A program made the translations under genes and the position numbers. Shown one piece after another: positions 1 to 36,441 of a DNA stretch of 36,441 nt; within the stretch, counting starts at the first letter, position 1, and each line of letters opens with the position of its first letter. The notes beneath the pieces were generated by a model, which saw nothing but the letters and a program-made list of their open reading frames with translations, made no database searches and was not told where the DNA came from. The stretch spans positions 1-36,441 of the forward strand of contig CANQMN010000005.1 in the NCBI GenBank assembly GCA_947624965.1, read 5' to 3'. The stretch comes from an uncultured Clostridia bacterium. GTDB taxonomy: Bacteria; Bacillota; Clostridia; Christensenellales; Borkfalkiaceae.

Positions 1-646
1 CTTTCGCAAATTTCTTTCTTTATAGCGCCCTGCGGGCGGCATGTCAAGGGCAAAGAAATTATGCGAGGACCTTATTTTCTCGTCTTCATGTAACAATTCG
101 CCCGCCCCCTCTCCGCCTTGCCTTACAACAAGCCGCAGGCGTGCGGCAAATTGGGTCGCCCACGGCGGAAATAAATTCCGCCTGTGGCGCTTTATTGGTA
201 TGCTTTCGCAAATTTCTTTCTTTATAGCGCCCTGCGGGCGGCATGTCAAGGGCAAAGAAATTATGCGAGGACCTTATTTCTTCGTCTTCATGTAACAATT
301 CGCCCGCCCCCTCTCCGCCTTGCTTTACAACAAGCCGCGGGCGTGCGGCAAATTGGGTCGCCCACGGCGGAAATGAATTCCGCCTGTGGCGCTTTATTGG
401 TATGTTTTCGCAAATTTCTTTCTTTATAGCGCCCTGCGGGCGGCATGTCAAGGGCAAAGAAATTATGCGAGGACCTTATTTTCTCGTCTTCATGTAACAA
501 TTCGCCCGCCCCCTCTCCGCCTTGCTTTACAACAAGCCGCAGGCGTGCGGCAAATTGGGTCGCCCACGGCGGAAATGAATTCCGCCTGTGGCGCTTTATT
601 GGTATGCTTTCGCAAATTTCTTTCTTTATAGCGCCCTGCGGGCGGC
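1..646. repeat. 202-bp tandem repeat, 3.2 copies, open at the left edge
   Basis: Units begin at 1, 203, 405 and 607 with a constant 202-bp period. The fourth copy stops after about 40 bases at 646, where the sequence diverges into the end of the MGMT-like gene. Copies differ by only a few substitutions. Each unit contains near-palindromes, including GCCGCAGGCGTGCGGC and a CGCCCACGGCGGAA / TTCCGCCTGTGGCG pair, so the transcript or single strand could fold. Open frames run through the repeat in several frames on both strands, which is what a 202-bp period (not a multiple of three) without stops would give; I see no ribosome-binding site and treat it as non-coding. The array may continue outside the window. 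Confidence 0.95.
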
Positions 647-660
647 TTCAAACGGGGCGG

Positions 661-972
661 CTATTTGCTACCTCCCTCCCAACAGTATTGCGCCATGTCG
701 ACATAGCCGCCGACGACTTCCACGCCCTCGCTTTCGAGAAGGCGCGCCTGTACGTCCATGCCCCCAAAGGCGAACGCGGGGGCGAGCCTTCCCTCCCTGT
801 TCACCACGCGGTGGCAGGGGACGACGACGGGCGTCGGGTTCCTGTGCAGGGCGTTTCCCACCTGCCGCGCCGCCCGCGGACGCCCGATGGCGCAGGCGAT
901 CATGCCGTACGTTACGACCTTGCCCCGCGGCACCTTCTTCACATATTCGTAGACGGCTTGGTCGAAGGTCAT
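661..972 (-). CDS. Stand-alone MGMT-type alkyltransferase domain protein
   Basis: The 103-residue protein is the DNA-binding/active-site domain of the O6-alkylguanine-DNA alkyltransferase family without the N-terminal domain found in full Ogt/MGMT. The acceptor motif PCHRV is intact with the cysteine near residue 53, so unlike the Atl proteins, which carry Trp there, it could accept an alkyl group. A recognition-helix-like stretch (RPRAARQVGNALHRNP) precedes it. Known family role: removal of, or signalling at, O6-alkylguanine in DNA. Its ATG overlaps the TGA of the upstream ADP-ribosylglycohydrolase gene by 4 bp (ATGA), which implies translational coupling. The gene ends just beside the 202-bp repeat. 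A fragment of a related gene lies at 2592-2667. Confidence 0.85.
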   Translation of the reverse strand: MTFDQAVYEYVKKVPRGKVVTYGMIACAIGRPRAARQVGNALHRNPTPVVVPCHRVVNREGRLAPAFAFGGMDVQARLLESEGVEVVGGYVDMAQYCWEGGSK

Positions 973-2087
973 ACGCGCTCCTCGGGGCGGTAGTCAAATT
1001 TGACGTACTTTTTCAACCAAACGCTGTCCCTGAAATCGTCCTCTTCCATATCGCCGCAGAGATACAGATCGTTTGCGATCTCCCCGATGACATCGATGAG
1101 TTCCAAAGGCTCCGTAAATTGCTTGGGAATGGCGGAATACCCCAACCGCGCGCCGAGGATATTCCCCGCGACCGCGCCCGTGGAATCGCTGTCCCCGCCG
1201 TGGCTCACGGCGGCGGTAACGCCGCGCGCAAAGTCGTTTTCGTATTTCAGGGCGCAATAGACGGCGATGGCGAGCGTCTCCTCGGCGACAGCGCCCTTGC
1301 CGAGGCTCTTTATCGCCGTCCTGTCGTCCCCGCCCTCTTTCGCGAGCGCGACGGCGCGGGTGAGAAGGTCCTGCAAGACGGGCAGATACTGCGCATGGGG
1401 AAAGAGCGCGGGCATGGCGCGCATGGCGTCCAAAGTCGCCGCTTCCACCCCGTCGCCCCGCTCGGCAATGCAGCGGAGAATGTGCGCGAACGCGGCGGCG
1501 GGAATGTAGCCGAGTTCGTGTCCGTGGGTGATCGCCGCCGCCCGCGCCGCGATGAGATCGGAGTCCCCGATGGGACACTTCGTATCGCAATAGAAAAGCG
1601 CGACGGGCGCGACCCGCATGATGCCGCCGCAACCCTTACTGCCGTTGATGGGCTGTTCGATCGTCCCCGCCCCCGCGGCACCCCCTTGCAGGGCGGTGAG
1701 ACAGGTTACGCCCGGGGCGCGGCAGCGGTACAGCTTTTCGACGTTCGCGAGCCAGGAATGCCGCTCGTTTTCGTACATGGGGTAGGGTCCCGTCTGCGTG
1801 CGGTACCAATCCTCATAGCAATAGGGAATATATTCATGCGGCGCTGCCGAAAACCCGCGAAGCATGCCCCGCGTCAAGCCGAGGAGCAGCCCCGCCGCGG
1901 TGAAGAGCGTCATCTGCGTGTCGTCGGAGATCTCCGCGACGCCGTCCTTCAAGATATAGCGGGTAACGCCCGCGCTTCCGAATCGCGCCTCGATCTCGGC
2001 GTCCGACTTAAATTCGATGGGATACCCGAGCGCGTCGCCGACCGCGCCGCCCACGATACATCCCAAAAACTTACTCTGTTCTCTCAT
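969..2087 (-). CDS. ADP-ribosylglycohydrolase family protein (DraG/ARH-like)
   Basis: The 372-residue protein has the binuclear-metal motifs of the ADP-ribosylglycohydrolase family: GGAVGDALG near residues 13-21, DDTQMT near 55-60 and GDSDSTGA about residue 300. These proteins hydrolyse ADP-ribose linkages on proteins or nucleic acids, or related metabolites; the substrate here cannot be told from sequence. The length suits a single full domain. A GAGAGGT sequence about 12 nt upstream of the ATG could serve as ribosome-binding site, though the spacing is long. The stop overlaps the start of the MGMT-like gene, making a two-gene unit that pairs a possible ADP-ribose eraser with a DNA-alkylation protein. 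Confidence 0.88.
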   Translation of the reverse strand: MREQSKFLGCIVGGAVGDALGYPIEFKSDAEIEARFGSAGVTRYILKDGVAEISDDTQMTLFTAAGLLLGLTRGMLRGFSAAPHEYIPYCYEDWYRTQTGPYPMYENERHSWLANVEKLYRCRAPGVTCLTALQGGAAGAGTIEQPINGSKGCGGIMRVAPVALFYCDTKCPIGDSDLIAARAAAITHGHELGYIPAAAFAHILRCIAERGDGVEAATLDAMRAMPALFPHAQYLPVLQDLLTRAVALAKEGGDDRTAIKSLGKGAVAEETLAIAVYCALKYENDFARGVTAAVSHGGDSDSTGAVAGNILGARLGYSAIPKQFTEPLELIDVIGEIANDLYLCGDMEEDDFRDSVWLKKYVKFDYRPEERV

Positions 2088-2313
2088 GGTCCATTCTTAC
2101 CTCTCACGGAAAAAGATCTTGCGTAAATCGCTTGCGTCGGGCGGAATTTACTTCCGCTATGCGCGGTCCCACTCGGCAAACCTTTTTGCCTTCTTGTCCG
2201 TTGAAACGAACAAGAGGACAAGTTCGTCAAGACGCGAGCGCTTTTCCTCGAACGATTTTACGCGGCAAGCGAGGCAAAGCCGAAGCGGGCAAGCAAAGAA
2301 TCGTTTGAAACCC
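2088..2313. other. Intergenic region with weak hairpins, no gene
   Basis: I see no credible coding sequence here. It holds imperfect inverted repeats, for example CTTGTCCGTT / AACGaACAAG near 2204 and TCGAACGATT / AATCGTTTGA near 2249-2306. This is the left flank of the restriction-modification island: it separates the duplicated lepA end from the ADP-ribosylglycohydrolase gene and may be the original sequence downstream of lepA or scar material. Confidence 0.5.
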
Positions 2314-2591
2314 TCAATCCTTATTTGTTTTGAGAATTTGCATGAACACTTCGCTGGGGACTTTGACCGTGCCGATCTGGCGCATGCGCTTCTTGCCCTC
2401 CTTCTGCTTTTCGAGGAGCTTTTTCTTGCGCGTGATGTCGCCGCCGTAGCACTTGGCGAGGACGTCCTTTCTTACCGCCTTCACCGTCTCGCGGGCGATA
2501 ATCTTCCCGCCGATCGCCGCCTGCACGGGAATTTCAAAGAGCTGGCGCGGAATGGCGTCCTTCAAATTTTCGCACAGCATCCTTCCGCGCG
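2314..2591 (-). pseudogene. Duplicated 3' end of lepA (about 91 codons)
   Basis: Positions 2318-2591 match 4601-4874, the last part of lepA, at a constant offset of 2283 bp with very few differences (for example CTTTGACCGTG against CTTCGACGGTG). The frame encodes the LepA C-terminus from [12 protein letters not shown] to ILKTNKD and then a stop; the true gene ends ILKTNRDK. It has no LepA start, no GTPase domain and no SD of its own. A 114-residue open frame begins upstream in unrelated sequence and runs into it, but that is a chance fusion. It is the outer copy of a long direct repeat that flanks the restriction-modification genes. Confidence 0.92.
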
Positions 2592-2667
2592 AAATTATCC
2601 CAAAGTGTGACTTCACCCCCGCGGCACGGTTTTGAGATATTCGTAGACGGATTGGCAAAAGGTCATT
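2592..2667 (-). pseudogene. 5' fragment of a second MGMT-like gene
   Basis: Reading leftward from an ATG at 2667 the sequence encodes [17 protein letters not shown] and then meets TGA. This aligns with the start of the intact gene at 972 (MTFDQAVYEYVKKVPRG). About 41 of 50 bases match between 2618-2667 and 923-972. Past the stop, a shift of frame would give GEVTLWDNF, resembling GKVVTYGMI, so the remnant looks frameshifted as well as cut off. It then joins directly to the duplicated lepA end at 2591/2592. An AAGGG sequence lies upstream of the ATG. It was probably cargo of the incoming island, truncated at the insertion junction. Confidence 0.8.
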
Positions 2668-2692
2668 CTAACAAACCCTTATATATTAGGAA

Positions 2693-3541
2693 TCAATTTT
2701 CAATAATTCCGTTTGAAAACAAAAAAGATTTTACTCTTTCTTTGGCGGTTTGAAAATACTCGCCGTCAAGTTCAAAGCCTATGAATTTACGCCCTGTTTT
2801 AATGCAAGCTATTGCGGTTGTTGCAGAACCCATGCACGGATCCAAGACAACATCGCTTTTATTGGTGTATGTTTTTATGAGCCACTCCAAAAGGGCGACT
2901 GGTTTTTGTGTGGGGTGAAGTTTACCTTCGCTCTCGGCTGTAACAAAATACTGTACCGAACGCGGATAACGAAGTCCCGTATCGTTTTTTACTAAAACCG
3001 CCTTCTTCTGTTCCCCATATGCCATCGTATCTCGAACAGCACAGCCTTTATTGTAGGGCTCGCCTTCCCGCATTTGAGGATTGTAGGTACACTGTCTTTT
3101 ATAAAATATAACAATATCCTCATGCGCTCTTAATGGTTGTTTTTTTGCATTCAAATAACCCGTCGCTTTTGATTTTTCCCAGACAATCGTGTATTTGAAA
3201 TCCTCATAATTCGTACCGATCAAATAAGCGGTGAATGGCATTTGCGCTGTGGAAATCGTGGGAGCAGTAATCTTATTGACGCGGTTTGCTTCTTTCCAAA
3301 ATTCCGCGTAATCAATCACTTTGTCCCAAATATTTCTTTTGTTCAACGTTCCATAAGGAAAATCGGTTATGATGGCATCAATAGAGCCCTCGGGAATGCT
3401 CGCCAAACCCTTTGACGAAAACATATTACAGTGGACTAATTTAATCCCGCGATATTCAAAGAAATCGGGTTCGTCCACAAGCGATCCACTCTCGTAAAGT
3501 TTCGGACCGAATATACTTAATTGGCAAGCATCGTTTAACAT
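2693..3541 (-). CDS. Type II DNA methyltransferase (beta-class N4-C/N6-A)
   Basis: The SAM-dependent DNA methylase has the permuted beta-class order: the catalytic TDFPYG motif (variant of DPPY) near residues 59-64, LHPTQKP near 208-214, then the SAM-binding motif DPCMGSATT near 234-242. It would methylate adenine N6 or cytosine N4 in the recognition site and protect it from the neighbouring endonuclease. I place the start at ATG 3541 (282 aa), preceded by GTGAGG at good spacing. An in-frame ATG at 3568 abuts the -10 box of the methylase promoter, so a transcript from that promoter would not contain it; a transcript from the controller promoter could. It is the last gene of the controller-endonuclease-methylase series. 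The specificity cannot be read from sequence. Confidence 0.9.
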   Translation of the reverse strand: MLNDACQLSIFGPKLYESGSLVDEPDFFEYRGIKLVHCNMFSSKGLASIPEGSIDAIITDFPYGTLNKRNIWDKVIDYAEFWKEANRVNKITAPTISTAQMPFTAYLIGTNYEDFKYTIVWEKSKATGYLNAKKQPLRAHEDIVIFYKRQCTYNPQMREGEPYNKGCAVRDTMAYGEQKKAVLVKNDTGLRYPRSVQYFVTAESEGKLHPTQKPVALLEWLIKTYTNKSDVVLDPCMGSATTAIACIKTGRKFIGFELDGEYFQTAKERVKSFLFSNGIIEN

Positions 3542-3568
3542 TTTTGCCTCACGCAAATTGTTACTCAT

Positions 3569-3597
3569 ATTATACTATACATTCTGCAATCAGTCAA
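3569..3597 (-). promoter_or_regulatory. Methylase promoter
   Basis: On the minus strand TTGACT (3597-3592) and TATAAT (3574-3569) are separated by 17 bp, lying between the endonuclease stop and the methylase. Transcription would start near 3562. It would let the methylase be made without the controller or endonuclease, as needed when the system enters an unmodified cell. Confidence 0.72.
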
Positions 3598-3605
3598 GCA
3601 TTTTC

Positions 3606-4250
3606 TCAAAGAAGGGGCAGAAGCGTATCGACGAGTGATTTGATCGTTTCAAGATCGAGTTCGTGCTTTATTTTATACAACGGTTTCTTTGAATTACGTG
3701 TCCCTTTCAAAAAGAAATATCGCCGCGGAACGATTCCAGTTTCAGCCCAAAACTCCGCCTCATAGTTCAAAAATGTATTTTCTCTTCCTGCGACTTGCCC
3801 CGCAAAAACGATATAAGCACAACTTTGAGGATCAATGCCTTCTTGCTTTAATGCCTGGGCGATTTTCTTGAAATCCGCAAGTGCTCTATCAAAGTAACAT
3901 GAATCCAAGTATGTTTTGTTTTCTATAAAAGCGATTCTCTTTTCCCCATACCAAACGTGACGGTCTACTTGTATTCGATTGTTGGTATAGGTCTGTCCCT
4001 TATACATAATTGTTTTAGAGAGAAAATCGGTGTTGCCGACCTTTGAAACGATGGGCAACGGCAAAAATTTATTCATCGCATCGAAAACCGATTGCAAAAC
4101 TTTTTCTACCAACTCTCCCGCTGCATATCGTATAGTGCCTTCCGTACGATGGATTAATCCGATTTCACTCAATCTCTGCTGTTCATCATCGTATTTATCG
4201 CTGACCGCTTGAAAAATTGCCTGATAAAATTCTTCTGTTGCAAGATACAT
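3606..4250 (-). CDS. Putative type II restriction endonuclease, PD-(D/E)xK type
   Basis: A 214-residue protein between the controller and methylase genes. QVDRHVW followed by RIAFIENKTYLD places Asp96 and Glu110-x-Lys112 as a plausible PD-(D/E)xK metal-binding centre on adjacent strands. I do not recognise a named family, so the assignment rests on the catalytic pattern, the size and the position. A strong SD (GGAGGAAGAAA) precedes ATG 4250; the controller stop is 15 bp upstream, so the two are probably cotranscribed from the controller promoter. Expected role: cleavage of unmethylated recognition sites. Confidence 0.72.
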   Translation of the reverse strand: MYLATEEFYQAIFQAVSDKYDDEQQRLSEIGLIHRTEGTIRYAAGELVEKVLQSVFDAMNKFLPLPIVSKVGNTDFLSKTIMYKGQTYTNNRIQVDRHVWYGEKRIAFIENKTYLDSCYFDRALADFKKIAQALKQEGIDPQSCAYIVFAGQVAGRENTFLNYEAEFWAETGIVPRRYFFLKGTRNSKKPLYKIKHELDLETIKSLVDTLLPLL

Positions 4251-4265
4251 TTTCTTCCTCCGTAA

Positions 4266-4469
4266 TTAAAACTTAAAAAATTCACTCAACGAGATTTCCA
4301 AAGCATTTACTATCTTTTCCAAGACTGTAACCGTTAAATTTCTTTTTCCGACCTCTACGCTTGCGATATAAGTCCTATGAATACTCGACCGAAATGCAAG
4401 TTCTTCTTGGCTGATTCCCATTTTGTTTCTTAACTCTTTAATCCGTTTACCGATTTTTTCCTGTATCAT
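4266..4469 (-). CDS. XRE-family controller (C) protein of the R-M system
   Basis: The 67-residue protein is a single helix-turn-helix domain with the features of R-M controller proteins: ISQEELAFRSSIHRTYIASVEVGKRNL, followed by a short dimerisation tail. Known C proteins bind operators at their own promoter, first activating and then repressing it, so endonuclease expression lags methylation. The gene has a very strong SD (AAAGGAGGTAAAGT before ATG 4469). The promoter upstream overlaps a perfect inverted repeat fitting an operator. It is the first gene of the island operon. Confidence 0.88.
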   Translation of the reverse strand: MIQEKIGKRIKELRNKMGISQEELAFRSSIHRTYIASVEVGKRNLTVTVLEKIVNALEISLSEFFKF

Positions 4470-4485
4470 ACTTTACCTCCTTTCT

Positions 4486-4534
4486 ATAATAAAAGATTGT
4501 TACTCAAATATCAACATACGATGAGTAACAATCT
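4486..4534 (-). promoter_or_regulatory. Controller promoter with 13-bp inverted-repeat operator
   Basis: On the minus strand TTGATA (4514-4509) and TATTAT (4491-4486) are 17 bp apart, just upstream of the controller SD. AGATTGTTACTCA (4494-4506) and TGAGTAACAATCT (4522-4534) form a perfect 13-bp inverted repeat. One arm lies inside the promoter spacer and the other upstream of the -35. This suits autoregulation by a dimeric controller. Which arm activates and which represses is not visible. Confidence 0.75.
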
Positions 4535-4593
4535 ACATATTTGATGAGGATACTGTGAAAATAGATAAAAAACTTTCCGCGTAAGCCCCCGCT

Positions 4594-6405
4594 TTACTTG
4601 TCCCTATTTGTTTTGAGAATTTGCATGAACACTTCGCTGGGGACTTCGACGGTGCCGATCTGGCGCATGCGCTTCTTGCCCTCCTTCTGCTTTTCGAGGA
4701 GCTTTTTCTTGCGCGTGATGTCGCCGCCGTAGCACTTGGCGAGGACGTCCTTTCTTACCGCCTTCACCGTCTCGCGGGCGATAATCTTCCCGCCGATCGC
4801 CGCCTGCACGGGAATTTCAAAGAGCTGGCGCGGAATGGCGTCCTTCAAATTTTCGCACAGCATCCTTCCGCGCGCGTACGCCCTTTCCTCGTGGACGATG
4901 GTCGAGAGCGCGTCGCAGGGATCGCCGTTGAGCAAAATATCGAGCTTGACGAGCTTGCTCCGCTCGTACCCCGCGAGCTCGTAATCGAAGCTCGCGTACC
5001 CCTTGGTGCGGGATTTCAGTTCGTCGAAAAAGTCGTACACGATCTCGTTGAGCGGAAGCCTGTATTCGAGCTTGACTCTCCGCGCGTCGAGGTAGGTCAT
5101 GTCCTTAAAGACGCCGCGCTTATCTTGGCACAGATCCATGACAGAGCCCAAATAGTCGGGCGGGGAATAGATCTCCGCCTTCACGATAGGCTCCTCCATA
5201 TAATCGATGTCCGAGGGAGGCGGCAGGTGGGAAGGGTTGTCCACATACAGCTCGCTCCCGTCCGTCTTGTGGACGAGGTAACTCACGCTCGGCGCGGTGG
5301 TGATGATGTCTAAATTGAACTCCCGCTCGATGCGCTCCTGAATGATTTCCATGTGCAGAAGTCCCAAAAAGCCGCAACGGAAGCCGAAGCCGAGCGCGAC
5401 GGAATTATCCGGCTCGAAGATGAGCGCGGCGTCGTTGAGCTTCAATTTGAGAATGGCTTCTTTGAGGTCGAGGAACTTGCTCCCGTCCAGCGGATAGATG
5501 CCGCAGAACACGACGGGCTGTACCTTTTTATAGCCGGGGAGCGGCTTGTCCGCGGGCGCGGTCGCGCTCGTTACGGTGTCGCCCACGGCGATGTCCTCGA
5601 TGGACTTGATGGACGCGGCGATATAGCCCACTTCGCCCGCCGAAAGGAGCTCCTTGGGGCGGAGCATGGGCGCGAACGCCCCCACCTCGGTAACGTCGTA
5701 CGTGCGCTCGGAGAGGAAGGAAGTAATTTTATCCCCCACCTTCACGCTCCCGTCCACGAGGCGGACGAAGAGGATAACGCCCTTATAGTTGTCGTAATAG
5801 CTGTCGAAGATGAGCGCTTTGAGGGGCGCCTCGGTGTCCCCCTCGGGCGGCGGGATGAACTTGACGACCGCCTCCAAAATATCGCGAACGTTCGTGCCCT
5901 CTTTTGCCGAGACGCAGGGCGCCTCCGAACAATCCAGCCCGATGACGTCCTCGATCTCCGCTTTCGTCTCCTCGATGCGGGCGGAAGCGAGGTCGATCTT
6001 GTTGATGACGGGCACGATCTCCAAATCGTTTTCGAGGGCGAGATAGACGTTGGCGAGCGTCTGCGCCTCCACGCCCTGCGTCGCGTCCACGACGAGGAGC
6101 GCCCCCTCGCACGCGGCGAGCGAACGGGAGACCTCGTAGGTGAAGTCCACATGCCCAGGGGTGTCGATGAGGTTGAACTCGTACTCCTCCCCGTCGAGCG
6201 CGGTATAGTACATGCGCACGGGCGCGAGCTTGATGGTGATGCCGCGCTCGCGTTCGATGTCCATCGAATCGAGGAGCTGTTCCTCCATGTCGCGGCGGGC
6301 GACCTGCCCCGTGAGCTCCATAATGCGGTCTGCAATGGTGCTCTTGCCGTGGTCGATGTGCGCGATGATGCAAAAATTTCGTAAATTTCGGTTGGGTTTC
6401 GCCAT
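4594..6405 (-). CDS. lepA: Elongation factor 4 (LepA), ribosome-associated GTPase
   Basis: The 603-residue protein has the normal length and order of LepA: an N-terminal GTPase with AHIDHGKST (P-loop), the RGITIK switch region, DTPGHVDF and NKIDLASA, then beta-barrel and EF-G-like domains, and the LepA-specific C-terminal domain ([17 protein letters not shown] ... [13 protein letters not shown]). It acts on translating or initiating ribosomes, promoting back-translocation or helping subunit biogenesis under stress. It has its own promoter in the divergent 90-bp gap shared with the glycerophosphodiesterase gene. The last 274 bp are duplicated at 2318 beyond the restriction-modification island. 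Confidence 0.98.
4601..4874. repeat. Inner copy of the 274-bp direct repeat (true lepA 3' end)
   Basis: This is the partner of 2318-2591 at an offset of 2283 bp. It contains the codons for the last part of LepA. The identity breaks at 2592/4875 on one side and near 2317/4600 on the other, which defines the duplication boundaries. Confidence 0.92.
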
Positions 6406-6425
6406 AACGTCTGCCTTTGAAAAAT

Positions 6426-6454
6426 ATTATAGTAAATTTTCGGAAATTTTGCAA
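6426..6454 (-). promoter_or_regulatory. lepA promoter
   Basis: On the minus strand TTGCAA (6454-6449) and TATAAT (6431-6426) are separated by 17 bp, with about 20 nt between the -10 and ATG 6405. A weak AAAGG lies upstream of the start. Confidence 0.7.
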
Positions 6455-6460
6455 CCGCTA

Positions 6461-6489
6461 TTGCAATCTTCGGAAAAATTTGATAGAAT
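6461..6489 (+). promoter_or_regulatory. Promoter of the glycerophosphodiesterase gene, apparently leaderless
   Basis: TTGCAA (6461-6466) and TAGAAT (6484-6489) are 17 bp apart. Only six bases separate the -10 from ATG 6496, so transcription should begin at or next to the start codon. No SD sequence is present upstream of the ATG. Confidence 0.65.
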
Positions 6490-6495
6490 ATTGCT

Positions 6496-7236
6496 ATGAA
6501 AGAGCTTGATTTTCTCCGCGAGCCGTTTGCGCACCGCGGACTTCATAATACAGAGATCCCCGAAAACAGCCTTGCGGCGTTCCGCGCCGCCGTCGAACGC
6601 GGCTTCGCGATCGAGACGGACGTGCGCTTCTCCGCGGACGGACGGCTCGTCGTGTTTCACGACGACGATCTCGCCCGCATGACGGGCGACGAGCGCAGCG
6701 TTGCGGACTGCACGGCGTCCGAGCTCAAACGGCTCCGCCTCGGCGGCACGCACGAACAGATCCCGCTCTTTTCCGAACTGCTCCGCACGGTGGGCGGGAA
6801 GGTCCCCCTTCTCATCGAGATCAAAAACATGCGCGGCGTCAAGCCGAAAAAGATCGCCGCCGCCCTCTTCGACGCGCTCGAAGGCTATGAGGGGAAGTAC
6901 GCGATCCAGAGCTTCCAGCCCTTCTATGTGCGCGCCTGCCGCAAACTTCGCCCCGACGTGCCGTGCGGCGTGCTCTCCGCGGCGCGCTTCCGCAAGGAGG
7001 ACTTCGGCGGGGGCGCGTTCTGGAAATGGAAAGCGCACTGCATCAAGAACATGACGTTCAACTTCACGGTAAAGCCCGACTTCGTGAGCTACGATCTCTA
7101 CGGTCTGCCCACGAAAAAGACGGAAAAATTCAAAGGTCCCGTGCTCGCATGGACGGTGCGCAGCGAGGAAGAGGAGATCCTCGCGCGCAAGAATGCGGAT
7201 ACGGTCATTTTCGAGCGCTATCTTCCGCGGTATTGA
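6496..7236 (+). CDS. Glycerophosphodiester phosphodiesterase family protein
   Basis: The 246-residue protein is a GDPD TIM-barrel: the AHRG motif at residues 12-15, PENSLAAF, the metal ligands in IETD near 40 and FHDDDL near 54-59, and LLIEIKN near 111-117. Family members hydrolyse glycerophosphodiesters to glycerol-3-phosphate and an alcohol, feeding phospholipid recycling. There is no signal peptide or membrane segment, so it is cytoplasmic. It is transcribed divergently from lepA, has no SD and appears to be read from a leaderless transcript. A strong terminator follows at 7265. Confidence 0.93.
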   Translation: MKELDFLREPFAHRGLHNTEIPENSLAAFRAAVERGFAIETDVRFSADGRLVVFHDDDLARMTGDERSVADCTASELKRLRLGGTHEQIPLFSELLRTVGGKVPLLIEIKNMRGVKPKKIAAALFDALEGYEGKYAIQSFQPFYVRACRKLRPDVPCGVLSAARFRKEDFGGGAFWKWKAHCIKNMTFNFTVKPDFVSYDLYGLPTKKTEKFKGPVLAWTVRSEEEEILARKNADTVIFERYLPRY

Positions 7237-7264
7237 AGCGCCGCGCCCCTCTTTTCGGAGAACG

Positions 7265-7303
7265 CGAGGGGGAGACGATCTTTCGTCTCCCCCTCGTTTT
7301 TTT
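7265..7303 (+). terminator. Intrinsic terminator after the GDPD gene
   Basis: CGAGGGGGAGACGA and TCGTCTCCCCCTCG (7265-7278 and 7283-7296) form a perfect 14-bp stem with a 4-nt loop, followed by seven T residues on the plus strand. It ends at the stop of the convergent ferritin-like gene. Confidence 0.92.
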
Positions 7304-7787
7304 ACAGACTGCGCAACGCTTCCGTGATGAGGCGCAGATGTTCGCGCTCCTCGGCGAGGATCCCGCCGAGCACTTCCTTCACGGCGGAGGACGACAGCGT
7401 TTCCAGCATGCCCGCGTACCGCGCGACGGAAGCGCGCTCCCCTTCGAGGTCGGCTTCGAGCATCGCGCGCGTGTCCTTTACATAGTTGACGCAGGACGCG
7501 GAATAGTAGGATACGGGATAGGGCGGACAGGCGGTGAACACGGGCGGCGCGCCGAGGCGGGAGATGAGCGTTCCCAAAATTTCAAGGTGCCGCAACTCCT
7601 CGGATGCGATACGGCGGACGAGCTGTGCCGCGGCGAGCTCTCCGCGCGCGGAGAGCAAGACGGACTGGTACACGTATTGGAGCGCCGCCGTGAGTTCCCC
7701 TTCCTTCCCCGCATAGGCGGGCGAAACGACGCGGAGCGCGGCGCTGTCGGTGCGGACTTTTTCCAAAGGACCCATCGCAGATCGCAT
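7302..7787 (-). CDS. Ferritin-like di-metal protein (Mn-catalase/CotJC-like)
   Basis: The 161-residue four-helix protein has two E...ExxH metal-binding half-motifs: GELTA with Glu31 and ASEELRHLE with Glu64/His67 in the first half, then LEGERASVARY and LAEEREHLRLI in the second. This is the ferritin-like pattern seen in small manganese-catalase/CotJC-type and rubrerythrin-type proteins of clostridia, which handle peroxide or occur in spore coats. I chose ATG 7787 (MRSAMGPLEK), preceded by GGGGGAACA; the same frame stays open another 108 codons upstream through repeat DNA, but that extension is low-complexity and not protein-like. Exact function is unknown. Confidence 0.8.
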   Translation of the reverse strand: MRSAMGPLEKVRTDSAALRVVSPAYAGKEGELTAALQYVYQSVLLSARGELAAAQLVRRIASEELRHLEILGTLISRLGAPPVFTACPPYPVSYYSASCVNYVKDTRAMLEADLEGERASVARYAGMLETLSSSAVKEVLGGILAEEREHLRLITEALRSL

Positions 7788-8099
7788 GCCTGTTCCCCCA
7801 AAAGAGAATTCTCTCCATGGTATGCCGCGACCGACGAAAATGTGCGCGCGGTTTGAAAAGCTCCAACCCGCGCTTATGCCCCCTGCCCCTCCCCAACCCC
7901 TCCCCCTCGCGTTGCGAGGGGGAGGGTAAAAGGAAGACGAAGGCGGAGAAATAGAGACTCCCCCCGCGCGGAGCGCGGGGGGAGTGAAAAAGGAAAAGCG
8001 CGGGGGCACCAACTTACCTCCCCCTTGAAAGGGGGAGGGTTGGGTGGGGGTTGACGGGAAGGACGAAGGTCGGGGAGAAGGAGCCACTCCCCCTCCCCC

Positions 8100-8212
8100 T
8101 ATCGCCCGCACGTATTATGCCGCCGAAGGGCGACACGCCCCGCGCGCACTATTTGCTACCAAGCGCGGCACGAGCCCATGGGGCGAAGTAGGAGCAAAGC
8201 GACGAAGTACCC
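8100..8212. repeat. Repeat element E1, copy 1, with inserted 52-bp module
   Basis: It starts TATCGCCCGCACGTATT and ends GCGACGAAGTACCC. A 52-bp module (8138-8189, beginning CCCCGCGCGCACTATTTGC) sits between GGGCGACACG and AGGAGC. Copies 3 and 4 at 20504 and 20749 have these flanks joined directly, so the module behaves like a separate insertion. Confidence 0.85.
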
Positions 8213-8441
8213 TTCCCCCCTCCCCTACCCCTCCCCCTCGCGTTGCGAGGGGGAGGGTAACATAGACAAGGCGAGAGAGGGTAACATAGACAAGACGAGG
8301 AGAAGGGTAAGATAAAGAACCTCCCCCCATTGGACAATGGGGAAACCATAACCAAATTACCTCCCCCTTGAAAGGGGGAGGGTTGGGTGGGGGTCGACGG
8401 GAAGGACGAAAGGCGAGGCGAAGAAACCACTCTCCCTGCCC

Positions 8442-8553
8442 TATCGCCCGCACGTATTGTGCCGCCGAAGGGCGACACGCCCCGCGCGCACTATTTGCTA
8501 CCAAGCGCGGCACGAGCCCATGGGGCGAAGTAGGAGCGGAGCGACGAAGTACC
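8442..8553. repeat. Repeat element E1, copy 2, with inserted 52-bp module
   Basis: Nearly identical to copy 1 at 8100, with the module at 8480-8531. It is followed directly by the TCA-ATG-A hairpin at 8554. Confidence 0.85.
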
Positions 8554-8610
8554 CCTCCCCCTCAATGAGGGGGAGGGAAAAAATAAAGTTATCTCCCCCT
8601 ACCCTACCCC

Positions 8611-8735
8611 TGGTACGGCGGCAGGAACCGCCGTACCCCCGTCGCGCTTGCCTGCGCTCCCGTCGTGGCGCGCTCACAGTCCACCGGACTGTTGAGCAGG
8701 ATGCGCCACTCCCCCCTCACAATGTGAGGGGGGAG
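8611..8735. repeat. Repeat element E2, copy 1
   Basis: It opens with a perfect hairpin, GGTACGGCGG / CCGCCGTACC, continues CCCGTCGCGCTTGCCTGC, and includes the palindrome CAGTCC-ACC-GGACTG before a TCAC-tipped hairpin. The second copy is at 21034 and differs by an internal inverted module. Confidence 0.85.
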
Positions 8736-8840
8736 GTAAGAGAGAAAACGCGTGGGGGGAGTAAAAATAGACAAGGCGAGAGAGGTAACATAGACAGGGC
8801 GGGGAGAGGTAACATAGACAACGCGAGGGATAAAATAACG

Positions 8841-8864
8841 CCTCCCCCTTGGAAGGGGGAGGCG
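8841..8864 (-). terminator. Probable terminator of the ABC/surface-protein operon
   Basis: GCCTCCCCCTT / AAGGGGGAGGC forms a tight stem 22 bp past the stop of the large surface protein gene. On the minus strand it is followed by GTTATTTTA, so it could stop transcription. It is also a member of the hairpin repeat family. Confidence 0.6.
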
Positions 8865-8886
8865 GATCGGGAGTTAAGATAGAAGG

Positions 8887-11800
8887 TCAGTATGTCTGCT
8901 TGGCGGGGACGACGGTCTCGGAGAGGAGCGCGGCGAGCGCCACGGCGGCGGGCGGGTCGTGCGGGTCGCCGTTGGCGTCTACATAAGAGCCGTCCGCCCA
9001 CCTCGTATTTTTCAAGGAGTCCCGAAGGTCCTCGGTGTGGCTCTTTCTCTCTCCGAGGATAGACTGATCGCGGTAGACGGTATTCTTGTGCCATTGGATA
9101 TGTTGGTAGTTCTTTACGTCCTGCTCCTTAAATTCGCACTGCAAGCGAATATACCGATCGTTTGAGAACAGGTTATCCATATTTGCCGTACCTGTAAATT
9201 TTGCGCCGCTCATCTCTGCGCTTGCCTTATCCAATCTTGTGCCTGTTGCATCCAGCATTTCATATGTTGCGGCATAGTAAGCAAAGCTCGCGCCGAGGTT
9301 TATAAGTTCTTTACTTACTATCTTGGAATTATTACCCAACGTTGCACTTCCCGCTTTATCATACGTAGTACCGTTCCAAACGAACATCTTTCCACTTAAA
9401 TCAGAAGCGGCAAATGCCAATACGTTAACATAGATTTTTTCGGTACCGCTACCGTTTGTTCTTGCCTCAACATTTTTTCCATGCCACTCGAAGTAGTCTT
9501 TGACCTTCGGTGCAACCATATCGAAACATCCTCCGACCATTGCATTCAATTTGATGAGTGCAGGGTGATTGTAATAATTGAGGATATCGATCGTACCCTT
9601 ATAATATATTTTTATATTCTGTTGCGATACCTGATCTGCCTGAACAGAGGTACCGCATTCCGTCATGACGATGTTTTCGGCGTAAAAGACATCGTTGTCA
9701 TAATAAAGTTGCACCGCCGCCTTGGGAATACAGGAAAATACAGTGTTCTTCGCGTAGAATTTCTTATTCGACGGGTTGAACTTGTAGTAGTACGACAAAT
9801 CGCAGTAATACGCATATTGCATTTTCAGCACTAACGTTTGAATTTTCCCGTCGAGTTCTGTTTGGGGATTGGCGCATTTGATAACAGCGTTATACGCCCG
9901 ATCAAACGTTACGCCCGTACTTTCGTTGTATCCGTTCTTGTATTTATGATCGCCGCTCGATAGAATCGGGTTATCTTCTACATCCTTTTTGATGACTGCA
10001 TTGTATGCCTCCATGTTGACCTGATACCCGTTGCCGTAAAGGACGGTTTTGTTGAGGTTGGACGTTCCATTCAAAACCTGCGCCGCGGGAGCTTCGGGAA
10101 CCTCATCGGGTCCGTAAAGATTTTCATGCAGCACGATGTTGGCATGCGCATAGTACCCCGCCGCGTTAAACACGTTGACGAGGGCGTCGTCCTGCAACAC
10201 GTTGAAATTGAAGTGCGCGTTCGCTTTGCCGCTCTCCGTGCCGTCGCCCGCCGCCACGCGGAGGTAGGTATAGGCGTTTTCGGAGGGCGTGAAATCCCTG
10301 CCGCTCCCCTCTTTGGCGGCGTCCGTAACCGTCTGTTCGACGAGTTTCCAGTCCGCCTTTTCGCCGAAGTTGCCGAAGTAATCGTTCTGCACGTCCACCT
10401 CGGAGAGCCCGCCGAAGTTGCCGAAATAGATGTGGGCATAGTTCTCCTCGGCGAACACGTCGATCCACGGGATGCGGTCCTCCTTCGCGACGCTCGCCTC
10501 GTACAGTCCGCCCTTCGCGATGACCGCGCCTTCCTTTTGCAGCGTGGAAGGACCGTCTCCCTCGGCGGGGGCGATCGTGTATTCAACGTTCTTCCCGTCC
10601 GCCTTGTAGGAGACCTTGGCGCCGATCTGGGTAACGAGCGTTTGGGTCTGTTTCGTCTTATCGTTGACGCGGGTGAGCGTCCACGCGATGCCGTTCACGT
10701 CGGCGGGCGTCTCGCGGACGAGGTTGCTGAGCGCCTTAACGGGCATGCGGAAGTAATCGACGGTCGTCTTGCCGTCCGCGGAGTAATCGCTGTGCTTTGC
10801 GAACACGCGCACTTGCTGATAGCCCTTGTACACGTCGCCCTTGTTGGAATCGTCCCCGCTGTCGAACCCGACAAATTCCACGCTTTGCAGATCTACCCGC
10901 GAGAAGGCGAACAAGAGCGTGTTTTCGCCGCCGTGCAGGGTGAGCGTCTCGCCCGCGAACGAGGCGAGCTCGACGGGCGGGGTCACGGTGTACTTTGCGG
11001 TCCTTTCCGTAACGTCGAAGAAGGTATTCCAGCCCGCCTTTTCCTCCAAGGCGAAGTATTCCTTCGCCGTCTCCTCGTACAGCCCGCCGAGGAAGTCGGT
11101 AAAATCGGTCGTCGTTTGAATTTCGATGTCAAACGAACCGTGCATATCCTTGGGGAATACCGCCTCGATCCGCTCCGCATCCAAGGCGTACGGTCCGAGC
11201 GGCACTTCTCCGCCGTTGTCCGTGTAGATGACCTTGACTTGGAAGGCGAGGTCGGAGAGCTCCTTCCTTTGCAGGCGGAGGGTAACTCTCGCCGTGCCGC
11301 TCTCGATGGTAAGTTCGGTCTCCTCCGCGGTGGGAGAGACGGTGAACGTGAACGTCTTTTTGTTCACATCCGCCGCCGCGGCGGCGCCGCCCTCCGTCCC
11401 GAAGGTATAATTTACCGCCTTGCCCGCGGCGGTGAGTTCCTTGCCCGTGCGCGAGGGCGTTACGGTAAAGACGAGGTGAGGAAGGAGCGTTTTATATGCG
11501 CCGCCCTCCGCGAGCGTCTTGTTCTCGCACTCCACTTTGAGCGTATCGGCGAGGACTTCGGACTTCACTTTGAACGAAAACGTCTTGCCCGCAACGGTGA
11601 GCGTCGCGCGGTCGTTTTCGCCGTAGGAGCCGTTCTTCGAGGTGAGCGTCACCGTGGCGACGTTCTCCCCGACCGAGATATCCGCGTCGAAGAAATCGTT
11701 GGCATAGAAGGCGATATCCTTCTCTTGCAGCACAAAGTCGGCGGGTTGCGGGTCGGAGACGTCGATTTTAAGCGAGACCGTCCGCCCGATATCGCCGAAC

Positions 11801-13998
11801 GCAAGCGTATCGTTCCCGTCGCCGTACGGCGCCTCGCCGAGGCGTACGGAGAGCCCGCTCGTGATTTTGCCGTCCGTCGATTGGAGCTTGCAGCTGTTCT
11901 TCGCCTGCGTCCCCGTCTTTGTTCCGTCGCACTGCGTCGCCCGTTCGCCGAACTTCACGGAGGCGTCGATGGAAACGGGCTCGGCGCCCGAGAAGGACAC
12001 CGTCTTTGTATACACGAATTTATCGTCCTCCGAAGGGACGAGGTCCTGCGTTTGGACCTTTTTGCCGCCGATCCAGAGCTCCTTGCCCTCCATTGCGCCG
12101 TCGGGCGCGGTGAGCGTTACGGTGAGTTCCGCGCTCCCCTTGGACGTAGTGTACGTCGCCCCCGAACCGATGCCCGTTCCCCCGACGGAGAAGGCGATGT
12201 CCGAAGCCTCCATGGCTCTGTCCACATACACATGGATGGTGTAGTCGGGCGTTCCGCCCGATCTTGCGGCGCGCGTTGCAACGTCGGGGACAAAGGAGAC
12301 GGTGATATTCGCAAAGCCGCCCCGGAGGGGAATGAGCCTGCTGCCCTCCACGCGCACGACTGCGGGCGCATCGGACACGATGTTCGCTTTGAGCCCCGCG
12401 AACGCGCCGAACTGCAACACGCCCTCGTTGCTCGTGTCCGCGCCCGTATAGGAGAGGGAGATGCTCTGTTCCTCGCTCCCCTCCTGCAACGTTACGACTT
12501 TATCCGACTGCTTGGGCTGGGTGTAGACGACGGTGAGTTCCGCGTACGCCGTGCCCGCCGAAACGGAGACGACCGCCGTGCCCGCCTGCTCGAATTGAAG
12601 CATCGTTCCGTCGAGATGCGCGCACGCGCATTCCTCTTTGAGCGCGTAGGTGAGCTCGTCGGTGTGGTTTGCGGGTTCGGCGCGCACGCCGAGGACCTCG
12701 TCGCTTCCGCCCGAGAGCTCGGAGAGGTTCACGCTCTTCGAGGTAATGGAGACTTCGGATTTCGCTTCGCCGTTCGCGACGAAGGAGAGCGCGCGTGTCT
12801 GCCGCGTGACGGTAACGGTGCAGACGTCGTCCGAAAACGCCTTGACCGTGCCGCTCGCGCGGTCGTACTTGGTCGCGTAGACGGTGATCTCCACCGTGCC
12901 GAGCTCTGTCCCGTCGCCCACGTTTTTCAATGTGAATTTCTTCGCGGCGTCGTCGTATTCGATGAGGTCGGGACCTCTGAATTCGACCCTGTCGATGCGC
13001 TGATAGCAATCGTCGAGGTCGCTGCGGAAGGCGAGCGCGGAAAGTTCTTCGCCCGCAAGCGTATCGTAATCGAAGGTATATTCCGTCCTGTCGAACAATC
13101 TGCCCAAATAGTAGCCGAACGTGCAGACGTAACGAACGGAGACGCTGTCGGTATTCCCTCTGCCGTCCGCCGCCGTCGCGGTGATCGTAACGGGACCGGC
13201 GCTGTGAAAGACGATCGCGCCCGTTTGGTCGACGGTGGCGACGCTCCGATCGGAGGAGGCATATTCCAAGGCGTACGTCGCATCCTCGGGGACGGGAGAG
13301 ATCGCGGGGAACTGCGCCCGCTCCTTCGCCGTCTCGACGGGCGTCGTCTCCGCGGAGATGCTCCGGAGAGGGATGTGGCAGGTAAATTCCATCGTCGCCG
13401 CGATGGCGGGATCCTCGACGGACGCCACGGTGACGGTCGCCGTGCCCTTGCCGAGACACTTCACCTCCCCGCTCTGCGTGACGGAGAGGATCTCGGGCGC
13501 GGAAGAACTCCACGTGACCCGCTTATCCGTCGCCCCTTCGGGGAGCACTTCGACGGAAAGGCGGAAGGGATCGTCCCCCCGATAGAGGTCGCGCGCGTGC
13601 TCGCCGAGGACGACGCTGTGCACGCTGTCGTCCGTAACGATGACCTTGCGCTTGGCGGTCGCCGCGCTGTTTTCGAGGCTCGTTACGGTGATATAGGTCT
13701 CGCCGAAGCCCTTCGCGGTCACGAGCCCGTTCCCGTCCACGGAGACGATGTTCTCGTCGTCCACCGTGTAGACGAGGTCGCGGTTCTCCGCCTTCAAGGG
13801 GAGCACGGTAACGAGGAGTTGTTCCTGCGGCGGGGCGGTCTCATCGTCCATTTCGAGCACCAGCGCGGAATTTTCGACGAACTCCACCGACTCGACGAAT
13901 ATATGGGTAACGAGGCTCATGATCGCCCCGCTTACAAGCATGATCGCCAGCACGATGAGCGGCAATAATATTATCGTAGAGATCATCAACTTTTTCAT
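8887..13998 (-). CDS. Large membrane-anchored surface protein with Ig-like (Big_2) repeats and a probable beta-helix
   Basis: The 1703-residue protein begins with a hydrophobic signal anchor (MKKLMISTIILLPLIVLAIM...). Residues about 50-300 hold Big_2-type bacterial Ig domains with the usual D.(N/S)IVSV...G.VTAKGFGETYITVTS pattern, repeated with variation, followed by many beta-sandwich-like segments. From about residue 1270 onward the character changes: strand-turn repeats such as FYAKNTVFSCIPKAAVQLYYDNDVF suggest a parallel beta-helix, and the DNA at about 9160-10060 is clearly richer in A and T. No LPXTG or C-terminal anchor is seen, so it is probably held by its N-terminal segment. The start lies 15 bp past the permease stop. 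Likely role: binding or adhesion outside the cell together with the ABC proteins; ligand unknown. Confidence 0.85.
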   Translation of the reverse strand: MKKLMISTIILLPLIVLAIMLVSGAIMSLVTHIFVESVEFVENSALVLEMDDETAPPQEQLLVTVLPLKAENRDLVYTVDDENIVSVDGNGLVTAKGFGETYITVTSLENSAATAKRKVIVTDDSVHSVVLGEHARDLYRGDDPFRLSVEVLPEGATDKRVTWSSSAPEILSVTQSGEVKCLGKGTATVTVASVEDPAIAATMEFTCHIPLRSISAETTPVETAKERAQFPAISPVPEDATYALEYASSDRSVATVDQTGAIVFHSAGPVTITATAADGRGNTDSVSVRYVCTFGYYLGRLFDRTEYTFDYDTLAGEELSALAFRSDLDDCYQRIDRVEFRGPDLIEYDDAAKKFTLKNVGDGTELGTVEITVYATKYDRASGTVKAFSDDVCTVTVTRQTRALSFVANGEAKSEVSITSKSVNLSELSGGSDEVLGVRAEPANHTDELTYALKEECACAHLDGTMLQFEQAGTAVVSVSAGTAYAELTVVYTQPKQSDKVVTLQEGSEEQSISLSYTGADTSNEGVLQFGAFAGLKANIVSDAPAVVRVEGSRLIPLRGGFANITVSFVPDVATRAARSGGTPDYTIHVYVDRAMEASDIAFSVGGTGIGSGATYTTSKGSAELTVTLTAPDGAMEGKELWIGGKKVQTQDLVPSEDDKFVYTKTVSFSGAEPVSIDASVKFGERATQCDGTKTGTQAKNSCKLQSTDGKITSGLSVRLGEAPYGDGNDTLAFGDIGRTVSLKIDVSDPQPADFVLQEKDIAFYANDFFDADISVGENVATVTLTSKNGSYGENDRATLTVAGKTFSFKVKSEVLADTLKVECENKTLAEGGAYKTLLPHLVFTVTPSRTGKELTAAGKAVNYTFGTEGGAAAAADVNKKTFTFTVSPTAEETELTIESGTARVTLRLQRKELSDLAFQVKVIYTDNGGEVPLGPYALDAERIEAVFPKDMHGSFDIEIQTTTDFTDFLGGLYEETAKEYFALEEKAGWNTFFDVTERTAKYTVTPPVELASFAGETLTLHGGENTLLFAFSRVDLQSVEFVGFDSGDDSNKGDVYKGYQQVRVFAKHSDYSADGKTTVDYFRMPVKALSNLVRETPADVNGIAWTLTRVNDKTKQTQTLVTQIGAKVSYKADGKNVEYTIAPAEGDGPSTLQKEGAVIAKGGLYEASVAKEDRIPWIDVFAEENYAHIYFGNFGGLSEVDVQNDYFGNFGEKADWKLVEQTVTDAAKEGSGRDFTPSENAYTYLRVAAGDGTESGKANAHFNFNVLQDDALVNVFNAAGYYAHANIVLHENLYGPDEVPEAPAAQVLNGTSNLNKTVLYGNGYQVNMEAYNAVIKKDVEDNPILSSGDHKYKNGYNESTGVTFDRAYNAVIKCANPQTELDGKIQTLVLKMQYAYYCDLSYYYKFNPSNKKFYAKNTVFSCIPKAAVQLYYDNDVFYAENIVMTECGTSVQADQVSQQNIKIYYKGTIDILNYYNHPALIKLNAMVGGCFDMVAPKVKDYFEWHGKNVEARTNGSGTEKIYVNVLAFAASDLSGKMFVWNGTTYDKAGSATLGNNSKIVSKELINLGASFAYYAATYEMLDATGTRLDKASAEMSGAKFTGTANMDNLFSNDRYIRLQCEFKEQDVKNYQHIQWHKNTVYRDQSILGERKSHTEDLRDSLKNTRWADGSYVDANGDPHDPPAAVALAALLSETVVPAKQTY

Positions 13999-14013
13999 TG
14001 GGTTTTACCTGCC

Positions 14014-15615
14014 TTATCCTTCGATCTTTCCGTATTTTTTATCGACCGTAAACCAATACACCGCAAAATTGATCAGCGCATACAGCGCCGCCGCGCCGAT
14101 CGTATAGCCGTACGCCCAGAACTTTCCCCCGTCGAACACCCGCGGGAAGATGATCCCGATCGCGCCCAACACCGCCGAGAGCGCCAGCCCGATGAGCAGC
14201 ATATAGGCGATATTGATCTCCTCCGCTTCCCCGTTCGCCTTGGGCTTTAAGCTCGGGTTCGCCAAATTCAGATTGATGCCGTTGAACACCAGCCCCGCCG
14301 CAAGCAAAATTTGCGCCGCCACCAGAGCCGCCGCCTCGCCCGCGTTCAAAAATTCGAGACTGCACGCCACGACGACGCTGATCGCCAACGCCGCGAGGCT
14401 CACCCCCACCGCGAGCGACCCTTTGATGAGCAGTTGCTTCCGATAGGGAACGGGGATGAGTTTCGTGATGTAAAAATTCTTTCCCTCCACGCTCAAAACC
14501 GTGCCCGAAAAAGAACTTATCATCGCCATGAATACGGACATTACCAGCATCGATGCGCCGAAATTGATCCCCGCGCCCACCTGCGCTTCCCCGACCAGCG
14601 TTACCAGCCTGTGGCAGAAAAACACCATCACGGGCGTGGAGATCGCCACGCCCAAATAGAAATACGCGTACGTCTTCGTCCGCAAAATTTCCTTGAACCC
14701 GTACCGCAGGATCGCTCTCCCGCTTCCGTATCCGTCCATTTCGCTCCGACGGCGGTTCTTGCCGAAGCCCGTCTCCAACGCCCGCTTGCGGATGTCCGCG
14801 CACACAACGCGCGCCAACGCCGTTCCCGCGGCGATGAGAAGCGCGCTCCCGCCCAACAACACGCCCAGCCCCAACGCCCAGCCGTCGAAGAAAATCACGT
14901 TCCCGAGATAGAACGCGGGATTATAGTACGCGTCCAGCCCTTCCAGCAATCCTTTCCAGATTTCCAGCGTCCCCTGCTGCCAATTTCTGCGGATGAAGAA
15001 TTGCGCCAGCTCCGTCAGGATCCTGTTGTACAGCACGAAACAGCCCGCCAAAATCGCAACGAACAGAATGAGCCGAACCGCGCCGTGTTTCTCCAACAGC
15101 GCCGCCGCATACACGAGCGGGATCGCCGCGAACACCGAGAGCGCAAACGGCACCAGCGGCATGAGGATCGTGCCCAGAAGCATTCCCAATACATACAGCC
15201 CCGTGAAGCAGTCCATCGCGATCCCGAACACCACCATCACGGGGAGCGTCAGGATCGCCGTATAGATGCACAGATCGATATAGTTCAAGACGAGATAGCC
15301 GACAAAGAGTTTGAACGGGCTCAGCGGGAAGCGCGCGGAGATCTTCAAATCGGCGGGACGGTACAGCCTGTTCATCTGCATGCCCGTCGCCGCGACCGTC
15401 AGCCCCGCCATGATCACCGTGAGGTAGAGCTGCGCCAGTTCCTTCCCCGTTGTTTGGAGGCTCGTGCGCAAAACATACGTCAACGCCAACACCAGCCCGA
15501 GCGCGACCGCGACCGCAAACAGCGCCGCGAGCCCCGTCATCGCCGCGCTCGCCTTGTTATTGTTTCGGTTGTAGCCCCATTTGAGTTTCAGTTGCAACCG
15601 TATAAATTCACGCAT
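14014..15615 (-). CDS. ABC-2-like transporter permease, about 12 membrane segments
   Basis: The 533-residue protein is strongly hydrophobic, with roughly a dozen predicted membrane segments and a cytoplasmic loop around residues 275-300 (RKRALETGFGKNRRRSEMDGYG). The N-terminal REFIRLQLKLKWGYNRN and the two-half layout resemble large ABC exporter permeases of Firmicutes that pair with a single soluble ATPase. Its ATG overlaps the ATPase stop by 8 bp and its stop is 15 bp from the surface-protein start, so the three genes form one operon. The substrate is unknown; it may export or organise the neighbouring Ig-like protein or another surface polymer. Confidence 0.82.
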   Translation of the reverse strand: MREFIRLQLKLKWGYNRNNNKASAAMTGLAALFAVAVALGLVLALTYVLRTSLQTTGKELAQLYLTVIMAGLTVAATGMQMNRLYRPADLKISARFPLSPFKLFVGYLVLNYIDLCIYTAILTLPVMVVFGIAMDCFTGLYVLGMLLGTILMPLVPFALSVFAAIPLVYAAALLEKHGAVRLILFVAILAGCFVLYNRILTELAQFFIRRNWQQGTLEIWKGLLEGLDAYYNPAFYLGNVIFFDGWALGLGVLLGGSALLIAAGTALARVVCADIRKRALETGFGKNRRRSEMDGYGSGRAILRYGFKEILRTKTYAYFYLGVAISTPVMVFFCHRLVTLVGEAQVGAGINFGASMLVMSVFMAMISSFSGTVLSVEGKNFYITKLIPVPYRKQLLIKGSLAVGVSLAALAISVVVACSLEFLNAGEAAALVAAQILLAAGLVFNGINLNLANPSLKPKANGEAEEINIAYMLLIGLALSAVLGAIGIIFPRVFDGGKFWAYGYTIGAAALYALINFAVYWFTVDKKYGKIEG

Positions 15616-16330
15616 CCTGTTTTTCCTCGTTCAACGCTGTATAGTATCTGTCTAAATCGAATGCTTTTTCCTCCCTCAAATCGACTTCGTTCGCCACTTC
15701 CCCTTTCCGGATGAAGATCACCCTGTCGCACGTCTTGCCCACGACTTCCAGATTGTGCGTCGAAAACAGCACGGACCGATCGCCGACCGCATATCCCCTG
15801 ATGTACTCGCACAGCATTTTCATCGTCTGATGATCGAGCCCGACCATCGGCTCGTCCAAGATCCACAGCTTCGGCTCGTGCACGAGCGCGCCCAAAATAC
15901 AAATTTTCTGCCGCATTCCGTGCGAATACCCCGCGATCTGGATATCCAGCGCGTACTTGATATCGAACCGCTCCGCAAGCTCGTCGGTGATGAACTTCTT
16001 CCTCTCCTTCGACGCGCCCCACAGGCTCCCCATGTAATTGACGTATTCTCTGCCCGTCAATTTCTCGTATACGCTGTGATCGTCGGGAACGTACCCGATT
16101 TGCCGTTTCGCCTTCTCCGGCTCCTTCATGAGGTCGTATCCGCCGACCTTGACGACGCCCTCTTCATACGGCAATACGCCGATGATGCTCTTGATGATGG
16201 TGGATTTTCCCGCGCCGTTGCTCCCTACCAAGCCGACGACTTCTCCGTCGTTGACTTTGATGTTGATGTGCCGCGCGGAATACTTTTCGTTATTCTTGTA
16301 CTTCTTTGAAAGATCGATGACTTCTAACAT
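15608..16330 (-). CDS. ABC transporter ATP-binding protein
   Basis: The 240-residue ATPase has Walker A GSNGAGKST (36-44), a Q-loop region QIGYVPDDHSVYEKLT, the signature YSHGMRQK near 135, Walker B LWILDEP and the H-loop STHNLE. This is the CcmA/YtrB-type exporter ATPase class that pairs with a polytopic permease. I chose ATG 16330, preceded by GGAAGGAAAACA; an in-frame ATG at 16399 would add 23 poorly conserved residues. It is the first gene of the operon downstream of the invertible promoter. Confidence 0.93.
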   Translation of the reverse strand: MLEVIDLSKKYKNNEKYSARHINIKVNDGEVVGLVGSNGAGKSTIIKSIIGVLPYEEGVVKVGGYDLMKEPEKAKRQIGYVPDDHSVYEKLTGREYVNYMGSLWGASKERKKFITDELAERFDIKYALDIQIAGYSHGMRQKICILGALVHEPKLWILDEPMVGLDHQTMKMLCEYIRGYAVGDRSVLFSTHNLEVVGKTCDRVIFIRKGEVANEVDLREEKAFDLDRYYTALNEEKQDA

Positions 16331-16404
16331 TGTTTTCCTTCCGTCCCGTTCCCGCGCGCCGCGCGGATCCTCGTGCAGATTTTGTGCCTGATAACACACT
16401 TTAC

Positions 16405-16432
16405 ATTATATATAATTTCCCGAAAATTGCAA
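16405..16432 (-). promoter_or_regulatory. Second, non-invertible promoter candidate for the ABC operon
   Basis: On the minus strand TTGCAA (16432-16427) and TATAAT (16410-16405) are 16 bp apart, about 75 nt upstream of ATG 16330. It lies outside the invertible segment, so a basal level of operon expression may persist in either orientation. Confidence 0.55.
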
Positions 16433-16593
16433 CTATTTTACGTTAACGTCTCATTTTGCCTGTTTTTCACACCCATCTAATCGATTTTGTGCCTATATTG
16501 CACCGTTTTACGCACTATTGCGCAAAGATTGTTCATATTGTCCTCGCTGTGAAAAACACGCCGATCTGTCTAATCTATGTGCTTTCGTGTCCT

Positions 16594-16622
16594 ATTATAT
16601 TACGCGAAGGGTCTTTTGTCAA
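16594..16622 (-). promoter_or_regulatory. Perfect consensus promoter inside the invertible segment
   Basis: On the minus strand TTGACA (16622-16617) and TATAAT (16599-16594) are separated by exactly 17 bp. Transcription would begin near 16587, cross the left inverted repeat and reach the ABC ATPase gene after a leader of about 257 nt. Confidence 0.88.
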
Positions 16623-16638
16623 ACGCATAGCGCGGCGC

Positions 16639-16689
16639 GGCGGAAAAATTTATTCGGGCGACCGCTTTTTTTCGGCGAAATTTTCCGCC
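16639..16689. other. Hairpin inside the invertible segment, upstream of the promoter
   Basis: GGCGGAAAAATTT (16639-16651) and AAATTTTCCGCC (16678-16689) pair with a single bulged base. It lies between the right inverted repeat and the promoter. It could block transcription arriving from the recombinase gene, but no T-run follows directly, so a terminator role is uncertain. Confidence 0.45.
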
Positions 16690-16747
16690 GATCGCTACAT
16701 AGATTAGACAGATCGATGTACAGGGCGGTGCAAAAGCGCCGCCCCTC

Positions 16748-17662
16748 TTATTCGCCGAGCAGCCGCCCGAGCTTGTTCATCATCTCCCTTTTGTGCTCGA
16801 AGAGCGAATGCGCATATCGCCGCAAAGTGACGGCGGGATCCCTGTGCCCCAAAAGTTCGGAGAGCGTCTTTACGTCCATGCCCACTTCGAGCGCGCGCGT
16901 CGCGAACGTGTGCCGCAGGGCGTGAAACCCCTTGTGCGCGACGCCGATCTTTTTGAGCATGTTCTCGAACGTCCTCTGATAGGAGCGCACCTGCGCGCCC
17001 TGCTCCGTCTTTCCCGCGACGACATAGGGACAGTTCGTCCGTCTTTTGAGCTCCCGCAAGCGCGCGAGAAGCTGCCGCGGAACGGGGATCGTCCGCTCCG
17101 AGCTCCTCGTTTTGGGCGTATCCAGCCTCTTTCGGTAGCGACCGCCCTCCCAACTGTCTCGGCAGGTCTTTGAAACGGACAAGAGTCCCCGCCGAAAGTC
17201 GATATCCTCCCACGTGAGCGCAAGGAGCTCCCCGATGCGGAGCCCCGTATACAGGCAGATAAGCACGCCGAACAGGCACGGTCTCTTCCTCTCCGAAATA
17301 TACCGCTCGATCTTCCTCTGCTCCTCCTTGTCGAAACAGACGACCCTTTTCTCCCGCGGTTTGGGGCGGACGATGCAGTCCGTGAACTGTTTTTCCGCGA
17401 CCCCGAGCGCGACCGCGCGTTTGAGCGATGTTTTCAGCACGGAGAGAATGCCGTTCACCGTGTTCGCCGCCAGCCCCCGCGCCGTGAGCGAAGCCGAAAA
17501 CCGTTGCAGGGCAACGGCGGGGATCTCGCCCGTTTCGCACTCCCCCAGCGCGGGAGAGAGATATCTCTCCGCCGCGGACCGATATTTGCGGTAGGTGCGC
17601 TCCTTGACGGAGACCTTTACCGAAAGCTCCAACCACTCGTTCAGCCATTCTTTGTACAACAT
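16748..17662 (-). CDS. Tyrosine recombinase (integrase family), probable inverter of the adjacent switch
   Basis: The 304-residue protein has an N-terminal SAM-like core-binding domain (YKEWLNEWLELSVKVS...RTYRKYRSAAERYL, ...NTVNGILSVLKTSLKRAV) and a C-terminal catalytic domain with Arg in TGLRIGELLALTW, the HALRHTFATR box, LLGHRDP and the nucleophile Tyr in TLRRYAHS. I chose ATG 17662, preceded by AAAAGGAGTTGTCC; the frame is open further upstream but that extension is not conserved-looking. No excisionase, phage or conjugation genes are nearby, which argues for a dedicated DNA inverter rather than an element integrase. It lies 32 bp from the right inverted repeat and reads toward it. Confidence 0.9.
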   Translation of the reverse strand: MLYKEWLNEWLELSVKVSVKERTYRKYRSAAERYLSPALGECETGEIPAVALQRFSASLTARGLAANTVNGILSVLKTSLKRAVALGVAEKQFTDCIVRPKPREKRVVCFDKEEQRKIERYISERKRPCLFGVLICLYTGLRIGELLALTWEDIDFRRGLLSVSKTCRDSWEGGRYRKRLDTPKTRSSERTIPVPRQLLARLRELKRRTNCPYVVAGKTEQGAQVRSYQRTFENMLKKIGVAHKGFHALRHTFATRALEVGMDVKTLSELLGHRDPAVTLRRYAHSLFEHKREMMNKLGRLLGE

Positions 17663-17890
17663 GGACAACTCCTTTTCCTTTGTTTTTCGTAGAACGGACC
17701 GCATGCGCGGCAATTCTTCTCTCGGGCTTTCCACTCTCCCCCCTCGCGCGGGGAGGGAAAAGTTGCAATGCGGGGTGAAAAAATAAGCGGCGCGGGGCGG
17801 GGCGCGGGCTCCGCAGAAACGAAAAAACGCCCGCCTCCTGAACGGACGGGCGCGGCAAAGCGGCTCCGAGACCAAACGGTATAAAAGATG

Positions 17891-17922
17891 AAGAGAGCCC
17901 CGCCGCAAGGGCGGGGCTCTCT
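17891..17922. terminator. GC-rich hairpin between recombinase and glutamine synthetase
   Basis: An AGAGAGCCCCGCC arm pairs with GGCGGGGCTCTCT around a short loop. On the minus strand it is followed by TCATCTTTTATA, only weakly T-rich. It may stop transcription from the glutamine synthetase side before the recombinase gene. Confidence 0.5.
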
Positions 17923-17954
17923 ATCTGCGCCTCTGAAAGCGGGGACGGACCCCG

Positions 17955-18186
17955 CGCGGGCTTGGGCTCCTTGGCGCTCATCGCGCCGAATATTCCTTTG
18001 CGCGGCGCATGCAAATTCCCCTCTCCGTAAGTTTTTCCGTGTCTCTTCCCGAAAGTCATCCTTCTCTCCCCGCGGGCTTGGGCTCCTGGCGCTCACCGCG
18101 CCGAATACGCCTCCGCGCGGCGCATGCAAATTGCCTTGTCCGTAAGTTTTTCCGCATCTCTTCCCGAAAATCATCCTTCTCTCCCG
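17955..18186. repeat. 116-bp tandem repeat, two copies
   Basis: Two units (about 17955-18070 and 18071-18186) have CTTGGGCTCC at 17961 and 18077, a period of 116 bp, with about a dozen differences. Each contains GGCGC...GCGCC and GCGCGGCGCATGCAAATT. The 600-bp gap 17663-18263 has no convincing gene; open minus-strand frames across the repeat lack conserved features. Confidence 0.8.
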
Positions 18187-18208
18187 CGCGAAAGGGCGCG
18201 TATGATAA

Positions 18209-18244
18209 GAGCGGGGAGACGGCGCGCTTGCCGCCTCCCCGCTC
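18209..18244 (-). terminator. Probable terminator of the glutamine synthetase gene
   Basis: GAGCGGGGAG and CTCCCCGCTC, with an inner CGGC/GCCG stem, form a stable hairpin 20 bp past the stop. On the minus strand it is followed by TTATCATAC, a weak T-run. Confidence 0.55.
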
Positions 18245-18263
18245 TCGGGCTCTGCATCTGAAT

Positions 18264-20342
18264 TTATTTTACGCTGTACAAGAGGTCGGTATAGGTGGGG
18301 AAAGGCCAATAGTCGGACGCGGTGAGTTTCTCCATGCCGTCCGCAAGGCGGCGCACCTCCTCCATGTCCGGCACGACGACGTGCGCCATCTTCTCGGAGG
18401 CGGGTCCCTCCCCCTGCGGCATCTCGAAGAGGTCCTTTTCCAGCTTCTTCACGGCGTCGGCGAGGGCGTCGTTCATCGCGGAGAGCTGTTCCGCGATCGC
18501 GACGTCCGCCTTGCAGGCGAACGAATCGTTCACGGCGCGCTTCGCGGCGACGACCGAGCAGATTTCCGCGATATAGCGGTTGACGGCGGGCCAGATGTCC
18601 TGTTTCGCCATCTCCGCCATCGTGAGCGCCTCGATGTTGATGGTCTTAATGTAGTTTTCGAGCGCGATGTTGGCGCGGGCGACGACCTCTTTTTCGGTGT
18701 ACACGCCCTGCTTCACGAACACGTCGATGTTCTCGCGCTTGAAAAATTCGGGAACGGCGTCCGCCGTCGTCTTGTTGTTGAGAAGTCCCCTCCGCTCCGC
18801 CTCGGGCTCCCACTCGGGACCGTAGCCGTTATAGTTGAAGATGATGCGGTGATGCTCTTTGAGGAGCTTTTCCGTGTATTCCTTGCACGCCTTTTCAAAA
18901 TCTTTCGCCCCTTCGAGCGCATCCACCGCCTCCGAGAACATCTCCGCCGCGATGGTGTTGAGCACGATGTTGGGGTCGGCGACGGAAGCCTGCGAGCCGA
19001 GCATGCGGAACTCGAACTTGTTGCCCGTGAAGGCAAACGGCGACGTGCGGTTCCGATCCGTCGTATCGATGGGGAAGATGGGGCTCTCGGGGACGCCGAT
19101 GGAGCCCGGGACCGCCTTCTTGGGCACATACGCCCTGCCGAGCACGATGCTGTCCACAAGCGCGCCGAGCTGGTCGCCGAGGTACACCGAGATGATGGCG
19201 GGCGGGGCTTCGTTCGCGCCGAGACGGTGATCGTTGCCCGCCGAGGCGACGGAGGCGCGCAAAACTCCCTGATATTTATCCACCGCCGCGATGACGCAGG
19301 CGAGAATGAGCATGAAGCGCGGGTTGTTTTCGGGATTTTCCCCGGGATCGAGCAGGTTGAGCCCGCCGTCCGTGGAGAGGGACCAGTTGTTGTGCTTGCC
19401 CGAGCCGTTCACCCCCTCGAAGGGCTTCTCGTGGAGAAGGCAGACGAGATGGTGCTTCTGCGCGATCTTCTTCATCAGTTCCATCGTGAGCTGGTTGTCG
19501 TCCACGGCGACGTTCGTCGTCGTAAAGACGGGCGCGAGCTCGTGCTGGGCGGGCGCGACTTCGTTGTGCTTTGTCTTGGCGAAGATGCCGTAGCTCCACA
19601 GCGTTTCGTCGAGGTCGCGCATGTACTCCGAGATGCGCGTTTTCAGCGAACCGAAATAGTGGTCTTCGAGCTCCTGCCCTCTCGACGGCGGCGCGCCGAA
19701 CAGCGTTCTGCCCGTGAGGATGAGGTCCTTGCGTTGCAGATAGACGTCCTCGTCGATGAGGAAGTATTCCTGTTCGGGTCCCACCGTGGTGGAGACCTTG
19801 CGGCACTCGATGCCGAACAGCTTCAAGAGCCGCTTGGACTGCGTATCGAGCGCGGTCATCGACTTCAAGAGGGGCGCCTTTTTATCGAGCGTCTCCCCCG
19901 TGTACGAGACGAACACCGTGGGAATGTAGAGGGTCCCTTCCTTTACGAAGGCGGGGGAAGTGGGATCCCACGCCGTGTAGCCGCGGGCAGCCGCCGTCGC
20001 ACGCGTGCCGCCCGAGGGGAAGGACGAGGCGTCCGGCTCGCCGACGATGAGGCTCTTCCCCGTGAGCTGCATGATGACTTTGTCGCCCGAGGGCTCGATG
20101 AAACTGTCGTGCTTCTCCGCCGTGAGGTTGGTGAGGGGCTGGAACCAGTGCGTGTAATGGGTCGCCCCCTTCTTCACCGCCCAATCCTTCATCGCGTTCG
20201 CGACCGCGCTCGCGATGGAGCTGTCGAGCGGCTCACCCTCATCGATGGTCTTGCGGAGCGACTTGTACACCTCCTTGGGAAGAGAATTTTTCATCACTTC
20301 GTCGCCGAATACGTTACTTCCGAACAGCTCGGTTACGTCCAT
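18264..20342 (-). CDS. glnN: Type III glutamine synthetase
   Basis: The 692-residue protein has the length and motifs of [22 protein letters not shown] at the start, [47 protein letters not shown], the [11 protein letters not shown] metal/glutamate segment and the [17 protein letters not shown] segment, then [16 protein letters not shown]. It condenses ammonia and glutamate using ATP, in the cytoplasm. I chose ATG 20342, preceded by AAAAAGGAGAGCTTT; the frame is open upstream into repeat DNA. It stands alone with no nitrogen-regulator gene beside it. A hairpin repeat array lies immediately upstream. Confidence 0.97.
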
Positions 20343-20503
20343 AAAGCTCTCCTTTTTTCCGTCGTACTTCTTTTCACGCAATATTATATGATTTTTGCGG
20401 CGCGAAGTCAAACGTTTCGCCCCCTTTTCCCTTTCCGTCTTTTGACGAAACGTATAAGCGCAGATTATAGAACGGATCCCGCGAAGAAGCCGCTTCCCTA
20501 CCC

Positions 20504-20564
20504 TATCGCCCGCACGTATTGTGCCGCCGAAGGGCGACACGAGGAGCGAAGCGACGAGGTACCC
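20504..20564. repeat. Repeat element E1, copy 3, without the 52-bp module
   Basis: The flanks GGGCGACACG and AGGAGCGAAGCGACGA are joined directly. This is the empty-site form of the E1 copies at 8100 and 8442. Confidence 0.85.
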
Positions 20565-20748
20565 TCCCCCCCCACCCTACCCTCCCCCCTCACATCGTGA
20601 GGGGGGAGGTGAAAAAGACAACGCGAGGGGGAGGGTGAAGAAGGAAAATGGGGGGGTACGAACTTACCTCCCCCTTGAAAGGGGGAGGGTTGGGTGGGGG
20701 TTGACGGAGAATGCGCAGAGCGGGGAAAAGAAGCCGCTCCCCCTACCC

Positions 20749-20808
20749 TATCGCCCGCACGTATGTGCCGCCGAAGGGCGACACGAGGAGCGAAGCGACG
20801 AAGTACCC
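20749..20808. repeat. Repeat element E1, copy 4, without the 52-bp module
   Basis: Like copy 3, it lacks the module, and it is one base shorter within CACGTATGTG. Confidence 0.85.
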
Positions 20809-21033
20809 CCCCCCACCCTACCCTCCCCCCTCACATCGTGAGGGAGGAGGTAAAAAAGACAACGCGAGGGGGAGGGTGAAGAAGGAAAAACGCGGGGGTA
20901 CCAACTTACCTCCCCCTTGGAAAGGGGAGTGCGATAACCAAACTACCTCCCCCTTGAAAGGGGGAGGGTTGGGTGGGGGTTGACGGGAAATGCGCAGAGC
21001 GGGGAGAAGAAGCCACTCCCCCTCCCCTGCCCC

Positions 21034-21199
21034 TGGTACGGCGGCAGGAACCGCCGTACCCCCGTCGCGCTTGCCTGCGCTCCCGTCGTGGCGCGCTACT
21101 TCGTGCCGCGCTTAGTAGACAATAGTGCGCGCGGGGCACAGTCCACCGGACTGTTGAGCAGGACGCGCCACTCCCCCCTCGCAAGGCGAGGGGGAGGGT
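21034..21199. repeat. Repeat element E2, copy 2, with an inverted module
   Basis: It matches the copy at 8611, but 39 bp (21098-21136) are inserted before CACAGTCCACCGGACTG. The insert is the reverse complement of the E1 module, less 13 internal bases (the part containing CCCATGGG). The same module thus occurs in both orientations in two different host repeats. Confidence 0.85.
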
Positions 21200-21308
21200 A
21201 AATAAAGGATAGCGCGAGGGAGAGGCAAAAAGACGGCGAGGAAGATAAGATAAAAGTCCCCCTCGCTGGGCGAGGGGGACGGCGAAAAACAATGAGCGGG
21301 AAAAAGCG

Positions 21309-22379
21309 TTACACTCTTTCGCTCGGGGATTCAAATCTTGCGTACAGTCTGATGCGCGCTTGGGGATTGGGAATGTCCTCGTAGAGCGTTACGGTATCGC
21401 CGGCGTTGCCCACGAAGTAGTCGTGGAACCAATGGGATTGATACCAGCCCTTGAACACATACCCTTCGGGCATTGTGGGCGCATCGGGCAGGGTGAACTG
21501 CTCGTTCATCGAGGTCAGCGTAACGGTGGAGATCACTCCGGCGAAGAGTCCTGTGGTCTCGAACGACACGGTTACGGAGAGCGAGGGCTTTTCGGCGACG
21601 AGCGCCATTCCGCCCGTCGTTTCGTCGAAATATTCCGAATAATCCAGCGCATAGATGACGGAGAAGGCGTAATACTTGCCGCCCTTTTCAAACACGGTGA
21701 AGCCGATATCGGCGACTTCCGTATTGTTCACGAGCCCGACAACGGCGACGTACTCGCCGATATTGTAGAAGCGCGCCCCGATCGTAACGTCGTTCGCCTT
21801 CAACGCCTTGTTGGTGAAGTCCATCTCATACGGCAGCAGTCCCGTGGAGGGATACATGACGCCCGCGGGCGCGATCGCCGCGGGGAACTCCGTCTTCTCC
21901 GTGAACGTGAGCGTGGTGGGCTCGATCGTGGACGAGGTTACCGTTGCCGTCAGATTTTCCCCGTCGAGCTTCGCAGAGAAGCTGTAAGGCGTATCGGGAT
22001 CGTCGACGATGAACGTCCCCGTGTAGGTATCGCCCTCCTTATCCACGCCCATCGTGATGTAGATATCCGCGGATACGTTCTCATTCGTCTCCGTCGCCAC
22101 GACGACGATATAGCCGTCGTGGAGGGCGTTGTCGAAGAGATCGACGGTGGCGGTGAAAGTATCGCTCCCGTCCAGCCAGAAGAACCCGTCTTCGAGCGAC
22201 GCGCCCGACCAGACGCCCTCGATGGGATCGGTCGCAACGGAATCGCCCGCGCCGTCGCCCGTGCCCGTAGTCCCCGGGACGATCGGGGGCGTCTCATCCT
22301 CGTCGCACGCGGCGAACACGCAGACGCCGAAACACACGGCAAGCAGCGCGGAAATGATGCGCACCAAATACTTTTTCAT
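21309..22379 (-). CDS. Surface lipoprotein with C-terminal InlB/Flg_new-type repeat
   Basis: The 356-residue protein starts with a lipoprotein signal peptide (MKKYLVRIISALLAVCFG...) and a lipobox ending FAAC at Cys25, then a Thr/Gly-rich linker. The middle (about 55-300) is beta-rich and unrecognised. The C-terminus, GYVFKGWYQ...GNAGDTVTLYEDI...LYARFE, matches the Listeria-Bacteroides/Flg_new (InlB B-repeat) pattern, here as a single repeat, typical of surface proteins of gut bacteria. The gene has its own promoter with a run of nine G residues in the spacer, suggesting variable expression. GAGGTG is the SD, and the leader can pair with it. Confidence 0.85.
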   Translation of the reverse strand: MKKYLVRIISALLAVCFGVCVFAACDEDETPPIVPGTTGTGDGAGDSVATDPIEGVWSGASLEDGFFWLDGSDTFTATVDLFDNALHDGYIVVVATETNENVSADIYITMGVDKEGDTYTGTFIVDDPDTPYSFSAKLDGENLTATVTSSTIEPTTLTFTEKTEFPAAIAPAGVMYPSTGLLPYEMDFTNKALKANDVTIGARFYNIGEYVAVVGLVNNTEVADIGFTVFEKGGKYYAFSVIYALDYSEYFDETTGGMALVAEKPSLSVTVSFETTGLFAGVISTVTLTSMNEQFTLPDAPTMPEGYVFKGWYQSHWFHDYFVGNAGDTVTLYEDIPNPQARIRLYARFESPSERV

Positions 22380-22382
22380 CCT

Positions 22383-22453
22383 GTTTCACCTCATTTTTTT
22401 GTTTTTTGCGGGGAAAACTTCGGCAAACCGCCCAAAGTTTTCCGAGGTGAAAC
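22383..22453 (-). promoter_or_regulatory. Lipoprotein leader able to pair with its own SD
   Basis: GTTTCACCTC on the minus strand (22453-22444) is complementary to GAGGTGAAAC (22392-22383), which contains the SD of the lipoprotein gene. Inside it, GGAAAACTT pairs with AAGTTTTCC. The predicted transcription start is near 22448, so at least CACCTC of the anti-SD arm would be transcribed. Confidence 0.5.
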
Positions 22454-22454
22454 A

Positions 22455-22483
22455 AGTATACAACGACCCCCCCCCGCTGTCAA
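22455..22483 (-). promoter_or_regulatory. Lipoprotein promoter with G9 tract in the spacer
   Basis: On the minus strand TTGACA (22483-22478) and TATACT (22460-22455) are 17 bp apart. Nine of the spacer bases are an uninterrupted G run (C9 at 22467-22475 on the plus strand). Slippage by one base would change the spacing from the optimum. Confidence 0.8.
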
Positions 22484-22540
22484 GTAAATGCAACGGGTTT
22501 TTGAAAATTTTTTCAGCGCGAAAGCGCGGAGAGAAAAGCG

Positions 22541-22855
22541 CTATCCCTGCAAATTGTCGATGAGATTTTTGACCGCCCTCTTGTTGGCGTAATTGAGTTT
22601 GCGGTATGATAAGACCAGCGCGCGTTCGTCCGAGGAGAGCCGCTCGCCCCCGTCCTCGGAGAAAAAGTCGGCGAGCGTGATGCCGAACGCCGAACAGATG
22701 CCCGCAAGCGTCGTAACGGAGGGCAGCGTCCCCCGCGCGCGCATGTTGAGAAGGGTCGTCTGCGACAGGCACGCCTCCTCCGCGAGACGGTAGTACGTCC
22801 AGCCCCGCTCTTTGCGCAATGATTCGATCTTTCCGATGATTTCGTATGCTTCCAT
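22541..22855 (-). CDS. XRE-family regulator, divergent from the first zinc-ribbon membrane protein
   Basis: The 104-residue protein has an N-terminal helix-turn-helix (GWTYYRLAEEACLSQTTLLNMRARGTLPSVTTLAGICSAFGITLADFF, about residues 19-66) and a charged C-terminal helix (LSSDERALVLSYRKLNYANKRAVKNLIDNL). It probably binds as a dimer to the 118-bp region shared with the gene at 22974 and controls both. TGAGGAGC is the SD before ATG 22855. Ligand unknown. A functionally equivalent but distinct XRE gene sits in the same position beside the paralogous membrane protein at 29988. Confidence 0.88.
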   Translation of the reverse strand: MEAYEIIGKIESLRKERGWTYYRLAEEACLSQTTLLNMRARGTLPSVTTLAGICSAFGITLADFFSEDGGERLSSDERALVLSYRKLNYANKRAVKNLIDNLQG

Positions 22856-22882
22856 TTTTGCTCCTCACTTCAAGCATACTAT

Positions 22883-22943
22883 ACAAATGTGGAATAATTA
22901 TTCGCCAAATGTATTGACAAATAGTTCACAAATGTTATATAAT
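22883..22943 (+). promoter_or_regulatory. Promoter of zinc-ribbon protein 1 with ACAAATGT direct repeats
   Basis: TTGACA (22914-22919) and TATAAT (22938-22943) are 18 bp apart. ACAAATGT, CCAAATGT and ACAAATGT occur at 22883, 22905 and 22928, that is 22-23 bp or about two helix turns apart. One lies in the spacer. They are candidate operators for the divergent XRE regulator. Confidence 0.65.
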
Positions 22944-22973
22944 TTATTCAACAAAACTTACGGAGGCATCAGC

Positions 22974-24548
22974 ATGTATCAATGCAAAAACTGCGGGACG
23001 GAATTCGATACGAAGTTCTGTCCCAACTGCGGAACGCCCGCGCCCGCGGAAGTATGTCCGTACTGCGGCGCGACCGTTTCGCCCGAGAACAAATTCTGCC
23101 CCGATTGCGGCAGGGCGTTGGGCGCCGCGCAGGCGGGCGCCGCGCCGCAGGTGCAATATGTGCCCGCGCAACAGGTACAATACGTGTCCGCGCCGACCGC
23201 GACAAAGCAGGCTTCGCCCGCGCTCATGAAGTTTCTCTCCTTCCTGCCCTATGCGACGGCGTTGCTCTTCGCTCTGTTCTCCACACTGTTCTTTTTGATA
23301 TGCCTTGGCTCCGTCTCCACCGCGATGGGCATGGGAACGGGCAACGTCTACGACTATCTCTCCGCGCTCGGCGAAAGCTCCGACGGCGGACTTTCCGATC
23401 TCTTCGGCGGGAGCATGTCCGAGATCTCGAACATCGGGACGATCGTGGATTCCTGCAAAGCGCTCGTTGCGCTCGGCGCGCTCGGCGCGGCGCTCGCGGT
23501 GTGCGTTCTCATCTTCCGCATGTCCATTCCCCTGCGGCACATGCGGCTCAAAAGGATAACCGTTTGCACGCTCTTGGAATGCGGCGTCCTGTGCATTTAC
23601 CTCGCCGACTTTATCGTCGCGTGCGCGCTCTGCGCCGCCGTGAGCGACCCGATCACCTCCCCCGGCGCGGCGCCCGTCTGCATCTTGGTGTTCGCCCTCC
23701 TCTTCGGGCTGTGTTCCGCGGGCGCGATGATCGTGTGGAGCCGCCGAAAAGGAATTTGCCCCGTCTCCGCGGCGGCGTTGGAACAGCAGAATGCAATGCG
23801 GCGCGCGTCGCTCGAAAAGCCCGTTCCGCCCCAAACGGCGGAAAAGCCGAACTACAAACAGCCGATCGTGTGCGGGGAAAAACTGCTCGCGCCCGTCCGT
23901 AAATACGAAAAGGCGAAGCAGTTGTTTTTGGTCCTCGCAAGCCTCGGCATGATCGTCGCCGTCCTCACATGGCTGTTCGCCGCGGTCATTCCCTATATGG
24001 ACAGCCGTGAACATTCGATTTTGGGATACGCGCTTGCGGAGTTGAAAGAGTCTAATATGGGTATCGCCATGATCTGTGCATGGCCGATCGCCGTCGGGCT
24101 CTACTTCATCTTGGGCGGCAGCATCGGGGCGGCATACTACAAGAAAAACAAGTCCGGTCCCAAGCAAAAGCCCGAGCGGATCTTAAACGACAAACAGCTC
24201 ATTGTCGCGGGCATCGTTTTGCCGATCGTCCTGTTTGCGTTCAACCTCATCCTCGCCGGGTTCCTGTATTATAAATGCGACGGCAATCTCGTCCCTTGGA
24301 TATATCCGCTTGCTCCACGCGATGATGAGATCCTCGGATCGTACCTGAACGGCGCGACCCTTTTGGACGCGATCATCACCGCCCTCTTTCTCATCGGGGA
24401 ACTGCCCTTTTTCTTCCGTATCCTCAAACGGGGACGCGAACTGCGCATGTCGGTGTATCCCGGAGAAGCGGCGTACCGCGCATACCTTTCGGAACGCAAA
24501 ATTTACCGTAAACGGCTCGCCTATTACGAGGAAGGCGTAAGATATTAA
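22974..24548 (+). CDS. Double zinc-ribbon polytopic membrane protein, paralogue 1
   Basis: The 524-residue protein opens with two treble-clef-like zinc ribbons in the first 50 residues (CKNCG...CPNCG and CPYCG...CPDCG, eight cysteines). A Gln/Ala/Pro-rich linker follows, then about eight membrane segments, for example FLPYATALLFALFSTLFFL, CVLIFRM, CIYLADFIVACALC and LIVAGIVLPIVLFAFNLILAGFLYY. It ends with a basic tail, RKRLAYYEEGVRY. Start ATG 22974 follows GGAGGCATCAGC. The paralogue at 29988 shares the whole layout. I do not recognise a characterised family; zinc-ribbon membrane proteins of this type may sense or organise envelope stress, but that is inference. A strong terminator follows. 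Confidence 0.85.
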   Translation: MYQCKNCGTEFDTKFCPNCGTPAPAEVCPYCGATVSPENKFCPDCGRALGAAQAGAAPQVQYVPAQQVQYVSAPTATKQASPALMKFLSFLPYATALLFALFSTLFFLICLGSVSTAMGMGTGNVYDYLSALGESSDGGLSDLFGGSMSEISNIGTIVDSCKALVALGALGAALAVCVLIFRMSIPLRHMRLKRITVCTLLECGVLCIYLADFIVACALCAAVSDPITSPGAAPVCILVFALLFGLCSAGAMIVWSRRKGICPVSAAALEQQNAMRRASLEKPVPPQTAEKPNYKQPIVCGEKLLAPVRKYEKAKQLFLVLASLGMIVAVLTWLFAAVIPYMDSREHSILGYALAELKESNMGIAMICAWPIAVGLYFILGGSIGAAYYKKNKSGPKQKPERILNDKQLIVAGIVLPIVLFAFNLILAGFLYYKCDGNLVPWIYPLAPRDDEILGSYLNGATLLDAIITALFLIGELPFFFRILKRGRELRMSVYPGEAAYRAYLSERKIYRKRLAYYEEGVRY

Positions 24549-24563
24549 ACGTCTCTTTTATGC

Positions 24564-24600
24564 GCCCGCCGCCGAACAGGAGTTCGGCGGCGGGCTTTTT
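24564..24600 (+). terminator. Intrinsic terminator of zinc-ribbon protein 1
   Basis: GCCCGCCGCCGAAC (24564-24577) and GTTCGGCGGCGGGC (24582-24595) form a perfect 14-bp stem with a 4-nt loop, followed by TTTTT. Confidence 0.95.
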
Positions 24601-24618
24601 GCACGGAAGGGACGGGGG

Positions 24619-25320
24619 CTATTCCGAAAAGAAATCTTCGCAGCGAAGCCCCGCCCGCAATTTTTCGACGGCGCGTTTTTCGATGCGGCTGACATAGGAG
24701 CGGGAAATTTTGAGCTTCTGCGCAACTTCCCTCTGCGCGAGCGGGACGCCGCCCGTCAGGGCGTACCGCATGCAGACGATGGTCGTCTCCCGCTCGGTGA
24801 GGAGCCGCCGCACGGCTTCTAAAAATTTTTCCTGCATGAGCGACTGCTCCACGCTGCCGAACACTTTGTCCTCCTTCTCGAACAAGAGGTCCATGAGCGT
24901 GAGTTCGTTGCCGTCCTTATCCGTCCCGACGGGGTCGGAGAGCGAGACGTTGCCCTTGTGCTTTTTTCCCGCGCGGATGAGCATGAGAATTTCGTTCTCG
25001 ATGCACCGCGCCGTGTACGTGGCGAGGCGCGTCCCGTGCCCCTCCTCGAAGGTATTGATCGCCTTGATGAGCCCGATGGAGCCGACGGAGAGCATGTCGT
25101 CCGTCTCCGCCGCCCCGTTGTATTTTTTTACGATGTGCGCGACGAGGCGCATATTGTGGCGGATGAGCGTTTCCTTCGCCGCCTTATCCCCCGCCTTGGC
25201 GAGGCGGAGATACTTTTCCTCCTCCTCGCGGGAGAGAGGCTTGGGATAGGAATTGCCCTCCGAAAACGCGCCCGTAAAAAAGAAAAGCCGTCCGAGGACG
25301 GCGTAAAAAAGTTCCAGCAT
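24619..25320 (-). CDS. sigK: Sporulation sigma factor SigK, uninterrupted
   Basis: The 233-residue protein begins with a hydrophobic pro-sequence (MLELFYAVLGRLFFFTGAF) and then the SigK-type junction SYPKPLSREEEEKYL. Region 2 (LIRHNMRLVAHIVKKY, DDMLSVGSIGLIKAINTF, GTRLATYTARCIENEILM) and region 4 (LAQREVAQKLKISRSYVSRIEKRAVEKL) are complete. SigK directs late mother-cell transcription during sporulation and is made as a membrane-bound precursor. SpoIVFB-type processing is implied by the pro-sequence. The gene is not split by a skin-type element. A GGAGGTG SD precedes ATG 25320. It is convergent with zinc-ribbon protein 1. Confidence 0.9.
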   Translation of the reverse strand: MLELFYAVLGRLFFFTGAFSEGNSYPKPLSREEEEKYLRLAKAGDKAAKETLIRHNMRLVAHIVKKYNGAAETDDMLSVGSIGLIKAINTFEEGHGTRLATYTARCIENEILMLIRAGKKHKGNVSLSDPVGTDKDGNELTLMDLLFEKEDKVFGSVEQSLMQEKFLEAVRRLLTERETTIVCMRYALTGGVPLAQREVAQKLKISRSYVSRIEKRAVEKLRAGLRCEDFFSE

Positions 25321-25369
25321 GCGACACCTCCCTCTATTGTATGAGGCGCGCGGGGAAAGCTATGACAGA

Positions 25370-25401
25370 GCCGCCCGTCCGAAATCGTTTGGACGGGCGG
25401 C
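25370..25401 (-). terminator. Hairpin after the GH51 gene
   Basis: GCCGCCCGTCC and GGACGGGCGGC form a perfect 11-bp stem with a 10-nt loop just past the stop of the arabinofuranosidase gene. No T-run follows, so it may act as a weak or factor-assisted terminator. Confidence 0.5.
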
Positions 25402-25413
25402 AATGCGCGGAAA

Positions 25414-27720
25414 TTATTTGGTATGGAAGCGGAGCGAGACGACACTGCCGCCGAGCAATTCGTAGCCCGCCGTGCCGTCCGTAAACGCGCCGATCGTCTT
25501 GCGGTAGGAATAGAGCGATTCCTTTTCGAGCGTGTTCACCGCGTCGCGGGGGGCGAGCAGTTCGTTGACGTCCGCAATTCCCGTGAGCGCCGCGCTCCCG
25601 AGGGAGACGTTCACGCGGAGATCCTCCGTCCCCGCATTGACGATCTTCACGATGTAGTCGCCCGTCGCCTCGTCCAAACTCGCGACGTAGTAGAGGCTCT
25701 CCGCCGTAACGGCGCGATCGGTAATGTCGCGGAGTTTCATTTCGTTCTTCAAGCCTTCCTTCCACGAGACGGTAGATTGCAGTTTGCGCGTGCCCGCGTC
25801 CTGCATGAACAGCTGTTGCACGTAATAGTTCGCCGTGCGGACGAGCTCGGTGTTCGTGAAGAGCATCATATCCACCTGCCAGTGGCGCAACCCCGCATCG
25901 ACGGGCGCGAACATGGGCGCGTAGGCGGCGAGCTTCACGATGTCGCCGTTGCGCTCGAAACCCGTCATCATCGCCGCCTCGGAGAGCGCGGAGAACCAGT
26001 TGTTGACCGCGTAAAGGTTGGAGAAGTTCCCCGTCACCATGTGCGTATTGTTGGCGGAGTACTCGCCGACGAACACCTCATAGCGGTTCGCGCCCGTGCG
26101 GGTGTAGTTATCGTACATGTGCGCGTGGAGGAAGAAATCCACGGGGCTGTTGTAGTAGTGGTGATCCTGCACGCCGTATTCGCCGAGGGAAGTTATCTTG
26201 CCTTCGCCCATGTAGGCGAGCGCGGCGTCCTTCGCGATGCCCGAAGTGCGGGGCGTGGGCGTATCCGTCGAAAAGTCGAGGGAGCCCTCGCAGTGAACGA
26301 GCTCCTGGTGGTTGCCCACGATGAGCTGTACGCCGTACTGCTCGCATTTTCCCATGAAGTAATCGTCTTCGAGGAACTTCTCGTAATACGCCGTGAAATA
26401 GTCGTCCCACTGCTCGTTGCCGATGCCGAGATAGTTCATCTCGAAGGGCGCTTCATGCCCCATGTCGGCGCGGATCTTGCCCCATTTGGTGGAGGTATCG
26501 CCCTTGGCGAACTCGATGAGGTCGGCGGCGTCGCGGATGTAGTCGGCGACGTATTTCCCGTGTCTGCCTTGCAGCGACGCGCCGTCGGACTGTCCCTGAC
26601 AGTTCTTGCCGCAGCTGACGACGGGGAGCGCGGAGGCGTGCAGGCTCTCGCAGAGAAGGAAGTACTCGTAGAACCCGATGCCGTAATCCATGGGATAGTA
26701 CTCGTTGCCGTTGTTCTGCCAGAGGTTGACGTTTGCCTTGCGCGTTACGAACTCGCCGTAAGTCGTCTCTTCCCGCTCGCCGCTCTCGGTGTTGAGCGTG
26801 TAGGTAAGAGCGGGCACCGTGTCGTCCCCCGCGTTCGCGGCGCTTGCGACCGCGCCGATGCTGTTCTTCCAATCGTACGTCTGGTCGTAGTTCTCGCCCT
26901 CGGTGATGCACCCGCCCGGGAAGCGCACAAACTTGGGTTCGAGCTCCTTGACGGCGTTGTAGAGATAGTTTTTGATGCCGACCGTGGAATCCGTCGTCTC
27001 GAAAGAGACGGCGTCGAGGCAGACGGTGGCGGCGGCGGAGAATTTGAGTTCCAGTTTGAGCCCTTCCGCCTTGGTCCCCGTCGCCGTTACGGTGCGCTCA
27101 TACTTTTTCCACCCGCCCGAGACGGGGATGGCGACCGTCGCAAAGACCGTCGTCCCGTCCGTTACGGAAACGGTGACCGTCGTCTCCGCCGAGGACTTCA
27201 TGAAGGCGGAAAATACATAGTCCGTCCCCTCCTCCACCGCAATGGGCACGGGCACATAGCCCTCGTTCGTGAGCGTGCCGCCCGCGGTCGCCGCGACGGA
27301 GGCATAGGAGAGATTGTAGCGGTTTTGATAGTCCTTATAGCTCTCGCCCATGACGCCGTTTGCGTCCTTCAAAACGGTGATCGCCGCGCCGCTCGCCGTC
27401 CAGCCGTATGTCTCCGAAAAAGTCGCGCCCGAGAACGCCGTTCCCTTATCCTGCTCGAACGAGCCGTTTTCGACCATGTTGTCGTCGAGCGCCTGCGAGG
27501 CGTAGTTGATGTCCTCCAAAAAGACGCCGAACAGCTCGTCCGAAATGGCGCCGTCCGCGCCCGTCTCCGCGCCGCCGACGGAGATGGTAACATCCGCGTC
27601 CGCAAATGCGGGCGTCTCTTCGTCCGGTTTTAACGGAGTCTCCTCCGATGCGCACGCCGCCGCAAGGAGCGCCGTCGCGCCGAACACGCCCGCCGAGAGC
27701 AAACAAAAGATACGTTTCAT
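25414..27720 (-). CDS. GH51-type alpha-L-arabinofuranosidase, secreted lipoprotein
   Basis: The 768-residue protein has a lipoprotein signal peptide with lipobox LLAAAC at Cys23. The GH51 start motif LFGVFLEDINYA lies near residue 63, followed by a carbohydrate-binding-like insertion (about 85-245, CBM4/9 style, ending CLDAVSFETTD), then FVRFPGGC, the acid/base in GNEQW (Glu436) and the candidate nucleophile in GEYSANNTH (Glu553), and a C-terminal beta domain. The 117-residue spacing of the two glutamates suits the family. It would remove arabinofuranosyl side chains from plant polysaccharides at the cell surface. The promoter has an overlong 19-bp spacer. The gene is monocistronic. Confidence 0.88.
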   Translation of the reverse strand: MKRIFCLLSAGVFGATALLAAACASEETPLKPDEETPAFADADVTISVGGAETGADGAISDELFGVFLEDINYASQALDDNMVENGSFEQDKGTAFSGATFSETYGWTASGAAITVLKDANGVMGESYKDYQNRYNLSYASVAATAGGTLTNEGYVPVPIAVEEGTDYVFSAFMKSSAETTVTVSVTDGTTVFATVAIPVSGGWKKYERTVTATGTKAEGLKLELKFSAAATVCLDAVSFETTDSTVGIKNYLYNAVKELEPKFVRFPGGCITEGENYDQTYDWKNSIGAVASAANAGDDTVPALTYTLNTESGEREETTYGEFVTRKANVNLWQNNGNEYYPMDYGIGFYEYFLLCESLHASALPVVSCGKNCQGQSDGASLQGRHGKYVADYIRDAADLIEFAKGDTSTKWGKIRADMGHEAPFEMNYLGIGNEQWDDYFTAYYEKFLEDDYFMGKCEQYGVQLIVGNHQELVHCEGSLDFSTDTPTPRTSGIAKDAALAYMGEGKITSLGEYGVQDHHYYNSPVDFFLHAHMYDNYTRTGANRYEVFVGEYSANNTHMVTGNFSNLYAVNNWFSALSEAAMMTGFERNGDIVKLAAYAPMFAPVDAGLRHWQVDMMLFTNTELVRTANYYVQQLFMQDAGTRKLQSTVSWKEGLKNEMKLRDITDRAVTAESLYYVASLDEATGDYIVKIVNAGTEDLRVNVSLGSAALTGIADVNELLAPRDAVNTLEKESLYSYRKTIGAFTDGTAGYELLGGSVVSLRFHTK

Positions 27721-27745
27721 TGCCGTTTTCCCCCTTATTACCGCA

Positions 27746-27776
27746 ATTATACACCATAGACCCCCATATTTGTCAA
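27746..27776 (-). promoter_or_regulatory. GH51 gene promoter with 19-bp spacer
   Basis: TTGACA (27776-27771) and TATAAT (27751-27746) are perfect boxes on the minus strand but 19 bp apart. The spacer includes GGGGG. The spacing predicts weak or activator-dependent transcription. Confidence 0.6.
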
Positions 27777-27786
27777 GAGCCGAAAT

Positions 27787-27818
27787 GAAAAAATCCCGCC
27801 GAAAGCTCGGCGGGATTT
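27787..27818 (-). terminator. aspS terminator
   Basis: AAATCCCGCCGA and TCGGCGGGATTT pair perfectly around a 4-nt loop (27791-27818). On the minus strand TTTTCA follows, giving a T-rich end. Confidence 0.88.
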
Positions 27819-27831
27819 GGCAAAAATGCGC

Positions 27832-29583
27832 TCACTTTTTTGTCCGTATCGCGATATTCGCCTCGTCGAGCTGCTTTTGCTCCACGGGCGAGGGCGCGTT
27901 CATGAGGAGATCGCGCGCCTTGGCGTTCATCGGGAAGGCGATGACTTCGCGGATGTTCGTGGTGTCCGCGATGAGCATCACCATTCTGTCCACCCCGGGC
28001 GCGACGCCCGCGTGCGGCGGCGCGCCGTGCTCGAACGCATGATAGAGCGCGGGGAACTTCGCCCGCACTTCCTCTTCGCCCAGCCCCACGAGGGAGAACG
28101 CTTTGAGCATGATGGCGGGGTCGTGGTTTCTTACCGCGCCCGAGGAGAGCTCCACGCCGTTGCAGACGATGTCGTACTGGTAGGCGAGGATCTCCAAGGG
28201 GTCCTGCGTTTGGAGCGCTTCCAACCCGCCCTGCGGCATGGAGAACGGGTTGTGGCAAAATTCGAGCTTGCCGCTCTCCTCCCCGATCTCGTACATGGGA
28301 AAATCGACGATCCAACAGAAGCGGTAGACGCCCTTCTCGCAAAGGTCGAGCCCCCTGCCGAGCATCGTGCGCAAGATCCCCGCGCGCTTCTGCACGTCCT
28401 GCAATTTGTCCTCCGCGACGAGGGCGACGAACGCGTCCCGCCCGACGCCGAGTTTTTCCTTCCACGCGGCGACGTTTTCCGCGACGAACTTCGCGATGCC
28501 GCCCGCGGGCGCGCCGTTTTCATCCAGCTTGAACCAGAACAGCTTGCCGCCCTCGGTCTTTACGGAAAATTCCTCCGCCGTCTTATCGATCCACTTCCGC
28601 GGCACGTTCACGCCCGCAACGGCGATCGCCTTGACGCGCTTCGACATGAGGGCGTCGAACCCGCAGTTCGCGCAGAGCTCCGTTACGTCCGCGAGAACGA
28701 GCGGGTTGCGCAGGTCTGGCTTGTCCGTGCCGTACGTTTCGAGCGCTTGGAGATAGGGAATGCGCGCAAACGGAGGCTTGTCCGCCTCCCAGCCGCTGTA
28801 CTTCGCAAAGACGGGCGGCAAGATCTTTTCGAGCACGGCGAACACGTCCTCCTGCGTCGCGAACGCCATCTCGATATCGAGCTGGTAAAATTCGCCCGGG
28901 GAACGGTCCGCGCGGGCGTCCTCGTCGCGGAAGCACGGCGCGATCTGGAAATATTTATCGAAGCCCGAGCACATGAGAAGCTGTTTGTACTGCTGGGGCG
29001 CCTGCGGAAGCGCATAGAACTGCCCGGGATACAGGCGGCTGGGGACGATGTAGTCCCGCGCGCCCTCGGGGGACGAGCTCGTTAAAATGGGCGTGGAGAT
29101 TTCGAGGAAGCCCTGCTCCGTCATGAGCTTGCGGAGATCTGCGACGATCTGCGAGCGGAGCACGATCTTGTCGCGCACGGCGGCGTTGCGCAGATCGAGG
29201 AAGCGGTATTTGAGGCGCGCGTCCTCCCCCGCCTCGGTGGAACGGGAAACTTCAAAGGGAAGCGCGTTCACCGTCCGCCTGCCCAAGACTTCCACCTTCT
29301 CGGGCAAGATCTCCACGAGCCCCGTGGGAATTTTTTCGTTGGGCGCGGAGCGGAGCGCGACCGTCCCCTCGACGGAGACGGTGGACTCCGTGGGAATGTC
29401 GCGGAATGCGGAGAGCATGGGCTCCTCCGCGCAGACCACCTGCGTTACGCCGTAGAAATCGCGGAGCACCGCGAAGAGCAAGCCGCCCTTGTCGCGCTTG
29501 GAATCCAGCCAGCCCGCGAGCTTGACCTTTTTGCCGACGTCGCTCGCGCGGAGCTCGCCGCAGTTGTGCGTTCTGTATGCCAT
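27832..29583 (-). CDS. aspS: Aspartyl-tRNA synthetase
   Basis: The 583-residue class II synthetase has the N-terminal OB-fold anticodon-binding domain (VKLAGWLDSKRDKGGLLFAVLRDFYGVTQVV), motif 2 (FRDEDARADRS) and motif 3 (GVAPGVDRMVM), plus the bacterial GAD insertion. It charges tRNA with aspartate in the cytoplasm. Around motif 2 it reads PGEFYQLDIEMAF, and later HNPFSMPQGGLEAL and GVELSSGAVRNH; these segments resemble alphaproteobacterial AspRS more than the ADRQPEFTQ type usual in Firmicutes, from memory and not searched. It has its own promoter and terminator and a GAAGGTG SD. Confidence 0.96.
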   Translation of the reverse strand: MAYRTHNCGELRASDVGKKVKLAGWLDSKRDKGGLLFAVLRDFYGVTQVVCAEEPMLSAFRDIPTESTVSVEGTVALRSAPNEKIPTGLVEILPEKVEVLGRRTVNALPFEVSRSTEAGEDARLKYRFLDLRNAAVRDKIVLRSQIVADLRKLMTEQGFLEISTPILTSSSPEGARDYIVPSRLYPGQFYALPQAPQQYKQLLMCSGFDKYFQIAPCFRDEDARADRSPGEFYQLDIEMAFATQEDVFAVLEKILPPVFAKYSGWEADKPPFARIPYLQALETYGTDKPDLRNPLVLADVTELCANCGFDALMSKRVKAIAVAGVNVPRKWIDKTAEEFSVKTEGGKLFWFKLDENGAPAGGIAKFVAENVAAWKEKLGVGRDAFVALVAEDKLQDVQKRAGILRTMLGRGLDLCEKGVYRFCWIVDFPMYEIGEESGKLEFCHNPFSMPQGGLEALQTQDPLEILAYQYDIVCNGVELSSGAVRNHDPAIMLKAFSLVGLGEEEVRAKFPALYHAFEHGAPPHAGVAPGVDRMVMLIADTTNIREVIAFPMNAKARDLLMNAPSPVEQKQLDEANIAIRTKK

Positions 29584-29606
29584 ACAAACACCTTCGTTTT
29601 TTTCTT

Positions 29607-29635
29607 ATTTTAGTTTGTTTGCGGAAGAATGTCAA
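29607..29635 (-). promoter_or_regulatory. aspS promoter
   Basis: On the minus strand TTGACA (29635-29630) and TAAAAT (29612-29607) are 17 bp apart, about 23 nt upstream of ATG 29583. There is no room for a T-box leader. Confidence 0.75.
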
Positions 29636-29682
29636 GTTTTCGCGGCGCGCCGCGCGGAAAAGACGGCGAATTTTTTCACCGC

Positions 29683-29892
29683 CTAAAAATCTTTGAGCCC
29701 GAGGAGAAAATCCGCCGAGACGCCGAAGTACTCCGCGATCTTCCAAAGCGCGGCGAGATCGGGCTCCACTTGCCCCGTCTCCCAATAGGAGACCTTGCGC
29801 TGCGTCGTCCCCAACGCCTCGGCGAGCGCGCTCTGGTTGAGCCCGCGCTCCGTCCTCAAATCCTTCAACCGCTCCGAAAACATCAGTTTCAT
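29683..29892 (-). CDS. XRE-family repressor, divergent from the second zinc-ribbon membrane protein
   Basis: The 69-residue protein is a single helix-turn-helix domain: LKDLRTERGLNQSALAEALGTTQRKVSYWETGQVEPDLAALWKIAEYFGVSADFLLGL. No other domain is present, so it is a minimal DNA-binding protein. It probably binds the two TAGAC...GTCT palindromes in the 95-bp divergent region. The -10-like TAAAAT ends six bases before ATG 29892 and no SD is visible, suggesting a leaderless message; an in-frame ATG three codons later also lacks an SD. Confidence 0.88.
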   Translation of the reverse strand: MKLMFSERLKDLRTERGLNQSALAEALGTTQRKVSYWETGQVEPDLAALWKIAEYFGVSADFLLGLKDF

Positions 29893-29898
29893 ATTAAA

Positions 29899-29954
29899 AT
29901 TTTAGACGAAAGTTGTCTGAATTGATTGACATAGACAGTTTTTGTCTATATAAT
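29899..29954 (+). promoter_or_regulatory. Divergent control region with two operators; one fills the promoter spacer exactly
   Basis: The rightward promoter is TTGACA (29926-29931), 17 bp, TATAAT (29949-29954), a perfect consensus. The spacer is exactly the palindrome TAGACAGTTTTTGTCTA (29932-29948). A related site, TAGACGAAAGTTGTCTG, lies at 29903-29919, overlapping the leftward -10 (29904-29899) of the XRE gene. Binding at the two sites would repress both genes. Confidence 0.82.
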
Positions 29955-29987
29955 GAAACTATACTCTATTATTTTTAGGAGGAACAT

Positions 29988-31520
29988 ATGCACAAGTGCG
30001 AAACTTGCGGGAAAGAATTTGAAGGCAAGTTCTGCCCCGAATGCGGCACACCCGCGCCGCTCGAAGCCTGCCCCCATTGCGGTGCGGCGCTCTCCCCCAC
30101 GGATAAGTTCTGCCCCGAATGCGGGAAAGCGTTGCGGGGCTCGGAGGACAAGGCGCCCTCCCCCGCAGTTGAACGCCCGAAGCGGGAGAAGCGGCAGAGC
30201 GCGTCGCCCGCGCTCGTGAAGGCGTGCTCCCTTCTGCCGTATGCGACTGCCGCCCTCTTTGCCCTCTTTTCCGTCCTGTGCTTTTTGATGCTTCTCGGCT
30301 CCGTCTCCACCATCATGGGCATGGGGATGGGCAGCGTCTATCAGAATTTGCCGGCAGGCGGAGACGGCGGCGATCTCTTCGGCGAAGAGATGCCCGTCGC
30401 GGCGGGCGGGAATACCGTTGCGAACGTCTGCGCCGCGCTCGTCGCGTTTGCCGCGTTCGGCGCCGTGCTTGCGGGCTGCGCGCTCGCGTTCCGTCTCTCG
30501 GTGCCCCTGCGCGTGAAAAAAATCAAGAAACTGCGCGTTTGCGACCTGCTCGATTGGGGCATTCTGCTCGTCTACTTCATCGATTTCCTGCTCGGGTGCA
30601 TTCTCTGCGGCACGGTGGACGGTCCGCTCACCGCCCCCGGCGCGGGACCCGTGTGCGTTTTGGTGTTTGCGCTCTTCTTCGGGCTGTGCTCCGCGGGCTG
30701 TGCCGTGCTCCAAAAATTTCTGCCGAAGCTCCTCCCCGCCGTCGCGGCGGAACTGGAAAAGAGCGAGGCAGAGCGCCGCGCCGTTCTGACGCCGCCCGAG
30801 ATGCCCGAGCGCAAAACTTTTGAAAGACCCAAACCGCCCAAATACGCGGGGGAATGTTCCGATGCGCTCAAAGAAAAAATCGAGGCGCACGGAAAAACGC
30901 GAACCCTGTTCACGGTGTTCTCGGCGCTCATCGTCCCGCTGTTTGCGATCATTTTCCTTTTGATGGGCGGAATTTTCGACCCGACACTCAGCGGCTACTT
31001 TATGGTCACCGTTGCCCTGCTCTGCGTCTACGGGGCGCTCGTCATCGTCCTCGGCGGCATCGTCGGCGCCATGTACACAAGAAAGAAAAACCCCCGCTTC
31101 GATTGGCAACGCAAACGCGTGTGGAACGATGCGGCGATGTGGATCACGCTTTCGGCGTGCGCTCTGTGTCTGCTCGTCCTCTGCATCATCTTCACGTTTA
31201 CGCTCAAAGCGGAGTCCTATTGGGTCATACTTGTGTGCACTCTCCCCTTCTTCGTCGTCTACGTCGCCGTGCTGTACCCCGTCGCGGGCGCGATCGCGCG
31301 GAGCGGGAAAAAACTTTCCCTCGCCGTTTTCGGTGTGAAGCACCCCAAGCTCTTACCCGCGACAAGGGAGCAGAATGCCGCCTATCGCGTGCAGAAAAGC
31401 GACTACCGTGCGGCGCGGAGGGAGCAGAGCAGGGCGTGGCGGAAGTACCGCCGCAAACTTGCCTACTTTGAGGAAGGTCTCGTGCCGCCTCAAAACACAG
31501 CGCAAAGCGCAAACATATAA
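29988..31520 (+). CDS. Double zinc-ribbon polytopic membrane protein, paralogue 2
   Basis: The 510-residue protein has the same plan as that at 22974: two zinc ribbons in residues 1-50 (CETCG...CPECG, CPHCG...CPECG), a charged linker, SPALVKACSLLPYATAALFALFSVLCFL as the first membrane segment, about eight membrane segments in all, and the tail YRRKLAYFEEGL. Conserved islands between the two include GSVSTxMGMGxG and GAxPVCxLVFALxFGLCSAG. The AGGAGG SD lies 7 nt before ATG 29988. The tightly controlled promoter suggests it is kept off until a signal arrives. The two SPFH-like genes follow. Function unknown. Confidence 0.85.
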   Translation: MHKCETCGKEFEGKFCPECGTPAPLEACPHCGAALSPTDKFCPECGKALRGSEDKAPSPAVERPKREKRQSASPALVKACSLLPYATAALFALFSVLCFLMLLGSVSTIMGMGMGSVYQNLPAGGDGGDLFGEEMPVAAGGNTVANVCAALVAFAAFGAVLAGCALAFRLSVPLRVKKIKKLRVCDLLDWGILLVYFIDFLLGCILCGTVDGPLTAPGAGPVCVLVFALFFGLCSAGCAVLQKFLPKLLPAVAAELEKSEAERRAVLTPPEMPERKTFERPKPPKYAGECSDALKEKIEAHGKTRTLFTVFSALIVPLFAIIFLLMGGIFDPTLSGYFMVTVALLCVYGALVIVLGGIVGAMYTRKKNPRFDWQRKRVWNDAAMWITLSACALCLLVLCIIFTFTLKAESYWVILVCTLPFFVVYVAVLYPVAGAIARSGKKLSLAVFGVKHPKLLPATREQNAAYRVQKSDYRAARREQSRAWRKYRRKLAYFEEGLVPPQNTAQSANI

Positions 31521-31531
31521 CGTAAAATTTT

Positions 31532-31566
31532 ATGCCGCCCGCGGCAAAGCCGCGGGCGGCATTTTC
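31532..31566 (+). terminator. Terminator of zinc-ribbon protein 2
   Basis: ATGCCGCCCGCGGC and GCCGCGGGCGGCAT (31532-31545 and 31549-31562) form a perfect 14-bp stem with AAA loop, followed by TTTT. The same hairpin recurs after each of the two next genes. Confidence 0.93.
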
Positions 31567-31639
31567 TATCAAAAACCCTTCTTTTCGCCCTTTTCCCGAA
31601 AGAAAAGCCCCGTTGGGGTGTAAAAATTTTGCGGGGCTC

Positions 31640-31681
31640 TTGACGGAGAGGGAAAATTGTTTTATAATCATGTTATAAAAC
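31640..31681 (+). promoter_or_regulatory. Promoter 1 with palindrome over the -10
   Basis: TTGACG (31640-31645) and TATAAT (31663-31668) are 17 bp apart. GTTTTATAA-TCATG-TTATAAAAC (31659-31681) is a perfect palindrome covering the -10 box and start point, a likely repressor site. Confidence 0.8.
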
Positions 31682-31711
31682 CCATCGGGAATTACAGAGG
31701 AGAAAAAATTT

Positions 31712-32368
31712 ATGGCAACTGCGATATCGAGGCCCAACTTCGGGCCGATGGAAGACAACATCATCATCTGCGCCAAAAAGACGGGCAATTATCCCGTCGA
31801 TCAGCCGATCAACGTAGAGCCGGACAGTCGGCTGCTTTTCTATCAAAACGGCGAGGACGTCGGGGGCAGGACCATCCTTACCGCAAACGACAAGGTCTTT
31901 ATCTTGAACAGGAAGAACGTCGTAACGAATAAAAATAAAAAATTGAGCACGGGGCTCTTTTCCAAGGAATTCAAAAACGTCACCATTTTTTGGTTTTACG
32001 GTTTTAATGAGACCTTCCGTGTTGCGGATACCGTAACGACCAAAAAGGGGTACGCGGGCAAATATAATTTCAACGTGAAAGCGGAGATCGGCGTCTTGGA
32101 TCTCGATAAAGATAAATTCACGGAAATGTTGCGTGCGACGAAGATCAAGACCGACCGGGATAAGATCATCATCTCCAAACAAGTCGTGCGCGATATCGTT
32201 CGCGAGCGCGTCAAGGGCGCAATGGAGACCATTCTCGACGGCGTCCCCGGGCACGTTTTCGACGGCGCGCAGAAGTCCTACCCCTCCGATATCAAAACGT
32301 TGGAAGCCTATCTCAACAGCGAAATTAAAAAAATCGGGCTGAATGGGAAATTCCATGTCTGCGCCTGA
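31712..32368 (+). CDS. SPFH/virion-core-like soluble protein, copy 1 (tentative)
   Basis: The 218-residue protein has no signal peptide or membrane segment. An N-terminal beta-rich part (INVEPDSRLLFYQNGEDVGGRTILTANDKVFIL), then NVTIFWFYG...YAGKYNFNVKAEIGVLDLDKDKFTEML, and a helical part (VVRDIVRERVKGAMETIL...LEAYLNSEIKKIGLNG) follow the order seen in SPFH-domain proteins of the YdjI/virion-core type, but without their C-terminal zinc ribbon. The resemblance is by eye only. A GAGGAG SD precedes ATG 31712. It follows the zinc-ribbon membrane protein on the same strand but has its own regulated promoter. If the fold is right, it may form a membrane-associated scaffold. Confidence 0.7.
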   Translation: MATAISRPNFGPMEDNIIICAKKTGNYPVDQPINVEPDSRLLFYQNGEDVGGRTILTANDKVFILNRKNVVTNKNKKLSTGLFSKEFKNVTIFWFYGFNETFRVADTVTTKKGYAGKYNFNVKAEIGVLDLDKDKFTEMLRATKIKTDRDKIIISKQVVRDIVRERVKGAMETILDGVPGHVFDGAQKSYPSDIKTLEAYLNSEIKKIGLNGKFHVCA

Positions 32369-32399
32369 CCTACCGTCCCGCAAAACAGCGCAAAATTTT

Positions 32400-32433
32400 A
32401 TGCCGCCCGCGGCAAAGCCGCGGGCGGCATTCT
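32400..32433 (+). terminator. Terminator of SPFH-like copy 1
   Basis: The same 14-bp stem as at 31532, with AAA loop (32400-32430), followed by TCTCTATT, a poorer T-run. Confidence 0.8.
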
Positions 32434-32510
32434 CTATTAAAAACTCCTCTCTTTTCGTGCTTTTCCCGAAAGAAAAGCCCTGTTGCAATGTGAAAATTTC
32501 CGCGGGGCTC

Positions 32511-32552
32511 TTGACGGAGAGGGAAAATTGTTTTATAATCATGTTATAAAAC
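32511..32552 (+). promoter_or_regulatory. Promoter 2 with palindrome over the -10
   Basis: TTGACG (32511-32516) and TATAAT (32534-32539) are 17 bp apart, with the identical GTTTTATAA-TCATG-TTATAAAAC palindrome at 32530-32552. Confidence 0.8.
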
Positions 32553-32582
32553 CCATCGGGAATTACAGAGGAGGAAAAATTT

Positions 32583-33242
32583 ATGGCAACTGCAATATCA
32601 AGACCCAACTTCGGTCCGCTGGAAGACAACATCATCGTCTGCGTCAAAAAAGCGGGCGATTATCCCGTCAACCAGCCGATCAACGTGGATTCGGACGGTA
32701 TGTTGTTTTTCTATCAAAACGGCGAATATGTAGGTGAAAAAGAAGTTTACGCACAATTCAAAACCGCTGTCCTGAACAAGAAGAACATCAACTCAAACGG
32801 AAAGAAGTTGAGCAAGGGGCTCTTCGCCAAGGAGTATAAAAACGTCGCTATCTTTTGGCTTCTGCGGTATACGGAAGAGCTTCGCTTTTCGGATACCGTA
32901 ACGACCAAAAAAGGGTTCGAGGGCAAATACGGTTTGTACTTGAAAATGGATCTCATGCAGATCGACCACGAGAAATTCACGAAGATGTTGCGCGAAACGA
33001 AGATCGGGACCGACAAGGATCAGATCATCATTACAAAAGACGTCGTGCGCGACATCGCAAAGGACCGCATCAACGGCGCAATGGAGACCATTCTCGACGA
33101 CTGTCACGGGCACATCTATAATGCCGCAAAGTTACCCTCCCTCGCCATTCACAATTCGCTGTGCTCGTATCTCAGAAGCGAACTCTCAAAAATAGGATTG
33201 GATGGGAACTACCATATCTCCGGTTTGCCCACCGTTATGTAA
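32583..33242 (+). CDS. SPFH/virion-core-like soluble protein, copy 2 (tentative)
   Basis: The 219-residue paralogue of the preceding protein starts with the same MATAISRPNFGP and keeps DTVTTKKG(F/Y)xGKY, DKFT/EKFTKML and VVRDIxxxRxxGAMETILD. The region around residues 55-75 and the C-terminus (HISGLPTVM) have diverged, so the copies may have specialised or form hetero-oligomers. A GAGGAGG SD precedes ATG 32583. The same caution on fold assignment applies as for copy 1. Confidence 0.7.
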   Translation: MATAISRPNFGPLEDNIIVCVKKAGDYPVNQPINVDSDGMLFFYQNGEYVGEKEVYAQFKTAVLNKKNINSNGKKLSKGLFAKEYKNVAIFWLLRYTEELRFSDTVTTKKGFEGKYGLYLKMDLMQIDHEKFTKMLRETKIGTDKDQIIITKDVVRDIAKDRINGAMETILDDCHGHIYNAAKLPSLAIHNSLCSYLRSELSKIGLDGNYHISGLPTVM

Positions 33243-33258
33243 AACAGCGCAAAATTTT

Positions 33259-33294
33259 ATGCCGCCCGCGGCTTTGCCGCGGGCGGCATTCTTT
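33259..33294 (+). terminator. Terminator of SPFH-like copy 2
   Basis: The same 14-bp stem at 33259-33272 and 33276-33289, but with loop TTT rather than AAA, that is, the hairpin is in the opposite orientation. CTTTTT follows. It separates convergent genes. Confidence 0.88.
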
Positions 33295-34566
33295 TTACCT
33301 GATTATCACCAACTTTTTTCGCGCGCGGGTAATGGCGGTGTACAGCCATTGCCTTCCGTTTTCAAAATACGCGCTCTCGTCCACCACGACGACGGAATCG
33401 TACTCCGAGCCCTGCGCCTTGTGGCAAGTTACGGCGTAGGCGAACTCGAAGCGGCACACCGTCTCCTCCCGCCGCACGCGCGCCGCGCGGTGGGCTTCAT
33501 AGTTGCTCTCGTGCACGAGCGCGCCGTCCTGCATGAAATACGCCTTGTCCCCGTAACCGTGCAGATATCTCCCCTCCGTAAAGACGCCCGTGTCGAAGGG
33601 CAGATCGTACGCCGTGTCTTCGAGGAAGTCGGCGCGGAAGTCGAGCGCGCCCAGCCCGTCCCCGAACGGGCGCACGTTGAAACACGTCCCGATGATGCCG
33701 TTCACGAGATGATAGTTTTTCTCCGCGTCGAGCGCCTTGCTCCAATCGTTGCGCGTGCAGATGAGCTTTTCCCCGTCTACGGGGAGTTTCTCCGTTTGCG
33801 GAATGCCGCGAAATTCCCGCGTCTTCGCGTTGACATAGGCACGCGTGCGGTTGGCGCCCACGATGATCTGGTCCGCATTGCAAAAGAGCTCGCGAAGGCG
33901 CGCCTCCGTGAGCGCGCGGCGGGGAACGATCTCCACCCCCTCCCCGTACGTGCCGTAGGGAAGAAATTCCCCCGCGCGGGCGCGGGTGGCGAGCCGCACG
34001 ATGGCGCTCTCCTCCTGCCGCACGATCTGCGTGAGCGTCGCGCAGGGCATCGTGAGCAGAGAGTTGCTCCCGCCCACGGGAGGGAGCTGGGCGGGATCGC
34101 CGCAGAAGAGACATTTCACGCCGAAGGAGAGAAGGTCGCGCAAAACTTCGTCGGAGACCATGCTCGTCTCGTCCACGACGATGAGCTTGATCTTGGAGTC
34201 GATTTTTTCCCGCTTCGTGAAGCGCAAAAACCGCTCGGAGACGACGACGCCGTCCTCGTCCGCCTCGATATCCTCCTCGCGGATATAGATGAGGCTGTGC
34301 ACGGTGCTCGCGGGCGTGCCGCCGCGGATGAGCACGGAAGCCGCCTTGCCCGTGGGCGCGACGAACGCCGCACTCTCGCCCGCGACGAGCCCGAGTTTTT
34401 TCACCACGCGGTCGAGGAGATAGGTCTTGCCCGTCCCCGCATAGCCGCAGAGCACGAAGATCTGCGTATCGAGATGGACGTACCACTCCTCGATGAGCGC
34501 CTCCGCCTCCTCTTGGTCGCGCGTCAGATTGTAAGAGGCGGGCACGCCGCCGAATTGCTTCCGCAT
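33295..34566 (-). CDS. RecD/Dda-like SF1B DNA helicase
   Basis: The 423-residue protein has helicase motif I GYAGTGKTYLL, motif Ia APTGKAA, motif II IVVDETSMVSDE, motif III CGDPAQLPPVG, and C-terminal motifs YAVTCHKAQGSEYDSVVV and LYTAITRARKKLVI. This is the compact AAA_30/UvrD_C_2 layout of Dda- and RecD2-type 5'-3' helicases, without the long N-terminal region of RecD2, so it may act alone in repair or replication. ATG 34566 lies only six bases after a -10 box (TACAAT) and has no SD, pointing to leaderless translation. Confidence 0.9.
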   Translation of the reverse strand: MRKQFGGVPASYNLTRDQEEAEALIEEWYVHLDTQIFVLCGYAGTGKTYLLDRVVKKLGLVAGESAAFVAPTGKAASVLIRGGTPASTVHSLIYIREEDIEADEDGVVVSERFLRFTKREKIDSKIKLIVVDETSMVSDEVLRDLLSFGVKCLFCGDPAQLPPVGGSNSLLTMPCATLTQIVRQEESAIVRLATRARAGEFLPYGTYGEGVEIVPRRALTEARLRELFCNADQIIVGANRTRAYVNAKTREFRGIPQTEKLPVDGEKLICTRNDWSKALDAEKNYHLVNGIIGTCFNVRPFGDGLGALDFRADFLEDTAYDLPFDTGVFTEGRYLHGYGDKAYFMQDGALVHESNYEAHRAARVRREETVCRFEFAYAVTCHKAQGSEYDSVVVVDESAYFENGRQWLYTAITRARKKLVIIR

Positions 34567-34572
34567 GCGTCC

Positions 34573-34601
34573 ATTGTACCATATCCGCGCGGAATTTGCA
34601 A
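34573..34601 (-). promoter_or_regulatory. Helicase promoter, apparently leaderless
   Basis: On the minus strand TTGCAA (34601-34596) and TACAAT (34578-34573) are 17 bp apart, and six bases then lead to ATG 34566. The layout is the same as for the GDPD gene at 6496. Confidence 0.65.
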
Positions 34602-34627
34602 ACGTTTGTTCAATGATTTTGCAAAAA

Positions 34628-35029
34628 TTACGGGAGCGCGAATTTCGCGAAGAGCAGTCGCCCGCCGAGGTTGTGCTCGATCGCGAGCGCGCCGCCCTCG
34701 AAGGAAAACGTGCGGGGAAGGTCCCTTCCGCGGCTCGGGACAAGCAGCCTTATCTCGTCCCCGTCCGGAGAGACCTCGTACCCGCCCGAATATTCCCCGT
34801 CCGAAAAGGGCGTCGCATAGGAGAGCGTGAACGTCCCGTCGTAGCCGAGTTCCAGTTCGATGCTGTCGAAATAGGGAAGCATGTCCTTCCCGCCCAGCGT
34901 GAGCTCTTCGCAGACGTACACGCCCGCATACGGGCGGGAGATCTCCGCAAGCGTCGTCATTTCGGAGACGTCGCACGCCGACAGCGGCAAAAGGAGCGGC
35001 AAAAAAACAAACGCAAATAATTTCCGCAT
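34628..35029 (-). CDS. Small lipoprotein of unknown function
   Basis: The 133-residue protein has a signal peptide with lipobox LPLSAC at Cys19. The mature part is a small beta-rich domain (YAGVYVCEELTLGGKDM, DSIELELGYDGTFTLSYATPF, GGYEVSPDGDEIRLLV) resembling lipocalin-like or META-type anchored domains in pattern only. No family is recognised. The start codon lies in the loop of a 12-bp hairpin that also looks like a terminator. It follows the C_GCAxxG_C_C gene by 42 bp. Confidence 0.8.
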   Translation of the reverse strand: MRKLFAFVFLPLLLPLSACDVSEMTTLAEISRPYAGVYVCEELTLGGKDMLPYFDSIELELGYDGTFTLSYATPFSDGEYSGGYEVSPDGDEIRLLVPSRGRDLPRTFSFEGGALAIEHNLGGRLLFAKFALP

Positions 35030-35045
35030 GGAAAAATTATTTGCG
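35012..35045 (-). terminator. Hairpin with T-run overlapping the lipoprotein start codon
   Basis: CGCAAATAATTT and AAATTATTTGCG (35034-35045 and 35012-35023) are perfectly complementary, with ATG in the 10-nt loop. On the minus strand the stem is followed by TTTGTTTTTTT. It may end the upstream transcript, hide or display the start codon, or both. Confidence 0.6.
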
Positions 35046-35071
35046 TTTCGGAAAAAATCATGCAGTCCGCG

Positions 35072-35515
35072 TTACAGTCTGCCCCGCTCGCGGCACATCG
35101 TTTCGAGCAATTCCGCGGCGTCCGCGACGAGCTCGGCGCAGGGACGCTTCTTATAATACGTCTCCGTGCGCCGTTCGGGCACGGGCGCGCGGTCGGGCGG
35201 GACGCCCGCCCCCGCGAGAAGTTCCCCGCAGATGATGCTGCCGTTCTTTTCGCGGAACCGCTCCGCGAACTCCTGCACGGCGGCGTACAGCGCGGGCCTG
35301 GGCATCTCGGGAAAGAGCAGCCCCATCGCGAGGACCGCCCCCGAGACCGCGCCGCACGTGAGGCGCATCCTGCCCATGCCGCCCCCCATCGGCGCGCCGA
35401 CGGCGCGGAGAAACGCCTCGTCCGTGCCGAGGTCCTCCGCAAAGGCGAGCAGGGTCGCCTGCGCGCAGTTGTATCCTTCCTTGAAAAGTTCTTTCGCTCT
35501 CTCCGCTCTCGTCAT
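35072..35515 (-). CDS. C_GCAxxG_C_C family protein
   Basis: The 147-residue protein has the family cysteine pattern: GYNCAQATL (Cys17), LTCGAVSGAVLAMG, SIICGELL and a late Cys in RPCAELV. Such proteins are found in anaerobes and are thought to be redox or metal-binding, but their reaction is unknown. Its ATG lies one base after the stop of the MBL-fold hydrolase gene, so translation is probably coupled. A repeated glycine segment (GAPMGGGMGRMR) precedes the second cysteine. Confidence 0.85.
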   Translation of the reverse strand: MTRAERAKELFKEGYNCAQATLLAFAEDLGTDEAFLRAVGAPMGGGMGRMRLTCGAVSGAVLAMGLLFPEMPRPALYAAVQEFAERFREKNGSIICGELLAGAGVPPDRAPVPERRTETYYKKRPCAELVADAAELLETMCRERGRL

Positions 35516-35516
35516 G

Positions 35517-36290
35517 TTACACCTCGTACCAGACGTCCTCTTCCGGCGTCCAAAGTTTCGCCTCCGGCAAAATTTCCCGCGCGGCAGGCGCGAACTTTTT
35601 CACGTCCACGGCGTGCGTGAAGGGCGGGAACGAATCGTCGAAATGGTCTATCATCACGGCTTTCGGGCAAAACGTTTGGAGAAATTTGCCCATATAGCGG
35701 TGCATCCCGCACCGCCCCTGATAGGGAAAGACGAGAAGGTCCGCCCCCTGCGGGTACTCCGTGTTGGCGTCCATGCCCGCGGACCCGAGCACGACGACGC
35801 GCTTCTCCCCGTCCGAGATGTCCAGCGCGAAGATGTCCCTTCCGATGGGAAACTTTTTCGAGGTCTTCAACAGTCCGACGGACGTTGCAAAGTGCAACCA
35901 TGTCTTGGGTTTGAACACAATGCCGAGCACGGTGCCCGCATCGAACTTGCAGTGTCCGCTCTGATAGGTGCGCACGGTGAACGCCCCCACGCGGTGCATC
36001 TCGTTGGCGGCAAGCGGCTGCATGCTATCCGTATCCATGCCGTTCGCACGGGCGTGGGCGATGCCGTTTTCGGAGACGTAGACCCGCTGTCCGCCGCCCG
36101 TAAAGGCGTTTATGTCCTTGAAATGGTCGAAATGAGGATGGGTGATGAAGATCGCCTCCACGCGGGACGCCTCCTCCACGGGGACGCGGCGGAGGGCGGG
36201 ATTGCCCTCTTTAAGATGGGGATCGATGAGAATGCGGGTATCCCCGCTCTCCAAGAGCAACGTCGCCGTACCGTACCACTTGATCTTCAT
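35517..36290 (-). CDS. MBL-fold metal-dependent hydrolase
   Basis: The 257-residue protein has the metallo-beta-lactamase-fold start MKIKWYGTATLLLESGDTRILIDPH and the zinc motif HPHFDH at 51-56, then GHCKFD near 115, LGSAGMD near 170 and a late MIDHFDD. It resembles UlaG/UPF0173-like hydrolases; substrate unknown. I chose ATG 36290, preceded by GAGGAGAGCGT; a longer frame upstream crosses promoter DNA. A TATACT near 36336 may be the -10 box. It forms an operon with the C_GCAxxG_C_C gene. Confidence 0.85.
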   Translation of the reverse strand: MKIKWYGTATLLLESGDTRILIDPHLKEGNPALRRVPVEEASRVEAIFITHPHFDHFKDINAFTGGGQRVYVSENGIAHARANGMDTDSMQPLAANEMHRVGAFTVRTYQSGHCKFDAGTVLGIVFKPKTWLHFATSVGLLKTSKKFPIGRDIFALDISDGEKRVVVLGSAGMDANTEYPQGADLLVFPYQGRCGMHRYMGKFLQTFCPKAVMIDHFDDSFPPFTHAVDVKKFAPAAREILPEAKLWTPEEDVWYEV

Positions 36291-36370
36291 ACGCTCTCCT
36301 CTTTTGCGCGGGAAATCCCTCCGCTTCCCCATGCAAGAGAGTATACCACAAGCATACGAAAAACGCAAAG

Positions 36371-36400
36371 AAAAAAGACCGCGCACGCGGTCTTTTTTTT
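36371..36400. terminator. Bidirectional intrinsic terminator
   Basis: AAAAAAGACCGCG and CGCGGTCTTTTTT flank a two-base loop, giving T-runs on both strands. On the minus strand it ends the partial gene at the window edge. Confidence 0.92.
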
Positions 36401-36402
36401 AC

Positions 36403-36441
36403 TTATTTCCCCTTGACGCGGGCGACGTCCACGTTGTCCTT
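36403..36441 (-). CDS. C-terminal end of an unidentified protein (partial)
   Basis: Reading leftward from the window edge the frame gives KDNVDVARVKGK and then TAA at 36405-36403, directly before a strong terminator. Only 12 codons are visible, so the product cannot be named. Confidence 0.6.
   Translation of the reverse strand, partial: KDNVDVARVKGK

Follow-up and report, generated by a model that had tools for sequence, protein, structure and literature searches.

The DNA analysed here, a whole stretch of 36,441 nucleotides from an uncultured Clostridia bacterium that we call the window, raises the question of whether the short segment between a tyrosine recombinase gene and an ABC-transporter operon is a promoter that can be turned over. 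We consider it quite probable (roughly 0.86) that the locus is a promoter-inversion phase switch worked by the adjacent tyrosine recombinase.

The segment and its neighbours

A reading made from the sequence alone had described perfect 19-bp inverted repeats around 116 bp, and both the coordinates and the exact complementarity of the repeats were confirmed (Table 1). The window therefore has the short segment between inverted repeats that is one criterion for an inverton. With up to three mismatches allowed, the arm matched twice in the window, compared to 0.01 matches expected from shuffles, and across the whole 1.79-Mb source genome (34 contigs, 98.7% complete) it matched at these two positions only; a scan of viral contigs with the arm gave no match. 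Overlapping the arms are two putative recombination sites. The spacer of the recombinase-proximal one is CTGTCTA (16705-16711) and an identical 7-bp spacer lies at 16566-16572 in the operon-proximal one, of which the outer half-site has diverged and the score falls below the threshold of our site scan.

Table 1. Positions and properties of the features at the window locus
Feature	Position	Strand	Remarks
Left 19-bp inverted repeat arm	16562..16580	.	CGATCTGTCTAATCTATGT
Right 19-bp inverted repeat arm	16697..16715	.	Exact reverse complement of CGATCTGTCTAATCTATGT
116-bp inter-arm segment, candidate for inversion	16581..16696	.	
Recombinase-proximal recombination site (putative)	16695..16721	-	Half-site GTACATCGAT, spacer, half-site ATCTATGTAG
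Operon-proximal recombination site (putative)	16556..16582	+	7-bp spacer as in the recombinase-proximal site
Consensus promoter TTGACA-17-TATAAT in the segment, facing the operon	16594..16622	-	12/12 match
Fixed promoter TTGCAA-16-TATAAT outside the segment	16405..16432	-	10/12 match
Terminator-like 9-bp hairpin between recombinase 3' end and switch	16723..16744	+	Weak U-tract, + strand only
Tyrosine recombinase, 304 aa	16748..17662	-	Catalytic R142, K184, H247, R250, H273, Y283
ABC transporter ATPase, 240 aa, first gene of the target operon	15608..16330	-	
ABC-2-like permease, 533 aa	14014..15615	-	PF16949, 23.3 bits (cut-off 25.7)
Giant protein, 1703 aa	8887..13998	-	Big_2 Ig-like domains, N-terminal hydrophobic segment

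The neighbouring recombinase was also as first described, with all catalytic motifs and 32 bp between the end of its gene and the right repeat. Its six catalytic residues were identical in 74 of 74 loci including the window, and a nearby site-specific recombinase with complete catalytic residues, a further inverton criterion, is thus present. It was rejected as a FimB/FimE-type DNA invertase (22.7 bits against a cut-off of 222, NF007371) and as XerC/XerD (73.5 against 335 bits, TIGR02224; 56.6 against 330 bits, TIGR02225). Sequence relatives were found among solved Int proteins, one being 6en0, the Int of Tn1549. When nine window proteins were run against PHROGs, the recombinase matched phrog_1 (integrase) and the product of 3606-4250 matched phrog_10849 (unknown function), and none of the nine matched any other phage family. 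The scope of the statement that phage and conjugation genes are absent is the proteins tested, with these two matches as exceptions; no mobile-element genes were recognized around the recombinase among the subset of window proteins examined. Upstream of the recombinase gene there is a 99-bp direct repeat, 89% identical (17972-18070 and 18087-18185).

It might be supposed that the family inverts while the window copy is locked or decaying, fixed toward the operon and working as an ordinary promoter. The divergence of the outer half of the operon-proximal site would agree with this, as would the failure to find an inverted copy in the genome or in the viral-contig scan. However, the arms and the 7-bp spacer are perfectly kept, the six catalytic residues are intact, and right-hand sites deviate elsewhere in the family too, as in L061, L063 and L066. 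We regard a locked copy as unlikely.

To return to a switch that still inverts, the promoter described as flawless and aimed at the ABC operon matches the consensus at all of its positions, and by this sequence match a promoter directed at the target operon lies within the segment, as a further criterion for invertons has it. Throughout the genome, TTGACA/TATAAT at a spacing of 16-18 occurred 78 times (34 forward, 44 reverse), compared to 0 for the reversed control pattern, which indicates that this pair is a real signal in the source organism. The genes for the ABC ATPase, the permease and the 1703-residue Ig-like protein do follow downstream, all in the direction of the promoter. A profile of the permease had no match among solved structures, and the giant protein gave two short partial matches there, to a glucanase and a phage short tail fibre. 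The giant protein is presumably located at the surface. An open frame of 1280 codons (10126-13968, plus strand) runs antisense to its gene and is probably an effect of composition.

Outside the segment, the weaker fixed promoter that had been suggested is present. The hairpin has a folding energy of -20.1 kcal/mol (z -3.0), and terminator-like matches, of which there were 9 in 2.5 kb against 3.6 expected, are frequent by chance here too. The hairpin may keep antisense transcripts from running far into the recombinase gene. The flipped promoter had been predicted to run antisense into the 3' end of the recombinase gene; the direction stands, but long antisense transcription is doubtful because the hairpin intervenes between the switch and the recombinase. 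The recombinase and the operon are co-directional and the hairpin lacks a U-tract in the operon direction, so that read-through from the recombinase could feed the operon, a point that we count against the switch.

The recombinase family and its sites

We surveyed 74 recombinase loci, comprising the window, 60 picked among the congeneric matches listed (mostly full-length and at least 42% identical, with some listed matches omitted) and 13 from a second search, after removal of one duplicate, of fragments and of records already in the first list. The relatives come from uncultured Clostridia and two Pumilibacter species; many isolates of the former are named 'Lapin' and were therefore probably obtained from rabbit gut. 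Among 103 congeneric genomes, 90 had matches to the recombinase at E<=1e-3, distant ones included; at E<=1e-60, matches were present in 47 of the 151 genomes sampled from the family, in 12 of 18 genera.

An inverted-repeat segment (score at least 12, span 80-300, within 700 bp) was found 3' of the recombinase in 36 of the 74 loci, compared to 6 of 360 shuffled tails. This count leaves out L068, with a segment beyond 700 bp, and L098, with a segment on the 5' side. For four of the 36 (L064, L065, L075 and L082) the best-scoring pair was unlike family sites, and L064 and L075 have family sites elsewhere at the locus. Upstream flanks contained such segments in 10 of 71 cases, one of which, in L098, was a true family site pair, lying at -523 and -373. 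The better-scoring promoter match in the 36 segments was directed at the recombinase in 22, at the downstream gene in 7 and at neither in 1 because of a tie, and 6 had none. The other 38 loci had no inverted-repeat segment within 700 bp on the 3' side, and this is counted against a switch.

In most sites, a 7-bp spacer separates half-sites that are each about 10 bp long. Within a switch, both spacers agreed at 7 of 7 positions in 33 of 37 rows, an agreement that is partly implied by the way in which repeats were found, and one exception was cut by a contig end; between many loci the spacer sequence varied. A scan of 35 loci with the site of the window's clade identified 34 sites in 21 loci and none in shuffles. 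All but two of the sites (32 of 34) lay 3' of the recombinase within 1.3 kb, the remaining two being those of L098. No site was found in 14 of the 35 loci, which again counts against the switch. Half-site sequence tends to track the phylogeny of the recombinases: GTACATAGA is that of the window's clade (with L056 as a deviant), GTACRCGGA that of L078-L085 and CGYCTA that of a 12-row clade. In the tree used here, 23 of the 71 inner branches are open and the bootstrap is not settled. L070 has three sites 3' of the recombinase (+243, +266 and +405) rather than two, which suggests a partial duplication.

Another explanation would make the recombinase a mobile-element integrase and the inverted repeats attachment-site remnants or element ends. 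Its matches to phage integrase families and solved Int proteins fit this view, as does the absence of a detectable 3' segment in 38 of 74 relatives. On the other hand, no other phage or conjugation genes were recognized among the window proteins tested, the sites are inverted, mostly bear promoters and lie near the recombinase, and homologous segments were found inverted (see below). An integrase of this kind seems highly improbable to us.

Contig breaks were considered as a sign of mixed orientation and rejected, because contig ends showed no clear excess 3' of the recombinase (9 against 5 on the 5' side within 1 kb, n=61; 2 against 2 within 250 bp, 4 against 4 within 500 bp and 11 against 10 within 2000 bp).

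Evidence for inversion came from the segments of relatives. In the 12-row clade, the segment of L105 matched the reverse complement of those of L102, L104, L106, L108 and L115, with scores of 40-78 when flipped and 9-14 when not, the highest of 595 shuffled comparisons being 13. With L104, 108 of 124 aligned bases agreed in the flipped sense, compared to a gap-rich 70 of 95 in the unflipped one. The right flanks of L105 and its relatives align in the same sense, and its outer half-sites resemble those of the relatives in place while the inner ones are exchanged, as expected from an exchange of strands inside the 7-bp spacer. In the window's own clade, L058 and L070 matched flipped (21.5 against 8.5). 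Homologous switches in both orientations, a further inverton criterion, were thus found between species, in two separate recombinase clades. The search for a flipped form in relatives, which the sequence-only reading had called for, therefore gave opposite orientations in related species, including switches before the same operon, and supports an invertible promoter. The inner segment of the window was outside the 60 best pairs of the segment alignment, and so could not be aligned to that of a relative above chance.

All of the flips are comparisons between species, with one genome per species. This would suit a different view, in which the repeats act as an operator or a regulatory hairpin, and the differences in orientation go back to old single rearrangements with no ongoing switching. 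The uneven promoter directions (22 of 36 to the recombinase and 7 of 36 to the downstream gene) also favour it. Against it are the flips in two separate recombinase clades and the swapped half-sites, which fit an exchange in the recombinase spacer, and we find old rearrangements very unlikely as the explanation.

The operon and other genes behind the switch

The permease was found at E<=1e-40 in 34 of 103 congeneric genomes. We compared 34 operon stretches from 33 genomes, with two stretches from G081 and a partial match in G084 left out; the N-terminus of the giant protein was present in 32 of them and the two misses were cut by contig ends. Only 5 of the 34 (the window, L058, L059, L068 and L070) had the recombinase and an upstream inverted-repeat segment, and the switch therefore looks like an add-on. 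Inverted repeats scoring at least 12 occurred upstream in 7 of the 29 operons that lack an adjacent recombinase (L130, L132, L136, L137, L141, L146 and L150), with family-like sites only in L136 and, doubtfully, L150. In L136 the family-like segment lies upstream of the operon with no adjacent recombinase. In other genera of the family, the recombinase and inverted repeats were upstream in 1 of 4 operon stretches, L185. The recombinase there is 54% identical; other DNA separates it and the inverted-repeat segment from a related ABC ATPase gene, which lies about 1.1 kb downstream.

Several species without the switch have a native promoter, AATCGGTTGCCTTTTTT...TATAAT, that faces the operon. A model of it, trained on five switch-less sequences, gave inside the segment 27.3 for L058, facing the operon, and 31.6 for L059 and 21.0 for L070, both facing away; the largest value of 340 shuffles, which preserve base composition only, was 17.0. 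The in-segment match of L136 (17.1, facing away) is barely above this null and is not counted as proof. Among the other switch-less species, L133, L135, L154 and L155 exceeded 17, all facing the operon, and most others had no match; outside the training set, 19 of the 24 recombinase-less stretches scored at most 17. The native promoter of L068 lies outside the segment (33.0). In the window, the best match to the model is the fixed promoter, which is weak at 13.5 (95th percentile of shuffles, 13.2). By these matches there are two layouts, in which the native promoter is either captured between the sites (L058, L059 and L070) or kept downstream, the window being of the second type. In L059, the same ABC operon is preceded by two inverted-repeat segments in tandem (+31 to +385 3' of the recombinase), which differ in their spacers, and the highest-scoring promoter match of each segment is directed away from the operon.

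Of 34 first downstream genes listed at related switches, 22 were run against Pfam; the 12 omitted were 4 ATPases of the same operon and 8 genes whose segments were distant, short or doubtful. The matches were to alpha-amylase (7), the N-terminal methylation motif (3), Flg_new, the InlB-type B-repeat, DUF6273 and GLUG (2 each), and singly to other families, including leucine-rich repeat and helicase domains, so that not every switch target is a surface protein. Downstream genes of L095, L102, L104, L105, L106, L108 and L115 encode lipoprotein-like N-termini and, judged by these N-termini and by length, are most likely the alpha-amylases. Behind the switches of L061, L067 and L071, the first gene codes for a very large protein whose N-terminus resembles that of type IV pilins.

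Proposed mechanism and known systems

We infer from these comparisons that the window segment itself inverts, that the adjacent recombinase does this and that expression changes as a result. The recombinase would bind both sites, each a half-site, a 7-bp spacer and a half-site, and strand exchange in the spacer would invert the 116-bp segment. As sequenced, the segment has the orientation that we take as the high-expression state, in which the consensus promoter would drive the ABC ATPase-permease-giant Ig-like operon. After inversion, it would point at the hairpin and then at the recombinase 3' end, and the operon would depend on the weaker fixed promoter, perhaps aided by read-through from the recombinase gene. 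Because this weak, native-like promoter stays outside the segment, inversion probably gives high or basal expression rather than ON or OFF. For the same reason the switch of the window may not be decisive, and we count this against the switch reading.

Tentatively, and with slightly less than even confidence, we suggest a modular cassette that is family-wide, made up of a recombinase and two sites whose half-sites are specific to the clade and whose spacers are specific to the locus. It would have come to lie again and again in front of unrelated genes, including surface-type, pilin-like and amylase genes, where it would either capture the native promoter or, as in the window, add a strong invertible one while the native one is retained downstream, and so give graded control instead of ON or OFF. 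The data suggest that promoter inversion driven by recombinases occurs across gut Clostridia related to Pumilibacter. A natural experiment is offered by the three-gene operon, which some congeneric species have with a switch and others without one and whose native promoter occurs in both directions, and the clade-specific half-sites and variable spacers provide recombinase/site pairs for probing the determinants of specificity.

Titles and abstract openings of the Pumilibacter literature gave no report of phase variation, and the portions available of the literature on invertible promoters and invertons gave nothing on the operon of the window. By sequence, the window recombinase is related to conjugative-transposon and phage integrases, both to PHROGs families and to Int proteins of solved structure, but the window has adjacent inverted sites with a promoter and no element genes among the tested proteins. 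In E. coli, fimB and fimE adjoin the fim switch. The window recombinase differs from FimB/FimE in its low score with the DNA invertase model (22.7 bits, cut-off 222). Like the window segment, the fim switch is a promoter-containing invertible element, according to the available part of its description (PMC7241687). In C. difficile, the tyrosine recombinase RecV acts on several switches, including those of cwpV and flgB, and as in the window, the segment lies ahead of a cell-wall protein gene or operon in a member of the Clostridia (PMC7446863, in the part available). RecV is needed for several switches, and in the OFF state the flagellar operon depends on Rho for its silencing (PMC7446863, same part), whereas the window genome has a single pair of its sites and the window segment carries a consensus promoter. 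Invertons of gut bacteria, often near cell-surface genes, are known with nearby tyrosine recombinases, and in Clostridia inverton group 139 lies near group-35 tyrosine recombinases; the part of that report available names neither the taxon nor the operon of the window (PMC11892184). They share with the window the segment between inverted repeats and the tyrosine recombinase nearby (PMC11892184, same part). The window switch is a further example of the known promoter-inversion phase variation by a tyrosine recombinase.
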